A DNA stretch of 64,000 bases from Crossiella equi. GTDB taxonomy: Bacteria > Actinomycetota > Actinomycetes > Mycobacteriales > Pseudonocardiaceae. The stretch spans positions 3,271,786-3,335,785 of the forward strand of contig NZ_JAGIOO010000001.1 in assembly GCF_017876755.1 (NCBI RefSeq), read 5' to 3'. The translations under genes and the position numbers were made by a program. The stretch's first letter is position 1; each line of letters begins with the position of its first letter. Of this stretch, positions 1-64,000 are shown in pieces. The notes beneath the pieces were generated by a model that worked only from the letters and a program-made list of their open reading frames with translations, had not been told where the DNA came from and searched no databases.

Positions 1-1
1 G

Positions 2-268
2 GTCTACGCCGGGATCCTGGCCGCGGCAGGTTTCGAGGCCGATGTGTGGGAGACCACATACCTGCACGAGCTGCACGGCGAGGACCCGGTCCTGGACTGG
101 ATCAGCGGCACCGCCCTCCGCCCGGTCCGGGCCGCCCTGACCGAGCCGGAGTGGCGGTCCTTCCGCGCCGAGCTGGCACCGAGCCTGCGCGCGGCCTACC
201 CGCCGCACGCGGACGGCATCACCTGGTTCCCGATGCGGCGGGTGTTCGCGGTCGGCCACCGCGCCTGA
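2..268 (+). CDS. tam: trans-aconitate 2-methyltransferase, C-terminal part (partial)
   Basis: The reading frame is open from the window edge to a TGA at 266-268, giving the last 88 residues of a SAM-dependent methyltransferase. The segment around [17 protein letters not shown], followed by GTALRP and an [12 protein letters not shown] end, matches the C-terminal region I know from trans-aconitate 2-methyltransferases, which methyl-esterify trans-aconitate, an inhibitory by-product of the TCA cycle. The SAM-binding Rossmann motifs would lie upstream and are outside the window, so catalytic residues cannot be checked. The start codon is not visible. The gene reads towards the convergent small gene at 299-622. 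Confidence 0.8.
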
Positions 269-298
269 GCACAGGCGCGAGCGGCCCCCGTGGCCCCG

Positions 299-622
299 CT
301 ACGGTCGCGCGGCGTGGGTCTTGGGCGCCGAGGACTTCGGTGAGGCCTGCTCCGGCACCGGCGGCGGCGTGACCCCGGCCTCGGACGCGAGCTTGTCCCC
401 CTGCTGCCCCTTGGCCAGAGGCGGCTGCCCGGCACCCTCCCCCTTGTCCTTGCCCCAAGGCAGCTTCTCGTCCACCTTGGCCCGCACGGCCCCGGCCGTC
501 CCCTGCACGGCGGGGTGCTCCACCATCCGGTGGTACATCCGGACGAGGTCCTCGTACCTCTCCCGCCCGGCCCGGCTCCCGAGCACGTACCCGACGGCGA
601 CGCCGAGTGCGAACCTGATCAT
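299..622 (-). CDS. small YtxH-like membrane-anchored protein
   Basis: The 107-residue product begins MIRFALGVAVGYVLGSRAGR. This is a short hydrophobic N-terminal segment ending in the GSRAGRERYE pattern common to small actinobacterial YtxH-like proteins. The rest is charged, helical and then proline/alanine-rich without a recognisable enzyme motif. I chose the ATG at 622 because it puts the hydrophobic segment at the N terminus; an in-frame start at 652 would add ten unremarkable residues. Function is unknown; a membrane-anchored stress or scaffold protein is the usual guess. It is a single gene between tam and the tRNA, on the opposite strand from both. Confidence 0.6.
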   Translation of the reverse strand: MIRFALGVAVGYVLGSRAGRERYEDLVRMYHRMVEHPAVQGTAGAVRAKVDEKLPWGKDKGEGAGQPPLAKGQQGDKLASEAGVTPPPVPEQASPKSSAPKTHAARP

Positions 623-743
623 GGCTCCTCCTCTGTTGAGCTGCGGAAACACCGTTCCGCACCCCGGTGGAGGGGGGTGGTGAAAACCGCTCCTCGGGGT
701 GCGCTAAGGTATTACCCGTCAGGCACCGCCGGACACATGCCAG

Positions 744-816
744 TCCTCCGTAGCTCAACTGGCAGAGCATGCGACTGTTAATCGCAGGGTTGTTGGTTCG
801 AGTCCAACCGGAGGAG
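744..816 (+). tRNA. tRNA-Asn (anticodon GTT)
   Basis: A complete 73-nt cloverleaf can be drawn. The acceptor TCCTCCG pairs with CGGAGGA, the D stem is GCTC/GAGC, the anticodon stem TGCGA/TCGCA holds the loop CTGTTAA with anticodon GTT, and the T stem is GTTGG/CCAAC around TTCGAGT. The discriminator is G816; CCA is not encoded. The 3' part from base 780 is duplicated at 11671, so this tRNA is the integration target of the adjacent element and its present 3' half is supplied by the element's attachment site. The gene is intact after integration. Confidence 0.97.
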
Positions 817-819
817 CAA
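780..819. repeat. attL, 40-bp tRNA-Asn 3' direct repeat
   Basis: Bases 780-819 are identical to 11671-11710. The shared block starts in the anticodon loop and runs through the T arm and acceptor to two bases past the discriminator, which is typical of tyrosine-recombinase integration into a tRNA 3' end. The bases just outside differ on both sides (T779 against G11670, A820 against G11711), so the core is exactly 40 bp. Confidence 0.95.
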
Positions 820-848
820 AACCCCAGGCCAAGCGCCTGGGGTTTTTT
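818..848 (+). terminator. intrinsic terminator after tRNA-Asn (element copy)
   Basis: The stem AAAACCCCAGGC/GCCTGGGGTTTT closes a 5-nt loop and merges into a run of six T at 843-848. It terminates the tRNA transcript and may also stop the convergent int operon. A second copy of the same design with slightly different flanks lies after attR at 11715-11741, so the element carries its own terminator next to the attachment core. Confidence 0.85.
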
Positions 849-882
849 GCTTGCGTGCTCAAACCCGCACTTTACCCACACA

Positions 883-2046
883 CTATTTCCCGTCCCCAGC
901 ACCGGGTATCACCCCTTCGAGCACGGCCTTCGCCCCCGTGGAGGCCCGCCGACGACCGAAGTAGCTGTCCTGGGTCATGGACACCTTGGCGTGCCCGAGC
1001 TGGTCCGCCGCCTGCCTCGCGGACAACCCGGCCTCATCCATCAGCGTGGCCACGGTCTTGCGGTAGACGTGCGAGGTCACCCACTCGAACCCAGCGGCCT
1101 TGAACACGACCCGCAAGTCAGCCTGGGTGTTGCTCGGATCGCGCAGCCCGCCCAGGGGCGCGGTGAACACCACACCCCACTGGTTCGGCTTCGCTGTGCC
1201 CTTGCGCCGCTTGAGCATGGCCACGGCCCACCCCGGCAGCTCCAGCTTCCGGAACCCCGCCTTGCTCTTGGGCTTCGGCTGGATCATCAGCCCCACCCCC
1301 TTCACCCGCACCACCGTGCCCCGCACCTCCACGGTGCCCTCATCCAGGTCGAGCGCGTCCCAGGTGACGGCGGCGGCCTCCCCGATCCGCAGCCCGGTGG
1401 CGAGCATGAAGTCAGTCAGGTCAGGCAGATCCCAACCCCGCGCCTGCTCATTGGCGTGGATCTTCGCCCGCAACACCTGCGCCTCCTCCAGTTCCAAGGC
1501 CCGCGTCGGCGCCTTGGCCTGCACCTGGATCGAGGCCACGTCCCGAGCCGGGTTGGACTCCATGGCGTCGTGCCGCACGGCCATGCCGAACAACCCGCTG
1601 AGCACGGTCCGGGTGACCTTCGCCACCGAGGGACCGTGCTTCTCCTTGACCGCCTTCACCACCCGGTCCACCCGGGAGACCGTCACCTCCCGAACCCGCA
1701 GCGCGCCCAACGCCGGGAACACCTGCTTGTCCAGGCGGTCCCGGTAGGCCCGCAACGTGCCCTCAGCCGGAGGCACGTCCCGTTGCCCGAGTTCGGCGAA
1801 CCAGGCATCCCCGAGTTCCTTCACGGTCGTGTTCGCGTTGATCTCCGCACTCACGTCCACCAGCACGCGGTCCCGGATCGCCTCCCGCAACGCGTCCCGA
1901 GCCTTTCCCTTCGTCTTGGCGTGCCTCTCGATCGGCCGCGTGACCCCGTCGAAGTCACGGAACTTGCAGCACGCCCGGTACCCGGTGCGCGTCGCATAGA
2001 CCCGCACCTCACCCGCCGTGCCGACCGGTAGAGGTGGCCGCCCCAT
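883..2046 (-). CDS. int: tyrosine site-specific integrase
   Basis: The 387-residue tyrosine recombinase catalyses integration of the element into tRNA-Asn and, with Xis, its excision. An N-terminal SAM-like DNA-binding domain spans roughly residues 60-165. The catalytic domain shows R220 in ATGLRIGE, H326 and R329 in SHVYRKT, H352 in LGHAKVS and the nucleophile Y362 in SYFGRR. The start is the ATG at 2046, which overlaps the xis stop as TGATG; the frame stays open further upstream, but that part overlaps xis in another frame and has no family character. Length and motif spacing fit phage/AICE integrases. It is the last gene of the tra-rep-xis-int operon and its stop lies 64 bp from attL, the usual arrangement. 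Confidence 0.95.
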   Translation of the reverse strand: MGRPPLPVGTAGEVRVYATRTGYRACCKFRDFDGVTRPIERHAKTKGKARDALREAIRDRVLVDVSAEINANTTVKELGDAWFAELGQRDVPPAEGTLRAYRDRLDKQVFPALGALRVREVTVSRVDRVVKAVKEKHGPSVAKVTRTVLSGLFGMAVRHDAMESNPARDVASIQVQAKAPTRALELEEAQVLRAKIHANEQARGWDLPDLTDFMLATGLRIGEAAAVTWDALDLDEGTVEVRGTVVRVKGVGLMIQPKPKSKAGFRKLELPGWAVAMLKRRKGTAKPNQWGVVFTAPLGGLRDPSNTQADLRVVFKAAGFEWVTSHVYRKTVATLMDEAGLSARQAADQLGHAKVSMTQDSYFGRRRASTGAKAVLEGVIPGAGDGK

Positions 2047-2237
2047 CAGGCCACCTCCGCTTCGAGCTGGTCCACCCAGCCCTGGACGTCGGCAGGCCGG
2101 TACCGCAGGTAGCGCCCGATCCGCCGCGCCGGAGGCCCGTAGTTCTTCGTCCGCCAGGCGTAGAGCGTCGTCACCGGCACCCCGAGGAAGGCCGCCACGT
2201 CCTCCGCCGTCCACAACGGCTGCATCTGCGTCGTCAT
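2046..2237 (-). CDS. xis: excisionase, MerR/AlpA-like helix-turn-helix protein
   Basis: The 63-residue protein has the excisionase-type winged helix-turn-helix pattern LWTAEDVAAFLGVPVTTLYAW followed by RRIGRYLRYRPADVQGWV. Proteins of this type bend DNA at the att site and turn the integrase reaction towards excision. The ATG at 2237 lies 9 bp after the rep stop, and its own stop overlaps the int start, so xis and int are probably translationally coupled. Nothing appears truncated. Confidence 0.9.
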   Translation of the reverse strand: MTTQMQPLWTAEDVAAFLGVPVTTLYAWRTKNYGPPARRIGRYLRYRPADVQGWVDQLEAEVA

Positions 2238-2246
2238 GTCGTCCCC

Positions 2247-3878
2247 TCAGGCCGCTTGTTGTTGGGTTGCCGAAAGATCCAGCGCTGTCGGCGGCGACTC
2301 CCCTGCCGCAAGCTGCGCCATCGCGTACTGCGCCTTCCACCGCAGCCGCTCCGCCACGGAGTGCATGAGCAGATGCGCCCGAGGCGGGACGTCCGGGTCT
2401 CCGGGGTCGACCTTCTGCCAGACCACCTGGCTGGTGTCCTGGTCGGTGTCGGGGGTGACGCCGATGTCATGGAGCAGTTGCCGAACGAACTGCTGCCGGT
2501 CGTGGCGGTGATCGCCCAGGGACTTCCCGGACCACTTCCGCGAGACCAGCACGCGCCGTCCGGGCAGGCCGAGGGTGGTCCGGCGGTGGGCCTTGCCCTT
2601 GCAGCGCCCCGGCGTGAGGTTCATCCGCGCCCCAGCGGGTTGGATGCCGTAGAGCAGCCACACCGCGCACCGAGGCGAGCACGGCGTCACCCGCAATTCC
2701 TCATGCAGCCGGTCCGCGTGGCGCTGCTGCCGCTCCGTGGCCTCGTCGTGGCATTCGGCGATGGACTTGGTGAGGTACTTGGTCAGATACCCGATGTGCC
2801 GCCCGGCCTCTTCGGTGCCGCCGAGGATGCCCTTGGAATGAACCTGCGTCCCGAAGCGCACGACGTGGGCCGGTTCGGTGGCTTCCGGCCCGGGGAGGGC
2901 TTGCTCCCACGTCGGCAGCGGTTGCCGGGTGTGGGGGTCGACGAAGCCCTTGGCGCGGTCGCACCAGATGGGCACGGCCTCGCCGGGGTAGGCGAGTTCG
3001 TCATGGTGGGGCCACCACACTTGGTGGTAGGTCCCGGCGGTGACCAGGCGCACGAGTTCGTGCGGGATGGCACCGCGGATCGCGGCATGCCAGTGCGGCG
3101 CCAGCCGACGCTGCGGTTCGACGGTGGAGAAGTACTGCACGTCGTAGCCCACGGCCCGCCGCAGGTTCTGCACCCACCGATCCAGCAGGGCGGCGAAGTG
3201 CACCGCGTCCCGGGCGGCACGCCGGTAGTCGTAGGTGTCGGGATCAACGGGGGTGCCGTCCTCCCGCACCCGGCCGTAGGAGTCCAGGGTCAGGGTGAGG
3301 AACATCGATGGGCGGAACCGTCCGGCGAACTCCCTGCCCACGGTGTGCCGGGACATGCGCCGCCGGGGCAGCTCCGGCACGTCCTGCTTGCGCCGAGTCG
3401 AGCGCTTCACCGGCTTCCCGGCCGACCGATCCAGCGCCGGGAGCCTGCCCCGGACACCCGCCTCCCGAAGCTCCGCATCAACGGCCTGCACCGCTTCACG
3501 CAGGTCATCCATGGCCGCGTGATCGCTCTCCTCCCGGGCGGTCTGGTAGTCGGCCCACAGGATGGAGCGGAGTTCGGTCAACGCGGTCTGATCAGCGGTC
3601 GGCGGGTCTGGGGTGAAGTCGGGTTCCTCGTCCAAGTGCCAGCCTTCGCGGCACTGCGCCATCCGCAGCTTCCGGGCCTTGTCCGCACACGGCGCACAGA
3701 CCGAGGCCACGGTGGAGCCGCAGGCCACGGGCACGATGTCGACCCGCCCCGTGGCGTAGTCCAGGCGTCGTTGAGCCAGGGGCCGCACGCACACCCCGTT
3801 GGACTCCGCCAGCGACCGCACGACCTCCAGGGCGATGGGCTGACGCATGCGTTCGGCCCGTGTCACGTGCTCGCTCAC
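2247..3878 (-). CDS. RepSA-like HUH replication initiator
   Basis: The 543-residue protein resembles the RepSA replication initiators of pSAM2-type elements, which nick a double-strand origin to start rolling-circle replication of the excised circle. A Cys-rich region (C52, C60, C63, C76) is near the N terminus. FLTLTLDSYGR (about 193-203) and PHWHAAIRG with H262/H264 are the first two rolling-circle motifs; the HxH pair binds metal. Y364 and Y368 in GYLTKYLTKS are candidate nicking tyrosines. The GTG start at 3878 overlaps the tra stop (GTGA), supporting co-translation. The origin (dso) was not located; it may lie inside the gene or near the hairpins at 5856-5961. Confidence 0.88.
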   Translation of the reverse strand: MSEHVTRAERMRQPIALEVVRSLAESNGVCVRPLAQRRLDYATGRVDIVPVACGSTVASVCAPCADKARKLRMAQCREGWHLDEEPDFTPDPPTADQTALTELRSILWADYQTAREESDHAAMDDLREAVQAVDAELREAGVRGRLPALDRSAGKPVKRSTRRKQDVPELPRRRMSRHTVGREFAGRFRPSMFLTLTLDSYGRVREDGTPVDPDTYDYRRAARDAVHFAALLDRWVQNLRRAVGYDVQYFSTVEPQRRLAPHWHAAIRGAIPHELVRLVTAGTYHQVWWPHHDELAYPGEAVPIWCDRAKGFVDPHTRQPLPTWEQALPGPEATEPAHVVRFGTQVHSKGILGGTEEAGRHIGYLTKYLTKSIAECHDEATERQQRHADRLHEELRVTPCSPRCAVWLLYGIQPAGARMNLTPGRCKGKAHRRTTLGLPGRRVLVSRKWSGKSLGDHRHDRQQFVRQLLHDIGVTPDTDQDTSQVVWQKVDPGDPDVPPRAHLLMHSVAERLRWKAQYAMAQLAAGESPPTALDLSATQQQAA

Positions 3879-5374
3879 GCCGCCACCTCGCCATCGAGGT
3901 CATAGCCACCGCCGGGGAAGGGCAGCACCTCCGCGTGCTGGACATCCCGGCCGGTCACGTAGGCCACCAGGCGCTGAAGGTCGGCGTCGGTGACGTGGAA
4001 GGCCCGCGCCCGCAAAGGTTCACGGCGGCCGTCGACCTTCACCCACGCCACACCCGGCGTGCCCTCGCTGATCTCGTGGGCCGCCGCGCCACGTTGCCGG
4101 ACGCCCTCACCCAGGACCATGTCCACCTGCGCGGCCTCATCCAGGCGCAGGGCGACCTTGGTGCCGAACAGGTGCCGGAAGGAGACGACTTCCTTGCGCG
4201 GGTCCTGCACCAGCCCGAGCACGGCGAAGCCGGGTGCGCGGCCTTGGGAGGCGATGGTCTGCACCGCCCGCACCGCACGTTCCCGCAGCGCCTTGTCGGT
4301 CTGGTAGGCGATCACGTCGGCCAGCTCATCGACCACCAGCAGTGTGAACGGCTCGCCGGTCCCGGGCTTCCAGCGCCGCAGCAGGCCCCGGTACCGCTGC
4401 GCCCGCTCCTTCAGCTCGCCCGCCAGGCCCTCCAGCAGCTCCACGGCTTCCGGGCCGTTGGTGTAGGCGAGGCGGTGGAACAGCTCCGGCGCCTGCCCCA
4501 GCTCCATGCCGCCCTTGGGGTCGATGCCCACCAGGCGCACCAGCCCAGCCCGGATCGCCGGGGCGAGTGCCCAGATCAGCGACCACATGACCGAGCCCTT
4601 GCCCGCCCCGGTCGAGCCCACGACGAGCAGGTGGTTGCCGAGCACCCGGAGGGTGAACGGCCGCCCGTTCTCCGTGCACCCGACGACGAGGCGCTTGAGG
4701 TCCACCGCGGAATCCTTGGCCGCCAGCTCCGGCACCGGAATCGGCCTCACCAGGGGGTCACGATGCACCAGGTCCAGCTCCAGGCGTCCCGGTCGTCGGA
4801 CACGGACCCGGCAGGCCGAGGCGCCGAAGGCGTGCGCCAGGCCGGAGGCGCGCTGTTCCCACTGCTCCGGTGCCTGTCCCTTGACCATCCGCACCCGAAC
4901 CCGGTCCCGCCACCCATCAGCCCGAACCCGCCCCAGCACGGGCCGGTACTCCGACCCACGCACCGACTTGGTCAGATCCGCCAGGCGCATGACCGAACGC
5001 CACTGCCAGGCATAGACCGTCCAGCGCCGCCACTCCGTGCGCACCTGGCACCAGCAGAACCGCTCGAACGAGGCCCGGTGTCCCCAGGCCCACCAGCCGA
5101 GCACGATGAGCACCAGGACCACGAGCACCCCGAGGTACCAGCCACCAAGGTGCCGGTATCCGGCCCAGACCAGCAGCGTCCCGAACACCGCCGCCGGGTA
5201 CCGCAGCATGACCCGAACAGCCCGGATGAGCAGCCAGGCCACCGACCACACCAATGCCAGCGGCAGCAACGCGAGCTTGGCCCAGCCCGGCAGCAGCGTC
5301 CACCAGGGCAGGCGCGGCCGGGTGATCTCCAAGGCCGCTGGTTCGGCTAAGGGCTTGCGGGAGAAGGTGGCCAT
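3875..5374 (-). CDS. FtsK/SpoIIIE-like conjugal DNA translocase (Tra)
   Basis: The 499-residue protein has hydrophobic segments near residues 32-50, 61-74 and 80-97, then a cytoplasmic P-loop domain. Walker A is GSTGAGKG (253-260) and Walker B LLVVDE (345-350), both of the FtsK/SpoIIIE/TraB type. Such proteins alone carry conjugal transfer in AICEs: they form a membrane-bound hexamer, bind short clt repeats with a C-terminal winged helix and pump double-stranded DNA into the recipient. The start ATG at 5374 overlaps the stop of the upstream ribbon gene, and the tra stop overlaps rep, so transfer and replication genes are expressed together. No clt repeats were identified. Confidence 0.9.
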   Translation of the reverse strand: MATFSRKPLAEPAALEITRPRLPWWTLLPGWAKLALLPLALVWSVAWLLIRAVRVMLRYPAAVFGTLLVWAGYRHLGGWYLGVLVVLVLIVLGWWAWGHRASFERFCWCQVRTEWRRWTVYAWQWRSVMRLADLTKSVRGSEYRPVLGRVRADGWRDRVRVRMVKGQAPEQWEQRASGLAHAFGASACRVRVRRPGRLELDLVHRDPLVRPIPVPELAAKDSAVDLKRLVVGCTENGRPFTLRVLGNHLLVVGSTGAGKGSVMWSLIWALAPAIRAGLVRLVGIDPKGGMELGQAPELFHRLAYTNGPEAVELLEGLAGELKERAQRYRGLLRRWKPGTGEPFTLLVVDELADVIAYQTDKALRERAVRAVQTIASQGRAPGFAVLGLVQDPRKEVVSFRHLFGTKVALRLDEAAQVDMVLGEGVRQRGAAAHEISEGTPGVAWVKVDGRREPLRARAFHVTDADLQRLVAYVTGRDVQHAEVLPFPGGGYDLDGEVAA

Positions 5375-5826
5375 CAGCGGTCACCGCCTTCGATGCAGGC
5401 GATGCAGCGGAAGACCTGCGAGCCATCGACAACACGACCAGCGGGCCGGAAGGCGGCCTTCCCGGTCCCGCAGGGGTGGTTGCAGCCCAGGCAGGTCAGG
5501 CCGTCAGCCTGTGCCTCGGTGAGCTTCATCCGCTGGACCTCAGCCCCGTCCAGCTCCACCGGGTAGATGCCCACGGTCTGAAGCCGGGCGAGCAGCCCGG
5601 ACCAGCGCTCAGCCCGGGAGCGACGCTGACGGCCGACCGGCGGACTCGGTTCGACGTCACCGCCACTGAGCAGGTCGGCGAAGTCCAGCGGCAACCAGCC
5701 CTCGCACACCCCGCACTTGCTGTCTCCAGGCAACATCCGTGCGAACTTCCCGCAGGTCGAGCAGCGTTGTTGCCCAGTTCGATCACGCCCGTCTGGCGCA
5801 TGTCCGCGCCGACGCTCTACGCTCAT
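5374..5826 (-). CDS. zinc-ribbon protein, first gene of the tra-rep-xis-int operon
   Basis: The 150-residue protein has two four-cysteine clusters. The N-terminal one is C22-x2-C25 with C38-x2-C41 (CSTCGK and CGVCEG); the C-terminal one has CLGC, C in NHPCGTGK and CIAC. Both look like zinc ribbons, so nucleic-acid binding or a scaffold role is possible. I do not recognise a named family. The ATG at 5826 was chosen because it directly follows the hairpin region; an upstream in-frame start would run through that hairpin. Its stop overlaps the tra start. The position suggests a transfer or replication accessory. Confidence 0.6.
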   Translation of the reverse strand: MSVERRRGHAPDGRDRTGQQRCSTCGKFARMLPGDSKCGVCEGWLPLDFADLLSGGDVEPSPPVGRQRRSRAERWSGLLARLQTVGIYPVELDGAEVQRMKLTEAQADGLTCLGCNHPCGTGKAAFRPAGRVVDGSQVFRCIACIEGGDR

Positions 5827-5855
5827 CGCGTTCACTCCCGTATCGGTGGTGGACA

Positions 5856-5909
5856 ACACGAGAGCGGCGACGGTTCCTAGGCCAGTGAGCCGCTCTCGTG
5901 TCTTTTTTT
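5856..5909 (+). terminator. 13-bp perfect hairpin plus T7 run on the strand opposite the operon
   Basis: ACACGAGAGCGGC (5856-5868) is the exact reverse complement of 5889-5901, with a 20-nt loop, followed on the plus strand by C and seven T (5903-5909). By shape this is an intrinsic terminator for a rightward transcript, but no rightward gene lies upstream of it. In the minus direction it sits 30-75 bp before the start of the tra-rep operon. It may end an antisense RNA, act as an operator, or be part of a replication origin. Confidence 0.6.
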
Positions 5910-5916
5910 GTTGTGC

Positions 5917-5961
5917 CGCAACAGAAGACGTGCGACACCGACACAACAGCGACCTGTTGCG
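5917..5961. promoter_or_regulatory. inverted-repeat cluster upstream of the tra-rep operon
   Basis: CGCAACAG (5917-5924) and CTGTTGCG (5954-5961) form an 8-bp inverted repeat across a 29-nt spacer. Shorter GTTGTG/CACAAC pairs lie in and beside it. Together with the hairpin just to the left, this marks the control region of the leftward operon, or an origin or transfer site. I see no convincing promoter hexamers. Confidence 0.4.
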
Positions 5962-5991
5962 TGAGTCCTAAGTAGACAGACCTACCGCGTT

Positions 5992-6198
5992 CTACCGATC
6001 AGTTCTCCACCCGTGCCGGGCCACCCAGCGCAGACACGACGAGCACAGCGCCTGCCCGTCCCGCAGCCGGGTCCACTGCCCGCAGGGACCACCGCACCGC
6101 CGGTAGGTCACCCGCACCCGCAACCGCCGCTGCTCCACGTACGGAGCATCAGCACCGCGCCAGCGGGCCAGCCACTTGCGTAGCCTCACCAACACCAC
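5992..6198 (-). CDS. small basic protein with CxxxC/CxxC zinc-binding pattern
   Basis: The 68-residue, arginine-rich protein has CGGPC and CSSC pairs spaced like a short zinc ribbon (RRCGGPCGQWTRL ... ALCSSCLRW). Its start is the GTG at 6198, preceded by AAGGTGAGG. Such short Cys-pair proteins are common in AICE accessory operons, where their function is usually unknown. It lies between the 6282-6847 pair and the control region of the tra operon and may be the last gene of the pra transcript. Confidence 0.55.
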   Translation of the reverse strand: MVLVRLRKWLARWRGADAPYVEQRRLRVRVTYRRCGGPCGQWTRLRDGQALCSSCLRWVARHGWRTDR

Positions 6199-6281
6199 CC
6201 CTCACCTTGTGGGGACCAGTGGGAGGCACGGGGACGGGCATCAGGGCTACCAACCGAACGGCACCCGCCCCCGTGCCGGAC

Positions 6282-6569
6282 TCAGTCCGGGTCGGCTCCC
6301 TCGGAGTTGAGCTCCGCCGCCTGTTGCCGCTGGTGCTGCTGAGCCACGTTGCGCGCGTACTGGTCGCACTGGGCGGCGAACTCGCCGACCGCCCGCACCA
6401 GCTCCCGCGTGAACAGCACCGCCTGGGCCGCAGCCGCAGGGTTGTCCTCCACGGTCAGCGTCACCCCGGCCCAGGAATCCGAGATGGCCAGCATGGGCCG
6501 CCCGTTGGACATGATCAGCAGTTGGACCTGCGTGGTCTCGTCCGGAACCACGGAGACGTGCACGGACAT
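6282..6569 (-). CDS. hypothetical AICE protein
   Basis: The 95-residue protein of no recognised family has an N-terminal beta-like half (MSVHVSVVPDETTQVQLLIM) and an alanine-rich helical C-terminal half. No Cys clusters or membrane segment are seen. The ATG at 6569 overlaps the stop of the upstream gene as TGATG, so it is co-translated with 6569-6847. It belongs to the small-gene operon read leftwards from pra; genes in this place in pSAM2-like elements often affect plasmid spread, but this assignment is by position only. Confidence 0.6.
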   Translation of the reverse strand: MSVHVSVVPDETTQVQLLIMSNGRPMLAISDSWAGVTLTVEDNPAAAAQAVLFTRELVRAVGEFAAQCDQYARNVAQQHQRQQAAELNSEGADPD

Positions 6570-6847
6570 CAGCCCTCACCCCCGGACAGGCGCGAGTCCT
6601 CCACCCGTGCACGCCGCTCGAACTCCTCAGCGGCCACCGCCGCCGCGTGCCGAGCCCACAACGGGACACCCAGGTCAGCCGCCAGTACCCGCCAGGCCGA
6701 GGCCACCGCGCGATACGCCGTTGCCAGCCTGGCAATCGGAGCCGGGTCTCCAGACTCCGCGTTGGCAGCGGCGAACAGCGCGGCAGTCTGCTCCGCGTAG
6801 GCAAGGTTCCAGCGGGTGACGGCCTCCCGTGCAGGCCGTGCCGCCAT
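6569..6847 (-). CDS. hypothetical helical AICE protein
   Basis: The 92-residue, alanine- and arginine-rich, probably all-helical protein (MAARPAREAVTRWNLAYAEQ at its start) has no recognised domain. The ATG at 6847 overlaps the TGA of pra, and its stop overlaps the next start, placing it in the middle of a tightly packed three-gene operon. The GTG at 6850, one codon earlier, is less likely. Function is unknown; a spread or transfer accessory is possible from position. Confidence 0.6.
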   Translation of the reverse strand: MAARPAREAVTRWNLAYAEQTAALFAAANAESGDPAPIARLATAYRAVASAWRVLAADLGVPLWARHAAAVAAEEFERRARVEDSRLSGGEG

Positions 6848-7320
6848 CACGCGGCTGGCTTCTGCTCACCGGCCGCCTGCCCCGGCGACTTCGCCGAAGC
6901 AGACGACTTTGCCCCACCGGCAACACCAGGTGCCCGCATCCCGGCCGCCCGGAACACCCACCCCTGGTACTTGAACTTGTCGCCCATGACCCGGGCTTCG
7001 ATGGTCAGGCCCTCGAACACCACGGGCCGGAAGTCGAACCCCGCGACCGCCACCGGCGGTGGAACCGGCTGGACCTTGTCCAGCAGGGTCACGGTGACCG
7101 ACCGGTCCCGCTCCTTCTCGGCCGAGGGGTCGGAGACCGTCACCTTCCACATCGGTAGGCCGGTCGCCTCATCGATACGCTGCTTCGCCTGCCGCCCGCG
7201 TGCCTTGTCCTCGTTGGAGACGTACTCCATGTCCGGAGCCACCGGCCCAACGACCGCCGCCCCGTCGGGGAACACCGCCTCGTGTTCGACCCCGAACCGC
7301 AAACCGCGTGGAACTGCCAT
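6847..7320 (-). CDS. pra: Pra-like replication, integration and excision activator
   Basis: The 157-residue protein starts MAVPRGLRFGVEHEAVFP and continues with DEATGLPMWKVTV, VTLLDKVQPVPPP and FRPVVFEGLT. These are the segments I associate with the Pra family of AICEs, which switch on rep, xis and int when the element leaves its quiescent state. The C-terminal 35 residues are Ala/Ser/Gly/Lys-rich and probably disordered. The ATG at 7320 was chosen for the family N terminus; an upstream in-frame start would add nine residues. A TTGACT-N17-TAACCT promoter lies at 7408-7380, and CTAG-containing sites suggest repression by the divergent GntR protein, as KorSA represses pra in pSAM2. Confidence 0.8.
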   Translation of the reverse strand: MAVPRGLRFGVEHEAVFPDGAAVVGPVAPDMEYVSNEDKARGRQAKQRIDEATGLPMWKVTVSDPSAEKERDRSVTVTLLDKVQPVPPPVAVAGFDFRPVVFEGLTIEARVMGDKFKYQGWVFRAAGMRAPGVAGGAKSSASAKSPGQAAGEQKPAA

Positions 7321-7359
7321 GACTGACGTCCTCCCTGGCTGCCACACCAGACGACCTGC

Positions 7360-7504
7360 CTAGCGTGTCTGACATGGCCAGGTTAGCCAGCTTGGCTAGT
7401 CAAGTCAACCGAGACAGGCGAGCTAGTCCGCTAGGCGGGCTAGACAGGGTAAGTAGAGTCGATAACTATATATGGAACGCTGCGCATTGATGATCAAGAA
7501 CTAG
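7360..7504. promoter_or_regulatory. CTAG-rich divergent operator region between pra and the GntR gene
   Basis: Six CTAG tetramers (7360, 7396, 7423, 7431, 7440, 7501) occur in 145 bp, several within a GCTAG[T/G/A]-like half-site. CTAG is normally scarce in high-G+C actinobacterial DNA. A possible promoter for the rightward gene is TAGACA (7441-7446), 16 bp, TAACTA (7463-7468) in an AT-rich patch, again overlapping a CTAG site. The layout suggests that one repressor controls both directions. Confidence 0.55.
7380..7408 (-). promoter_or_regulatory. sigma-70-type promoter for pra
   Basis: Read on the minus strand, TTGACT (7408-7403) and TAACCT (7385-7380) are separated by exactly 17 bp. A CTAG core at 7396-7399 lies within the spacer, where a bound repressor would block polymerase. 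The pra start codon is 60 bp downstream of the -10. Confidence 0.6.
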
Positions 7505-7531
7505 TGGGCCACCAGCGCCCGAGGGGAAGCC

Positions 7532-8374
7532 ATGGCACTCGATCCTGACGACCCACGTCCGCCATACGTGCAGGTAGCGAATGCTCTTCGAGCTGCCATC
7601 CTGACCAAGGTCTTCAAGGCCGGAGACCGTCTGCCGTCCCGGAACGAGCTGGCAAAGAAGTACAACGTCGCCCCCATGACCGTGCAGAACGCCCTACGCG
7701 AACTGCGCGACGAAGGACTGATCGTCAGCCGCCAGGGCAGCGGCGTCTTCGTCCGCGAGCGCACCGAGCGCCCAGTGGGCCTGCGCCCACACATCGAACG
7801 CGCCTTCGAGCACCAGCACGTCTCCATCGACTTCGCGGGCTTCTCCGGCGAGACCCTGCACGGCGTCATGCAGGAACCCCTGGACAAGATCCGCATCGGC
7901 CGCCTAACGCCGGAGTCCATCAAGGTCCGCCTGCTGCTGCCCGACACCACCGCACCGATGTCCATCCCGTGCCGGGTGGACGACCGCGGCGACAGCCCCG
8001 AGTTCCGCGAACGCGCCACCAAGATTGTGCAGCGCCACACCTCAGCCATCGTGGACACCGTCAACGAACTGGGCAGCCTCGGCCTGGTCGCCGACGTCTC
8101 CGCCGAGGTCCGCGTCCACCGCGCCGCCCCGCTGTTCAAGCTATACCTGCTCAACAACGAAGAAGCCTTCTTCGGCTTCTACCCCGTCCGCGAACACGTC
8201 ATCTCACTCGGCGGCGAACCCCAGGCCATCTACGACCTGATGGGCAAAGACGCCATCCTGTTCCACCACTCCACCACCGACGACGACACCAGCACCGGTT
8301 CCCAGTACGTCGAACAGGCACGCACCTGGTTCGACAGCATGTGGGACACCGTCAGCACGGAGTTCTCAGCGTGA
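7532..8374 (+). CDS. GntR-family transcriptional regulator (KorSA-like)
   Basis: The 280-residue protein has an N-terminal winged helix-turn-helix (about residues 10-78; LPSRNELAKKYNVAPMTVQN is the recognition region, followed by the wing RQGSGVFV). Its long C-terminal effector-type domain is not plainly UTRA-like. In pSAM2 the GntR protein KorSA represses pra and itself; the same divergent arrangement with pra is seen here. The ATG at 7532 follows GAGGGGAAG. The stop overlaps the next gene (GTGA), coupling it to the HAD gene. The ligand, if any, is unknown. Alternative role: regulator of the downstream HAD-Nudix pair only. Confidence 0.85.
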   Translation: MALDPDDPRPPYVQVANALRAAILTKVFKAGDRLPSRNELAKKYNVAPMTVQNALRELRDEGLIVSRQGSGVFVRERTERPVGLRPHIERAFEHQHVSIDFAGFSGETLHGVMQEPLDKIRIGRLTPESIKVRLLLPDTTAPMSIPCRVDDRGDSPEFRERATKIVQRHTSAIVDTVNELGSLGLVADVSAEVRVHRAAPLFKLYLLNNEEAFFGFYPVREHVISLGGEPQAIYDLMGKDAILFHHSTTDDDTSTGSQYVEQARTWFDSMWDTVSTEFSA

Positions 8375-9075
8375 CACCCCGGGTCGACGATCCCGACGAG
8401 CTGCGCCGCATCCTCCGCGAGGCCCAAGCCCTGCTGCTCGACTTCGACGGCCCGGTGTGCTCAGTCTTCTCCGGCTTCCCCGCCCCGGTGGTTGCTGGCC
8501 AACTCCGTGAACTGCTCGCAGACGGCGGCTACACCGACCTGCCCACCATCGTTGCCGAGTCCGGCGATCCGTTCGACGTGCTGCACTACAGCGCCACTCT
8601 GGGAGCCGACGAGGCCCAGCACGTGGAAGCCGCGTTCCGCGCCCACGAAACTGAGGCTGTCAGCACCGCCGAACCGACACCCGGCACCGTCGAGCTGATC
8701 CACGAGTGGAAGCGAACCGGCCAGCCTGTCGCGATCGTCAGCAACAACTCTGCGTCGGCGGTGGAGGCGTACCTCAACCTGCACGGCCTACAGCACGCCG
8801 TCGACGTCATCTCGTCTCGCTCCGCCCCTGACCCCGGTCTCCTGAAGCCGAATCCCCACCTGGTCCTCCAGGCCGCAGTGATGCTTGGCGTTCAGCCCGA
8901 CAAGTGCGTGCTCATCGGCGACTCAGTAACCGACATCGAAGCCGCCCACGCTGCCGGAGCACGAGGCATCGGGTACGCGAACAAGTCCGGCAAGGGCGCC
9001 AAGCTCGCAGCCGCCGGAGCCGATGCGATCACCACCAACACATCAGACCTCGCCCGTAGCGTAGCCACTGGTTGA
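8371..9075 (+). CDS. HAD-superfamily hydrolase
   Basis: The 234-residue protein carries all four HAD motifs: DFDGPV with the nucleophile D24 and acid D26, the Ser in AIVSNNSA, the Lys in KPNPHLVLQ, and the acidic GDSVTDIEAA. A helical cap of the phosphoglycolate phosphatase type (C1) sits between motifs I and II. It should therefore dephosphorylate a small substrate, possibly a nucleotide or sugar phosphate. The GTG start at 8371 overlaps the GntR stop, so the two are co-translated. The gene is followed by a Nudix hydrolase; such GntR-HAD-Nudix runs recur in AICEs, and a joint nucleotide-processing or immunity role is my inference. Confidence 0.85.
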   Translation: MTPRVDDPDELRRILREAQALLLDFDGPVCSVFSGFPAPVVAGQLRELLADGGYTDLPTIVAESGDPFDVLHYSATLGADEAQHVEAAFRAHETEAVSTAEPTPGTVELIHEWKRTGQPVAIVSNNSASAVEAYLNLHGLQHAVDVISSRSAPDPGLLKPNPHLVLQAAVMLGVQPDKCVLIGDSVTDIEAAHAAGARGIGYANKSGKGAKLAAAGADAITTNTSDLARSVATG

Positions 9076-9100
9076 TGTGGCGCTGTAGCCGCCGGATCCG

Positions 9101-9115
9101 CTTGGTGCCACCAAG
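9101..9115. repeat. 15-bp palindrome before the Nudix gene
   Basis: CTTGGTG and CACCAAG flank a single C. It lies 24 bp before the Nudix GTG start and might be an operator or a small hairpin; there is no T run. Confidence 0.3.
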
Positions 9116-9139
9116 TCCACCGACCCCAGGAGAGAACCT

Positions 9140-9610
9140 GTGGCCCGCGTCGACTACTTCCACGACCCCAACGCACCACAGCCCAACAGCATCGTGGTCG
9201 CCGTGAGCGCGTTTGTACAGGACGAGGCCGGCCGACTGTTGATGATCCGACGCAGCGACAACGACCTCTACTCAATCCCCGGCGGACAACTCGAACTCGG
9301 CGAAACGCTCACCGAGGCGGTGATCCGCGAGGTGTACGAGGAGACCGGGATCACGGTCGAGGTCACCGGCCTGATCGGCATCTACTCGAACCCTGCTCAC
9401 GTGATCGCCTACGACGACGGCGAAGTCCGCCAGGAGTTCTCCATCTGCTTCCATGCTCGTCCGGTTGGAGGCGAGCTCCGCACGAGCAGCGAATCTAAGG
9501 AAGTCCACTGGGTCGAGTTAGCCAATTTGGACAGGCTCCGTGTTCACCCGTCTACTAGGCTTCGTATCGAACATGGATTCAGGCCGAACGCAAGCGCATT
9601 TTATTCTTAA
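9140..9610 (+). CDS. Nudix hydrolase (Pif-like candidate)
   Basis: The 156-residue protein has a complete Nudix box at about residues 48-70: GGQLELGE at its start, then REVYEETGI supplying the metal-binding glutamates. Nudix enzymes hydrolyse nucleoside diphosphates linked to another group. In pSAM2 the conjugal immunity factor Pif contains a Nudix motif, so this gene may exclude entry of a second related element; that link is by motif and position only. GTG start at 9140 with GGAGAG upstream. Codon use is still high-G+C, but the DNA turns AT-rich directly after the stop. Confidence 0.85.
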   Translation: MARVDYFHDPNAPQPNSIVVAVSAFVQDEAGRLLMIRRSDNDLYSIPGGQLELGETLTEAVIREVYEETGITVEVTGLIGIYSNPAHVIAYDDGEVRQEFSICFHARPVGGELRTSSESKEVHWVELANLDRLRVHPSTRLRIEHGFRPNASAFYS

Positions 9611-9837
9611 GTCATTGGATATAAGTCAACTCCATTGTTGACATGGCGCTTCCTTGTCATGCTTGAGCAACCAGCTTACATTGTTAGCAGATTGAGTCCC
9701 TGTTGCAATCTTGGCGCACATGTTGTATCACCGAGGTCACAATCTATTACTCATTGCAGAATCGTGGCTTGCGCATCTTGCCGAATTGGGTAGATATGTT
9801 ATGCCTCGTCTTTATTCTAGTGCCCCTTGGAGGTCCT

Positions 9838-11157
9838 ATGGAGCAGGGATTTGAAAGAGTCTTTCCAGGGGTTATGGGCAACTTTTGGCCCATGGAGCAG
9901 GATTTAAGTACCCCGGAAGAATCAACAGGTGGCTATCTACGATTGGGGCCTGATGGCACGGCAGGGCTCGAGACCCTTGTGGATGACCCCTTCGAATGGG
10001 ACATCGACGCAAGAAGTACTCCTTATGCCTTTTTTGGTGCAACTACATATAAGCCAGCGATCCTTCTTCAGGTTCATGATGCCGGATCAAATATTGTATG
10101 GGGAGGAGCCAAGTCATCGGTAAATCGATATCGCGCATACAGCGCAGCGCTATCAAGCATCGAGGGATTGAACTCGCTCAAAGTAAAGGAACTGGAGATA
10201 TTCTTCTCGGGGGTACAGAGATGGGCTGGAGTGCAAGTATCCGAGGAAAATTCGGACATACGGGAGGACGGGCGAAATCAAGGCTTCTCGCTGAAGGTGA
10301 CGAGCGCCCCAGAGGAAGTGGCCCCACTTGGCGACGGCAAAGAGATCGCAATATCGTCATACTGGTCAGTTAAAGGGTCGGTAGCTGCACGTAAGATATT
10401 CGCGCCTGTTTCAATCATCTGCCGAAGCGAAGATCCCGTAGAACTCTGGGATCTTCTGCGCCCTATTCTTCGCATTCAGGATCTGATTAGCCTGGCCTAC
10501 GATGCTTTTGTCGTTTCCGACGGAGGACTAGTGATATTCGATTGCGAATCACTGCCGCCTCAAAGTCCGCCCTTCTGGAACCACTTTCTAATGCACCGAC
10601 CAGACGGCGTCAGGGAACCGAAGTCTCTCAATGAACACCCGATGTTCTGGCTGCAAAAGGTTGGAGGATTGAGCGGAATCCGCAAATGGATAGAGCTCAG
10701 CGAGCATCATCCGCGCTTCATTAAGCCTATCGTTGGTCGATTCCGCAGAGGCTTGGCGAATCCCGAGCTTAGGCTTATGGAAGCTGCTGCTGCAATAGAA
10801 TATTGGCGCAATGTGAACAAGAGGAAGGCAGGGTCCGATTGGGCCTCCAATGGGAAAAATAAAAGTTCCCCTAGGGCAATGGCGGATCACGTAGGTGAGG
10901 GCTTTTCGAAATGGGTAGGAAATTCCTACGACTGGGCCGACAGGTTTCGAGATCGAAACAATCAATTGAAGCATGAAGCTTCGTATGCCGTGGACGAGAG
11001 TGAAGTCTCCTTTTTGGCGAACATTGCTTCAAGGCTACTTGTCGCAGAGGCTCTAATTCAGATATCGGGAGATGAATCGGCTGGCGAAGCATACTTGGGA
11101 AGCTATAAGATCAACAACCTTGGAGCTACGGCTCGGCGCTTCTTTGATAAACCTTGA
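9838..11157 (+). CDS. ApeA-like HEPN protein, putative anti-phage cargo
   Basis: The 439-residue protein opens with FPGVMGNFWPMEQD and, after a short gap, GGYLRLGPDGTAGLETL. This resembles the G-x-FW-x-P / G-x-L pattern of the ApeA N-terminal domain. Near the C terminus, RDRNNQLKHE contains the HEPN nuclease motif R-x(4-6)-H (R373 to H379) between predicted helices. ApeA-type proteins are single-gene abortive-infection defences that cleave RNA on phage infection. The ATG at 9838 follows GGAGG (9829-9833); the frame is open to 9703 but upstream residues look non-coding. G+C is visibly low (29 of 60 bases at 10081-10140), with many A/T third positions, unlike all neighbours: recent transfer. 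A weak promoter may be TTGCGC (9769) and TAGATA (9791). Alternative: another HEPN-containing toxin. Confidence 0.7.
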   Translation: MEQGFERVFPGVMGNFWPMEQDLSTPEESTGGYLRLGPDGTAGLETLVDDPFEWDIDARSTPYAFFGATTYKPAILLQVHDAGSNIVWGGAKSSVNRYRAYSAALSSIEGLNSLKVKELEIFFSGVQRWAGVQVSEENSDIREDGRNQGFSLKVTSAPEEVAPLGDGKEIAISSYWSVKGSVAARKIFAPVSIICRSEDPVELWDLLRPILRIQDLISLAYDAFVVSDGGLVIFDCESLPPQSPPFWNHFLMHRPDGVREPKSLNEHPMFWLQKVGGLSGIRKWIELSEHHPRFIKPIVGRFRRGLANPELRLMEAAAAIEYWRNVNKRKAGSDWASNGKNKSSPRAMADHVGEGFSKWVGNSYDWADRFRDRNNQLKHEASYAVDESEVSFLANIASRLLVAEALIQISGDESAGEAYLGSYKINNLGATARRFFDKP

Positions 11158-11219
11158 AGGTTGTACTCTTGGGGCTTGAGTTTTGTTGCCACTCGCGTCC
11201 TAGCTTGCCGAATCTGGCT

Positions 11220-11534
11220 CTATGGGATCAAGGCGCGCCGCCGAGCGGCGCGCGGCGGGTGGTCGCCCTGGCTGCGCCGGGCGCACCCATCCGGGCACGG
11301 TCGCCATCCGCTCCGCTGCGGCGACCGGCCCGCCGCTGCGCCCGGCGACCCGTACGACGAACCCGGCGCCAGTAGCCGCGCGCCGACACCAGAGCCGAGC
11401 TGCCAGCGCCACCAGGCCGTCACGATCGCCAGCCCGATCCCCCTGCCCGGCTGCTTCCGGCGATCGACGCCCGTCGACGCTCCGCGCCAACGGCCACAGG
11501 GCCACCGGGTCACCCAGGCCCAAAGCATGATCAT
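11220..11534 (-). CDS. possible small hypothetical protein
   Basis: This is a weakly supported 104-codon frame starting at ATG 11534 with AAGG 6 bp upstream. The product starts MIMLWAWVTRWPCGRWRGA and is rich in Arg, Trp and Gly, with no domain I know. The stretch is strongly G+C-rich, so long frames arise by chance on both strands here. It is listed because it is the only plausible gene between the HEPN cargo and attR. Confidence 0.25.
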   Translation of the reverse strand: MIMLWAWVTRWPCGRWRGASTGVDRRKQPGRGIGLAIVTAWWRWQLGSGVGARLLAPGSSYGSPGAAAGRSPQRSGWRPCPDGCARRSQGDHPPRAARRRALIP

Positions 11535-11565
11535 CACCATCCTTTTCCCATCCCCAACGACGCAA

Positions 11566-11598
11566 AACGTCCACAGCCAACAGTCGACTGTGGACGTT
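11566..11598. repeat. 11-bp inverted repeat near the right end of the element
   Basis: AACGTCCACAG (11566-11576) pairs exactly with CTGTGGACGTT (11588-11598) around an 11-nt loop that itself contains part of the palindrome CAGTCGACTG (11581-11590). No T run follows on either strand, so a protein-binding or integrase arm-type site is as likely as a terminator. Confidence 0.45.
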
Positions 11599-11670
11599 CA
11601 CGTTCGCTATCCGCGCTGATGGCGAGTAATGCTGCTAGGTCTCCAGAGGTGTCACGAGGAGTGGATCACG

Positions 11671-11710
11671 AATCGCAGGGTTGTTGGTTCGAGTCCAACC
11701 GGAGGAGCAA
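11671..11710. repeat. attR, 40-bp tRNA-Asn 3' direct repeat
   Basis: This is an exact copy of 780-819. It is the chromosomal 3' remnant of the original tRNA-Asn gene left at the right junction. No 5' half of a tRNA precedes it, so it is not a functional tRNA. Confidence 0.95.
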
Positions 11711-11714
11711 GATC

Positions 11715-11741
11715 CCCCAGGCCACTCGCCTGGGGTTTTTT
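11715..11741 (+). terminator. original tRNA-Asn terminator after attR
   Basis: CCCCAGGC (11715-11722) pairs with GCCTGGGG (11728-11735), followed by six T. It matches the terminator after attL in stem sequence but not in flanks or loop, so the chromosomal and element versions diverged while keeping function. Confidence 0.85.
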
Positions 11742-11768
11742 GTTTGTCCACGCACAGGCGGCGTGGCC

Positions 11769-11797
11769 GGGCAGTGGCGCGGTCCGCACCACTGCCC
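11769..11797 (-). terminator. hairpin terminator of the dnaG operon
   Basis: GGGCAGTGG (11769-11777) pairs with CCACTGCCC (11789-11797) around an 11-nt loop. It starts 10 bp beyond the stop of the leftward gene 11807-12352. There is no clear U tract. Confidence 0.5.
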
Positions 11798-11806
11798 CAG
11801 CTCGGC

Positions 11807-12352
11807 TCAGAACGCCTGTTCGTGCGCCTCGCGCAGCTTCCGCGACACCTCCGCCGCCAGGGTGCGCACCGCGGTCTCGTCCGTGCCCCGGTCGGCTCGC
11901 ACCTGCAGGACCACGCCGTCCCGGCCCGGGATCTTGCGCTGGACGAACCAGGCGCCGCCGCCCGGGAGGTCGTGGCGGTGGGCGGAGCGGATGGAGCCGG
12001 TGACGCGGGCGTGCACGATGTCGGGGAGGCGGCCCGCCTGGGACAGGGGGTAGCGGCGTGGGGGACGGTCGGCCAGCAGGACGGCCTCGCCCGCGGTGCC
12101 GTGTTCCTCGGCCTCGGTGACGGTGAGCACGTCGTTGCCCCACACGGCCTTGCTGACCAGGTGCCAGGGGATGTGGCGGGTGTCGTCCGGGAGGGCGACC
12201 ACCAGGGAGTGGGAGGTGGCGACCAGGTGGCCTCCGCCCGCGAGCTCGGCCAGGGCCAGGACGCGTTCCTCGCCGGTCAGTTCCACGGACAGGCCCTCCG
12301 GCAGGGTGATCCCGCCGGTGATCCGTTCCGCGAAGCGCTGCCACCAACCCAT
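11807..12352 (-). CDS. conserved hypothetical protein downstream of dnaG
   Basis: The 181-residue protein (MGWWQRFAERITGGITLPEG at its start) is rich in beta-type segments and has WHLVSKAVWGNDVLTV and a helical C terminus with REAHEQAF. I know this as an uncharacterised actinobacterial family found next to dnaG, without a proven function. The ATG at 12352 overlaps the dnaG stop (ATGA), so both are translated together. No signal peptide, membrane segment or catalytic motif is seen. Confidence 0.75.
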   Translation of the reverse strand: MGWWQRFAERITGGITLPEGLSVELTGEERVLALAELAGGGHLVATSHSLVVALPDDTRHIPWHLVSKAVWGNDVLTVTEAEEHGTAGEAVLLADRPPRRYPLSQAGRLPDIVHARVTGSIRSAHRHDLPGGGAWFVQRKIPGRDGVVLQVRADRGTDETAVRTLAAEVSRKLREAHEQAF

Positions 12353-14247
12353 CACACGCCGCCCATCGCCTGTTCGCGCAGTCCCTTGTGGTACTGCTCC
12401 AGTGCCACCAGGTCGCCGAACAGCGCCCGGTACTCCTCGCCCTCGGTGACCGGGGAGACCCGTTGCAGCCGCGACTTGATGTCGGCGATCTGCCTGCCCA
12501 CCAGGTTGGCCTGGAGGCTGGAGATCAGCCCGTTCACGTAGCGGTCCTCGGCCGAGCGGGTGCGCAGCGGCTCCACGGACAGCTCGGTGGCCAGCGAGCG
12601 GACCACGGTGTGCTTGCACCGCTGTCCGATGGCGTCGACGAAGCCCGCGCCGGACAGCCCGCACGAGGTGCCCCCGGCGGCCAGGATCGCGCGGTGCAGC
12701 TCCAGGTAGGCCGGGTGTGTGAAGGCCTCCTCGGAGATCGCGTCGTAGGCCGGACCGGCGATGCCGGGCAGCTGGACGGCGGCCTTGAGCACCTCGCGCT
12801 GGGTGTGCAGCTGCGGGTCGCGCGGCGAGGGGCGCTCCGGCCCGTCGACCTCGACGGCCAGCGCGCCCTGGTTGGGGTCGACCGGCCTGCGCCGCGGGGT
12901 CTTGTCGGCGGGCTTGGCCCCGGCGGCCTCGCGCACGCTGCGCAGCACACCCGGGATGTCGTCCCAGCCGATCCAGCCCGCGAGCTGGCGGGCGTACTCG
13001 TCGCGGAGCGCGACCTCCTTGATGCGCGCGACCAGCGGCACGGTGCGCCGCAGCGCCTCCACCCGGCCCTCGGCGATGTCGAGGTCGTGCTCGGCGAGCA
13101 GGGTGCGGATGGCGAAGGAGAACAGCGGCTGGCGGCGGGCGACCAGGTCGCGCACCGCGGTGTCGCCCTTGTGCTGGCGCAGCTCGCACGGGTCCATGCC
13201 GTCCGGGGCGACCGCGATGTAGGTCTGGGCGGCGAACTTCTGCTCGTCGTCGAAGGCCTTGATCGCGGCCTTCTGCCCGGCGGCGTCGCCGTCGAAGGTG
13301 AATATGACCTCACCGCGGAAGGCGTCGTCGTCCATGAGCAGGCGGCGCAGCACCGAGATGTGGTCGTCGCCGAAGGCGGTGCCGCAGGAGGCCACGGCGG
13401 TGGGCACATCGGACAGGTGCATGGCCATCACGTCGGTGTAGCCCTCGACCACCACGACCTGGTGGCGGCGGGCGATCTCCCGCTTGGCCAGGTCGATGCC
13501 GAACAGCACCTGGGACTTCTTGAAGATCGGCGTCTCGGAGGTGTTGACGTACTTGGCCTCGATCGGGTCGTCCGGGAAGATCCGGCGCGCGCCGAAGCCG
13601 ACGACCTCGCCGCCGAGGTCCTTCAGCGGCCACAGCAGCCGCCGGTGGAACCGGTCGATGGGGCCTTGGCGGCCTTCCTTGGCCAGCCCGGACTTGATCA
13701 GCTCCTCGAGCTCGAAGCCGCGCCCGATGAGGTGCTTGACCAGGCGGTCCCAGCCCGCGGGGGCGTAGCCGCAGCCGAAGCGCTCGGCGGCGGCCGCGTC
13801 GAAGCCGCGTTCGGCCAGGAACTCGCGGGCCTTGACCGCGTCCGGGCCGTGCAGCTGCTCGGCGTAGAACTGGGCGGCCGCCTTGTGCGCCTCCAGCATG
13901 CGGGTCTTGGTGCCGCGGTCGCGCTGCACGGTGGCCCCGCCGCCGGTGTAGGTGAGCCGGTAGCCGATGCCGTCGGCCAGCCGCTCCACCGCCTCGACGA
14001 AGCCGATGTGCTCGTACTGCTGCACGAACTGGATGACGTCGCCACCGACACCGCAGCCGAAGCAGTGGAAGGTGCCCTTGCTCGGCCGCACGTTGAAGGA
14101 GGGGGTCTTCTCGTCGTGGAACGGGCACAGGCCCTTGAGCGTCCCGCCGCCGGCCCGTCCGAGGTTGACGTACTCCCCGACCACGAGGTCGATGCGGCAG
14201 CGGTCACGTACCTCGGCGATGTCGCTGTCCCGGATTCGTCCTGCCAC
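12352..14247 (-). CDS. dnaG: DNA primase DnaG
   Basis: The 631-residue primase synthesises RNA primers for replication forks. The N-terminal zinc finger uses C41, H44, C62 and C65 (CPFHDEKTPSF and FHCFGCG). The catalytic core has the Toprim motifs VVVEGYTDVMAM and TFDGDAAGQKA. The C-terminal part is the helicase-binding region. The length is normal for actinobacteria. The start ATG lies 26 bp from the divergent sigma-factor gene. It is coupled to the downstream hypothetical gene by an ATGA overlap. Confidence 0.97.
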   Translation of the reverse strand: MAGRIRDSDIAEVRDRCRIDLVVGEYVNLGRAGGGTLKGLCPFHDEKTPSFNVRPSKGTFHCFGCGVGGDVIQFVQQYEHIGFVEAVERLADGIGYRLTYTGGGATVQRDRGTKTRMLEAHKAAAQFYAEQLHGPDAVKAREFLAERGFDAAAAERFGCGYAPAGWDRLVKHLIGRGFELEELIKSGLAKEGRQGPIDRFHRRLLWPLKDLGGEVVGFGARRIFPDDPIEAKYVNTSETPIFKKSQVLFGIDLAKREIARRHQVVVVEGYTDVMAMHLSDVPTAVASCGTAFGDDHISVLRRLLMDDDAFRGEVIFTFDGDAAGQKAAIKAFDDEQKFAAQTYIAVAPDGMDPCELRQHKGDTAVRDLVARRQPLFSFAIRTLLAEHDLDIAEGRVEALRRTVPLVARIKEVALRDEYARQLAGWIGWDDIPGVLRSVREAAGAKPADKTPRRRPVDPNQGALAVEVDGPERPSPRDPQLHTQREVLKAAVQLPGIAGPAYDAISEEAFTHPAYLELHRAILAAGGTSCGLSGAGFVDAIGQRCKHTVVRSLATELSVEPLRTRSAEDRYVNGLISSLQANLVGRQIADIKSRLQRVSPVTEGEEYRALFGDLVALEQYHKGLREQAMGGV

Positions 14248-14273
14248 GGCTGCCAGTCTAGGAGTAGGTGAAG

Positions 14274-15212
14274 ATGGGGGTTGTGACCGTCAGCGAAGAG
14301 ACCCTGGCCGCGGAGTTCGACGAGCACCGCGGGCACCTCGTCGGGGTGGCCTACCGGATCACCGGGACCCGCGCCGACGCCGAGGACGCGGTGCAGGACG
14401 CCTGGTTGCGGCTGGCCGGGCTCACCGCGGCCGCCCGCGCGGAGATCCGCGACCTGCGGGCGTGGCTGACCACGGCGGTGGGCAGGCTGTGCCTGGACCG
14501 GTTGAAGGCGGCCAGCGCGCAGCGGGAGCGCTACGTGGGCTCCTGGCTGCCCGAGCCGGTGGTCGCGCCGCTGGTCAGCCCGGCCGGGGAGGACCCGCTG
14601 GACGTGGCGGTGCGCGATGACGGCCTGCGCATGGCGGCGCTGGTGGTGCTGCACGAGCTGAGCCCGGAGCAGCGGGTGGCCTTCGTGCTGCACGACGCGT
14701 TCGGGGTGCCGTTCCCGGAGATCGCGCAGTCGCTGGGCACCACGCCCGCGGCGGCGCGGCAGCTGGCCTCGCGGGCCCGCAAGGCGGTGGCCGAGGCGGA
14801 CGCCCCGCCCCGGGTGGAGCTGGGCGAGCAGCGGCAGGTGCTGGAGTCCTTCGTGGCGGCGCTGGCCAGCGGGGACGTGGCCGGGCTGCTGAAGCTGCTG
14901 CACCCGGACGTGGTGGTGGTCGGCGACTCCGGCGGCAAGGCGCGCACCGCGCGGCGCCCGGTGCTGGGCGCGGAGAAGACGGCCCGCTTCCTGTTCGGCC
15001 TGGTCCGCAAGTACGGCGGGCCGGAGGTGCTGGCCAGCGCGCTGCGCACGGTGCTGGTCAACGGCGACCTGGGCTTCCTGGCCCGTTCCGACGGTGACGA
15101 GGACCACCAGGCGGTGGAGCGCCGCGTGGGCACGCTGGCGATCCGGGACGGCCTGGTGGTCGCGATCTACGACGTGGCGAACCCGGACAAGCTCACGCGG
15201 GTTCCGTCCTGA
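14274..15212 (+). CDS. sigJ: ECF sigma factor of the SigJ/ECF41 type with SnoaL-like tail
   Basis: The 312-residue protein has ECF regions sigma-2 (VAYRITGTRADAEDAVQDAW) and sigma-4 (about 120-170, LSPEQRVAFVLHDAFGVPF), followed by a C-terminal NTF2/SnoaL-like domain. The extra domain is known to modulate ECF41 factors. No anti-sigma gene is adjacent. The ATG at 14274 sits 9 bp after GGAG; a GTG at 14268 is in frame but too close to it. The convergent neighbour is a CMD-family protein, the typical genomic partner and likely target of ECF41 factors. The 3' ends overlap by 20 bp. Confidence 0.88.
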   Translation: MGVVTVSEETLAAEFDEHRGHLVGVAYRITGTRADAEDAVQDAWLRLAGLTAAARAEIRDLRAWLTTAVGRLCLDRLKAASAQRERYVGSWLPEPVVAPLVSPAGEDPLDVAVRDDGLRMAALVVLHELSPEQRVAFVLHDAFGVPFPEIAQSLGTTPAAARQLASRARKAVAEADAPPRVELGEQRQVLESFVAALASGDVAGLLKLLHPDVVVVGDSGGKARTARRPVLGAEKTARFLFGLVRKYGGPEVLASALRTVLVNGDLGFLARSDGDEDHQAVERRVGTLAIRDGLVVAIYDVANPDKLTRVPS

Positions 15213-15777
15213 CCGGCAGCGGCACGCGGCAGGCCTCGCCGGAGGTGAAGCCCTGGTCGACGATGCCGAGCGCGTCGTTGAACCGGGCGCGCTGGTTCTC
15301 CACGGTGATCAGGTAGGTCAGCTCGACCAGGCCCTTGTCGCCGAGCAGCTCGCGCAGCCGGGCGACCTGCTCGTCGGTGGCGCGCACGGGCGTGGCGGTG
15401 ACCGCGTCGGCGTAGGCGAGGGCGAGCTTCTCGGTCTCGGTGAACCGGTCCGAGTCGGCGTAGCCGTCCAGGTGCCGGAGGCGTTCCAGGTCCAGGCCCT
15501 TGTGGCGCTGGAGCATGGTGCCGAAGTCCACGCACCAGGAGCAGCCGAGCTCGGTGGCCACGCGGTAGACGACGAGGTCGGCGAGGCTGGCGGGCAGGTG
15601 CCGGGCGGCGCGTTCCAGCGCGGTCTCGCCGAGCGCGGCGGTGAGCATGACGGGCCGGTGGTGGGCCATGACCGCGAACGGCTCGGGCACGGCGCCGAAC
15701 CGCCGCCTGGCGTAGCCGTACAGGCGGCGGACCAGCCAGCCGGCCTGGTCGGCGGGGAGCGCGGGGATACGGGGCAC
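15193..15777 (-). CDS. carboxymuconolactone decarboxylase (AhpD-like) family protein
   Basis: The 194-residue helical protein has the redox motif CSWCVDFG (CxxC) of AhpD-like proteins and a downstream TEKLALAYADAVT segment typical of the CMD fold. Such proteins act as alkylhydroperoxidases or thiol-redox partners. Partner genes of ECF41 sigma factors are often of this family, so control by the convergent sigma factor is likely. The stop lies inside the 3' end of that gene. ATG start at 15777. Confidence 0.85.
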   Translation of the reverse strand: MPRIPALPADQAGWLVRRLYGYARRRFGAVPEPFAVMAHHRPVMLTAALGETALERAARHLPASLADLVVYRVATELGCSWCVDFGTMLQRHKGLDLERLRHLDGYADSDRFTETEKLALAYADAVTATPVRATDEQVARLRELLGDKGLVELTYLITVENQRARFNDALGIVDQGFTSGEACRVPLPVRTEPA

Positions 15778-15853
15778 GGTGGACCTCCCGGTGGGTCGAG
15801 GAGCCTGTCCACCAGAGGACGAGCGGGCCCGCGCCGCTGTGACCCGCCGCAGG

Positions 15854-16039
15854 TCAGGGCAGTGTCACGGTCTGCGGCGGCGGGGGCGGTTCGGCGGCGC
15901 CCGCACCGCTGGGGCCGTGCGGGCGGGGCCGCCGGGGTTCGCGCACCGAGGCGCCGCCGCCGTCGCCGCGCCGCCGGGGCGGGGCGCCCGCGGTGACCTT
16001 GCGGCCGAATACCTTCTTCACCAGCTCTCGAAGTCCCAT
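15854..16039 (-). CDS. small basic hypothetical protein
   Basis: A 61-codon frame begins MGLRELVKKVFGRKV and then becomes Arg/Pro/Gly-rich, ending in a proline run. The amphipathic N-terminal helix is plausible as a membrane or nucleic-acid contact, but no family is recognised. GAGG lies almost directly before the ATG at 16039, which is a poor ribosome-binding distance. It reads in the same direction as dgt, 23 bp downstream of it. Confidence 0.4.
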   Translation of the reverse strand: MGLRELVKKVFGRKVTAGAPPRRRGDGGGASVREPRRPRPHGPSGAGAAEPPPPPQTVTLP

Positions 16040-16062
16040 ACCTCGAAGTAAACCAGAATTTG

Positions 16063-17349
16063 TCAACCTGGGTTGACACCGTTCCGGGTGAGGCGGGCGT
16101 GCCAGGACACGGCCTGGGCGTCGGTGAGCAGGGCGACCTGGTCGACGACCACGCGCAGCCGGGCGGCGTCGTCGGGGGCGGCGTGCCAGGCGGGCCGGAA
16201 GGCGGGGTCCAGGGCGGCGGGGGCCTGGACGCAGAGGGCGTGGGTGAGCTCGGTGATGAGCTGGCGCTGCCGGTTCTGCACGGCCAGGCGTTCCGGGTCG
16301 CTCATCACGTACCGGAGGGCGACGGCTTTGAGCAGGGCGACCTCGGCGGCGACGGGGGCGAGCACGACGAGGGAAGCGTCGTAGCGGCGCAGCGGGCCGC
16401 TGCCGTGGGCCTTGCGGGTGCCGGTGACCGCGGCGGAGGCGAAGCGGCCGACGAGCTCGCTGGTGAGGGCCTTGAGGGCGACCTGGTCGGCGAGGGTGCC
16501 GTCGTAGTCGTGCTGGGCGAGGGTGGCCACGGCGGGCAGCTGGAGCAGGCCGTCGGCGGCGGCCTCGATGGCCTCGACGGGTTCGCTGCTGAAGTGGGCG
16601 GCGGCCAGGGCGGCGATGACGTGGCGTTCGGCGGGGCTGGCCAGGGCGCGCAGGGAGATGCGGCCGGACAGCACGCCGTCCTCGACGTCGTGCACGGAGT
16701 AGGCGACGTCGTCGGCCCAGTCCATCACCTGGGCCTCCAGGCACTGGCGTTCGCCGGGGGCGCCCTGGCGGAGCCAGTGGAAGACGTCGGTGTCGTCGGC
16801 GTAGACGCCGAACTTGACGGTGCCCTCGCGGCGGGTCCACGGGTACTTGGTGGCGGCGTCGAGGGCGGCGCGGGTGAGGTTGAGCCCGTACTGGCGGCCG
16901 TCCGGGCCCAGGGTCTTGGGTTCCAGGCGGGTGAGGATGCGCAGGGTCTGGGCGTTGCCCTCGAACCCGCCGCAGGGTCCGGCCAGGGCGTTGAGGGCGC
17001 GTTCGCCGTTGTGCCCGAACGGGGGGTGGCCGATGTCGTGGGCGAGCCCGGCGAGGTCGACGACGTCGGGGTCGCAGCCGAGCTCGCCGCCGATGCCGCG
17101 GCCGATCTGGGCGACCTCCAGGGAGTGGGTGAGCCGGGTGCGGGGCACGTCGCCCTCCCCCGGTCCGACGACCTGGGTCTTGCCCGCGAGGCGGCGCAGG
17201 GCGGCGGAGTGCAGCACGCGGGCGCGGTCGCGGGCGAAGGGCGTGCGGTCCTCGGTGTGGGCGTCGGCGAGGGCGCCGTGCTTGTCGGGTTCGGCGAGCA
17301 GCCGCGCGGTGTCGTGCGCGGTGTAGCCGTGCGGCTCAGCCGAGGCCAT
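16063..17349 (-). CDS. dgt: deoxyguanosinetriphosphate triphosphohydrolase (dGTPase)
   Basis: The 428-residue HD-domain enzyme removes triphosphate from dGTP or other dNTPs and so trims nucleotide pools. The metal-binding HD pattern is seen as RLTHSLEV, then [16 protein letters not shown], and [10 protein letters not shown] further on. The ATG at 17349 was chosen because the family starts near [14 protein letters not shown]; the frame stays open upstream but overlaps the YdcF gene. It overlaps the stop of that gene by 14 bp. In many actinobacteria dgt lies near dnaG, as here. Confidence 0.93.
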
Positions 17350-18016
17350 TGTCGGCCATGTGGGTGGAGGTGTGGGTGAGCCGGTAGTACAGGACGCCCG
17401 CGGTCTCCCGGAGGATGTAGCGGATCTGGGTCTCGCGGGTCTGCACGATGGGGCCGCGGCGGGTGGGTGAGGACCAGGCGGTGAGCCCGGCGTCCCCGGC
17501 CATGGTGCGGGCGCGCAGGGAGTGCCAGGGGTCGCTGACGATGACCGCGCTGTGCCAGCCGCGCTTCCCGGCCTCGCGGGCCACGGCCTGGAGGCTGCCA
17601 AGGGTGTCGGCGCCCTCGTTGACGGCAACGATCTTGTCCTTGGGCACGGACTTCTTGGCGGTGCCGGACTTGGTCTCCACGCCGAGCAGCCAGCGCTGCC
17701 CGGCCTCGGCCTCGGTGTAGGTGTCGCCGAGGCCGCGGCCGCCGACGGTGACCACGGTGCGGGCCACGCCCCGTTCGTAGAGCCGCTGCGCGTGGGCGAG
17801 GCGGGCCTCCAGCACGTCGGAGGGGCGGCCGCCGTACTGGGCGGCGCCGAGCACGACGGCGATGTCCGCGGTGGACTGGTCGTCCTCGCGGGCGACCTGC
17901 CACACCCGGAACGCGGTGCCGCCGACGATCAGCAGCGGCAGCAGCACGATGCCCGCCACGACCCGCCTGAGGAGCCTCGCCACCCTGCGGCGGCGGAGGG
18001 GTGCGTTCGCGGTCAT
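17336..18016 (-). CDS. YdcF/SanA family membrane protein (DUF218)
   Basis: The 226-residue protein has an N-terminal membrane helix (about 18-38, after [11 protein letters not shown]) and a DUF218 Rossmann-like domain with [22 protein letters not shown] and SDPWHSLRA motifs. The positive-inside tail suggests the domain faces outwards. Family members affect envelope integrity (SanA, ElyC) or bind SAM (YdcF), and the substrate is not settled. It is upstream of and overlaps dgt. ATG start at 18016. Confidence 0.85.
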
Positions 18017-18028
18017 GCGGTCATGCTG

Positions 18029-18434
18029 TCACGAAAGTGGCGAAGATCGGCTTCCGGTCGCCCGGCCGATGGACCACACGTCACCAACCGTGAACCCGTT
18101 CGTGATGGCGAAGTCGGCGTCCGCGACCACGTGCACGCTGGCCGTGCCGGCGGTGGAGACGTACCAGCGCAGCTCACCGGCCCGGTCGGCGCGTTCGGTT
18201 GGCTCGACGGCGGTTCCGGCGAGGGCGGCGCGGAGGTCGGTGAAGCGCACCCGTCCGGTGAGGTGCCCGTACCGCTGGGTGATCGCCCGGGGTGCGGGCG
18301 GCGCCCGGCACCTCGAGCGTGCGGGCGAAGTGCGCGCAGGAGCCCGGTTCCGGCAAGCACATCCGCTCCGGTGCGGTGATCGGGAAGGTGGGCTCGGCGG
18401 CCTGGTTGCGCCGGTGGGCGGGCCCGCGCGTCAC
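18029..18434 (-). pseudogene. hypothetical gene coupled to marR, apparently frameshifted
   Basis: A GTG at 18434 overlaps the TGA of the MarR gene (GTGA) and opens a frame with PITAPERMCLPEPGSCAHFA and RTLEVPGAA. That frame then degrades into Arg/Pro-rich sequence and stops at 18174. From about 18300 the +1 frame takes over with natural-looking protein (PRAITQRYGHLTGRVRFTDL, RAGELRWYVSTAG, DADFAITNGF) down to the stop at 18029. The simplest reading is one protein of about 134 residues with a single extra base near 18285-18305: a real frameshift mutation, a sequencing error or, less likely, programmed frameshifting. No family is recognised. Confidence 0.5.
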
Positions 18435-18904
18435 GGGTGCGGGTCGTCCTCGTCGCGGATGCGGTCGCGGACGGCGGTGAGGACGTCCTCGAGGGCGGCT
18501 TTCTGGGCGGGGGTCATGAGGTCGACGAGGTAGGTGCGGACGGTGCGCACGTGGGCGGGGGCGATGCGGTCGAGCAGGCGCTGTCCGGCGGGGGTGAGCA
18601 CGGCCTCGATGCCGCGTTCGTCGGTGGCGCAGGACTCGCGGCGCACGTACCCGGCTTTCTCGAGGCGGGTGACCTGGTAGGTGAGGCCGCTCTTGGAGAC
18701 GACGGTGCGTCCGGCGAGCTCGGTCATGCGCATGCGGTGGCCGGGGGCGGCGGAGAGGGTGGACAGGACGTCGTACTGGGCGTGGGAGAGCCCGCCGTCG
18801 GTCTGGAGCTGGTGTTCGAGGCGGCGTTCCAGGAGGTGCGTGGCTTCGAGGAAGGTGACCCACATGCGCATCTCGTCCTCGGTCAGCCAGCGGGGCTCGC
18901 TCAT
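18431..18904 (-). CDS. MarR-family transcriptional regulator
   Basis: The 157-residue winged-helix regulator has HAQYDVLSTLSAAPGHRMRM, RTVVSKSGLTYQVTRLEKAG (recognition helix) and the wing RRESCATDERGIEAVLT, then a helical dimerisation end. It starts at the ATG at 18904, 40 bp from the divergent peptidase gene, so it may control itself and that gene. Its last codons overlap the downstream hypothetical gene. The ligand is unknown. Confidence 0.9.
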   Translation of the reverse strand: MSEPRWLTEDEMRMWVTFLEATHLLERRLEHQLQTDGGLSHAQYDVLSTLSAAPGHRMRMTELAGRTVVSKSGLTYQVTRLEKAGYVRRESCATDERGIEAVLTPAGQRLLDRIAPAHVRTVRTYLVDLMTPAQKAALEDVLTAVRDRIRDEDDPHP

Positions 18905-18944
18905 AACGGGACCATAACCCCCGTGGGGATGGGACGATCGGTGC

Positions 18945-19673
18945 ATGCCAGCCGAACAGCCGACGATCCTGGCCACCTCCGGTGGTCTGCGCCGCTCCAG
19001 CCGCATCGACTTCGAGTTCGCGCCCCTGTTGACCCACGCCGTGGACCTGGCGGGGGTGGTGGGCCGCAAGCCGAGGCTGTGCCAGATCGGCACGGCCCTG
19101 GGCGACCAGCGTTCGTTCAACGCGAACTTCTCGGAGGCGGGCGAGGCGGCGGGCGTGGAGGTGCGCCACCTGAACCTGTTCCCGATGCCGCCGACGGCGG
19201 ACCTGCGGGACTACGTGCTCAGCTGTGACGTGGTGTGGGTGTGCGGCGGCTCGGTGGCGAACCTGCTGGCGGTGTGGCGCACGCACGAGCTGGACGTGGT
19301 GCTGCGGGAGGCGTGGCAGTCGGGCGTGGTGCTGACGGGCGTGAGCGCGGGCTCGCTGTGCTGGCACCAGGGCGGCCCCACGGACTCCTTCGGCCCGGAC
19401 CTGCGCGTGATCACCAACGGCCTGGGCTTCCTGCCGTACGGCAACGGGGTGCACTTCGACTCGGAGGAGCAGCGCCGCCCGACGGTCCTGCGGGCGGTCG
19501 CCGAGGGCGTGCTCCCGGACACCTACTGCACCGACGACGGCACGGGCGTGCTGTACCGCGGCACGGAGCCGGTGGAGTTCCTGTCGGAGCGCCCGAAGGC
19601 GGGCGTGTACCTGGTGCAGCGCGAGGGTGAGGACAAGTCGGTGGAGCACGCCTTGGACGTGCGTCGGCTCTGA
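18945..19673 (+). CDS. peptidase E-like (S51 family) protein
   Basis: The 242-residue protein has the S51 nucleophile region GVSAGSLCWHQ (Ser in the nucleophile elbow) and a glutamine-amidotransferase-like fold with VVWVCGGSVANLL before it. Peptidase E cleaves Asp-X dipeptides; related proteins include cyanophycinase. There is no signal peptide, so it should be cytoplasmic. ATG start at 18945, divergent from marR. Confidence 0.88.
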   Translation: MPAEQPTILATSGGLRRSSRIDFEFAPLLTHAVDLAGVVGRKPRLCQIGTALGDQRSFNANFSEAGEAAGVEVRHLNLFPMPPTADLRDYVLSCDVVWVCGGSVANLLAVWRTHELDVVLREAWQSGVVLTGVSAGSLCWHQGGPTDSFGPDLRVITNGLGFLPYGNGVHFDSEEQRRPTVLRAVAEGVLPDTYCTDDGTGVLYRGTEPVEFLSERPKAGVYLVQREGEDKSVEHALDVRRL

Positions 19674-19683
19674 CGCGGCGCCC

Positions 19684-19707
19684 CGGGCCGTCCTGGCAGG
19701 CGGCCCG
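19684..19707 (+). terminator. hairpin after the peptidase E-like gene
   Basis: CGGGCCG (19684-19690) pairs with CGGCCCG (19701-19707) around a 10-nt loop, 10 bp past the stop codon. Only a weak T tract follows. Confidence 0.45.
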
Positions 19708-19763
19708 GCTCCTTACCACTGTCGATCGACAACCCGCCCCGAAATCCCCGTCAAGATCGCGAG

Positions 19764-19790
19764 CTGTCCACATCGGCCGAGTTGTCCACA
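19764..19790 (+). other. two DnaA-box-like 9-mers
   Basis: CTGTCCACA (19764-19772) and TTGTCCACA (19782-19790) lie in direct orientation with a 9-bp gap. TTGTCCACA is the preferred actinobacterial DnaA box. They lie 53 bp before the next start codon, so they could titrate DnaA or regulate that gene; two boxes do not make an origin. Confidence 0.35.
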
Positions 19791-19842
19791 GCCCCACCGC
19801 GGCTCCCTGGCTTCCTCCCCCTCCTCGCCGGACGCTGTGCCC

Positions 19843-20739
19843 ATGCCCGCACACGTCGTGTCGATCCGCCAGGACCGCCTGGCCGAGCTGTTCCCGCACC
19901 AGCTGGCGCACGCCAGCACGCTGTACCGCCTCGGCCTGCCCGGGGCGTACGTGAACTCCTGGCGGCAGCTGCTGCCAGGTGTGGTGCTGTTGTCCGGGGA
20001 CAAGGTCACCCGCGAGACGCTGGTCCGCGCCGCGTTCGTCTTCACCTCCCCGTACGCACTGCTCACCGGCTACGACGCGCTCCAGCTGCACGGTGTCCCG
20101 GTGGTGGGCCCGGATCCCGCCATCCACCTGCTGGTCCCGGATCGCTTCCGCCCGCGCACGCCCCCGCCGCTGCGCCTGGAACGCCTGCGGCACCTGCCGA
20201 GACCGTTGTTGCGCAAGGGTTTCTACGTCACCTCGCTGGTCAGGGCGACGTTGGACGCGGCGCGCTGGGCACGGGACCGGCGGGAGGTGGAGCGGTTGCT
20301 GCGTTTGGCCCGGGAGCGGGTGGGGATCGCGGCCCTGCACGCGGAGCTGGACGGTTCGCCGCGGCGCGGGCAGTCGGTGGTGCGGCGGGTGCTGGACCGG
20401 CTGGGCGGGGTGGACCAGGACATCCGGGACGCGCGGGCGCGTCGCGTGGTGGCGGCCAGCGGGCTGCCCACACCGGCGTGGCGGCGGGAGGTGCGGACAC
20501 CGGACGGTGCGCTGATCGGGCTGGCCGACGCGTGGTGGGAGGAGGTCGGGCTGGCGTGGCGGTGGCTGGACCACCGGCGGCCGGAGGGCCCGGCCGACGC
20601 GCTGGCGGTGGCGGGGGTGCACGTGCTGGCCACCCCGGTGCGGCGGCTCGGCGAGGAGCGGGCGGCGGTGGCGGAGGAGCTGCGGGCGGCCTATGCCCGA
20701 GCGCGGCTCAGCCCGCGACCACTGGTGATCGCGGGCTGA
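19843..20739 (+). CDS. hypothetical protein with AbiEi-like N-terminal region
   Basis: The 298-residue protein has a winged-helix-type N terminus (RQDRLAELFPHQLAHASTLY), then LTGYDALQLHGVPV and IHLLVPDRFRPR. This organisation resembles the many actinobacterial AbiEi-antitoxin-like proteins that carry a nuclease-like C-terminal half (DAWWEEVGLAWRWLDH here). No AbiEii toxin gene is adjacent, so a toxin-antitoxin role is doubtful. The ATG at 19843 was chosen; a GTG two codons upstream is possible. Function is unknown. Confidence 0.65.
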   Translation: MPAHVVSIRQDRLAELFPHQLAHASTLYRLGLPGAYVNSWRQLLPGVVLLSGDKVTRETLVRAAFVFTSPYALLTGYDALQLHGVPVVGPDPAIHLLVPDRFRPRTPPPLRLERLRHLPRPLLRKGFYVTSLVRATLDAARWARDRREVERLLRLARERVGIAALHAELDGSPRRGQSVVRRVLDRLGGVDQDIRDARARRVVAASGLPTPAWRREVRTPDGALIGLADAWWEEVGLAWRWLDHRRPEGPADALAVAGVHVLATPVRRLGEERAAVAEELRAAYARARLSPRPLVIAG

Positions 20740-20796
20740 GCGGTGAAGCGGTGGAACGGAGGTGGAGCCGTGCCGGGGTGCCCGGCGGTCGAGCGG

Positions 20797-22203
<1,407 letters not shown>

Positions 22204-22323
22204 GGGCGTACTGCGAGAGGTTGCAAGGGTAGCGAGCGCCCGTACGGGCCCGGCAACCGAGTTCCCCACTGGCCCCGGCGGCGGGGTCGCGGGGCTGGTC
22301 CGGCGGCGGGTTCAGCTGTGGGT

Positions 22324-23748
22324 TCAGCGGCGCAGTTCGGCCTGGATGGCCTGGGGCAGACCGGTGCCGGGGTTGAGGCACAGGTGCGGGTTGTAGCGGG
22401 CGACGGCCTCGGCGAAGTCCCGCCAGTGCCCGCCCAGGCGCACGGGGTGCGGCCAGGGCCCGGTCCAGCAGTCCCAGATGGGGTAGGCGACGCCGCCGTC
22501 GGCCCTGGCCTGTTCGTGGGCGGCGCGGCGGGTGCCGCGCACGGCGGCGGTCCAGGCGGGGTCGGGGCGGGGCGTGCTGAGGTCGCGCAGGGTGTCGACG
22601 AGCACGACGCGTTCGCTGTCGCCGGCGGGCAGGCCGAGGGAGCGGTGGGTGAAGGCGGCCCGGCGGTGCGGGAAGGCGAGCACGAACTGGGGGATGTCGG
22701 TGGCCCAGTCGGCGCGGGTGAAGGCGGCGACGCGGCGGGTGAGGTAGCGCTCGGCGTGGGTGGCGGGCATGAGCACGTCGTCCCACAGCTTGGGGGTGGC
22801 GTCCCAGGACAGGGAGGCGCGGAAGCTGTCGAACATCTCGGTGATCATGCGGCTGCGCTCGGGGTAGCCGACGAGCTGGGTGAGGCGGTGCGCGGGCTCG
22901 GGGGTGACGGTGAGGGGGACGGGCTCGTGGCGGGTGGTGTGCTGGTAGGCGTGCACCTGGTAGACGGGGCCGTCGGCGCCGGGGCGCTGCACCCACAGGT
23001 AGACCTCGTCGGCGCTGTCGGTGTCCATGAGGTGGTCCATGGCGGCGAAGGCGTCGGTGGGGTCGGTGTAGTCGAGCAGGTTGAGCTGCACGCGGGGCTG
23101 GGCGGGGACGAGCTGGAGCCAGGCGTCGGTGATGACGCCGACGGCGCCGAGCCCGGCGAGGGCGGCCTCGAACAGGTCGGGGTGTTCGGTGGGCGAGGTG
23201 AGCAGCACCTCGCCGCGGCCGGTGACGACGCGGAGCCTGCGCACGCTGTCGGTGAAGGCGCCTTCGCGCCACCAGGCGGAGATGCCGCCGACGGAGAGCA
23301 CGCCGCCGACGGTGAGACCGTGGTAGTCGGGCAGTCCGGCGGCGGGCCGGTAGCCGTGCCTGTAGGCGGCGGCGTCGAGGTCGGCGAGCATGGCACCGGC
23401 GCCGATGTGGATGACGCCGTCGTCGGTGATCTCGCCGATGTGGTCGAGGGCGCCGACGAGGGTGAGCACGACGCCGTCGGTGAGGGCGTGTCCGGACTGG
23501 GAGTGCCCGGCGCCGCGGACGGCGACGGGGATGCCGCGGGGGCCGGTGTGGCGGAGCAGGTCGGCGATGTCCTCGGCACTGGTGGGCCGGTACACGGCCG
23601 CGGGCCGCCGGTGGTCGTGGTTGCTGGTGTCGGTGGCCACGGACTCGCGGCTGGTCTCGTCGAGGTCGAGGTGCCCTGACCAGTGTTCGGCGCGCCGCAC
23701 GAGTTCGTCCAGCCAGGCGGGTGCGGTCGTGGGGTGGGCGACGGTCAT
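22324..23748 (-). CDS. FAD-linked oxidoreductase, cytokinin dehydrogenase/BBE-like
   Basis: The 474-residue PCMH-type flavoprotein has an FAD-binding N-terminal half with VRGAGHSQSGHAL (H82 is in the position that holds FAD covalently) and GLTVGGVLSVGGISAWWREG, both close to the cytokinin dehydrogenase pattern. The C terminus (AEAVARYNPHLCLNPGTGL) also resembles that group. No twin-arginine or Sec signal is obvious, so it is probably cytoplasmic. The substrate cannot be named from sequence. It is a single gene between glyS and the sortase, all on the minus strand. ATG start at 23748. Confidence 0.8.
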   Translation of the reverse strand: MTVAHPTTAPAWLDELVRRAEHWSGHLDLDETSRESVATDTSNHDHRRPAAVYRPTSAEDIADLLRHTGPRGIPVAVRGAGHSQSGHALTDGVVLTLVGALDHIGEITDDGVIHIGAGAMLADLDAAAYRHGYRPAAGLPDYHGLTVGGVLSVGGISAWWREGAFTDSVRRLRVVTGRGEVLLTSPTEHPDLFEAALAGLGAVGVITDAWLQLVPAQPRVQLNLLDYTDPTDAFAAMDHLMDTDSADEVYLWVQRPGADGPVYQVHAYQHTTRHEPVPLTVTPEPAHRLTQLVGYPERSRMITEMFDSFRASLSWDATPKLWDDVLMPATHAERYLTRRVAAFTRADWATDIPQFVLAFPHRRAAFTHRSLGLPAGDSERVVLVDTLRDLSTPRPDPAWTAAVRGTRRAAHEQARADGGVAYPIWDCWTGPWPHPVRLGGHWRDFAEAVARYNPHLCLNPGTGLPQAIQAELRR

Positions 23749-23810
23749 GGGGTTTCTCGACTTCCCGGCCGGTCGCTTTCCGGCTCAGTCTCGGTGGGGG
23801 TCGCGGTGCG

Positions 23811-24650
23811 TCAGCCGCCTTGGAACTGCACGGGTTCGGCCACGACGACGCGGTTGTCGCGGTAGCCGTCGGTGCCGCCGACGAAGTCGCCGCCGCAGGT
23901 GACGAGCACGACCCGGTGGGCGCCTCTGGCGTTGAAGAGGCGTTCGGCGTGGCGGGGCAGGTCGTTCTTGTGCAGGGTGAGGACCTCGGTGACGCGGTAG
24001 GTCCAGCGGGTGCCCTCGGCGTCGAGGATCTCGACGGGCTGGCCGACGGCGGAGCGCCAGAGCTCGTCGAAGGGCCCGGTGCGGCCTCGCCAGTTGACGT
24101 GCCCGGACAGCACGGCGGCGCCCTGGGGCGCGCCGAGGCCGACGCCCCACCAGGCGGCCTCGCCGAGGCTTTCCGGGATGGGCAGCGTGCCGTCGCTGGT
24201 GATCTCCTTGCGCACCAGCCGCGCGGTGCCGCCTTCGGCCAGGCGGATGGTGCCGGGCTGCTGGCCGGGTGGTGGTGTGCTGGTGACGACCGGCGCGCTG
24301 CTGCCGACCGTCGTGGGTGTTGTGCGCGCGCTGCTGCCACCGAGCGCGTCCAACGGCAGCACCTCGGGCTTGGCGGTGGTGGAGGGGGAGGGGAGGGGCC
24401 CGATGAGGGTCCCGGCGGCGACGGCCGTGCCCGCGACGAGTGCCGCGAGCACGGCCGCACCGATCACGAGTCGTCTGCGGGGAGGCCGCGACTGCTCCCC
24501 GTCGACGTGCTCGACGTCCGTTCCGGGCTCGGCGTCCGCGCCGGGCCCGAGGTCCCGCTGGTGCCCGGTGGACTGCTGGCACCCGGTGTCCTGCGGGTCC
24601 CCGGTGGCCTGGGCCCCGGGGTCTTGGTCCTTGCCCGGCTGGTCAACCAC
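23811..24650 (-). CDS. class E/F-type sortase
   Basis: The 279-residue protein has a Gln/Gly/Asp-rich cytoplasmic start, a membrane helix (about 61-82), a Pro/Thr/Ser linker and a sortase domain. The catalytic triad is seen as H184 in LSGHVNW, C252 in TCGGDF and R267 in DNRVVVAEPV. Sortases join surface proteins to the cell wall or process them at the membrane. The protein encoded immediately upstream (24730-25833), with a signal peptide and a C-terminal hydrophobic anchor, is the likely substrate. Start at 24650. Confidence 0.85.
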   Translation of the reverse strand: MVDQPGKDQDPGAQATGDPQDTGCQQSTGHQRDLGPGADAEPGTDVEHVDGEQSRPPRRRLVIGAAVLAALVAGTAVAAGTLIGPLPSPSTTAKPEVLPLDALGGSSARTTPTTVGSSAPVVTSTPPPGQQPGTIRLAEGGTARLVRKEITSDGTLPIPESLGEAAWWGVGLGAPQGAAVLSGHVNWRGRTGPFDELWRSAVGQPVEILDAEGTRWTYRVTEVLTLHKNDLPRHAERLFNARGAHRVVLVTCGGDFVGGTDGYRDNRVVVAEPVQFQGG

Positions 24651-24729
24651 CTGTCGCTCCGCGGTGCTCCGTTCTCCTGGCCGGGTGGGGGACGGCGCCC
24701 GGTGCGGGGTGCGTCCCCGGTCGCATGGG

Positions 24730-25833
24730 TCAGTTCCGCCCGGTGCGGCGGCGGGCCGGGGCCAGGGTGCGGCGGCGCAGGACCACGGTGGTGGCGGCGG
24801 CGCCGAGCAGGGTCAGGCCGAGGAGGGCCGCCGGCAGGGCGGTGGTGCCCGTGGTGTCGGCGGCGAGGGCCGGGTCGGCGGTCGGCGTGTCGGGGCCCGG
24901 GGCCGGGTTGGCGGCGGGGTTGTCCACGGGACCGGCCGGGATCTTGACCGGGACGGTCGGGGTGCTGGTGGTCGGTTCGGCCTTCGGGGTGAAGTCCTTG
25001 GCCGTGGTGCACAGGGTGGCGCCCAGGACGAAGGTGTTCTCGCCGATCTTGGCGCCCTTGTTGCCGTCGGCGGTGCGCTCGTAGTCGGTGACGTCCACGC
25101 GCCAGCCCGCGACCGTGGCCACGCCCCGGTTGGTGACCGGCTTCTCGGCGACGAGGTCGGTGAGGTCCTTGACCCGGCGGACGGCGATGTCGGAGACGAC
25201 GTCTTTGGTCTCGCCCGCGCTGCCGGTGTGCACGGCGGTGCTGGTGACCACGTCGGTGCCCGCGGGCAGGTTGACCTTCTTCAGCTCACCGCCCGGGTAG
25301 GGGCTGGTGGCGTGGCGGAGCCAGAGGGCGTCGGCGCCGGTGTTCGCGGTCAGCTTGTCCGGGGCGGCACAGGTGGCCTCGGAGGTGACGTTCTGCAGGT
25401 AGACGAGCTGGCCCAGGCCGGTCGCGGTCAGGCCGAGATCGCCGGTGACCTTCGCGCTCGGCACCAGGGTGGTGCGGAGGGTGGACTCGGCGCGGTAGCG
25501 GGCCTGGCCCGCGGTGACGCCCTGCGGCGGTTTGCCGTCGTAGGCGGCGGCGGTGCCCGCGCCGAGCTGGAAGCGACCGGTGGTCTGGCCTTCCGGCAGG
25601 CTGATGCGGTCGCTGGCGTCGACGGTGTCACCGGGGCTGAGCGGGGAGCGCAGCAGCTTGCTGACCAGCAGCGCCGGGCTGACCGAGCTGCCCTGTCCGG
25701 CCAGGACGAGGGCGTGTGCGAGCGGTCCGGTCTGCTCGTCGACGGTGTCGGCGTGCGCGAGGGCCAGGCCGGGGCCGACCAGCAAGGCGGTGACCGCGGC
25801 GGCGACGGTGACGCTGCGTGTGTGGCTGGGCAT
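24730..25833 (-). CDS. secreted, C-terminally anchored surface protein (putative sortase substrate)
   Basis: The 367-residue protein has an N-terminal signal peptide (MPSHTRSVTVAAAVTALLVG, cleavage expected near ALAHADT). A large extracellular part has no recognised domain, followed by a Pro/Thr-rich stalk, a hydrophobic helix (ALPAALLGLTLLGAA) and an Arg-rich tail. This is the layout of a sortase substrate, but the expected LAxTG is not exact: the stretch before the helix reads LAADTTGTTA. It lies just upstream of the sortase gene and probably shares its transcript. Confidence 0.7.
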   Translation of the reverse strand: MPSHTRSVTVAAAVTALLVGPGLALAHADTVDEQTGPLAHALVLAGQGSSVSPALLVSKLLRSPLSPGDTVDASDRISLPEGQTTGRFQLGAGTAAAYDGKPPQGVTAGQARYRAESTLRTTLVPSAKVTGDLGLTATGLGQLVYLQNVTSEATCAAPDKLTANTGADALWLRHATSPYPGGELKKVNLPAGTDVVTSTAVHTGSAGETKDVVSDIAVRRVKDLTDLVAEKPVTNRGVATVAGWRVDVTDYERTADGNKGAKIGENTFVLGATLCTTAKDFTPKAEPTTSTPTVPVKIPAGPVDNPAANPAPGPDTPTADPALAADTTGTTALPAALLGLTLLGAAATTVVLRRRTLAPARRRTGRN

Positions 25834-26026
25834 GAGTGCTCTCCCCCATGAGGTTACTCACCCGTCAGGTGTGGACAGCACTGTGCCAGAGGTAGCAAGT
25901 GGGACGGAAGAGCTTGTGAAAAAGGGGGCAAGTTCACCCCTTCGGTGCAGAGCCACGGATCCGACGAGCGATGCACAAGTGCGCATATGAGTATCGGTTG
26001 GTCCACCGATCTCCAGGGAGGCCGCC

Positions 26027-26359
26027 ATGACCAGCGTTGCTCACCGCCAGGCCGAGCAGCACCGCCACACCCACGGCCCCGGCTGCGGGCACGAGGCGAT
26101 CCTGCACGCCGACCACGTGGACTACCTGCACGAGGGCCACCTGCACCGGGAGCACCGCCAGAACGGGAGCGTGCACTACGACGAGTGCACGACGTGCTCG
26201 TGCGGCAGCTGCTCCGACTACTGCGCGAACTGCACGTGCGCGGACTGCTCGTGCCCGACGTGCAACCACGCGGTGTGCCAGTGCGCGGGCTGCGACGACG
26301 CCTGCGCCAACTGCGCGTGCGCGAACTGCTCGTGCCCGACCTGCAGCCACGCGGTGTAG
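26027..26359 (+). CDS. His/Cys-rich repeat protein, probable metal binder
   Basis: The 110-residue protein contains 20 cysteines and 14 histidines. Residues 6-50 are His-rich (CGHEAILHADHVDYLHEGHL), a pattern known from small metal-associated proteins. Residues 54-106 hold 19 Cys, with two copies of a 19-residue unit at 65-83 and 92-110 (core CADCSCPTCNHAV and CANCSCPTCSHAV), 27 residues apart. It resembles a metallothionein-like zinc or copper store, but no known metallothionein family is matched exactly. ATG at 26027 after GGGAGG. Nearby SmtB-like and Zur genes suggest zinc. Confidence 0.75.
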   Translation: MTSVAHRQAEQHRHTHGPGCGHEAILHADHVDYLHEGHLHREHRQNGSVHYDECTTCSCGSCSDYCANCTCADCSCPTCNHAVCQCAGCDDACANCACANCSCPTCSHAV

Positions 26360-26369
26360 CGCCGGGCGC

Positions 26370-26753
26370 TCAGTGCCGCGGCAGCGCCGGGCCGCCCGCC
26401 TCGCCGAGCCGGACGGTGTTCGCGTCCAGGGCGACGAGGCTGTCGCGGCGGTCGGCGGTGCCGTCGACGGCGTCCCACAGCTCCTCGTAGGCGGCGGGCT
26501 CGTCGGCCAGGGCCTGGGAGAGCAGCGGGACCACGTGCTCGCGGACCTCGAACGGGGACAGGGCTTTGCGGTAGCCGGGTACCGAGTCGAACTCGGCGAC
26601 CAGTACGAACCGGTCGGCCTCGTCGGTGGCGCGGGCCAGGCGGCCCCGGCGGCAGTACGGGGAGGCGGTCAACAGCTCCAAGGCGCGCTTGGCCCGGGCC
26701 AGGAAGTCCTCGACCTCGGCCTCGGGCACCGCGAACCGGCAGACGAGCAGCAC
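26370..26753 (-). CDS. antibiotic biosynthesis monooxygenase (ABM)-like domain protein
   Basis: The 127-residue protein has a ferredoxin-like ABM layout: an initial strand LLVCRFAVPE, a helix with FLARAKRALELLTASP, then FVLVAEFDSVPGYRKALSPFEV. Proteins of this fold include small monooxygenases and heme-degrading enzymes, but many have no known reaction. GTG start at 26753. It converges on the Cys/His-rich gene with an 10-bp gap. Confidence 0.7.
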   Translation of the reverse strand: MLLVCRFAVPEAEVEDFLARAKRALELLTASPYCRRGRLARATDEADRFVLVAEFDSVPGYRKALSPFEVREHVVPLLSQALADEPAAYEELWDAVDGTADRRDSLVALDANTVRLGEAGGPALPRH

Positions 26754-26889
26754 CCGCCGACCCTAACCGCCGGGCGGCGGGAGCCAGGCAGGCCCCGCCC
26801 CCGGGCGACGGACACCGGAACCCGGGCAGGCCGCCACCCCGGTCCTCCCCCGTCGTGGCCCGCGCCACCCGGGGGTGTAGGAAAGAACC

Positions 26890-27162
26890 GTGAGCCCCTC
26901 CACCCCCGGGCTGAGCCGGGTGCCCGGTGCCGGACCGCTGCGGTCGGTACCGCCGCCGGTAGCGTTCCTGCTGGTCGCGGCCGTGTTCGCGGCCGGGGTG
27001 ATCGTCGGCGGCGCCGTCGGTGTGGTGCTGCTCGGCGCGCTCGCGCTGTTCGTGCTGGCCATGGTGGTCACCACCTGGCCCCGGCTGCGCACCCATGAGC
27101 GGGTGCTGCGGATCCTCGTGCTCGGCATCCTGGTGGCGGTGATCTTCTCGCTCGTCGGCTAG
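26890..27162 (+). CDS. small membrane protein (DUF6703-like)
   Basis: The 90-residue protein has two hydrophobic stretches (VAFLLVAAVFAAGVIVGGAV and GALALFVLAMVV), the segment WPRLRTHERVLRILV and a final hydrophobic end. It resembles a small actinobacterial family usually found near the Zur region. There is no catalytic motif. GTG start at 26890. The role is unknown. Confidence 0.65.
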   Translation: MSPSTPGLSRVPGAGPLRSVPPPVAFLLVAAVFAAGVIVGGAVGVVLLGALALFVLAMVVTTWPRLRTHERVLRILVLGILVAVIFSLVG

Positions 27163-27267
27163 GTGTGTCGAACTGCTCGGTAACCGGGTTGCCTAGGATG
27201 GTGGGTAGCCTCGGTCGTTCACGGGCACGAACCCGTCCACCCGGCCCTGGCCGTGAGAGGAGCACAC

Positions 27268-27633
27268 GTGAACAGGGAGATCGCGCCGCTGGCCGACGAC
27301 CATGTGCACTCTCCCGACCGCGAGCCGGTGCCGCCCGCCCCGCAGCGGTCGGGCGATGTGCTCTCGCTGGCCGGTGACCTGCTGCGGGCGCTGGCCGCCC
27401 CGGTGCGCATCGCCATCGTGCTCCAGCTGCGCGAGTCGGAGCGGTGTGTACACGAGCTGGTCGATGCCCTGGGTGTCGCCCAGCCGCTGATCAGCCAGCA
27501 CCTGCGGGTGCTGAAGTCGGCGGGGGTCGTCCGGGGGGAGCGGCACGGCCGGGAGGTCGTGTACCGGCTGGTGGACGAGCACCTGTCGCACATCGTGGTG
27601 GACGCGGTCGCGCACGTGGAGGAGGGCCAGTGA
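27268..27633 (+). CDS. ArsR/SmtB-family metal-sensing regulator
   Basis: The 121-residue winged-helix repressor has LLRALAAPVRIAIVLQLRES, ERCVHELVDALGVAQPLISQ (recognition helix) and a C-terminal helix with H and E residues (DEHLSHIVVDAVAHVEE) of the zinc-binding alpha-5 type. It has a His-rich patch at the N terminus. Start is GTG 27268 after GAGAGGAG; an in-frame ATG 15 bp upstream is less likely. It is translationally coupled (GTGA) to the Zur gene, as in the mycobacterial SmtB-Zur operon, where SmtB releases DNA at high zinc. Confidence 0.88.
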   Translation: MNREIAPLADDHVHSPDREPVPPAPQRSGDVLSLAGDLLRALAAPVRIAIVLQLRESERCVHELVDALGVAQPLISQHLRVLKSAGVVRGERHGREVVYRLVDEHLSHIVVDAVAHVEEGQ

Positions 27634-28058
27634 CAGTGGGCGAACGACCGGCCGCGGTGCCCGGGCTGCGTGCCACCCGGCAGCGGGCCGCGGTGTCCAA
27701 GCTGCTCGACCAGGTCGACGAGTTCCGGTCCGCGCAGGAGATCCACGAGGAGCTGCGCCGCCGCGGCGAGGGCATCGGCCTGACCACGGTGTACCGCACG
27801 CTGCAGAGCCTGGCCGAGGTCGGCGAGCTGGACGTGCTGCGCACCGACTCCGGCGAGGCCATCTACCGGCGCTGTTCCCAGCACCACCACCATCACCTGG
27901 TGTGCCGCCGCTGCGGCCGCACCGTGGAGGTGGAGGGCCCGGATGTGGAGAAGTGGACTGACCGGGTGGCGGCCGAACACGGGTTCGCCGAGGTCAGCCA
28001 CACCGTGGAGATCTTCGGCACCTGCGCGGACTGCACCCGGCACCAGCAGCGCGCCTGA
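27630..28058 (+). CDS. zur: Fur-family zinc uptake regulator
   Basis: The 142-residue Fur-family protein has a winged helix (RATRQRAAVSKLLDQ, GLTTVYRTLQSLAEVGELD), then the metal-binding HHHHHLVCRRCGRTVEVEG with CxxC, and a second CADCTRH pair at the end. The four-Cys structural site is typical of Zur. It represses zinc uptake and zinc-sparing genes when zinc-loaded. The GTG start at 27630 overlaps the SmtB-like gene stop. A possible target is the permease pair at 29649-31465. Confidence 0.88.
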   Translation: MTVGERPAAVPGLRATRQRAAVSKLLDQVDEFRSAQEIHEELRRRGEGIGLTTVYRTLQSLAEVGELDVLRTDSGEAIYRRCSQHHHHHLVCRRCGRTVEVEGPDVEKWTDRVAAEHGFAEVSHTVEIFGTCADCTRHQQRA

Positions 28059-28112
28059 GCGCCCGGCCACGCCGGACCGCGCCGGAGCCCGGGCCCCGGC
28101 GCGGCCGGTGCG

Positions 28113-29636
28113 TCACGGCTTCGGGTCGTCCGTGCAGCGCGCGCCGCGCGCCGGGAGCTTCTCCTCGACCAGGTAGGCCGCGGTGGCCTGGCGGGCGCAC
28201 TCGCTGTTGCTGAACCCGCTGTGGCCTTCACCCACGAAGGTGAGCAGTCGCGCGTTGGCGAGGGTTTTCGACAGCACCACCGAGTCCTGGTACGGGGTGT
28301 CCGGGTCGCCGGTGGTGCCGACCACCAGGATCGGCGCGGAGCCCTTCGCCGACCACGGCCCGGCGTAGCGGCTGGCCTGCTCGACGGGCCAGCCCACGCA
28401 GGCGTTGGCGTGGCCGTGGTCGTAGCCGGGGCTGCCGTAGGCGGCGACCGGACCCAGGCGCGGGGCCAGCGCGGTGGCGGCGGCCAGGCGGGCGCGCAGG
28501 AGCGCGGTGCTGCGCGGGAACTTCCGGTCGGCGCACTCGACCACGGTGTTCGCGGCGAAGAACGGGGCGTTGCCGGTGATCGGCCGCACCAGCGAGCCGG
28601 TGCGGCTGGTCGCGGCCAGGCGCAGGTTCTCGGCCAGGGCGGGCCAGGACGGGCTGCCGCCGTTGGTGGCGAAGATGATCCGGTAGGTCAGGCTGGCGCC
28701 GTTGGCGGTGACGTTGCCCGCGGCGTCCTTGACCGGGTTGGCGTCCAGGTCGGCGACCAGCCGGTCGAAGGCCTGGAACGGCTTGCCGTCGCCGAAGGAG
28801 CACTTCGCCGGGGTGTCGCCGCACCAGCGCAGGAATCGCTCGAACGAGTGCTCCAGTGCGAGGTACTGGCCCAGGTCGTAGCGGTACGGGTCGTTCGCGT
28901 AGGCCTCCGGGTCGTAGCCGCCGTCCAGGGCGAGCACGCGGAAGCGCTGGGGGAACAGGTTGGCGTAGACGGTGCCGATGAAGGTGCCGAAGGAGACGCC
29001 GTAGTAGTTGAGCCGGTCGTCGCCCAGGGCCGCGCGCAGCACGTCGATGTCGCGGGCCACGTACTCGGTGCCCACGTACGGCAGCAGCGCGCCGCTCTTG
29101 GCCCGGCAGTTCGCCACGAAGTCCGCGGCCAGGGCCTGGCCCCGGGCGAAGTCGCCGGGGGTGCGGCGGGCGGGCGTGGTGGCGAAGGCGGCGCGGGTCT
29201 GCTCGGCGTCCAGGCAGGCCAGCGGGGAGCTGCCCGCGACGCCGCGCGGGTCGAAGCCGACCACGTCGAAGCGCTCGGCCACCGCGGCGGGCAGCTGGTC
29301 GACCACCGCGCGGGCGAAGCCGACACCGGAACCGCCGGGGCCGCCGGGGTTGACCAGCAGCGACCCGATGCGCTCGGCGGGCTTGCCCGCGGGTTTGCGG
29401 GCCAGGGCCAGCGACAGCGTGCCCTTGGCCAGGTCGCGGTAGTCCAGGGGGACCTCGGCGCGGGCGCACTGGAACCCGTCGCCGGTGCCGCAGTCACGCC
29501 AGTCCAGGGTCGGCACGGTGACACCGGCGACGCCGCCGGGCTGCTCGGGGGTGGCCGCGACCGCGGGCGGGGCCGCGGCGACCGTCAGGGCCAGGGCGGC
29601 CAGCGCCGCCACCGCCCCGCGCGGGATTACCCGCAT
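28113..29636 (-). CDS. secreted alpha/beta hydrolase, tripeptidyl aminopeptidase type
   Basis: The 507-residue protein has a Sec signal (VAALAALALTVAAAPPAVAA). An alpha/beta-hydrolase core follows with the oxyanion region LLVNPGGPGGSG, GFDPRGVAGSSP and the nucleophile YYGVSFGTFIG. The TAP-like C-terminal domain ends with the catalytic His region FVGEGHSGFSN. Related proteins (Tap, SlpD, SlpE) remove N-terminal tripeptides outside the cell. ATG start at 29636. It lies 12 bp downstream of the TIGR03943 gene and may be read through from it. Confidence 0.88.
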   Translation of the reverse strand: MRVIPRGAVAALAALALTVAAAPPAVAATPEQPGGVAGVTVPTLDWRDCGTGDGFQCARAEVPLDYRDLAKGTLSLALARKPAGKPAERIGSLLVNPGGPGGSGVGFARAVVDQLPAAVAERFDVVGFDPRGVAGSSPLACLDAEQTRAAFATTPARRTPGDFARGQALAADFVANCRAKSGALLPYVGTEYVARDIDVLRAALGDDRLNYYGVSFGTFIGTVYANLFPQRFRVLALDGGYDPEAYANDPYRYDLGQYLALEHSFERFLRWCGDTPAKCSFGDGKPFQAFDRLVADLDANPVKDAAGNVTANGASLTYRIIFATNGGSPSWPALAENLRLAATSRTGSLVRPITGNAPFFAANTVVECADRKFPRSTALLRARLAAATALAPRLGPVAAYGSPGYDHGHANACVGWPVEQASRYAGPWSAKGSAPILVVGTTGDPDTPYQDSVVLSKTLANARLLTFVGEGHSGFSNSECARQATAAYLVEEKLPARGARCTDDPKP

Positions 29637-29648
29637 GGGTGATTCCTC

Positions 29649-30446
29649 TCAGGATTCGTACTGCTCGGCGGGGGCCGGGATCGGCTTGACCGCGCTCACG
29701 TCGAAGGAGGGCGTGTACATGTTGGCCTCGGTGGCGCTGTTCGGCTGCACCTTGCCCACGACCTCAAGCCAGGAGTCGGTGGGGATGGCGCCGATGTCGG
29801 CGGCCATCGGGCCGAGCAGGCGGACCTTCATCGGTTGGGCGTCCGCGGCGCAGCAGCCGATGACCATGCGGGCCAGGTAGCTGACGCCCTTGTCGCGGTA
29901 GACGAAGCCGGTGAGCTGGATGTCGCGGCCGTTGAGGGTGCCGGAGTCGTCCCACACGGTGCGGGTGATGAAGTCGGTCATCTTCAGCGGGACCACCGGG
30001 GCGGCGGGCAGGGCGTCGAAGTGGGCGCTGCCGTTGCGCTTGCTGGGTTCCACGACGGTGCGGCTGTCGTTGGGGTTGATCGAGCTCGCGCCCAGCGCGG
30101 GCGGGGCGACCAGGAAGATCGTGAGCACTGGCAGCAGCAGGAACCAGGGGCTGCGGGACTTGCCGTGGTCGTGGTCGTGGCCGTCGTGCGCGTGCTCCGC
30201 CGGGGCCTCGGCGGTCATCGGCGCGGCGGTGTCGGCGGACACGGTGGCGGGGGCGGGCCTGCGGCGGGTGGCGAGGATGTCCTGGGCGATGGAGAACAGC
30301 GCCAGCGCGAGCATCACCACGGCCGCGGCGATCAGGTACGGCAGGAACGAGGGCTTGACGTAGCGCAGGTACTGGCCGTTGAGGGCGATCTTGAGCAGTG
30401 CCCCGCCCAGCAGCACGAGCAGGATGTTCTGCGTCTCGCGTCGCAT
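29649..30446 (-). CDS. TIGR03943-family putative permease subunit
   Basis: The 265-residue protein has four hydrophobic segments in the N-terminal half (for example SFLPYLIAAAVVMLALALF), a His-rich cytoplasmic loop (EHAHDGHDHDHGKS) and an external C-terminal domain with RMVIGCCAADAQPM. This family is found with DUF318 permeases, as here. Comparative studies link the pair to zinc homeostasis; transport has not, to my knowledge, been shown directly. The ATG at 30446 overlaps the stop of the permease gene. Confidence 0.82.
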   Translation of the reverse strand: MRRETQNILLVLLGGALLKIALNGQYLRYVKPSFLPYLIAAAVVMLALALFSIAQDILATRRRPAPATVSADTAAPMTAEAPAEHAHDGHDHDHGKSRSPWFLLLPVLTIFLVAPPALGASSINPNDSRTVVEPSKRNGSAHFDALPAAPVVPLKMTDFITRTVWDDSGTLNGRDIQLTGFVYRDKGVSYLARMVIGCCAADAQPMKVRLLGPMAADIGAIPTDSWLEVVGKVQPNSATEANMYTPSFDVSAVKPIPAPAEQYES

Positions 30447-31465
30447 CAGCGCACCTCTCCGAAGACCAGCAGGAAGGCGCCGACCCCGCACAGGATCGCC
30501 ACCAGGAACGTCAGCGGCGCGAACCGCAGCACGAACTTGCGGCCGAAGGTGCCCGCCTGCAGCGCGATGAGCTTGACGTCCACCGCGGGTCCGACCACCA
30601 GGAAGACCAGGCGCGGCAGCAGCGGCAGCGCGGACATGCTGGCCGCGACCAGGGCGTCGGCCTCGCTGCACAGGGCCATCACGACCGCGGCCACGGCCAT
30701 CACCAGCACGCCGAGCACGATCTGCCCGGACAGGGTGTTGAAGAAGTCGGTGGCGGTGACCTTGAGGACCGCGGCGATGATGCCGCCGAGCACCAGGAAC
30801 CCGCCCGCCTCGACCAGGTCGTGCCGGGCGGTCTCGGCGAAGACCCGCACCCGGGAGACGCCCTCGGGGCGCTGGTAGCGGCGCAGCACGCGTTCGGCGA
30901 TCCACTCGGTCTTGCCGAGCTTGACCCACAGCAGGCCCATGACCACCGCGGTGGCCAGCGAGCCGACGAACCGGGCCACCACCATGAGCGGTTCGCCCTG
31001 GAAGGCGACGGCGGTGGAGCCGAGCACGATCGGGTTCACCGCGGGCGCGGCGAGCAGGAAGGTCAGCGCGACCGCGGGCCGCACGCCCTGCTGCATGAGC
31101 CGCCCGGACACCGGGACCGCGCTGCACTCGCAGCCGGGCAGTGCCAGCCCGGCCAGACCCGCGACCGGTACCGCGAGGGCCTGGTTGCGGGGCAGTACCC
31201 TGCGCAGGGTCTCCGGGGAGACGAACGCGGCGATCGCGCCGCTGATCAGGACCCCGAGCACCAGGAACGGCATCGCCTGGATGCACACCGAGATGAACAC
31301 GGTGGAGGCGGTGCGGATGCGTTCGTCGGTGAGCATCGAGGCGAGCTGGCCCTGGAACACGATGGCCAGCAGCAGGACCCCGCAGAGGACCTCCAGCGAG
31401 GTGATGCCCCGGCCCTTCGGCTTGCGCCCGGTGGGCTGCGCCGTCTCACTCGCCACGGTGCTCAC
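30446..31465 (-). CDS. DUF318/YraQ-type permease
   Basis: The 339-residue, about eight-helix membrane protein has the family signatures LPGCECSAVPVSGRL, FLLAAPAVNPIVL and ALCSEADALVAASM. Family members are permeases of uncertain substrate; ArsP-type relatives export organoarsenicals, while those paired with TIGR03943 proteins are linked to metals. The GTG start at 31465 (VSTVAS) was selected from hydropathy; the frame stays open far upstream without coding character. A Zur-box-like half-site lies about 31 bp upstream. Confidence 0.85.
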   Translation of the reverse strand: MSTVASETAQPTGRKPKGRGITSLEVLCGVLLLAIVFQGQLASMLTDERIRTASTVFISVCIQAMPFLVLGVLISGAIAAFVSPETLRRVLPRNQALAVPVAGLAGLALPGCECSAVPVSGRLMQQGVRPAVALTFLLAAPAVNPIVLGSTAVAFQGEPLMVVARFVGSLATAVVMGLLWVKLGKTEWIAERVLRRYQRPEGVSRVRVFAETARHDLVEAGGFLVLGGIIAAVLKVTATDFFNTLSGQIVLGVLVMAVAAVVMALCSEADALVAASMSALPLLPRLVFLVVGPAVDVKLIALQAGTFGRKFVLRFAPLTFLVAILCGVGAFLLVFGEVR

Positions 31466-31495
31466 GTGCACATGCTGCCATGGGACCGGGTGAAG

Positions 31496-31512
31496 TGATA
31501 ACCGTTGCCGGG
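31496..31512. promoter_or_regulatory. possible Zur/Fur-type half-palindrome
   Basis: TGATAACCGTTGCCGGG contains a good left half (TGATAAC) and a poor right half (GTTGCCG instead of GTTATCA). It lies between the permease gene and the mtn operon. It is weak as an operator on its own. Confidence 0.25.
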
Positions 31513-31655
31513 ATGCGGCCGAATGGGGCAAGGGCCTGCGCCCATCGGTGCCCACCGGGTGGGACGTCTCCCGGTGTCCCGGCCGGGTGAATACCGTGGG
31601 GTGGCTGAGCGGACTGTGGCCGAGTCGGCCGGACGCGGTGAGAGGAGCAGGTCGG

Positions 31656-33047
31656 ATGACGTACACACTCGGCTGGGACGAGGGCGACGGGCACGCGGTG
31701 CTCGCCATCGACCAGCGGGTGCTGCCGCACGAGCTGCGATGGTTGCGGCTGGTCACGGTGGACGAGGTGATCGAGGCGATCCGCACCCTGGCGGTGCGCG
31801 GGGCGCCCGCGATCGGCCTGGCCGGGGCCTTCGGGGTCGCGCTGGCCGCGCACCGCTCCGGTGACGCCGCCGTCGTCCGCGCCGAGGGGGAGCGGCTCGC
31901 GCGGGCGCGGCCCACCGCGGTGAACCTGGCCTGGGGGGTGGAGCGGGCGCTGGCCCGGCTCGCCGAGGGCCGGGAGGCGGTGCTGGCCGAGGCGCTGGCG
32001 ATGCTCGCCGAGGACGAGGCCACCAACCGCGCCGCGGCCCGGCAGGCCGCCGACCTGGTCGTCTCGCTCACCCCGGACCGCCCGCTGCGGGTGCTCACGC
32101 ACTGCAACACCGGTCGGCTGGCCACCGCCGCGTGGGGGACCGCGCTGGGCACGATCAGCGACCTCGCCGGGCGCGGCCTGGTCGAGGAGGTGCTGGTCGA
32201 CGAGACCCGGCCGCTGTTGCAGGGGGCGCGGCTGACCGCGTGGGAGCTGGCCGAGCAGGGCATCCCGCACCGGCTGCTCGTGGACTCCGCGGCCGCGGCG
32301 GCGATGTCGCTGGGCTTGGTGGACGTGGTGCTGGTCGGCGCGGACCGGATCACCGCGCGCGGTGACGTGGCCAACAAGATCGGCACGTTCGGGCTGGCGG
32401 TCGCCGCGGCCCGGCACCGGATCCCGTTCGTCGTGGTCGCGCCCGAGTCCACTGTGGACGAGACGATCGGGCACGGCGCCGAGATCGTGGTGGAGGAGCG
32501 CGCCGCCGAGGAGGTCACCGCCTTCGGTGGCACCTCGGTCGCGCCCAAGGACGTGGACGTGTTCAACCCGGCCTTCGACGTGACCCCGGCCGAGCTGGTC
32601 AGCGCGGTGGTCACCGAGCGGCGGGTGTGGCGGCCCAACCACGGGTCCGCGCTCGCGCGGCGGATCACCGCGGTGCTCGGGGACGGCGAGGACGTTTCCG
32701 GTGTGTACGCCGACCCGGGGCTGTTCGGCGCGGTCGCGGGCGCGTTCGGCGAGGCCTTCCGGGGCGAGTTCGACGCGGTGCTCGGCGTCGCCTCCGGCGG
32801 GCTGCTGCTGGCCGCGTCGGTGGCCCGGCACAGTGAGGTGCCGCTGGTGCTGCCCGGGCACCCGGTCACGCCCGGTACGCGGGTGCTGGTGGTGGACGAG
32901 GTCGTCGGCGACCGGCTCGGCGACGCCGCGGAGCTGGTGTGGGGCGGTGGGGGCACGGTCGCCGGCTTCGGCGCGCTGCTCGGGCGGGCGGATGTGTCCG
33001 CGTTCGCGCCGCACAAGGTCGTCGCGCTGGCCGGGACGGGCTCGTGA
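31656..33047 (+). CDS. mtnA: methylthioribose-1-phosphate isomerase fused to a phosphoribosyltransferase-like domain
   Basis: Of the 463 residues, about 1-330 form MtnA (RGAPAIGLAGAFGVAL, RVLTHCNTG, VLVGADRI, NKIGTFGLA), which isomerises methylthioribose-1-phosphate to the ribulose form in methionine salvage. About 340-463 look like a PRTase fold (AVLGVASGGLLLAASVA, then VLVVDEVVGDRLGDA at about 410-424). The canonical PRPP loop (DD-x4-TGG) is changed to DEVVGDRLGD, so catalysis by this domain is doubtful. ATG at 31656 after GAGGAG. The stop overlaps mtnB. The usual length of MtnA is about 340-370, so the extra domain is clear. Confidence 0.88.
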   Translation: MTYTLGWDEGDGHAVLAIDQRVLPHELRWLRLVTVDEVIEAIRTLAVRGAPAIGLAGAFGVALAAHRSGDAAVVRAEGERLARARPTAVNLAWGVERALARLAEGREAVLAEALAMLAEDEATNRAAARQAADLVVSLTPDRPLRVLTHCNTGRLATAAWGTALGTISDLAGRGLVEEVLVDETRPLLQGARLTAWELAEQGIPHRLLVDSAAAAAMSLGLVDVVLVGADRITARGDVANKIGTFGLAVAAARHRIPFVVVAPESTVDETIGHGAEIVVEERAAEEVTAFGGTSVAPKDVDVFNPAFDVTPAELVSAVVTERRVWRPNHGSALARRITAVLGDGEDVSGVYADPGLFGAVAGAFGEAFRGEFDAVLGVASGGLLLAASVARHSEVPLVLPGHPVTPGTRVLVVDEVVGDRLGDAAELVWGGGGTVAGFGALLGRADVSAFAPHKVVALAGTGS

Positions 33048-33661
33048 GCACCCCGGGGGCGGTGCTGGCCGCGGCGGCGCGGGAGCTGTACGAGCGGGGC
33101 TGGCTGCCGGGCACCTCCGGCAACATCTCGCTGCGGCTGTCCGCGGAGACCGCGCTGATCACCGCGAGCGGCCGGGACAAGGGTTCGCTGACCGAGTCGG
33201 ACGCGGTGCTGGTGTCGGTGGACACCTCCGCCGCGGTGTCGCCGGACTCGCCGCGGCCGTCCGCGGAGACCACCATCCACACCGCGATCTACCGCGCCAC
33301 CAAGGCCGAGGCGGTCGTGCACACGCACGCCCCGTTCGCCACCGCGGTGGCCACGCTGCACGGCAGCGCCGAGGCGTTGTCCACTGTGGACATGGTGGGG
33401 TTCGAGCTGCTGAAGGGGCTCGGGCTGCGCGACCCATCGCGGGTGGCCGTGCCGGTTTTCCCCAACCACGCCGATGTGCCGCGGATCGCCGCCGAGGTGG
33501 AGGATCACCTCGCCGCCAACCCGGAGGCGCCGCCGGTGCTGCTGATCGAACACCACGGGCTCACCACCTGGGGTGCGGACTACGCGCAGGCCCGCAACCG
33601 CATGGAGTGCGTCGAGTCCATCTGCCAGTTGCTGTTGCTGTTGAAAGGACGTGGGTTCTGA
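33044..33661 (+). CDS. mtnB: methylthioribulose-1-phosphate dehydratase
   Basis: The 205-residue class II aldolase-like protein has GWLPGTSGNISLRL at the N terminus, VVHTHAPFATAVATL supplying metal-binding histidines, and LLIEHHGLTTWG with the third. It removes water from methylthioribulose-1-phosphate to give the diketone. The GTG start at 33044 overlaps the mtnA stop, and the stop overlaps mtnD. The close packing supports one polycistronic mRNA. Confidence 0.92.
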   Translation: MSTPGAVLAAAARELYERGWLPGTSGNISLRLSAETALITASGRDKGSLTESDAVLVSVDTSAAVSPDSPRPSAETTIHTAIYRATKAEAVVHTHAPFATAVATLHGSAEALSTVDMVGFELLKGLGLRDPSRVAVPVFPNHADVPRIAAEVEDHLAANPEAPPVLLIEHHGLTTWGADYAQARNRMECVESICQLLLLLKGRGF

Positions 33662-34242
33662 TGACCCTTCTCCAGGTCATGCCGGAGAACTCCCCCGCCA
33701 CCGTCGAGCTGCGTACCCGGGACAGTGAGAAGATCGCCGCCGTGCTCGCCGAGCTGGGCGTGGAGTACGAGCAGTGGGACACCGTGGACCTGCCGCTGAA
33801 GGCGGGCCAGGACGAGGTGCTGGCGGCGTACTCGGCGCAGGTCGAGGAGCTCAAGGCCAAGGGCGGCTTCCGCCTGGTCGACGTGGCCGCGCTGCGCCCG
33901 GACCCCTCCGATGAGACCTACCCGGCCCGTGCGGCCAAGGCCCGGGGCACCTTCCTGGACGAGCACCGCCACTCGGAGAACGAGGTGCGCTTCTTCGTCG
34001 CGGGCCAGGGCTGCTTCTACCTGCATTTGAACTCGCGGGTCTACGCGGTGGTCTGCGAGGCGGGCGACCTGCTGTCGGTGCCTGCGGGCACCACGCACTG
34101 GTTCGACATGGGCCCGGTCCCGGACTTCGTGGCCATCCGCTTCTTCGAGGAGGAGGACGGCTGGGTCGGCGACTTCACCGGCGACCCGATCGCGGCGGGC
34201 TTCCCGCGCCTGGACGAGCTGGTGGCGGAGCCGGCCGCGTGA
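33661..34242 (+). CDS. mtnD: acireductone dioxygenase
   Basis: The 193-residue cupin has the metal ligands in EHRHSENEVRFFVAGQGCFY (HxH...E) and the last His in TTHWFDMGP. With Fe it yields the methionine precursor KMTB; with Ni, an off-pathway product plus CO. The length is normal. The ATG at 33661 overlaps the mtnB TGA (TGATG) and the stop overlaps mtnC. Confidence 0.93.
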   Translation: MTLLQVMPENSPATVELRTRDSEKIAAVLAELGVEYEQWDTVDLPLKAGQDEVLAAYSAQVEELKAKGGFRLVDVAALRPDPSDETYPARAAKARGTFLDEHRHSENEVRFFVAGQGCFYLHLNSRVYAVVCEAGDLLSVPAGTTHWFDMGPVPDFVAIRFFEEEDGWVGDFTGDPIAAGFPRLDELVAEPAA

Positions 34243-34946
34243 GCACCGGGGTTGCGGTGGTGGTGCTGGACATCGAGGGCACCACCAGCCCTCTGACCGC
34301 GGTCCACGACCGCCTCTTCCCCTACGCGAGGGCCCACCTCCCGGCCTGGCTGCGGGAGAACTGGGACACCCCGCCGGGCCAGGAGGTCGTCGAGGGCGTG
34401 CGCGAGGCGCTGGGGAACCCGGACGCCGACCCCGGCGAGGTCGAGGCGACCCTGCTGTCCTGGATCGACCAGGACGTCAAGGCGAGCCCGCTGAAAACGG
34501 CCCAGGGCCACATCTGGCGCGCGGGCTACGCCGAAGGCACCCTCCGGGGCGAGGTCTACCCGGACGTCCCGAAGGCCCTGGAATCCTGGCGCGCGGCGGG
34601 CATCCCGGTGCACATCTACTCCTCGGGCTCGGTCCGGGCCCAGCGCGACTGGTTCGCCCACACCGACCACGGCGACCTGTCCTCCCACCTGGCGGGCCAC
34701 TGGGACCTCACCACCGCGGGCCCCAAACGCGAACCGGCCTCGTACCACCGCATCGCCGAGGCCCTGGGCGTGCCTGCCGGGCAGGTGTTGTTCCTGTCGG
34801 ACGTCGCCGCGGAGCTCGATGCCGCGCGGGCGGCGGGGTGGCAGGTCGTCGGGGTCCACCGGCCTGGCGAAGCCGGGCCCGGGGACGGGGGCGCCGGGCA
34901 TCGGTGGGTCGCGGAGTTCGGGGAGCTGGAGCTGGCGGGCGGCTGA
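34239..34946 (+). CDS. mtnC: enolase-phosphatase E1 (acireductone synthase)
   Basis: The 235-residue HAD enzyme has VVLDIEGTTSPL (nucleophile Asp), the Ser region VHIYSSGSVRAQ and the acidic LFLSDVAAELDAARAAGW. It enolises and dephosphorylates the diketone to acireductone, the substrate of MtnD. Start GTG 34239 overlaps the mtnD stop. It is the last gene of the operon. mtnP and mtnK, which feed the pathway, are not in this window. Confidence 0.92.
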   Translation: MSTGVAVVVLDIEGTTSPLTAVHDRLFPYARAHLPAWLRENWDTPPGQEVVEGVREALGNPDADPGEVEATLLSWIDQDVKASPLKTAQGHIWRAGYAEGTLRGEVYPDVPKALESWRAAGIPVHIYSSGSVRAQRDWFAHTDHGDLSSHLAGHWDLTTAGPKREPASYHRIAEALGVPAGQVLFLSDVAAELDAARAAGWQVVGVHRPGEAGPGDGGAGHRWVAEFGELELAGG

Positions 34947-35151
34947 TCGCTGCTGGCCCGGGCCGACCGGGCGGCGCGGGCCGGGCGGTGTCGGCCCGGG
35001 TCACGTCCCCGGACCGGCCTGCCCCGCGCCACCGCTTCCCCCTGCGGATCGTTTCGCGCGGCGATTTCGTTTCCCTCTTTTCCCGCCGCCCCGGCCAGCC
35101 CACCCGATCGAGTGAGCCAGCCCGGACATACCCGCAGGTAGGAGCCTTGCT

Positions 35152-35189
35152 GGTTTCCACGGCGGGCCGGGAAGACCGCCGTGGAAACC
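35152..35189. terminator. 14-bp perfect inverted repeat between convergent genes
   Basis: GGTTTCCACGGCGG (35152-35165) is the exact reverse complement of 35176-35189, with a 10-nt loop. It lies 205 bp after mtnC and 6 bp before the stop of the convergent gene 35195-35617, so it probably terminates both. The rest of the gap 34947-35151 holds nothing I can identify. Confidence 0.65.
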
Positions 35190-35194
35190 CTTGA

Positions 35195-35617
35195 CTACTC
35201 GCTCTTCTGGGCCGCGTCCAGCAGTTCCGCGCGGAGCTGGGAGGCCGTGGAGACCACCAGCATCAGCAGGGTGCTCAGGGGGGCCGCGCCCATGCCTTCG
35301 GCGGGGAAGGCGTAGCGGAGGGTGACGTCCATGCCGGTGCCGGTGCGGATGACGCCCAGCGTGCCGAACAGGCCCTGGCCCGCTCGTTCGGCGGCGCTGG
35401 CCGCCAGTTTCTCGTCGTCGGGGAGGTCCCAGGCGACCACGCAGGTGAGGCTCAGGACGGTGAGGCCTTCGGCCAGTTGCATGGCCTGGACCGCGCAGGG
35501 GACCTCGGCGTGGCGGAAGGTGAGCGCGCCGTCGTCGTCCACGTGGACGTCGTGGTAGAGCTCCAGGGCTTCCCGGGCCGCCGTCAGCAGGGCGCCCGTG
35601 GTCAGGGCCTCGGTCAT
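35195..35617 (-). CDS. conserved hypothetical protein, YbjN-like
   Basis: The 140-residue alpha/beta protein has [20 protein letters not shown] and a long helix [18 protein letters not shown] at the end, reminiscent of YbjN or type III chaperone-like folds. The similarity is by shape only. The ATG at 35617 overlaps the uppS stop (ATGA), so it is co-translated with uppS. No motif gives a function. Confidence 0.65.
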
Positions 35618-36501
35618 CGGGTACCTCCGGTGACCTGCTCGATGGGGGCCAGGCCCAGGCCCGCCGGGGTGTCCGGCGCCACCGGGTTCGGTTCCGGGGC
35701 CACCGGGTTGGGCAGGGCGCCGCCGTAGCGGCGGTCGCGCGAGGCGAACTGCTCGCACGCGCGCCACAGGTGGGTGCGGTCGAAGTCCGGCCACAGGATG
35801 TCCTGGAAGACGTACTCCGCGTAGGCCGACTGCCAGGGCAGGAAGTTGCTGGTGCGCATCTCGCCGCTGGGGCGGATGAACAGGTCCACGTCCGGCATCT
35901 CCGGCTGGTACAGGTACCGCGCGAAGACCTTCTCGTCGATCTTCTCCGGGTTGAGCTTCCCGGCCGCGACCTGGCGGGCGATGTCCCGGGCGGCGTCGGC
36001 GATCTCGGCCCGGCCGCCGTAGTTGAGGCACATCGCCAGGTTCAGGACGGTGTTGTCCTTGGTGCGCTCCTGCGCGATCTCCAGTTCCTTGATCACGCTG
36101 CGCCACAGGCGCGGGCGGCGGCCGGACCAGCGGATGTTCACGCCGAGCTCGTCAAGCTCGTCGGTGCGGTCCCGGATGACGTCCCGGCTGAAGTTCATGA
36201 GGAAGCGGACCTCCTCGGGGGTGCGCTTCCAGTTCTCGGTGGAGAAGGTGTACAGCGACAGCCACTTCACCCCGAGCTCGATCGCGCCCTTGACCACCTC
36301 GACCACCACGGCCTCGCCGCGCTTGTGCCCATCGGTGCGGGGCAGCCCGCGCTCCTTGGCCCAGCGACCATTGCCGTCCATCACCACGGCGATGTGCTTG
36401 GGCACCAGGTCGGCGGGGATCGCCGGCGGGCGCGCGCCGGTGGGATGCGGATCCGGTGGCCGGACGCCTTTCTGTTCGCGCCCAACCCGCCGTCGCAGCA
36501 T
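35614..36501 (-). CDS. uppS: isoprenyl (undecaprenyl/decaprenyl) diphosphate synthase, Z-type
   Basis: The 295-residue cis-prenyltransferase makes the lipid carrier for cell-wall sugars. Motifs include [20 protein letters not shown] (catalytic Asp), [15 protein letters not shown] and [20 protein letters not shown]. The C-terminal 30 residues are a Pro/Val-rich tail not needed for the fold. ATG start at 36501. It follows recO in the same direction, the usual actinobacterial order era-recO-uppS. Confidence 0.95.
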
Positions 36502-36542
36502 CGTCGGCTTCCTCCTGCTCACTGAGTTGACTACGGACCACA

Positions 36543-37310
36543 CTACGGCTGGGGTTCGGTCACCACGGCCGCGCGTTTGCGTTCCACCAACGGTAGCGAA
36601 CGCAGCTGGCGCTCCAGATGCCACTGGAGGTGGGCGGCCACCAGGCCGCTGCTCTCGCGGCGGGCGGACTGCGTGGACTGCTCGGCGACCGGCCAGTCTC
36701 CGTGCAGCAGCGCCTCCAGCAGCCCGAAGGTCTCCTGGGTGGGGTTGGCCGAACCGGGCGGGCGGCAGCGCGGGCACACCGCGCCCCCGGCCTGGACGTT
36801 GAAGGACTGGTGCGGGCCGGGGGTGCCGCAGCGCGCGCACTCGGTGATCGCGGGTGACCACCCGGCGTAGGCCATGGCCCGCAGCAGGAAGGCGTCCAGC
36901 ACCAGCGGCGCGTCCCGGCTGTTGTCGGCCAGCGCCCGCAGCGCGCCCACGACCAGCAGGTACAGCCGCAGCGCGGGGGCGTTCTCCTCGGCGGTGAGCC
37001 GGTCGGCGGTCTCCAGCACCGCGCACCCGGCGGTGTAGCGGCCGTAGTCGTCGACGATGCCCACGCCGAAGGCGTCCACGGTCTGCACCTGGGTGATCAC
37101 GTCCAGGGTGCGGCCGGGGTAGAGCTGCACGTCGACGTGCCCGAACGGTTCGAGCCGGGCACCGAACCGCGAGGTCATGCGCCGCACGCCCTTGGCGACC
37201 GCGCGCACCTTGCCGTGCCGGCGGGAGAGCAGCGTGACGATGCGGTCGGCCTCGCCGAGCTTCTGCACCCGCAGCACCACCCCGGTGTCGCGGTAAAGAC
37301 TCACCCGCAC
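36543..37310 (-). CDS. recO: DNA repair protein RecO
   Basis: The 255-residue protein has an N-terminal OB-fold ([20 protein letters not shown], then [18 protein letters not shown]) and a C-terminal helical part with a four-Cys zinc site (CARCG and CPRC). RecO loads RecA with RecR in gap repair. Length and both domains are normal. The GTG/ATG start near 37310 gives MRVSLYRD. Confidence 0.95.
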
Positions 37311-37338
37311 ATGGTCCCACGCCCGGCGGGGTGCTCCG

Positions 37339-37755
37339 TCACACCCGCAGCGCGGTGAACGGCGCGAGGGGGATGTTGCGCACGACGAACCAGGCCAGTG
37401 TGATGACGAGCACCACCACCGGTGCCCAGCGCAGGGTGGTCCAGGAGCGGTGCGGGCGGCCGCGGGCGCGGTTGGCGGTCCAGAGCAGCCAGGTGGGGAC
37501 GAGCACGGCCACCGCGAGCAGGCCGACGGCGTTGTAGTGCAGGGCGTCGCCGAGCCTGCCGTGCAGCAGGCTGTAGATCATGCGCAGCGAGCCGCAGCCG
37601 GGGCAGACGATCCCGAACAGCAGCTTGGTGGGGCAGGTGGGCAGCACGCCGCCGGGAGTGGTCGGGTCGGCGGCGAGGACCACAGCGCAACCGCCCGCCG
37701 CCGCGAGGAGCACGGCGACGGGCGGCAGGACGCGCTGGAGTGCCGGAAGCGGCAT
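37339..37755 (-). CDS. DUF2752 membrane protein
   Basis: The 138-residue protein has three hydrophobic segments and the family signature CPTKLLFGIVCPGCGSLRM (CPGCG). Its function is unknown; many such proteins occur with CD225-type proteins, as here. The ATG at 37755 overlaps the stop of the CD225 gene, so the pair is co-translated. Confidence 0.82.
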   Translation of the reverse strand: MPLPALQRVLPPVAVLLAAAGGCAVVLAADPTTPGGVLPTCPTKLLFGIVCPGCGSLRMIYSLLHGRLGDALHYNAVGLLAVAVLVPTWLLWTANRARGRPHRSWTTLRWAPVVVLVITLAWFVVRNIPLAPFTALRV

Positions 37756-38159
37756 CAGGTGGTCGGGATCGGGAAGTTCGTCGGCAGGTTGGTGAGGTCC
37801 GACGGCAGGTCCGGGACGGAAGCGACCAGTGCCGCGATGAACAGGAACCAGGCGATGATGCCGATGACCCACAGGCCCACCGCGGAGATCGCGCTCCACA
37901 TGGCCCACTTCTTGGCCGCCTCGGCGGAGCGGCGGGCCTCGTCGAACTGGCCGGACATCCACAGCCCGTTGACCGCGTTGGACTTCACGATCGAGACCAC
38001 ACCGAGCGGAAGGCAGCAGAGAACCGTGGTCAGGATGGCCCAGACCAGGTAGTTGTCCGGGGCCGGACCGGGGTTGCCGTAGCCGTAGCCACCCGGCTGC
38101 TGCTTCGGGTTGCCGTACGGGTCCTGCGGCTGGCCGTAGGGGTCCTGTGGGTAGGTCAC
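37755..38159 (-). CDS. CD225/dispanin-family membrane protein
   Basis: The 134-residue protein has a Pro/Gly/Tyr-rich N-terminal repeat region (YPQDPYGQPQDPYGNP) followed by two hydrophobic helices. The first carries the CD225 pattern LTTVLCCLPLGVVSIVKSNAV. It is related in fold to interferon-induced transmembrane proteins, while the bacterial role is unknown. GTG start at 38159 after AAGGAGAAG; an in-frame extension upstream lacks a ribosome-binding site. Confidence 0.82.
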   Translation of the reverse strand: MTYPQDPYGQPQDPYGNPKQQPGGYGYGNPGPAPDNYLVWAILTTVLCCLPLGVVSIVKSNAVNGLWMSGQFDEARRSAEAAKKWAMWSAISAVGLWVIGIIAWFLFIAALVASVPDLPSDLTNLPTNFPIPTT

Positions 38160-38293
38160 CGAACTTCTCCTTGGTGCACGTTCACGTTGAAGAAGGCCTG
38201 GTGCCATCTCCCCCCGTGGTTCGTGGGCAAAATACGCCCTATCCCCGACATCGCGCTCGTGGTTTCGCCGGTCCGTGACCTGATCTCACCCGA

Positions 38294-39202
38294 TCAGAAA
38301 CCGAGGCGGCGGAGCTGCTTGGGGTCGCGCTGCCAGTCCTTGGCGATCTTGACGTGCAGGTCGAGGTAGACCTTGGTGCCGAGCAGGCTCTCGATGTGCT
38401 TGCGCGCGGTGCTGCCGACCTGCTTCAGGCGCGAGCCCTTGTGGCCGATCATGATGCCCTTCTGGCTGTCGCGTTCCAGGTAGACCACGGCGTGCACGTC
38501 GATCATGTCGTTGCGGCCGGGGTGCGGCACCATCTCCTCGACGGTGACCGCGATGGAGTGCGGCAGCTCGTCGCGCACGCCCTCCAGGGCGGCCTCGCGG
38601 ATGAGCTCGGCGACCAGGGTGGCCTCGGGCTCGTCGGTGAGCTCGCCGTCCGGGTAGAGCTGCGGGCCGTGCGGCAGCTTGCCGACCAGGAGCTCGGTGA
38701 GCGCCTCGACCTGGAAGCCGTCGACGGCCGAGACCGGGATCAGGTCGGTGAACTCCATCACCTCCTGCAGCGCGAGCAGCTGCTGGGCGACGGTGCCCTG
38801 GTCGACCAGGTCGGTCTTGGTCACGATGCCGACGACCGGGGTGGACTTGGCGATCTTCTTCAGCTCGGCGGCGATGAACTTGTCACCGGGGCCCACGGGC
38901 TGGTCGGCGGGCACGCACAGCCCGACCACGTCCACCTCCGACCAGGTCTCCTTGACCAGGTCGTTCAGCCGCTGGCCGAGCAGGGTGCGGGGGCGGTGCA
39001 GGCCGGGGGTGTCCACGATGACCAGCTGCGCCTCGGGCCGGTGCACCACGCCGCGGATGGTGTGGCGGGTGGTCTGCGGGCGGCTGGAGGTGATGGCCAC
39101 CTTCGTGCCGACCAGTGCGTTGGTGAGCGTGGACTTGCCCGCGTTGGGCCTGCCGACGAAGCAGGCGAAGCCGGAGCGGTGGGTGTCACTGGCGCTGGTC
39201 AC
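38294..39202 (-). CDS. era: GTPase Era
   Basis: The 302-residue ribosome-assembly GTPase has G1 GRPNAGKST, G3 DTPGLH, G4 TKTD, and a C-terminal KH domain (IMIGHKGSRLKQVGSTARKH) that binds the 3' end of 16S rRNA. GTG start at 39202. The gene is complete and of normal length. It stands slightly apart from the ybeY-phoH cluster at 43646-45261, with the ferredoxin, MFS and AraC genes inserted between. Confidence 0.96.
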   Translation of the reverse strand: MTSASDTHRSGFACFVGRPNAGKSTLTNALVGTKVAITSSRPQTTRHTIRGVVHRPEAQLVIVDTPGLHRPRTLLGQRLNDLVKETWSEVDVVGLCVPADQPVGPGDKFIAAELKKIAKSTPVVGIVTKTDLVDQGTVAQQLLALQEVMEFTDLIPVSAVDGFQVEALTELLVGKLPHGPQLYPDGELTDEPEATLVAELIREAALEGVRDELPHSIAVTVEEMVPHPGRNDMIDVHAVVYLERDSQKGIMIGHKGSRLKQVGSTARKHIESLLGTKVYLDLHVKIAKDWQRDPKQLRRLGF

Positions 39203-39226
39203 CCGGCCATTCTCGCAGTCCCGGGA

Positions 39227-39556
39227 TCAGCTCCGGACGGGCGGGCTGATGCGGTGCAGCTCCAGGGTGTCCGGCAGCGGGGCCCGGCCCGGGCCGCCCG
39301 CGGTGAGCCAGCGGTCCAGGTCGCCGAGCACCGCCTCGCCGAGCACCAGGCCCAGCCAGACCGGTTTGCCGCCGCCGGGGCGCTGGACCACCACGACGTT
39401 GGACTGCGCGCACACGTCCAGGCAGTCGGAGACGGTCACCTTGGCGCCGACCCGCTCGGCCAGGGCGCGGAGGTCGGCGAGCTGGCGGTCGTGGTCGACC
39501 TCGGGGTGCTTGCGGGTGGTGCCGCAGCAGCAGTCACGGCAGACGGTCAGGCGCAC
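39227..39556 (-). CDS. thioredoxin-like [2Fe-2S] ferredoxin-domain protein
   Basis: The 109-residue protein has CRDCCCGTTRKHP at the N terminus and VSDCLDVCAQSNVVVV later. This Cys spacing is that of thioredoxin-fold [2Fe-2S] ferredoxins. An electron-transfer role is likely. GTG start at 39556. It lies between era and the MFS gene; the redox partner is unknown. Confidence 0.75.
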   Translation of the reverse strand: MRLTVCRDCCCGTTRKHPEVDHDRQLADLRALAERVGAKVTVSDCLDVCAQSNVVVVQRPGGGKPVWLGLVLGEAVLGDLDRWLTAGGPGRAPLPDTLELHRISPPVRS

Positions 39557-39567
39557 AGACCGCCACG

Positions 39568-40851
39568 CTACGCGGCGACCGGGGTCCGGGCCGAGGGCCG
39601 GACGCGAGACGTGGTGATCATCATGGACAGGGCGGCGGCCGCCATGCACAGCCCGGCGGCGGCGTACCAGGCCGCGGTGTAGCCGCCGAGCTGTTCGCGG
39701 AGCAGGCCCGCGCCCGCGGCGGCGACGGCCGCGCCGACCTGGTGGGCGGCGAAGACCCAGCCGAACACGACCGGGCCGTCGGCGCCGAAGTGCTCGCGGC
39801 ACAGGGTGACCGTGGGCGGCACGGTGGCCACCCAGTCCAGGCCGTAGAAGACGATGAAGACCAGCATGCTGGGCTCGGCGGTGCCGCCGAACAGGCTGGG
39901 CAGCAGGAACAGGGACAGCCCCCGCAGCGCGTAGTAGGCGCCGAGCAGCACGCGCGAGTCCACGCGGTCGGTGAGCCAGCCGGAGAAGACGGTGCCGACG
40001 ATGTCGAAGACGCCGACCAAAGCGAGCAGCCCCGCGGCGGTGGTGGTGGGCATGCCGTGGTCGTGCGCGGCCGGGATGAAGTGGGTGCCGACAAGGCCGT
40101 TCGTGCTCATGCCGCAGATCGCGAAGCCCGCGACCAGGTACCAGAAGACGCGGGTGCGGGCGGCGGTGCGCAGCACGGTGAGCGCGCGGCGGGCCGCGCC
40201 CCGGGAGGGCTCCGGCAGCGGTTCGGGCCCGGTGGCGCCGTAGGCGGCCAGGCCGACCTCGGCGGGGTGGTCGCGCAGCAGCCACAGCACCAGCGGTGCG
40301 ACCAGCAGGGCCCCGGCGGCCACCAGCAGGCTGGCCCAGCGCCAGCCGTAGGACTCCAGGAACACCGCCTGCAACGGCAGGAACACCAGCTGACCGGCGG
40401 CGCTGCCCGCGGTGAGCACACCGGTGACCACGCCCCGGTGCCGCACGAACCAGCGGCCGGTGACGGTGGCCACGAAGGCCAGTGCCATCGAGCCGGTGCC
40501 GATGCCGACCAGCACGCCCCACAGCAGCACCAGCTGCCAGGAGGCGGTCATGAACACGGTGAGCCCGCTGCCCGCGGCGACCAGCAGCAGGGCGGCGGTG
40601 ACCACGCGCCGCATGCCGAAGCGCTCCATCAGGGCGGCGGCGAAGGGGGCGGTGAGGCCGAACAGCAGCAGGTTGACCGACACGGCCAGGGAGATGGTGC
40701 CCAGCGGCCAGCCGAACTCGGCCTGCAGCGGGGTGATGAGCACGCTGGGGGTGGCGCGGAAGCCGGCGGCACCGACCAGGGCGACGAAGGCCACCGCGGC
40801 GACCACCCAGGCGCGGTGCAGGCGCGGCCGGGCAAGCTGGGTCTGGGTCAC
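39568..40851 (-). CDS. MFS transporter
   Basis: The 427-residue protein has about 12 hydrophobic helices, with the loop-2 motif FAAALMERFGMRRVVT and a similar repeat GWLTDRVDSRVLLG in the second half. It resembles the monocarboxylate/oxalate-formate group of the major facilitator family; the substrate is unknown. The GTG at 40851 gives VTQTQLARP; a longer frame upstream looks non-coding. It is divergent from the AraC gene 71 bp away, which may regulate it. Confidence 0.85.
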   Translation of the reverse strand: MTQTQLARPRLHRAWVVAAVAFVALVGAAGFRATPSVLITPLQAEFGWPLGTISLAVSVNLLLFGLTAPFAAALMERFGMRRVVTAALLLVAAGSGLTVFMTASWQLVLLWGVLVGIGTGSMALAFVATVTGRWFVRHRGVVTGVLTAGSAAGQLVFLPLQAVFLESYGWRWASLLVAAGALLVAPLVLWLLRDHPAEVGLAAYGATGPEPLPEPSRGAARRALTVLRTAARTRVFWYLVAGFAICGMSTNGLVGTHFIPAAHDHGMPTTTAAGLLALVGVFDIVGTVFSGWLTDRVDSRVLLGAYYALRGLSLFLLPSLFGGTAEPSMLVFIVFYGLDWVATVPPTVTLCREHFGADGPVVFGWVFAAHQVGAAVAAAGAGLLREQLGGYTAAWYAAAGLCMAAAALSMMITTSRVRPSARTPVAA

Positions 40852-40921
40852 GCACCCAGCCTCGGCCAGCGGAAACGGGACCGCGAGTGGCCGGTGGGCC
40901 ATCCTGTGTCAGGATCGGGCC

Positions 40922-41893
40922 ATGACCCGTCCCCACCGCGTCGCGATGCTCGTGCTCGACCATGCCGCCGGGGTCGACCTCGGCGTGCCGCCGCAGGTCT
41001 TCCGCTGCGCCGCCGACGAGGACGGGCGCCAGCTGTACGAGACCCGGGTGTGCACCCCGGACGGCGGCCCGGTGCGCGCCTCGGCCGGGTACCAGGTGCT
41101 GCCCGAGCACGGCCTGGAGGCCTTCGCGTGGGCGGACACGGTGATCGCCTGTGGGGTGCACGACGGTCCGGCGGTGGTGGACGGGGTGGTCGCCGAGGAG
41201 GTCGCGGAGGCCTTCCGGACGGCCGCGTCGGCGGGCAAGCGGGTGCTCTCGATCTGCACGGGCGCGTTCGTGCTGGCCGCGACGGGCCTGCTGGACGGCA
41301 GGCCCGCGGCCACGCACTGGCGCTGGGCCGAGCGGTTCCGCCAGTTGTTCCCGCGGGTGCGGCTGCGGCCGGAGGTGCTGTTCGTCGACGACGGCGACGT
41401 GCTCACCTCGGCGGGCGTGGCGGCCAGCCTGGACCTGTGCCTGCACGTGATCCGCCTGGACCACGGCGCGCGGGTGGCCAACCGGGCGGCCCGCCGCTGC
41501 GTGGTGGCGCCGTGGCGGGACGGCGGCCAGGCCCAGTTCATCGAACGCCCGCTGCCGGAGGAGGCGGACACCGGCACGGCCGAGGTCCGGGAGTGGTTGC
41601 TGGGCAACCTGGACCGTCCGCTGGAGCTGCGTGAGCTGGCGGAGCGGGCACGGATGAGCGTGCGCACGTTCACCCGCCGCTTCCGCGAGGAGACCGGCCT
41701 GAGCCCCGGGCAGTGGCTGGTGCGGCAGCGGGTGGAGCTGGCCCGGCGGCTGCTGGAGGAGACCGACCTGGCGGTGGACCTGGTCGCGCGGCAGGCCGGG
41801 TTCGGCACCGCCGCGTCGATGCGGGCGCACCTGCGGGCACAGCTGGGCACGGCCCCGAGCAGCTACCGCCGCACCTTCCGCCGGGCGGGCTGA
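40922..41893 (+). CDS. GlxA/FtrA-type AraC-family regulator
   Basis: The 323-residue protein has an N-terminal DJ-1/PfpI-like domain (VAMLVLDHAAGVDLGVP, RVLSICTGAFVLAATGLL with the elbow Cys) and a C-terminal AraC double helix-turn-helix (LRELAERARMSVRTFTRRF, VARQAGFGTAASMRAHL). Such regulators usually activate nearby uptake or catabolic genes; the divergent MFS gene is the natural target. ATG start at 40922. Confidence 0.9.
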   Translation: MTRPHRVAMLVLDHAAGVDLGVPPQVFRCAADEDGRQLYETRVCTPDGGPVRASAGYQVLPEHGLEAFAWADTVIACGVHDGPAVVDGVVAEEVAEAFRTAASAGKRVLSICTGAFVLAATGLLDGRPAATHWRWAERFRQLFPRVRLRPEVLFVDDGDVLTSAGVAASLDLCLHVIRLDHGARVANRAARRCVVAPWRDGGQAQFIERPLPEEADTGTAEVREWLLGNLDRPLELRELAERARMSVRTFTRRFREETGLSPGQWLVRQRVELARRLLEETDLAVDLVARQAGFGTAASMRAHLRAQLGTAPSSYRRTFRRAG

Positions 41894-41923
41894 CCCAGCG
41901 AACCGCGGCTCGGGCTGGCCGTT

Positions 41924-41965
41924 CCCCGAGGCCGTGTTGGCCGATCGGCCAACACGGCCTCGGGG
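41924..41965. terminator. 42-bp perfect palindrome, bidirectional terminator
   Basis: The 21-base half beginning CCCCGAGGCCGTGTTGGCC is followed directly by its exact reverse complement, with no spacer beyond the central base turn. It lies between the convergent genes ending at 41893 and 41976, so it probably stops transcription from both sides. Confidence 0.7.
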
Positions 41966-41975
41966 CGGCTGCGGG

Positions 41976-42308
41976 TCAGTGTGTGGTGTGCGGGACTCCG
42001 TCTGGGCCTGCCACGTGGATCGCGGCCTTGGCGTTGACGTCGGCGACCGCGGCCCGGGAGGCCTCGTCGGCCGCCGGGGAGTCCGTGACCACGGCGGCGG
42101 CTTCCAGGCCCTCGGCGCCGCTGGCGACCGCGGCCGCGACCGCGGCCTGGAGGGCGGTGAGTTTCAGGGAGGGCAGGGTGACCGTGGTGGCGGCGTAGGT
42201 ACGGCCGTCGGTGTCGCGGACCGCCGCGCCCTCGGCGGCGCCGGTGCGGGCCCGGGAGGCGCGCGCCAGGGTGATCAGCTTGGTGTCCTCGGGGTCGAGC
42301 TCAGGCAC
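41976..42308 (-). CDS. cytidine deaminase-like protein lacking zinc ligands
   Basis: The 110-residue protein (ITLARASRARTGAAEGAAVR, then TYAATTVTLPSLKLTALQAAV) follows the cytidine deaminase fold. The zinc-binding [HC]AE and PCxxC motifs are absent: the expected positions read LTALQAA and VADVNAK. It is probably not an active deaminase. The same degenerate gene sits beside the CBS/CNNM gene in other actinobacteria, so conservation suggests a non-catalytic job. It overlaps the upstream CNNM gene by 8 bp. Confidence 0.75.
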   Translation of the reverse strand: MPELDPEDTKLITLARASRARTGAAEGAAVRDTDGRTYAATTVTLPSLKLTALQAAVAAAVASGAEGLEAAAVVTDSPAADEASRAAVADVNAKAAIHVAGPDGVPHTTH

Positions 42309-43632
42309 GGGAGTCCTTTCCGTCGTCGGTGGCCGCTCCGGCCGCCGTCAGGGCGCCCGCCGGGGTGACCAGCACCGTGGTGATGCGCATGCGGCCCCGG
42401 TTGTCCTTGCCGCCCTCGGCCCGCATGCGCAGGCCCTCGATCTCGGCCTCCGCGCCCGGCAGCGGGACCCGGCCCAGGCGCTGGGCCAGCAGGCCGCCCA
42501 CCGTCTCGACCTCGGAGGCGTCCAGCTCCACGCCGAAGTAGGCGCCCAGGTCCTCCACCGGCAGGCGGGAGGACACGCGCACCGACGGGGTGCCGTCGCC
42601 CAGCACCTCGATGGGCGGGCGCTCGTCCGCGTCGTGCTCGTCGGTGATCTCGCCGACGATCTCCTCGATGATGTCCTCGATCGTCAGCAGGCCCGCGGTG
42701 CCGCCGTACTCGTCGACCGCGATCGCCAGGTGGTTGCGGGAGACCTGCATCTCCTTGAGCAGCTCGTCCAGGCGCTTGGAGTCCGGGACGAAGCTGGCCG
42801 GGCGCATGAGCTCGCGCACGGACACGTCCCGGTCGGCCTCGGCCGCGCCCTCCACCGAGGAGCGCACCAGGTCCTTGAGGTTCACCACGCCGACCACGTC
42901 GTCCACGCTCTCCCCGATGACCGGGATGCGGGAGAACCCGGTGCGCAGGCACAGCGCGAGGGCCTGGCGCACGGACTTGTCCTGCTCGATCCACACGATC
43001 TCGGTGCGCGGCACCATGACCTCGCGCGCGATGGTGGCGCGCAGCTCGAACACCGAGTGGATCATCTCGCGCTCGCCCGCGTCGACCACCCCGCGCTCCT
43101 GGGCGAGGTCGACCAGCTCGCGCAGCTCGACCTCGGAGGAGAACGGGCCCTCGCGGAACCCGCGGCCCGGGGTGATCGCGTTGCCGATGAGGATCAGCAG
43201 CTTGCTCAGCGGTCCGAGCACGGTGCCCAGGGCGCGGACCAGCCCGGCCAGCGGCACCGCGACGCCGTAGGGGTGCTGGCGGCCGATGGTGCGCGGCCCG
43301 ACGCCGACCAGCACATAGCTGACCACGAGCATGCTGAGCATGGCGGTGAGCGCGGCCAGCCAGTCCGGGTCGAACCAGTTCAGGCACACCACGGTGATGA
43401 GCACGGTGGCGGCCAGCTCGCAGCCCAGCCGCAGCAACAGCAGCAGGTTGATGTGCCGGGGCCGGTCGGCGACCACGGCCGCGAGCTGCCGGGCGCCCGC
43501 GCGGCCCTGCCGGACCAGCGCGTCCACGCGGGCCCGGGAGACCGTGCCGAGCGCGGCGTCGGCGGCACCGAACACCCCGGCGGCGAGCACGAGCAGGACC
43601 GCGATGACGACCAGCGTCACGGGGTCTGACAT
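42301..43632 (-). CDS. CNNM/CorC-type membrane protein with CBS pair
   Basis: The 443-residue protein has three to four N-terminal hydrophobic segments (DUF21 domain). Two CBS domains follow (about 200-330, from VMVPRTEIVWIEQD to AIAVDEYGGTAGLLTIEDII), and then a CorC_HlyC domain. Such proteins are thought to export Mg2+ or Co2+ or act in membrane ion balance. The ATG at 43632 was chosen as the start of the DUF21 helix; the upstream frame overlaps ybeY. Part of the phoH-ybeY-CNNM-cdd group. Confidence 0.92.
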   Translation of the reverse strand: MSDPVTLVVIAVLLVLAAGVFGAADAALGTVSRARVDALVRQGRAGARQLAAVVADRPRHINLLLLLRLGCELAATVLITVVCLNWFDPDWLAALTAMLSMLVVSYVLVGVGPRTIGRQHPYGVAVPLAGLVRALGTVLGPLSKLLILIGNAITPGRGFREGPFSSEVELRELVDLAQERGVVDAGEREMIHSVFELRATIAREVMVPRTEIVWIEQDKSVRQALALCLRTGFSRIPVIGESVDDVVGVVNLKDLVRSSVEGAAEADRDVSVRELMRPASFVPDSKRLDELLKEMQVSRNHLAIAVDEYGGTAGLLTIEDIIEEIVGEITDEHDADERPPIEVLGDGTPSVRVSSRLPVEDLGAYFGVELDASEVETVGGLLAQRLGRVPLPGAEAEIEGLRMRAEGGKDNRGRMRITTVLVTPAGALTAAGAATDDGKDSRA

Positions 43633-43645
43633 GGCTCTGGCCGCC

Positions 43646-44226
43646 TCAGCCGGTGGGGTCGCTGTCCGCGGGGGGCTGCTGCGGGGCGGCGGCCGGGGCG
43701 GCCTCCTCCTCGCCCTCGTGCAGGCCGACCGCGCCGAGCACCTTGTCGTCGGCGGCGCGCTGCTTCTCCTGGGTCCGCGCCGAGCGGAAGTCGGCGAGGA
43801 TGCGGTTCTGCAGCGAGAACATCTCCCGCTCCTCCTCCGGCTCGGCGTGGTCGTAGCCGAGCAGGTGCAGTACGCCGTGCACGGTGAGCAGGTGCAGCTC
43901 GTCGGTGAGGCTGTGCCCGGCCTTGCGTGCCTGGTCCTTGGCGAAGGCGGGGCAGAGCACGATGTCACCGAGCAGCGCCGGGCCCACGCCCGCGGCGTCG
44001 GGGCGGCGGGCCGAGTCGAGCTCGTCCATGGGGAAGGCCATGACGTCGGTGGGCCCGGGCAGGTCCATCCAGCGCTCGTGCAGGTCGGACATCACGTCCA
44101 GCTCGACCAGCAGCACGGACAGCTCCGCGAGCGGGCTGACGCCCATGCGGTCCAGCGCGAACCGCGCCGCGTCGACGATCGAGGTCTCCTCGACGCCAAC
44201 TCCCGACTCGTTGGCGATCTCGATGC

Positions 44227-44230
<4 letters not shown>
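43646..44230 (-). CDS. ybeY: endoribonuclease YbeY
   Basis: The 194-residue metal-dependent RNase matures the 16S rRNA 3' end. The H-x3-H-x5-H zinc motif is seen in [11 protein letters not shown]. The C-terminal 30 residues are an acidic Pro/Ala tail, longer than in E. coli. ATG start at 44230 overlaps the phoH stop (ATGA). Confidence 0.95.
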
Positions 44231-45261
<1,031 letters not shown>

Positions 45262-45444
45262 GTGGCCTCGGGCCTGCTTTCTCGGGGTGCGGGTTGTGGA
45301 CTGCTGTCACCCCAGATGCTAACGCCAGGCCCAGACGGTCCCCACCGCAATAGCGGGTCAGGTTGTCCCGGTCTGGATCGGGACCGCTGGCGAGCGGTAC
45401 CGCCGGGCAGGTGCGGTGGGCGGGGCACCCGGTCCCGGCTGGGC

Positions 45445-45783
45445 TCACGGCCAGCGCAGCCGGGTACCTCCCAGCAGGTGCAGGTGCGCGTGGAACTCGG
45501 TCTGGCCGCCGCCGCGCCCGGTGTTGGCGATCATCCGGTACCCGGGCCCGGCGATGCCGGTCTCGGCCGCGACCTTGGCCGCCATGGCGACCAGCTCACC
45601 CGCCAGCGCGGGGTCGGCGGCGGTCATCGCGGGCACGTCCCGGTGGTGGGCCCTGGGCACGACGAGCACGTGCACCGGGGCCTGTGGGCTGATGTCGTCG
45701 AAGGCCAGGACGTGCTCGTTCTCGCCGCGCACCCGGGCGGGCAGCTCGCCCGCGACGATCCGGCAGAAGACGCAGTCGGTCAT
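45445..45783 (-). CDS. HIT-family hydrolase
   Basis: The 112-residue protein has the histidine triad in EFHAHLHLLGG and the N-terminal CVFCRIVAGELPA zinc-type pair. HIT proteins cleave purine nucleoside phosphoramidates and related compounds. The ATG at 45783 overlaps the stop of the TetR gene, so the regulator is made first on the same mRNA. Confidence 0.93.
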   Translation of the reverse strand: MTDCVFCRIVAGELPARVRGENEHVLAFDDISPQAPVHVLVVPRAHHRDVPAMTAADPALAGELVAMAAKVAAETGIAGPGYRMIANTGRGGGQTEFHAHLHLLGGTRLRWP

Positions 45784-46406
45784 TCGGAGAGGTCCTGTCC
45801 GGGGAAGAGCTGTTCGAGGTGGTCGTCCAGCAGTCTGGTCATCAGGGCCGGGGACATCGTCTCCGGGTTGGTCAGGCCGTGCAGGGCCAGGCCGTCGGTG
45901 AGGGCCAGCAGGCGGATGGCCTCGCGTTCGGGGTCGGCGTCCGGGCGGAGGATGCCCTGGTCCCGGGCCTGGTTGAGGCGTTCCAGGAGCCAGTCGGCGA
46001 TCCGCGCGTCGCCCTTGCGGCCCGCCGCGCGCAGCACCGGGTCGACCCGGGCCCGGCCGATGAAGGCCATCCAGACCTCGGCGGTGACCCGGCTGTCGTC
46101 GTCCAGGGGCAGCATCACGCTGAGCAGGCGGCGCACCCGCCAGGGCACGGTGTGGCTCTCCGGGGGGCGGCCGTGCTCGTCCGGGGTGCGGTTGCGGGCG
46201 GTGAACTGCTCAGCCGCCAGGTCCATGGCGAAGTGCAGGAGGGCGTCCTGGGTGGGGAAGTAGTGCCGCAGCGAGCCGGCCGACCAGCCGGACTCGGCGG
46301 CCACCGCGCGCACCGAGGCGCGTTCGACGCCGTCGCGGCGCACCACGCGCCACACGGCCTGTGCCAGCTCCTGGCGGCGGGCCTCGTGGTCGACGAGTTT
46401 GGGCAC
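45780..46406 (-). CDS. TetR-family transcriptional regulator
   Basis: The 208-residue protein has an N-terminal helix-turn-helix (ERASVRAVAAESGWSAGSLR, HYFPTQDALLHF) and a helical ligand domain of the BetI-like type (EVWMAFIGRARVDP). GTG start at 46406. The inverted repeat TAACAC-AAGC-GTGTTA 11 bp upstream is a likely self-operator. It is co-translated with the HIT gene; ligand unknown. Confidence 0.9.
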   Translation of the reverse strand: MPKLVDHEARRQELAQAVWRVVRRDGVERASVRAVAAESGWSAGSLRHYFPTQDALLHFAMDLAAEQFTARNRTPDEHGRPPESHTVPWRVRRLLSVMLPLDDDSRVTAEVWMAFIGRARVDPVLRAAGRKGDARIADWLLERLNQARDQGILRPDADPEREAIRLLALTDGLALHGLTNPETMSPALMTRLLDDHLEQLFPGQDLSE

Positions 46407-46416
46407 TGTACTTTTC

Positions 46417-46432
46417 TAACACAAGCGTGTTA
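46417..46432. promoter_or_regulatory. TetR-type operator candidate
   Basis: TAACAC (46417-46422), a 4-bp spacer and GTGTTA (46427-46432) form a 6-bp inverted repeat directly before the TetR gene, in an AT-rich patch with a TATAAC-like -10 on the minus strand. Distance and symmetry suit autorepression. Confidence 0.5.
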
Positions 46433-46518
46433 TAAAACTGACGTCAAAATCCACTGATAAGTGGTCTTGGACTGGAGAAAAAGAAACCCCGGCTTGCCAC
46501 AGGGTGGGTGATGGGGGT

Positions 46519-46619
46519 GGTTGCGTTGCGACGGAGCCTGGGGGTCACTCCGTCGCAACGCAACCGCGCCGGACCGAGGGGGGAGGTGTCCGGCGATCCT
46601 TCGGGTGCCCGTCACCCGA
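46519..46619. other. three consecutive hairpins in the long rsmE-TetR gap
   Basis: The gap 46407-46842 has no convincing gene. Hairpin 1 has 18 perfect pairs (46519-46536 with 46548-46565, loop 11). Hairpin 2 pairs GCCGGA (46568-46573) with TCCGGC (46589-46594). Hairpin 3 pairs TCGGGTG (46601-46607) with CACCCGA (46613-46619). They may be the terminator of the hrcA-dnaJ-rsmE transcript or part of a structured RNA. In the rest, 46620-46842, I see nothing definite. Confidence 0.5.
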
Positions 46620-46842
46620 GGTCTTGGTGCGGGTGAGGAAAATCCGGGTGTGCCGATGAGGGCGGCCCCAGACCTTCTTTGCCCGTCGGCGACAGAGCGT
46701 AGCTCCTCTTCGGGCCCTCGCGCTACACCTGGACCGAATGGATCACGCCACTCGGCGCGCCAGAACAGCCGTTTGGCGATCGATCACTGGGCCGAGTGTC
46801 CATTACCGCGTCCGAGGTAGCGGAACTGCGCGAACCCGGGCG

Positions 46843-47613
46843 CTAACGAGCAGATTCGCCACTCGTTCCGGTGGTCTTCCATCGCCCGGTCAGGACCCCC
46901 AGTGCGCCCAGAGCGACGGCTCCGGCGGTCGAGGCGCGCAGCACGGTGGGCCCGAGCCGGACCGGCACCGCCCCGGCCTCGGTGAGCTTGTCGACCTCGC
47001 TCTGCGTGATCCCGCCCTCCGGGCCCACCACGATCAGGAGATCCCCGTCCGGGGGCAGCTCGACCTCGCCGATGCCCGCCGTGGCCGCCTCGTGCAGCAC
47101 CAGGGTGGCCGCGGCCGCGCGCACCAGCTGGGCGACCTGGCCGGTGCCCAGCGGCTCACCCACCTCCGGAACCCACGCGCGCCGGGCCTGTTTGGCCGCC
47201 TGGAGCGCGGTGGCACGCCACCTGGCCAACGCCTTGGCCCCGCGCGGTCCGTCCTCCCAGCGGGCCACACAGCGGCTGGCCTGCCACGGGTGCACGGCGT
47301 CCACCCCGGCCTCGGTGGCCAGCTCGACCGCGAGCTCGCCCCGGTCGCCCTTGACCAGGGCCTGAACCAGCACCACGCGCGGGCTGGGCGCGGGCTCGTG
47401 CCAGACCTGCTCGACCGCGAGGTCGACCACGTCCTTGCCGACGGCGGTCACCGCGCACCGGGCCAGGCCGCCCGCGCCGTCGGAGAGCACCAGGTGCTCC
47501 CCGACGCGCATGCGCTTGACCGTGGCCGCGTGCCTGCCCTCCGGTCCGTCCAGCCGACCGGCCGCACCCGGGGGCAGTGCGTCGACGTGGAAGACGGCGT
47601 CTCCGTGGATCAA
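46843..47613 (-). CDS. rsmE: 16S rRNA m3U1498 methyltransferase RsmE
   Basis: The 256-residue SPOUT-fold methyltransferase has an N-terminal PUA-like part (HVLSDG-type region at HLVLSDGAGGLAR) and the C-terminal knot motifs LLIVVGPEGGITQSE and RLGPTVLRASTAGAVAL that bind SAM. It lies 4 bp after dnaJ in the same direction, the usual actinobacterial order hrcA-dnaJ-rsmE. Start at 47613. Confidence 0.95.
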   Translation of the reverse strand: MIHGDAVFHVDALPPGAAGRLDGPEGRHAATVKRMRVGEHLVLSDGAGGLARCAVTAVGKDVVDLAVEQVWHEPAPSPRVVLVQALVKGDRGELAVELATEAGVDAVHPWQASRCVARWEDGPRGAKALARWRATALQAAKQARRAWVPEVGEPLGTGQVAQLVRAAAATLVLHEAATAGIGEVELPPDGDLLIVVGPEGGITQSEVDKLTEAGAVPVRLGPTVLRASTAGAVALGALGVLTGRWKTTGTSGESAR

Positions 47614-47617
47614 CGGC

Positions 47618-48790
47618 TCAACGCTGCCCGAAGGAGTGCCGCAGCCGCGAGAACAGCCCGCCGCCGTTGCGCCCGTTGGCGTTGGCGGCCAGCTCGGTCT
47701 GCTCCTCGCCGCGCAGCTCGGCGAGCTGGCGCAGCAGGTCGGCCTGGTCGTCGTCGAGCTTGGTGGGCACCACGACCTCGACGTGCACGTGCAGGTCGCC
47801 CCGCCCGTCCACGCGCCCGGAGGAGCGCAGCCTCGGCATGCCCTTGCCCGGCAGCACCAGCTCGGTGTTGGGCTGGGTGCCCGGGTCCAGGGGCAGGTCC
47901 TCGGTGCCGTCCAGGGTCTGCATCGGGATGGTCGCGCCGAGCGCGGCCGCGGTCATCGGCACCCGGATCGTGCAGTGCAGCTCGGTGCCGTCGCGGGTGA
48001 AGATCTCGTGCGGCAGTTCCTCGACCTCGACGTAGAGGTCACCGGCCGGGCCGCCGCCGGGGCCGACCTCGCCCTGGCTGGCCAGCCGCACGCGCATGCC
48101 GTCCGCCACGCCCGCCGGGATCTTGACGTTGATGGTGCGCCGCGAGCGGACCCGGCCCTCGCCGCCGCACTGCCCGCACGGGTCGGGGATGACCTCGCCG
48201 AAGCCGCGGCAGACCGGGCACGGCCGCGCGGTGACGACCTGGCCGAGGAACGAGCGCTGCACGGACTGCACCTCGCCGCGCCCGCCGCAGGTGTCGCAGC
48301 GCTGCGGGGAGCTGCCCTCGGCGCAGCCGGAGCCCTCGCACAGCGAGCACACGATCGCGGTGTCCACGGTGATCTCGCGGGTGATGCCGGTGGCGCACTC
48401 CTCCAGGGAGGCCTCCAGCCGGATCAGCGCGTCCGAACCGGGCTGGATCCGGCTGCGCGGACCCCGGCTGGCCGGACCGCCGCCGAAGAAGGCGTCCATG
48501 ATGTCGCCGAGGCCGAACCCGGCGAACGGGTCGCCGCCCATGCCGCCGCGGCCGCCGCCACCCCCGCCGCCGGGCGAGAGCGGGTCGCCGCCGAGGTCGA
48601 CGATCTTGCGCTTCTCCGGGTCGGAGAGCACCTCGTAGACCGCGGTGACCTCGCGGAAGCGCTGCTGGGCACTCTCCTCCGGATTGACGTCCGGGTGCAG
48701 CTCACGGGCGAGCTTGCGGTAAGCCCGCTTGATCTCCTCCTGCGATGCGTCCGAACGCACGCCGAGAGTGCCGTAGTAGTCCCTTGCCAC
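47618..48790 (-). CDS. dnaJ: chaperone DnaJ
   Basis: The 390-residue co-chaperone has a J domain ([20 protein letters not shown] with the HPD triad in ELHPDVNP), a Gly-rich linker, four zinc-knuckle repeats ([33 protein letters not shown]) and the C-terminal substrate domains. It stimulates DnaK. It is the DnaJ2 type paired with hrcA in actinobacteria. ATG at 48790, 29 bp from hrcA. Confidence 0.97.
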
Positions 48791-48819
48791 CGTCTCCCAG
48801 TCCTTCTTCCCTCAGCCGG

Positions 48820-49854
48820 TCAGCGCCCGGCCAGGATCTCTCCCACGTACGCGGCGACGGCGCGAACGGCCGCCATCGTGCCGGGGTAGTCCATTCTCGT
48901 CGGTCCGACGACACCCATGCCGCCGAGCACGGTGCCGGCCACACCGCCGTAGCCGATGGAGACCACCGACGTGGTGCGCATCTCCTCGGCCTCGTTCTCC
49001 TCGCCGATCCGCACGGTGATCGTCGAGTGGTCGTGTGCCGCCTGCAACAGCTTGAGCACCACGACTTGTTCCTCCAGTGCCTCCAGCACGCTGCGCAGCG
49101 AGCCGGGGAAGTCCGCGGTGCTGCGGGTGAGGTTGGCGGTGCCGCCGAGCAGCAGCCGCTCCTCGGGGTGCTCCACCAGCGACTCGATCAGCACGGTGCA
49201 CACCCGGAGCATGACGTCGCGCAGCTCGGTGGGCGCGCCCTCGGGCAGCTCGGCCACCCGCGCGGAGGCCTCGGCCAGGCGCCGCCCGACCAGGGCGGAG
49301 TTGAGCACGGTGCGCACCCGGCCGACGTCGTCCGGGCTGATCACGTCGCCGAGGTCGACCATGCGCTGCTCGACCCGGCCGGTGTCGGTGATGGTGACCA
49401 GCATCAGGCGGGCCGGTGTGATCGGCACCACCTCGATGTGGCGCACCACCGAGCGGGTGAGCGTGGGGTACTGCACGACCGCGACCTGCCGGGTGAGCTG
49501 GGCGAGCAGCCGGACGCTGCGCCGCAGCACGTCGTCGAGGTCGAGCGCGCCGTCCAGGAAGGTCTGGATCGCCCGCCGCTCGGCCGTGGACAGCGGTTTG
49601 ACGTCGCTGAGCCGGTCGACGAAGACCCGGTAGCCCTTGTCCGTCGGCACGCGCCCCGCGCTGGTGTGGGGCTGGGTGATGTACCCGTCCTCCTCCAGCA
49701 CGGCCATGTCGTTGCGCACCGTCGCACTGGACACGCCGAGGTTGTGCCGGTCCACGAGCGCCTTCGACCCGACCGGCTCCTGCGTGGAGACGTAGTCGGC
49801 GACGATGGCCCGCAGCACCTCGAACCGCCGGTCGTCCGGCGACCCTGTGTTCAC
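48820..49854 (-). CDS. hrcA: heat-inducible repressor HrcA
   Basis: The 344-residue protein has an N-terminal winged helix ([39 protein letters not shown]) typical of HrcA. A GAF-like domain follows and it ends at YVGEILAGR. It represses chaperone genes by binding CIRCE elements. I saw no TTAGCACTC-N9-GAGTGCTAA site before the gene itself. ATG at 49854. It heads the hrcA-dnaJ-rsmE operon. Confidence 0.96.
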
Positions 49855-49933
49855 CGCGCGTCACCTCCCTGTTGGGACCAAGTCTAGGGTCTTGCCCGGG
49901 GAGCGGGTGTCGGAGAGCGGCAGGGAGGCCGGG

Positions 49934-50227
49934 GTGATCTTCAGGGACGTCCGGGACGGACGGCCGTACCCGGAGCACGGGCTGAGCACGCGGGAGTGGG
50001 CGAAGATCCCGCCGAGGCCCGTGCGGCTGGACGAACTGGTCACGACGAAGAAGGTCCTGGAGCTGGACCGGCTGCTCAGCTCGGACTCCACGTTCTTCGG
50101 CGACCTGTTCGCGCACGCGGTGCAGTGGCGGGGCGAGATGTTCCTGGAGGACGGTCTGCACCGGGCGGTGCGGGCGGCGCTGCAGCAGCGGAACTTCATC
50201 CACGTGCGGGTGCTGGTCCTGGGCTGA
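49934..50227 (+). CDS. conserved hypothetical protein divergent from hrcA
   Basis: The 97-residue protein starts VIFRDVRDGRPYPEHGLSTR and continues with RPVRLDELVTTKKVLELDRL and EDGLHRAVRAALQQRN. The family is widely conserved next to hrcA in actinobacteria but has no proven role. The C-terminal pattern LEDGLHRAVRAAL suggests a DNA- or partner-binding helix. The GTG at 49934 was chosen because GGGAGG precedes it by 6 bp; the frame is open further upstream across the hrcA start. Confidence 0.75.
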   Translation: MIFRDVRDGRPYPEHGLSTREWAKIPPRPVRLDELVTTKKVLELDRLLSSDSTFFGDLFAHAVQWRGEMFLEDGLHRAVRAALQQRNFIHVRVLVLG

Positions 50228-50247
50228 TCGCTGGGATAGTGCTGGGC

Positions 50248-50688
50248 GTGCCGACCGAGATCGAGGACCGCCTCGCCATCCAGGACCTGGCCAACCACTA
50301 CGCCCTCGCCGTCGACGGCAAGGACTGGGCCGCGCTGGCGGGGGTGTTCACATCGGACGCGCGTTTCGCCGCGGCCGGGGTCGCCGACTGCCAGGGCGTG
50401 GAAGCGGTGGTGGGCTTCGTGCGGGCCTCCTGCCAGCACCTGGACCTCACCCAGCACCACAACTCCAACCACCTGGTCACCGTGGCCGGGGACGATGCCG
50501 CGCACACCAGCTACGCGCAGGCCCAGCACGTGCGGCGGGGCCTGCCCGGCGGCGAGAAGTTCCTGGTGGCCTGCCGCTACGACGACCGGCTGCGCCGCAC
50601 CCCGGACGGCTGGCGGTTCACCAGCCGGACCGTGACGATCGTGTGGACCGAGGGCAACCCGGCGGTGCTGGCGATGCCCACGGCTTAG
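50248..50688 (+). CDS. SnoaL/NTF2-like protein
   Basis: The 146-residue protein has IEDRLAIQDLANHYALAVDG, DWAALAGVFTSDARF and DGWRFTSRTVTIVWTEG. This is the SnoaL-like layout of a cone-shaped alpha+beta barrel used by small isomerases, dehydratases and hydroxylases. Substrate is unknown. GTG start at 50248, 20 bp after the preceding stop. Its end overlaps the hemW end by 4 bp. Confidence 0.8.
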   Translation: MPTEIEDRLAIQDLANHYALAVDGKDWAALAGVFTSDARFAAAGVADCQGVEAVVGFVRASCQHLDLTQHHNSNHLVTVAGDDAAHTSYAQAQHVRRGLPGGEKFLVACRYDDRLRRTPDGWRFTSRTVTIVWTEGNPAVLAMPTA

Positions 50689-51902
50689 GGCACCAGCCTC
50701 CGCACCACGGCGTCGGCGAGCAGGCGGCCCTTGTCGGTGAGCACGCAGCGACCCTGCGCGAGCGCGGCGGGCTCCAGCAGGCCGTCGGAGGCGGCGATGC
50801 CGGCCTCCGCACGGCCGTCGGCGTCCAGCACGTCCACCGGCAGACCCTCGACCAGGCGCAGCTCCAGCAGGATGCGCTCCACGTCCCGGTCGGCCGGGTC
50901 CAGGGTCTCCCGGCCCGCCGCGGGCGAGTGGCCCTCGGCGAGCAGCTTGGCGTAGCGGCTGGGGTGCTTGACGTTCCACCAGCGCACCCCGCCGACGTGG
51001 CTGTGCGCGCCCGGTCCGGCGCCCCACCAGTCCCCGCCCAGCCAGTAGCCCAGGTTGTGGCGGCACCGGGCGGCCTCGTCGGTGGCCCAGTTGGACACCT
51101 CGTACCAGCGCAGCCCGGCCTGTTCCAGGGTGCGGTCGACCTGCTCGTACCGCTCGGCCAGCACGTCGTCGTCCGGGGTGGGCAGCTCGCCGCGGGCGAT
51201 GCGGCGGGCCAGCGCGGTGCCCTCCTCCACGATCAGCGCGTACGCCGAGACGTGGTCCACGCCCCCGTCCAGCACGACGTCCAGGGACTGCGCGAGGTCC
51301 CAGGCGCTCTCCCCGGGCGTGCCGTAGATGAGGTCGAGGTTGACGTGCTCGAACCCGGCCGCGCGGGCCTCCTTGGCCGCCGCCCGGGCCCGGCCCGGGG
51401 TGTGCGTGCGGTCCAGCACGGACAGCACGTGCGGGGCGGCCGACTGCATGCCCAGCGACACCCGGGTGTACCCGGCGTCGAGGATCCCGGCGAAGAACTC
51501 CGGCGAGGTGGACTCGGGGTTGGACTCGGTGGTGACCTCCGCGCCGGGGGCCAGGCCGAAGTTGTCGCGGACGGCGCCGAGCACCGCGGCCAGCCCGTCC
51601 GCGCCGAGCAGGGACGGGGTGCCGCCGCCCACGAACACGGTCTGCGCGGCGGGCGGGTTTCCCAGCACGTGGGCGGCCAGCGCGAGCTCGCGGCGCAGAC
51701 CCTCCAGCCAGGACTGGGGTGAGGCGGCCGAGCCCAGCTCACCGGGGGTGTAGGTGTTGAAGTCGCAGTAGCCGCAGCGGGTGGCGCAGAACGGGACGTG
51801 CACGTACACCCCGAACGGACGCGTGCCCAGGCCGGACAGGGCGGTGGCGGGCAGCGCACCGTCCTGCGGAGCGGGGTCTCCGTCGGGAAGCACAGAAGGC
51901 AT
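50685..51902 (-). CDS. hemW: radical SAM heme chaperone HemW
   Basis: The 405-residue radical SAM protein has the cluster motif CATRCGYCDF (CxxxCxxC), VFVGGGTPSLLGADGLAAVL and a HemN-like C-terminal domain. The fourth Cys used by true HemN (CxxxCxxCxC) is replaced by Phe, which fits HemW, a heme chaperone, rather than coproporphyrinogen oxidase. ATG at 51902. It is adjacent to dnaJ and hrcA in many genomes, as here. Confidence 0.92.
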   Translation of the reverse strand: MPSVLPDGDPAPQDGALPATALSGLGTRPFGVYVHVPFCATRCGYCDFNTYTPGELGSAASPQSWLEGLRRELALAAHVLGNPPAAQTVFVGGGTPSLLGADGLAAVLGAVRDNFGLAPGAEVTTESNPESTSPEFFAGILDAGYTRVSLGMQSAAPHVLSVLDRTHTPGRARAAAKEARAAGFEHVNLDLIYGTPGESAWDLAQSLDVVLDGGVDHVSAYALIVEEGTALARRIARGELPTPDDDVLAERYEQVDRTLEQAGLRWYEVSNWATDEAARCRHNLGYWLGGDWWGAGPGAHSHVGGVRWWNVKHPSRYAKLLAEGHSPAAGRETLDPADRDVERILLELRLVEGLPVDVLDADGRAEAGIAASDGLLEPAALAQGRCVLTDKGRLLADAVVRRLVP

Positions 51903-51985
51903 GACGACAGTGTCTCAAGTCGGTGGTCATCTCAGCATGCGGATGGCGGTAGACCGCCGGGTGGACGGCAGGCACACTGGGCGAC

Positions 51986-52078
51986 ATGACCTCGCCTGGA
52001 CGACGCTTGCTCCTCGTGGCCCGCCGCCACGTGGACTACCTGCGCGTCTCCAGCGCGCTCTGCCGACCGAACGTCTAG
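51986..52078 (+). CDS. 30-residue leader peptide before the sulfur operon
   Basis: A short frame from ATG 51986 to TAG 52078 encodes 30 residues with the pattern RRHVDYLRVSSALCR near the end. It matches the small actinobacterial leader peptides found upstream of sulfur-metabolism genes, with a conserved Cys codon (here followed by Arg) near the end. Such leaders are thought to sense cysteine by ribosome stalling. The reading frame is clean. There is no clear ribosome-binding site, so it may be read from a nearly leaderless transcript. A hairpin follows at 52103-52130 and the reductase gene starts 125 bp later. Confidence 0.75.
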   Translation: MTSPGRRLLLVARRHVDYLRVSSALCRPNV

Positions 52079-52102
52079 TCGGCCGCTGCATTTCTCTGAA
52101 AA

Positions 52103-52130
52103 CCAGCCGGCGACGGGACGTGTCGGCTGG
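52103..52130 (+). promoter_or_regulatory. hairpin between leader peptide and reductase gene
   Basis: CCAGCCG (52103-52109) pairs with CGGCTGG (52124-52130), loop 14 nt. It is positioned 25 bp after the leader stop, where an attenuator or a translation-masking structure would be. There is no T tract. In the remaining gap (51903-51985 and 52131-52203) I see a small GGCGGT/ACCGCC repeat and the GGAGG before the reductase, nothing more. Confidence 0.4.
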
Positions 52131-52203
52131 AGCCCTTCCCACCATGTGAAACACCGGGGCTTCGTTGGCGCGCTCGGCCGCCTCGAATCCCGGAGGTCGG
52201 ACC

Positions 52204-53889
52204 ATGGTCCCCCCAACCTCTCCCCCGGCGCGCGCTCCCAAGCAGCGTCGCGGCGAAGGGCAGTGGGCGCTGGGCTACCGCGAGCCGCTGAACCCGAACG
52301 AGCGCTCGAAGAAGGACGACAACCCGCTCAACGTGCGGGCCAGGATCGAGAACATCTACGCCCACGGCGGGTTCGACTCGATCGACCCCGCCGACCTGCG
52401 TGGACGTTTCCGCTGGTACGGCCTTTACACCCAACGCAAGCCCGGGATCGACGGCGGGCGCACCGCCGTGCTGGAGCCCGAGGAGCTCGACGACGAGTAC
52501 TTCATGCTGCGGGTGCGCGTGGACGGCGGTGCGCTGAGCACCGAGCAGCTGCGCGTGCTGGGTGAGATCTCCCAGACCTACGCGCGCGACACCGCCGACA
52601 TCACCGACCGGCAGAACATCCAGTACCACTGGATCCAGATCGAGGACGTGCCCACGATCTGGGAGAAGATCGAGGCGGTCGGCCTGAGCACCACCGAGGC
52701 CTGTGGGGACAGCCCGCGCGTGGTGCTCGGCTCCCCGGTGGCTGGCATCTCCTCCGAGGAGGTGATCGACGGCACCCCGGCCATCACCGAGATCGTCAAG
52801 CGCTACATCGGCGACCCCCGCTACTCGAACCTGCCGCGCAAGTTCAAGAGCGCGATCTCCGGTGTGCAGGACGTGGCGCACGAGATCAACGACATCTCCT
52901 TCGTCGGTGTGGACCACCCCGAGCACGGGCCCGGCTTCGACCTGTGGGTCGGCGGTGGCCTGTCCACCAACCCGATGCTGGCCAAGCGCCTCGGCGTCTG
53001 GGTGCCCCTCGACGAGGTGCCGGACGTGTGGGAGGGCGTGATCAGCGTCTTCCGCGACTACGGCTACCGGCGGCTGCGGCACCGGGCGCGCATCAAGTTC
53101 CTCGTCGCCGACTGGGGCGTGGAGAAGTTCCGCGAGGTCCTGGAGACCGAGTACCTCAAGCGGCCGCTGCTGGACGGCGTGGCGCCGCCGGAGTCCGGGC
53201 CGATCGACCACGTCGGTGTGCACCAGCAGAAGGACGGCAAGTTCTTCATCGGCGTCGCCCCGATCGCGGGCCGGGTGTCCGGCTCGACCCTGGTCGAGGT
53301 GGCCAAGGCCGTCGAGCGGGCCGGGTCGCGCCGGGTGCGGCTGACCGCGCAGCAGAAGCTCGTGGTGCTGGACGTGGCCGAGACCGAGGTCGAGGCCCTG
53401 GTCACCGAGCTGGCCAACCTCGGCCTGCACGCGCGGCCCTCCGCCTGGCGCCGGTCCACCATGGCCTGCACCGGCATCGAGTTCTGCAAGCTCGCGATCG
53501 TGGAGACCAAGGCCCGCGCGCAGCGGCTGGTCGACGAGCTGGAGCAGCGGCTGGCCGACGTCAACGCCACCCTGGCCGACAACTCGATCAGCGTGCACAT
53601 CAACGGCTGCCCCAACTCCTGCGCCCGCATCCAGACCGCGGACATCGGGCTCAAGGGCCAGATCGTCACCAACGCGGACGGTCAGCAGGTCGAGGGCTAC
53701 CAGGTGCACCTCGGTGGCGGGCTCGGCCTGGACGCCGGGTTCGGGCGCAAGCTGCGTGGCCACAAGGTGACCTCGGCCGAGCTGGGCGACTACGTGGAGC
53801 GGCTGGCCCGCAACTTCGTGGCCCAGCGCACCGAGGACGAGCGGTTCGCGCAGTGGGCGGCCCGCGCGGAGGAGGCGGACCTGCGATGA
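52204..53889 (+). CDS. sir: siroheme-dependent ferredoxin sulfite (or nitrite) reductase
   Basis: The 561-residue protein has the siroheme and [4Fe-4S] ligands in CTGIEFCKLA and NGCPNSCAR, and duplicate ferrite-reductase domains (DITDRQNIQYHWIQIED, RVRLTAQQKLVVLDV). It reduces sulfite to sulfide with six electrons. Nitrite reductases share the fold, but the operon with cysH, cysD and cysN makes sulfite the substrate. The ATG at 52204 follows GGAGG; a start 39 bp upstream is in frame but lacks a site. The last codon overlaps the next gene. Confidence 0.93.
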   Translation: MVPPTSPPARAPKQRRGEGQWALGYREPLNPNERSKKDDNPLNVRARIENIYAHGGFDSIDPADLRGRFRWYGLYTQRKPGIDGGRTAVLEPEELDDEYFMLRVRVDGGALSTEQLRVLGEISQTYARDTADITDRQNIQYHWIQIEDVPTIWEKIEAVGLSTTEACGDSPRVVLGSPVAGISSEEVIDGTPAITEIVKRYIGDPRYSNLPRKFKSAISGVQDVAHEINDISFVGVDHPEHGPGFDLWVGGGLSTNPMLAKRLGVWVPLDEVPDVWEGVISVFRDYGYRRLRHRARIKFLVADWGVEKFREVLETEYLKRPLLDGVAPPESGPIDHVGVHQQKDGKFFIGVAPIAGRVSGSTLVEVAKAVERAGSRRVRLTAQQKLVVLDVAETEVEALVTELANLGLHARPSAWRRSTMACTGIEFCKLAIVETKARAQRLVDELEQRLADVNATLADNSISVHINGCPNSCARIQTADIGLKGQIVTNADGQQVEGYQVHLGGGLGLDAGFGRKLRGHKVTSAELGDYVERLARNFVAQRTEDERFAQWAARAEEADLR

Positions 53890-54044
53890 GTGAACGTGCC
53901 ACCCCTTTCTACTGCCCGTACTGCGGCGATGAGGATCTGCGCCCGCAGGAGGAGCCGCACGGCGCCTGGGGCTGCACGGGCTGCCAGCGGGTGTTCTCGC
54001 TGAAGTTCGTCGGCCTGCGGCGCCCCACGGAGGTGACCCGGTGA
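53886..54044 (+). CDS. 52-residue zinc-ribbon protein
   Basis: This very short protein has CPYCGDEDL and CTGCQRVFSLKFVG, a four-Cys zinc ribbon. It is found between the reductase and cysH in related gene clusters, where it is poorly described. The ATG at 53886 overlaps the reductase stop (ATGA) and the end overlaps the cysH GTG (GTGA), so it is certainly translated with both. A role in electron transfer or in binding the reductase is possible but not shown. Confidence 0.75.
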   Translation: MSERATPFYCPYCGDEDLRPQEEPHGAWGCTGCQRVFSLKFVGLRRPTEVTR

Positions 54045-54736
54045 GCACCGCGGTCGACTACAAGCTGCTGGCCGAACGAGCGGGCGAGGAGCTCGCCGAG
54101 GCCACCGCGCTCGAGGCCCTGGCCTGGGTCGCGGAGACCTTCCCCCTCGAACGCTGGATCGTGGCCTCGAACATGCAGGACGCGGTGCTCATCGACCTGG
54201 CCGCCAAGGTGGCCAGCGGGTTCGACGTGCTGTTCCTGGAGACCGGCTACCACTTCGCCGAGACCATCGGCACCCGCGACGCGGTCGAGACGGTCTACCC
54301 GGTGCGCATCGTCAACGCGCGGGCCGGGCAGAGCGTGGCCGAGCAGGACGCCGAGTTCGGCAAGAACCTGTTCGAGCGGGCCCCCGACCGGTGCTGCGCG
54401 CTGCGCAAGGTCGTCCCGCTCCAGCGCACCCTGGCGAACTACGACGCGTGGGTCACCGGTGTGCGCCGGGTCGACGCGCCCACGCGCGCCAACACGCCCC
54501 TCGTCGGCTGGGACGAGCGCAACGGGCTGGTGAAGATCAACCCGATCGCCGCCTGGACCGACGAGGAGTTCAACGCCTACATCGCCGAGCACGGAATCCT
54601 GGAGAACCCCCTGGTGGGCGCCGGGTACCCGTCGATCGGCTGCGCCCCGTGCACCGCGAAGGTGGCACCGGGTGCGGACCCGCGCAGCGGGCGGTGGGCG
54701 GGCAAGGCCAAGACCGAGTGCGGCTTGCACGGGTGA
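54041..54736 (+). CDS. cysH: adenylylsulfate/phosphoadenylylsulfate reductase
   Basis: The 231-residue protein has a PP-loop-like core (ERWIVASNMQDAVLIDLAAK), the cluster-binding Cys pairs RCCALRK and CAPCTAK, and the catalytic Cys in TECGLHG. The double Cys pair shows it carries a [4Fe-4S] cluster and should use APS rather than PAPS, consistent with no APS kinase domain on CysN. GTG start at 54041 overlaps the ribbon gene. Confidence 0.93.
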   Translation: MSTAVDYKLLAERAGEELAEATALEALAWVAETFPLERWIVASNMQDAVLIDLAAKVASGFDVLFLETGYHFAETIGTRDAVETVYPVRIVNARAGQSVAEQDAEFGKNLFERAPDRCCALRKVVPLQRTLANYDAWVTGVRRVDAPTRANTPLVGWDERNGLVKINPIAAWTDEEFNAYIAEHGILENPLVGAGYPSIGCAPCTAKVAPGADPRSGRWAGKAKTECGLHG

Positions 54737-54744
54737 GGGCGGAG

Positions 54745-55653
54745 ATGACGAGCACACTGCCACGACAGGACAACCTGACCGCGTTGGAATCCGAGGCCAT
54801 CCACATCTTCCGGGAGGTGGCGGGCGAGTTCGACCGGCCGGTGATCCTGTTCTCCGGCGGCAAGGACTCCACGGTGCTGGTGCACCTGGCGCTCAAGGCC
54901 TTCTGGCCCGCGCCGGTGCCGTTCACCCTGCTGCACGTGGACACCGGCCACAACTTCGACGAGGTCATCGCCTTCCGCGACGACCTGGTCCGCAAGCACG
55001 GGCTGCGCCTGGAGGTCGCGCACGTGCAGGACTGGATCGACGACGGCAGGCTCACCGAGCGCCCGGACGGCACGCGCAACCCGCTGCAGACCGTGCCGCT
55101 GCTGGACTCCATCACCGAGCACCGCTTCGACGCGGTCTTCGGCGGGGGCCGCCGCGACGAGGAACGCGCCCGTGCCAAGGAGCGCATCTTCAGCCTGCGC
55201 AACGCCTTCGGCCAGTGGGAGCCCAAGCGGCAGCGGCCCGAGCTGTGGAACCTCTACAACGGGCGGCACCGCCCCGGCGAGCACGTGCGCGTGTTCCCGC
55301 TGTCCAACTGGACCGAGCTGGACATCTGGCGCTACATCGAGCGCGAGCGCATCGAGCTGCCGGAGATCTACTTCGCCCACGAGCGCGAGGTCTACCTGCG
55401 GGACGGCATGTGGCTGACGCAGGGCCCGTGGGGCGGGCCGCGACCGGGCGAGGAGGTGCTGCGCAAGACCATCCGCTACCGGACGGTCGGCGACGGCTCC
55501 TGCACCGGCGCGGTGGAGTCGCACGCACGCGACCTGGCCACGGTGATCGCGGAGGTCTCGGCCTCCCGGCTCACCGAGCGGGGCGCCACGCGCGCGGACG
55601 ACCGGCTCAGCGAGGCGGCCATGGAGGACCGGAAGCGAGAGGGCTACTTCTGA
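54745..55653 (+). CDS. cysD: sulfate adenylyltransferase subunit 2
   Basis: The 302-residue protein has the PP-loop FSGGKDSTVLVHLALKAF that binds ATP, and DAVFGGGRRDEERARAKERI. It joins sulfate to AMP with help from the GTPase CysN. The ATG at 54745 gives the normal family length; a GTG at 54733 overlapping the cysH stop (GTGA) is an alternative start, common in this genome. It is separated from cysN by 1 bp. Confidence 0.95.
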   Translation: MTSTLPRQDNLTALESEAIHIFREVAGEFDRPVILFSGGKDSTVLVHLALKAFWPAPVPFTLLHVDTGHNFDEVIAFRDDLVRKHGLRLEVAHVQDWIDDGRLTERPDGTRNPLQTVPLLDSITEHRFDAVFGGGRRDEERARAKERIFSLRNAFGQWEPKRQRPELWNLYNGRHRPGEHVRVFPLSNWTELDIWRYIERERIELPEIYFAHEREVYLRDGMWLTQGPWGGPRPGEEVLRKTIRYRTVGDGSCTGAVESHARDLATVIAEVSASRLTERGATRADDRLSEAAMEDRKREGYF

Positions 55654-55654
55654 C

Positions 55655-56992
55655 ATGTCTGACCTGCTGAGGCTCGCCACCGCCGGGTCCGTCGACGACG
55701 GCAAGTCCACCCTGGTCGGCCGCCTGCTCTACGACACGAAGTCGGTGCTCGCCGACCAGCTCGAGGCCGTCGAGCGGGCCAGCGTCGACCGGGGCCTGTC
55801 CACTCCGGACCTGTCGCTGCTGGTGGACGGCCTGCGCTCGGAACGCGAGCAGGGCATCACCATCGACGTGGCCTACCGCTACTTCGCCACCCCGAACCGC
55901 AGCTACGTGCTGGCCGACACCCCGGGCCACGTGCAGTACACCCGCAACACCGTCACCGGCGCCTCCACCGCGCAGCTGGCGATCCTGCTGGTGGACGCGC
56001 GCCGGGGCGTGGTCGAGCAGACCCGGCGGCACGCGGCCGTGCTGGCCATGCTCGGCGTGCCCCAGCTGGTGCTCGCGGTCAACAAGATCGACCTGATCGA
56101 CTACGACGAGACCCGGTTCGGGCTGATCGCCAAGGAGTTCCTGGCGCACGCCAACGCCCTGGGCTACTCCGAGGACGCGGTGCTGTCGGTGCCGGTGTCC
56201 GCGCTGGTCGGTGACAACGTGGTGGAACGCTCCGAGCGCACACCCTGGTACACCGGGCCGACGCTGCTGGCGCACCTGGAGTCGGTGCCGGTGCAGCCGG
56301 ACCCGCACGACGTGCCGTTCCGGTTCCCGGTGCAGTACGTGATCCGCCCGCGCACCCCCGAGCACCCCGACTACCGGGGCTACGCGGGCCAGGTCGCGGC
56401 CGGGATCGTGCGCGAGGGCGACGAGGTCGTGGTGCTGCCCGCCGGGCTGCGCAGCCGGGTGGTCGGCATCGACACCGCGGACGGTCCCCTGCCCGAGGCA
56501 GGCGCTGGTCAGTCGGTGACCCTGTTGCTGGACAACGATCTGGACATCTCCCGCGGCGACCTCATCGCCAGCGCGGAACAATCACCTCAGGTGAGTGACG
56601 AGCTCAACGCGACCGTGTGCTGGCTCGCCGAGAAACCGCTGCGGCCCAACGCCCGTGTCCTGGTCAAGCACGGCACCCGGACCGTCCCGGCCATCGTCAC
56701 CGAGTTGGCGGATCGCTTCGACGAGCAGCGACTCGCCACAGTGGACACACCAGATGCCTTGCAGCTCAACGAGATCGGCCGGGTCACCATCCGCACCGCG
56801 GAGGCCCTCCCGCTCGACGAGTACACCAGCAGCCGCCGCACCGGTTCCTTCCTGGTGATCGACCCCCACGACGGGGCGACCCTGGCCGCCGGGCTGGTCG
56901 GCGCGCCACTCCCGGTTCCGGACGTCAACGAGGACGGCGGGCTCGGCGCGAACACCGCCGACAACCGCGCCCTCGTCTCCCCCGGCCCCTAG
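55655..56992 (+). CDS. cysN: sulfate adenylyltransferase subunit 1 (GTPase)
   Basis: The 445-residue translation-factor-like GTPase has G1 GSVDDGKSTL, G3 DTPGH, G4 NKID and two beta-barrel domains. It lacks the C-terminal APS kinase (CysC) domain that is fused in mycobacteria, so this pathway should stop at APS. ATG at 55655. Confidence 0.95.
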   Translation: MSDLLRLATAGSVDDGKSTLVGRLLYDTKSVLADQLEAVERASVDRGLSTPDLSLLVDGLRSEREQGITIDVAYRYFATPNRSYVLADTPGHVQYTRNTVTGASTAQLAILLVDARRGVVEQTRRHAAVLAMLGVPQLVLAVNKIDLIDYDETRFGLIAKEFLAHANALGYSEDAVLSVPVSALVGDNVVERSERTPWYTGPTLLAHLESVPVQPDPHDVPFRFPVQYVIRPRTPEHPDYRGYAGQVAAGIVREGDEVVVLPAGLRSRVVGIDTADGPLPEAGAGQSVTLLLDNDLDISRGDLIASAEQSPQVSDELNATVCWLAEKPLRPNARVLVKHGTRTVPAIVTELADRFDEQRLATVDTPDALQLNEIGRVTIRTAEALPLDEYTSSRRTGSFLVIDPHDGATLAAGLVGAPLPVPDVNEDGGLGANTADNRALVSPGP

Positions 56993-57028
56993 TCTCCCCG
57001 ACCTTCTTCGCTCCCCCTGGAGGATCCC

Positions 57029-58117
57029 GTGCGCACCCCTCGACGTCGGCCACGTGCCCTGACCGCCGCGCTCGCCGCCGCCGCACTGCTGGTCGCGGCC
57101 GGTTGTTCCCGGGCGGCCGAGTCGACGACCCAGAGCAGCGACGCCGGCCCGGCGGCCGAGCTGCGGCTCGGGTTCTTCCCCAACGTCACGCACGCCCCGG
57201 CCCTGGTCGGCATCAACGAGGACAAGAAGTTCATCGCCAAGGAGCTTGGCGCGACCAAGCTCAGCACCCAGGCGTTCAACGCGGGCCCCTCCGCGGTGGA
57301 GGCGCTGCTGGCCGGTTCCCTCGACGCCACGTTCATCGGCCCGAACCCGACCATCAACGCCTTCACCAAGTCCAACGGCGCGGCCATCCGGCTGGTCGCG
57401 GGCGCGGCCACCGGCGGCGCGCAGCTGGTGGTCAAGCCCGGTATCAACGGGCCCGCCGACCTCAAGGGCAGGACGATCGCCACCCCGCAGCTCGGCGGCA
57501 CCCAGGACGTGGCGCTGCGCGCGTGGCTGGCGGGCAACGGCCTGAAGGTGGAGAGCACCGGCGGCAAGGACGTCAAGGTCGCCAACACCGAGAACCCGCA
57601 GACCTTCGACGCCTTCCGCACCAACCAGCTCGACGGCGGCTGGCTGCCCGAGCCGTGGTCCTCGCGCCTGGTCCTGGAGGCCGGGGGCAAGGTGCTGGTG
57701 GACGAGCGGGACCTGTGGCCGGGCGGCAGGTTCCCGACCACGGTGCTGATCGTGCGCACCGAGTTCCTGCAGAAGCACCCGGCCACGGTCAAGGCGCTGC
57801 TGCGCGGGCACGTGGCCGCGACCAGGTTCCTCGGCGACAGCCCGGCCGAGGCCAAGCAGCTGGTCAACGCCGCGCTCGGCAAGTACGCGGGCAAGCCCCT
57901 GCCCGGCCCGGTGCTGGAGCGGGCGTTCGGCCAGATCTCCTTCACCACCGACCCGGCCGCGGGCACCTTCCCGAAGCTGTCCAAGGACGCGGTGGCCGCC
58001 GGGGTGGCCAAGGAGGAGTTCGACCTCAAGGGCCTGGTCGACCTCAGCGCGCTGAACGAGGCGCTCACGGCCGCCGGGCTGCCCGCGGTGGACGCCGCCG
58101 GCCTGGACCGGAAGTGA
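57029..58117 (+). CDS. ABC transporter substrate-binding lipoprotein (SsuA/TauA type)
   Basis: The 362-residue lipoprotein has a signal with lipobox LLVAAGC (C26). An NMT1/ThiY-like fold follows with LRLGFFPNVTHAPALVGINE, SAVEALLAGSLDATFIGPNP and the closing domain ending NEALTAAGLPAV. It should bind a sulfonate, taurine or similar anion outside the membrane. The gene lies 36 bp after cysN in the same operon. Substrate is by context. GTG start at 57029. Confidence 0.85.
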   Translation: MRTPRRRPRALTAALAAAALLVAAGCSRAAESTTQSSDAGPAAELRLGFFPNVTHAPALVGINEDKKFIAKELGATKLSTQAFNAGPSAVEALLAGSLDATFIGPNPTINAFTKSNGAAIRLVAGAATGGAQLVVKPGINGPADLKGRTIATPQLGGTQDVALRAWLAGNGLKVESTGGKDVKVANTENPQTFDAFRTNQLDGGWLPEPWSSRLVLEAGGKVLVDERDLWPGGRFPTTVLIVRTEFLQKHPATVKALLRGHVAATRFLGDSPAEAKQLVNAALGKYAGKPLPGPVLERAFGQISFTTDPAAGTFPKLSKDAVAAGVAKEEFDLKGLVDLSALNEALTAAGLPAVDAAGLDRK

Positions 58118-58273
58118 CAGAACACCCATGACCCCAATCCCTGCCCCCTCCCCAAGCGGCCTCCAACCGCACCCAAGGGGACCGAAACGCACCCCAGCCA
58201 CAAGCACGAGCGAACCCGCTCAGTTCCACCCAACGCGACCACAGCAGGAAAAACCCGGGGAGGCGGAACAGCA

Positions 58274-59048
<775 letters not shown>

Positions 59049-59062
<14 letters not shown>

Positions 59063-59933
59063 GGCCAAGCCCGCGGAGGACCTGTCCGCCCTGGAAGCCG
59101 GTCTGGACGCGCTCGACGCCCCGGAGGCCAAGCGGTCCGGGGGCGGTCTGCGGCGCGTGCTGCGCTCGGTGCTGCCGCCGCTGGTCGCGCTCGGCCTGGT
59201 CATCGTGGTGTGGCAGGCGCTGTGGGCCTCGGCGATCGAGCCGGAGTACAAGCTGCCCGCCCCGCTGACCGTGGCGAACGTGCTGTGGGAGCGCCTGCTG
59301 GACGGGAGGGCCTGGGAGACGCTGTGGGTGTCCACGCACCGCGCGGTGCTGGGCTTCCTGGCCGCCGTGGCGATCGGCACCCCGCTCGGGCTGCTGGTGG
59401 CGCGGATCTCGTTGGTGCGCTCGGCGATCGGGCCGCTGCTGAGCGGGCTGCAGAGCCTGCCGTCGGTGGCCTGGGTGCCCGCGGCGCTGCTGTGGCTGGG
59501 CCTGAACGACTCGATGATCTACGCGGTGGTGCTGCTCGGCGCGGTGCCCTCGATCGCCAACGGCCTGGTGGCGGGCATCGACCAGGTGCCGCCGCTGCTG
59601 CTGCGCGTGGGCACCGTGCTCGGCGCGGGCCAGCTCCAGTCCGCGCGGCACGTGCTGCTGCCCGCCGCACTGCCCGGCTACCTGGCCGGGCTCAAGCAGG
59701 GCTGGGCGTTCTCCTGGCGGTCGCTGATGGCCGCGGAGATCATCGCGCGCTCGCCGGACCTGGGCATCGGGCTCGGGCAGATGCTGGAGGAGGGCCGCCA
59801 GCTCACCGACATGTCCCTGGTCATCGCGGCGATCCTGCTGATCCTGCTGGTGGGTGTGGGCGTGGAGCTGCTGGTGTTCCGCCCGCTGGAGCGCCGGGTG
59901 CTGCGGGCCCGGGGTCTGGCGGCGGCGCTGTGA
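59049..59933 (+). CDS. ABC transporter permease (SsuC type)
   Basis: The 294-residue protein has a hydrophilic Ala/Glu-rich N terminus of 40 residues and six membrane helices. The EAA-type loop with ATPase contact lies at RVGTVLGAGQLQSARHVLLP. It completes the importer. The ATG at 59049 lies within the end of the ATPase gene and the stop overlaps the chelatase start, so three genes are co-translated. Confidence 0.9.
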
Positions 59934-60691
59934 GCGTTCCCCTGGTGGCGGTCGCCCACGGCAGCCGGGACCCGCGGTCGGCCGCGACCGTGCACGAGCT
60001 CAGCACCGTGGTCCGGGCGCTGCGGCCCGGCCTGGACGTGCGGGTGGCCTTCCTCGACCTGTCCGCGCCCCGGCTCGGCGACGTGCTCACCGGCCTGTAC
60101 GCGGAGGGGCACCGCGACGTCGTGGTGGCGCCGCTGCTGCTGGGCCGCGCCTACCACGCCCGCGTGGACGTGCCGGGCGCGGTCGCGGAGGCCGTCACCC
60201 GGCTGCCGAACCTGTTCGTGCGCATCGCGGATGTGCTCGGGCCGGACCCGCGCCTGGAGTCCGCCGCGCTGCGCAGGCTCGCGCAAGCCGGTGTGCGGCC
60301 AGGGGATCCGGAGCTCGGTGTGGTGCTGGCCGGTGCGGGCTCCTCGCACGCCCCGGCCAACGCCGCCGTGCACGGGCTGGCCCGGCGCTGGGCGCTGGGC
60401 GCGGGCTGGGCCGGGGTGCGCCCCGCGTTCGCCGCGAGCACCCAGCCGGACGTCCCGGCGGCGGTGCGTGAGCTGAAAGCCCTGGGCGCCAAGCGTCTCG
60501 CGCTCGCCTCGTGGTTCCTGGCGCCCGGTCTGCTGCCGGACCGGGTGGTCGCCGCGGCCCAGGCCTCGGGACTGGACACACTGGTGGCACACCCGCTCGG
60601 GGACGACCCCGAAGTGGCCGAGCTGGTCCTGCACCGCTACGCCGAGGCATGTGCCGCCGAACGGCGCAACATCACGACTTTAGTGGGTTAA
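59930..60691 (+). CDS. sirohydrochlorin chelatase (CbiX/SirB-like)
   Basis: The 253-residue protein of two similar halves has the active-site His in AVAHGSRDPRS and a second in RAYHARVDVPGAV, and the C-terminal half LAGAGSSHAPANAAV. It inserts Fe2+ (or Co2+) into sirohydrochlorin. Because the operon starts with a siroheme enzyme, iron insertion to make siroheme is most likely. GTG start at 59930 overlaps the permease stop. Confidence 0.88.
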   Translation: MSVPLVAVAHGSRDPRSAATVHELSTVVRALRPGLDVRVAFLDLSAPRLGDVLTGLYAEGHRDVVVAPLLLGRAYHARVDVPGAVAEAVTRLPNLFVRIADVLGPDPRLESAALRRLAQAGVRPGDPELGVVLAGAGSSHAPANAAVHGLARRWALGAGWAGVRPAFAASTQPDVPAAVRELKALGAKRLALASWFLAPGLLPDRVVAAAQASGLDTLVAHPLGDDPEVAELVLHRYAEACAAERRNITTLVG

Positions 60692-60767
60692 CAACAGGAA
60701 GATCGTCGTGTGAGACTCACCTCATCCGCCGCCGTGTCGGGAGGAATTTTCTACAGCGAGGTGGGAT

Positions 60768-61403
60768 ATGTCCCCTGCACGACGCTCCACCGCTCGACTG
60801 TTGGTGGCCGCCACCGCGGCCGTCGTCCCCCTGCTCGCCCTCGCCGGACCAGCCGCGGCCTCCCCTGCCGCCGCGGTGAACTTCGACTGCGAGGCCGCCA
60901 GCCCGCTCGGCCCGGTCGCGGCCACTTTCGGCCAGGACCTCTCCGCGACCGCCCCGGCCACCGTGGCGCCCGGCGGTGAGGTGACCGCGGTGTTCGACCC
61001 GGCGCCCAACAAGGTGCCGGACAAGGTCGGCAACTACACGCTGCGCGAGATCAAGAACTTCGTGCTGACCGTCCCGGTCCCGGCGAACTCCACCTACGTC
61101 TCGGCCACGCTCAGCGGCGGCTCGGGCGTGGGCACGCCGACGATCACCAAGGTCGGCAACAACCTGGAGATCAAGCTGTCCAGCGCGCTCAAGGGCGGCG
61201 CGAGCTTCGAGATCCCGACGATCACGGTGAAGCTGACCGCGGGCGCGAGCGGCACGATCGAGACCAAGCTCGGCGGCACCAGCATCGCCAACCCCGGGCT
61301 GACCTTCATCGCCACCGCGGTGGCGCTCGGGTTCCCGGTCGACGCGCCCACCAAGTGCTTCCCCAACCCCAATCCGGCGTTGACCACCACGACGATCGGC
61401 TGA
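60768..61403 (+). CDS. secreted protein of an uncharacterised actinobacterial family
   Basis: The 211-residue protein has a Sec signal (LLVAATAAVVPLLALAGPAA). Its mature beta-rich part has VNFDCEAASPLGPVAATFGQ, TVPVPANSTYVSATLSGGSG and a C-terminal CFPNPNPALTTTTIG. Two Cys (near the start and end of the mature chain) may form a disulfide. I have seen this kind of protein in mycobacteria and rhodococci without known function. ATG at 60768. Confidence 0.7.
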   Translation: MSPARRSTARLLVAATAAVVPLLALAGPAAASPAAAVNFDCEAASPLGPVAATFGQDLSATAPATVAPGGEVTAVFDPAPNKVPDKVGNYTLREIKNFVLTVPVPANSTYVSATLSGGSGVGTPTITKVGNNLEIKLSSALKGGASFEIPTITVKLTAGASGTIETKLGGTSIANPGLTFIATAVALGFPVDAPTKCFPNPNPALTTTTIG

Positions 61404-61427
61404 ACTGCCTCCTTTCAGCCGTTCCAC

Positions 61428-61480
61428 GGCCGCACCGGGGAGAACCGCCCGTCTCTCCGGTGCGGCCACTTCTTGTGTCT
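61428..61480 (+). terminator. hairpin terminator after the secreted protein gene
   Basis: 61428-61443 (GGCCGCACCGGGGAGA) pairs with 61452-61467 with one mismatch, loop 8 nt, followed by a T-rich ACTTCTTGTGTCT tract. It starts 25 bp after the stop. Confidence 0.75.
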
Positions 61481-61492
61481 AGGGTGGGCGGC

Positions 61493-62266
61493 ATGGCTGA
61501 CGAACTCGTCCACTACGCGGTCGACCGCGGGATCGCCGAGATCACCCTCGACTCCCCGCACAACCGCAACGCCCTCTCCGCCCAGCTGCGCCGCGAGCTG
61601 CGCGCCCACCTGAGCGCGGCCATCGCCGACGACGCGGTGCGGGTGGTCGTCCTGGGCCACACCGGCACGGTCTTCTGCTCCGGCATGGACCTCAAGGAGT
61701 CCCGGGGCGCGGGCGCGGACGCCCAGGGCGTCAACGAGTTCCCGGCCATCCTGGAACAGCTGTGGACCAGCCCGAAGCCGGTGGTCGCCAAGATCGCGGG
61801 CCCGGCCCGCGCGGGCGGCGTGGGCATCGTGGCGGCCTGCGACATCGCGGTGGCCACCACCGACGCGAGCTTCGCCTTCACCGAGGTCCGCATCGGCGTG
61901 GTCCCGGCGGTCATCTCGGTGACGGTCCTGCCCCGCCTGCTCCCGCGCGCCGCCCACGAGCTCTTCCTCACCGGTGAGAAGTTCGACGCCACCCGCGCCA
62001 AGGAGATCGGCCTGGTCAACTCGGCCGTCCCCGCCGAGTCCCTGGACGCCGAGGTCGCCCGCTACACCGACATGCTGGCCCTGGGCGGCCCGAAGGCGCT
62101 GGCCGCCACCAAGGCCATGCTGCGCCGCTCCCCGGCGTCCAGCCTGGGCGAGGACTTCGCCGACATGCTGGAGCTGTCGGCCGAGCACTTCGCCTCCACG
62201 GAGGGCCAGGAGGGCATCCGGGCGTTCGCGGAGAAACGGCCCGCGAACTGGGTGCCGAAGGGCTAG
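61493..62266 (+). CDS. enoyl-CoA hydratase/isomerase family protein
   Basis: The 257-residue crotonase-fold protein has the oxyanion-hole segments GTVFCSGMDLKESRGAG and KIAGPARAGGVGIVAACDIA, and FAFTEVRIGVVPAVISV where the second catalytic Glu of hydratases would be. It should bind an acyl-CoA; hydratase against isomerase or other crotonase chemistry cannot be settled. ATG start at 61493. Single gene. Confidence 0.88.
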   Translation: MADELVHYAVDRGIAEITLDSPHNRNALSAQLRRELRAHLSAAIADDAVRVVVLGHTGTVFCSGMDLKESRGAGADAQGVNEFPAILEQLWTSPKPVVAKIAGPARAGGVGIVAACDIAVATTDASFAFTEVRIGVVPAVISVTVLPRLLPRAAHELFLTGEKFDATRAKEIGLVNSAVPAESLDAEVARYTDMLALGGPKALAATKAMLRRSPASSLGEDFADMLELSAEHFASTEGQEGIRAFAEKRPANWVPKG

Positions 62267-62273
62267 CCAGCCC

Positions 62274-63089
62274 TCACCCCGGGGCCACCGCGTGCTCGGT
62301 GAACCGCCCGCACACCTGGAACCCCAACCGCCGGTACACCGGCTCGCCCTCGGCGGAGGCCTGGAGCACCGCGATCCGGTGCCCGGCCTCCCGCGCCACG
62401 CGCAGGGCGAAGTCGGTGACCGCGCCGCCCAGGCCCCGGCGGCGGTGGGTGGTGGCGGTGCAGATGTTGTAGAGACCGGCCAGACCGGCGTGCAGGGTCA
62501 CCTCGGCCGTGCACGCCGGGACGCCGTCCAGGTAGCCGACCAGGAAGCGGGCCGGGCAGTCCGGGGACAGGGCCGCCGGGCGGGCGTAGTACTCGCGCAC
62601 GGTGGCCGAGGGCGGGTTCCACAGCGAGGCCAGTACCGAGGAATAGTCCGCGAGCTGGGCCGGGGTGCCCGCCACGACCAGGTCCAGGCCCGGGACCTCG
62701 CGGGCCGGGGGCAGGTCCTCCAGTCGGCGCCACATCGCGGTCTCGGTGTCCGAGGCGGGCAGGCCCGCGGCGGCCAGGCGGGCCGAGAGGTCGGCCGGGC
62801 GGGAGGCCGGGCCCACCCACCAGGAGAACGGGCGGCCCGTCGCGCGCAGCTCCCGCACGGTCGCACTGATGCGGGCCTCGGCGTTGTCCGGCAGGAACCG
62901 GGCGCCCGCCACCAGGTTGAAGGTGTCGTCGGCCAGGCCACTGTCCGCCCAGAACAGGTCCGGCAGCGCCCGGACCCGGTCCTCCTCGTGCAGCAGGCTC
63001 GCGTGCCGGGCCAGGTTGGCCTCCATGCCCTCGAGCAGCTCCGTGGTGTGCACGGGCACGAGTGGACCACGCACCGTCCGGGGCACCAC
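62274..63089 (-). CDS. GNAT-family N-acetyltransferase
   Basis: The 271-residue protein has an unassigned N-terminal half and a C-terminal GNAT domain with the acetyl-CoA loop [16 protein letters not shown] and [16 protein letters not shown] at the end. Substrate is unknown. Starts at 63089, 17 bp from the divergent gene at 63107, or possibly at a GTG slightly further in. It converges on the enoyl-CoA hydratase gene. Confidence 0.85.
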
Positions 63090-63106
63090 CGATAGGGTCG
63101 GGCACC

Positions 63107-64000
63107 GTGCCGAAGATCTTCCCGTGGCGGCGCCCGACCACGCTGCCGGAGCCCCGGGTCGGCCTCACCTACGGCAGCCCCGAGCTGGAGGCGGTGCGGT
63201 GTGCCGCCCGCACCGGGGACCGGGCCGGGCTGGGCGCGCTGCTCGCCGCCGCGCAGGACTCCGACGACCGCTCGGACGCGGTGCTGGTCGCCGCCACCAC
63301 CGTGGTCGAGCAGCACGGCACGACCGTCCCGCGCTGGCTGCTGGAGTGGGTCACCAGCACCCCCGGGGACGCGCTGGCCTGGACGGTGCGGGGCGCGGTC
63401 GAGGTGCTGCGCGCCTGGGAGCTGCGCGGCTACCACCGCACCCGCGGCGACGGCCTGGGCTTCGGGCAGGTGCTCGCCTCAGCCGAGGTGATGTGCACCC
63501 GCGCCGCCGAGCTCGACCCCCGGGACCCCACGCCCTGGGTGTGGCTGGTGCACATGGCGCGCGGCCAGGGCATCGGCGCGCTGAACACCGCCCGCCGCTG
63601 GGCCGAGGTGGTGCGCCGCGCCCCGCAGCACCTGCGCGGCCACGAGCAGATGCTGACCTCGCTGTCCCCGAAGTGGGGGACGTCGGTGCAGGTGATGTCG
63701 GACTTCGTGCAGGACGCGGTGTCGGTGGCCCCGGCGGGCTCGGCGCTGCACCTGCTCGTGCCGCGCGGCTACGTCGAGCAGTGGGTGGACCTCTCCCCCG
63801 CACAGCAGCGGCGGTTCCTCAACCGGGTGGACGTCTGGGACCACGCGCAGCAGGCCATCGACCGCTGGCTGCACCCGCACGGCACCGACCCGCGTGCCCG
63901 GATCAGCGGCCACAACCTGGTGGCCTTCTGGTACTCGCTGTGGGGCACGCACCACCTGGCCCGCCCGCACTTCGAGGCCACCCGGGGGCACGTGGACCGC
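63107..64000 (+). CDS. hypothetical protein, 3' end beyond the window
   Basis: The frame is open from GTG 63107 to the window end (298 codons, no stop). The product starts [20 protein letters not shown] and has repeated helical pairs such as [39 protein letters not shown] and [14 protein letters not shown], reminiscent of TPR-like actinobacterial proteins. No catalytic motif is seen. The true length is unknown. Confidence 0.7.

Follow-up and report, generated by a model that had tools for sequence, protein, structure and literature searches.

The trp, his and leu leaders are the classical amino-acid attenuators, and TnaC and SecM are arrest peptides. Closest to the locus analyzed here are the mycobacterial polycysteine leaderless small ORFs (sORFs), which Canestrari et al. 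reportedly described in 2020 as acting by cysteine-responsive attenuation; in M. smegmatis, a ribosome stalled at Cys is said to free a downstream ribosome site. As far as the available portions of the following sources go, leaders with Cys runs were predicted in 2005 upstream of cys operons in mycobacteria, no terminators being seen and Rho being weakly suggested (PMC1262725); conserved Cys-rich small ORFs were found on leaderless mycobacterial mRNAs, a regulatory role being called speculative (PMC4633059); six such Cys-rich ORFs were predicted in M. tuberculosis (PMC9094748); the mechanism was termed translation attenuation (PMC13236596); and a review reported that the mycobacterial relatives respond to cysteine by attenuation (PMC9031893). 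Eight leaders from S. lividans appear in the portion available of PMC8079986, none assigned there to cysteine. A search by title and abstract, which covered the literature in part and left most subscription journals outside, found no paper on single-Cys leaders of Pseudonocardiaceae or on arrest by this peptide. The type of control is already known; the locus described below carries a single Cys codon in place of the Cys run.

The locus was found in a 64,000-nucleotide stretch of DNA from Crossiella equi (hereafter the window; RefSeq assembly GCF_017876755.1, contig NZ_JAGIOO010000001.1, positions 3,271,786 to 3,335,785 of the forward strand), in which position 1 is the first letter. Its leader region comprises the following features:

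51950-51955, + strand: -35-like hexamer TAGACC, 17 nt before the -10-like hexamer and also found in other Crossiella sequences
51973-51978, + strand: -10-like hexamer CACACT, separated by 7 nt from the leader ATG
51986-52078, + strand: leader ORF of 30 codons, encoding MTSPGRRLLLVARRHVDYLRVSSALCRPNV and matching NF042934
52022-52063, + strand: conserved 14-codon core RRHVDYLRVSSALC, with R1, D5, R8 and C14 in 81/81 sequences
52061-52063, + strand: sole Cys codon of the leader (TGC in the window), the presumed sensor; Cys14 in 81/81 sequences

A preliminary description of this DNA had taken the 30-codon frame containing RRHVDYLRVSSALCR for an actinobacterial sulfur leader peptide. The frame is real (51986-52078, + strand), and its stop is separated by 125 nt from the start of a reductase gene on the same strand. 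The leader aligned over all 19 positions of the NCBIfam model NF042934 (“putative leader peptide”, cis_reg_atten) and scored 29.1 bits against a cut-off of 27 (27.6 bits for the same leader in a genome-wide search), and it lies before a sulfur operon. The NCBI name is itself a prediction, however, and the model is silent on the RNA part. Against the Cys-rich models for Ms4527A and Ms5788A (NF042936 and NF042933), the leader reached 30.9 and 14.7 bits, respectively, below the cut-offs of 45 bits. The assignment also held across relatives: a reductase search of bacterial genomes yielded at least 587 confirmed relatives, and in 80/80 of the best 80, which were analyzed, the leader was found before the orthologous reductase gene (76 via a motif search, and four more from printed frames with RRY or RRF for RRH). 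The nearest relative among the matches listed was Crossiella sp. SN42, with a reductase identity of 92%. Five of the loci are from other Crossiella; two of these, L003 and L115, are identical over 900/900 bases and probably represent one genome, leaving four that are distinct.

The start of the leader mRNA was assessed in the 73 of the 81 loci that could be aligned, i.e. those with a start codon 10–12 codons before the core. A NANNNT hexamer was present 6–7 nt before the leader start in 73/73, while each of the remaining spacings between 0 and 44 nt accounted for at most 13 of the 73, and a loose -35-like pattern was found in 43/73. SD-like motifs preceded 10/73 leaders compared with 70/73 reductase starts. 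Based on the position of the -10-like hexamer 6–7 nt before the start, the mRNA probably begins at the leader ATG. The leader is thus probably leaderless, with transcription starting at or next to the ATG, a point that extends the preliminary description. In L003 and L115 the leader starts with GTG instead of ATG.

The genes that follow the leader are listed below, beginning with the ribosome site of the first:

52192-52196, + strand: Shine-Dalgarno (SD) sequence GGAGG of the reductase gene, whose ATG is at 52204
52204-53889, + strand: ferredoxin-type sulfite/nitrite reductase (NIR_SIR; PF01077, PF03460), first gene of the presumed operon
54041-54736, + strand: first PAPS_reduct protein
ending at 55653, + strand: second PAPS_reduct protein
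55655-56992, + strand: EF-Tu-type GTPase
57029-59933, + strand: NMT1-type ABC transporter
after the NMT1-type ABC transporter: CbiX protein

By our reading, the two PAPS_reduct proteins are CysH-like and then CysD-like, and the EF-Tu-type GTPase (55655-56992) is CysN-like. From adjacency and strand, the reductase through CbiX presumably form a single sulfur operon, upstream of which hemW lies beyond the leader in divergent orientation. A 52-codon ORF (53886-54044, MSERATPFYCPYCGDEDLRPQEEPHGAWGCTGC...) that follows the reductase gene and precedes the CysH-like one contains two CxxC pairs; a Pfam search with this ORF gave no match.

Three hairpins between the leader stop and the reductase gene enter the analysis:

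52103-52130, + strand: hairpin H1 (CCAGCCG/CGGCTGG stem) after the leader stop, with covariation in 27 Pseudonocardiaceae-type loci
52078-52114, + strand: alternative hairpin (2:3), which uses the H1 5' arm and is predicted with a ribosome waiting at the Cys codon
52154-52193, + strand: sequestor hairpin, pairing the first two SD bases (52192-52193), with 69.6% of cells paired

H1 is the hairpin that had been noticed after the stop. Its arms are CCAGCCG (52103-52109) and CGGCTGG (52124-52130), and position 52130, where the earlier feature ended, is its 3' end. Covariation was counted in an alignment of 27 Pseudonocardiaceae-type loci that we chose before counting (hereafter the 27-set). The H1 and sequestor pairs together showed double-sided changes in 24 cells versus 11.0 in shuffles, with 0/500 shuffles as high. 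When partners were slid by 1–3 columns, 4–15 double changes were found and pairing dropped from 76.9% to 33–45%, a comparison that favours the pairs as named, since they were taken from this alignment itself. For H1 alone, 82.1% of cells were paired and six of ten pairs had double changes. Two further measures for H1 and the sequestor in the 27-set were not clearly above shuffles: how many pairs had double changes (9 vs 6.4, 38/500 shuffles as high) and how many pair types occurred (22 vs 21.3). Across 16 genus-level groups, the two H1 arms paired better within a genus than between genera (p < 0.0002). Judged by covariation, H1 is conserved. RNAalifold on six Crossiella-genus sequences, two of them identical, gave 112 pairs with 0 double changes, the sequences being too alike.

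Of the competing pairings, that between the Cys region and the H1 3' arm (1:4), which in the window is part of the ribosome-free fold, passed the matched-pair test (p 0.0028). The post-stop bases with the H1 5' arm (2:3) were not significant in the cross-genus matched-pair test (p 0.15), and compared with shuffles had z -1.06, with 15/27 loci below -1. Between the Cys region and the post-stop bases (1:2), pairing was not above chance (z +0.44; p 0.17). Among 14 segment pairs, those that stood out were post-stop:middle (z -0.83, 68 loci), Cys region:middle (z -0.83, 27-set) and sequestor:SD (z -1.32, 27-set). The 70 nt after the stop were, as a whole, hardly more stable than shuffles (mean z -0.25 in the 27-set and -0.54 over all loci), and the fold of 52079-52203 alone was moderately unusual (z -1.30).

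The effect of ribosome position on H1 was modelled by folding the nascent window RNA with a 30-nt ribosome footprint masked. The modelled probability of H1 in the window was 0.00 without a ribosome, 0.00 when the Cys codon was in the A site and 1.00 with the ribosome at the stop; with a half-width of 12 nt, the corresponding values were 0.00, 0.13 and 1.00. In a codon scan from codon 5, the probability was 0.00–0.02 at all positions up to Cys, then 0.02–0.03 and 0.14–0.25 at the first two codons after Cys, and 0.90–0.99 at the third, remaining within 0.90–1.00 until the stop was reached, which places the predicted switch point two to three codons past the Cys codon. When the 24 nt that separate the stop from H1 in the window were shuffled, 29/300 versions showed the same switch. 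For the five other Crossiella loci (four distinct), the modelled probability was 0.01–0.03 without a ribosome and 0.00 at Cys in 5/5; at the stop it was 0.98 in 4/5 (3/4 distinct), with L117 at just 0.18.

Beyond this genus, the stop-minus-Cys difference in H1 probability averaged 0.32 over 26 loci versus 0.12 for shuffled sequences, and it exceeded 0.5 in 8/26 loci versus 12% of shuffles (L035, whose H1 arm is unaligned, was omitted from this and the by-genus count). By genus, the difference was 0.25 versus 0.13 shuffled (P 0.013, 15 genera), or P 0.071 when the first locus per genus was used. Seven of the 15 genera were higher than their own shuffles, six were lower and two were zero in both. 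The signal was carried by Crossiella (1.00), Actinosynnema (0.73), Lentzea (0.71) and Labedaea (0.44), with Saccharothrix, Tamaricihabitans and Prauserella slightly above their own shuffles; Kutzneria, Actinokineospora, Kibdelosporangium, Goodfellowiella, Qaidamihabitans and the YIM PH 21723 locus were below theirs. Across the 15 genera, the predicted ribosome-dependent switch is moderately better than chance.

Our preferred reading, which we consider probable, is that the sulfur-assimilation operon is under the control of a leader of the actinobacterial NF042934 type that acts in cis, is leaderless and senses cysteine, the cysteine response being the putative part. As the promoter spacing suggests, transcription would start at the leader ATG and a ribosome would translate the leader. 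With Cys-tRNA plentiful, the ribosome would pass the single Cys codon and reach the stop, where H1 is modelled to form because the ribosome footprint covers the bases after the stop; formation of H1 would mean low expression. With Cys-tRNA scarce, the ribosome would wait at the Cys codon, leaving the post-stop bases to pair with the H1 5' arm, so that H1 would be blocked and the operon expressed. H1 could lower expression through U-less termination, by making RNA polymerase pause, through Rho or at the level of translation. Like the classical attenuators, this scheme has a sensor codon, a role for ribosome position and mutually exclusive hairpins (here modelled). It differs from them in its single sensor codon, in having no U-tract terminator and in the conservation of non-sensor residues and, unlike a classical attenuator, H1 in the window is predicted to be off (0.00) without any ribosome.

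The ribosome-dependent attenuation put forward in the preliminary description stands in part. In the model, whether H1 forms in the window's RNA does depend on where the ribosome stands, and the switch falls right after the Cys codon. However, the text-book form is unsupported, since there is no intrinsic terminator; a ribosome stalled at Cys is not predicted to release the reductase ribosome site; and the switch was above its shuffles in just 7/15 genera. That description was right on the object and is plausible on the mechanism.

Among the alternatives for how H1 might act, control of transcription at or after H1, by pausing, U-less termination or Rho once the ribosome has gone, is possible, although we consider it less likely than not. 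In the model, H1 formation is the element that tracks ribosome position, and in the 27-set H1 is followed by a stretch rich in C and poor in G, where C minus G was +0.19 to +0.20 at 40–70 nt past the stop compared with 0.00 in the reductase gene (sd 0.15, single windows). A CCCACCAC-type motif was found in 30/81 loci versus 140/1620 shuffles in the region matching window positions 52131-52156. Mycobacterial cys leaders were likewise described without terminators, with Rho weakly suggested, in the portion available of PMC1262725. On the other hand, no intrinsic (U-tract, Rho-independent) terminator was found in 51850-52260, and the exact CCCACCAC-type motif is absent from 51/81 loci, including the window. 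The C-rich stretch is a possible loading site, compatible with Rho and not proof of it. A comparison of 51900-52260 with the Rfam covariance models, at E values up to 1, found no match.

The leader peptide itself provides a second alternative, in which the stall at the lone Cys is set by R1, H3, V4, D5 and R8 in the exit tunnel (nascent-chain arrest), or the peptide senses cysteine or a derivative; the downstream RNA switch would be unchanged. We regard this as rather unlikely. In its favour, R1, D5, R8 and C14 are invariant in all 81 sequences (the window and the best 80 of at least 587 relatives), and H3 (76/81), V4 (77/81) and S11 (74/81) are nearly so. Since 0/80 loci lacked the leader, this invariance was not produced by the search motif. 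It was maintained despite synonymous variation, with R1 encoded by CGC (41 leaders), CGG (15), CGT (13), CGA (8) or AGG (4) and D5 by GAC or GAT among the 81. Among leader pairs more than 60% identical, pN/pS was 0.34 in frame versus 1.28 and 1.60 out of frame; the leader frame is under protein-level constraint, and the conserved residues are not confined to the Cys codon, which the preliminary description had not noted. The invariance of R1, D5 and R8 is more than a pure codon sensor would need. A single Cys is present in 57/81 leaders, and in a second set of loci residue 5 was Asp in 70/70 leaders under a pattern that allowed Glu and Asn. As in TnaC and SecM, the invariant residues lie N-terminal to the presumed stall codon, arrest being hypothetical here.

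Several observations count against arrest. The conservation may instead reflect a role of the peptide in trans or a local RNA structure (GTG/CAC, 65/81), and residues 2 and 3 of the core do vary. Furthermore, the Cys runs of mycobacterial members suggest codon sensing. Two to seven Cys were present in 24/81 leaders, and 17 of these 24 belong to loci whose titles read Rhodococcus, Prescottella, Nocardia, Mycolicibacterium or mycobacterial. A fuller version of the idea holds that RRHVDxxRVxSAxC is a cysteine-dependent arrest sequence with tunnel contacts at R1, H3, D5 and R8, part of a multi-copy, ribosome-run sulfur regulon; it is more tentative still, and in our estimate unlikely. Were it true, the single Cys codon (often the rare UGU; UGC in the window) would be critically sensitive to Cys-tRNA, or cysteine would be sensed directly, actinobacteria would use several copies as a ribosome-run sulfur regulon, and the Cys runs of mycobacteria would have arisen from it as a form that relies more on codons.

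Codon choice was also uneven at the conserved residues. Compared with the reductase genes of the same loci, and uncorrected for relatedness, Cys14 was TGT in 48/81 loci (vs about 5%), Arg8 was CGT in 37/81 (vs 5%) and Asp5 was GAT in 23/81 (vs 6%). Averaged over 35 genus-level labels, TGT at Cys14 was 0.53 versus 0.09; among single-Cys leaders it was found in 26/57, the window itself having TGC. Third-position GC was 0.41 at Cys14 and 0.54 at Arg8, compared with 0.89–0.98 at columns 2–4, so the shift toward rare codons is uneven among leader columns. A rare codon at the sensor position is a feature that a stall site might favour. The use of AGC for Ser11 (70/74) was considered as proof of RNA constraint and rejected, because AGY serines lie two steps from UCN serines, and strong selection to keep Ser is enough to account for it.

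A separate pattern concerns GTG at Val-1 and CAC at His3, found together in 65/81 leaders (window positions 52016-52030), where an in-frame GUGG/CCAC hairpin is possible. In the 14 leaders in which position 3 is CAT, TAC or TTC, Val-1 is GTG in only 3. The pattern could reflect RNA structure or shared ancestry.

The third alternative is translation attenuation as reported for M. smegmatis, in which a stall at Cys would prevent a structure from hiding the downstream ribosome site; this too seems to us a somewhat improbable account of the window. A local hairpin does pair part of GGAGG, and sequestor:SD pairing, besides its mean z of -1.32 over the 27 loci, was below z -1.5 in 14 of them. Without a ribosome, the SD was costlier to open than in shuffles (7.45 vs 6.20 kcal/mol, 27-set). 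However, a modelled stall at Cys gave no lower opening cost than a ribosome at the stop: the mean difference was -0.04 kcal/mol in the 27-set and -0.23 kcal/mol over all 81 loci, i.e. no difference, and in the window the cost was 10.2 kcal/mol at Cys versus 8.7 at the stop, opposite to release. These costs come from an equilibrium folding model, which has kinetic effects outside its reach. In addition, the sequestor begins 76 nt past the leader stop, beyond the reach of the stalled ribosome, and its helix is less well paired than H1 (69.6% vs 82.1%).

A reading in which the frame is open by chance and H1 belongs to promoter or spacer DNA is very improbable: although short ORFs are common in high-GC DNA and the fold of 52079-52203 has a z of just -1.30, the leader is conserved in 80/80 loci (best 80 of at least 587) under in-frame constraint, the promoter spacing is kept in 73/73 and H1 covaries.

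Returning to the preferred reading of a cysteine-sensing leader with a ribosome-dependent hairpin, the comparison with Ms4527A, Ms5788A and the mycobacterial polycysteine sORFs is close. The core and the kind of target, sulfur genes, are the same, RRHVDFKRVCSCCC-type leaders were found before the orthologous reductase in mycobacterial loci, and the polycysteine sORFs share the probable leaderless start of the window's leader. The mycobacterial leaders have a run of Cys codons, whereas the window has one, together with a post-stop H1 that the model ties to ribosome position. Two elements go beyond what is known: the ribosome-position-dependent hairpin after the stop, which the folding model moderately supports, and conservation at the peptide level, which, from the aligned leaders, is unexplained by a codon-only sensor. 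The conserved single-Cys form raises the question of whether the peptide, besides the codon, sets the stall, and the window, with its predicted switch point, offers a small system for testing it.

The distribution of the leader was surveyed with the NF042934 model. Among 100 genomes of the same family, 97 had a match at E ≤ 0.001 and 92 were over the cut-off, compared with 15 and 12, respectively, among 198 genomes drawn from the phylum; 0/14 control genomes had a leader match. Given the 97/100 genomes, high-GC actinomycetes may regulate their sulfur genes to a considerable extent by way of ribosomes on tiny leaders. One genus was represented by three genomes (G027, G065 and G093, 10–12 Mb each), and none of them had a match at E ≤ 0.001, possibly through natural loss. 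The window's genome had two family matches, while three others of its genus (G016, G055 and G086) had 6–7 at the same threshold. The second leader of the window's genome (L002 1477-1560, around G000:C1:3924527) precedes an SDF-type symporter and, unlike the reductase leaders, has no NANNNT hexamer 6–8 nt before its start.

A wider set of 71 leader loci from the family genomes was picked by score or by us and read with a pattern that fixes R1, R8 and C14. The core was present in 70/71 loci (L154 being without it), with just D5 informative, as Asp in 70/70 where Glu and Asn were allowed. A NANNNT hexamer was found 6–8 nt before some in-frame start in 51/70, a looser rule than that used for the 73 leaders above. 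By printed N-termini, at least 18/71 loci again lie before the reductase gene. The downstream gene was taken as the longest ORF starting within about 420 nt. Among 20 downstream proteins chosen for variety, there were three SDF symporters, two ABC ATPases, two permeases and two OsmC proteins, and one each of TauE, NMT1, NlpA, a Cys/Met PLP enzyme, SBP56, an acyl-CoA dehydrogenase-like protein, a luciferase-like protein, MFS, DUF4395, a SCO4226-like protein and a Trans_reg_C regulator. On these annotations, the targets appear to lean to sulfur and thiol genes. Seven loci (L087–L089, L103, L132, L145 and L147) form a leader subfamily with RRAVDLCR for RRHVDxxR, and one of these, L089, precedes the DUF4395 protein.
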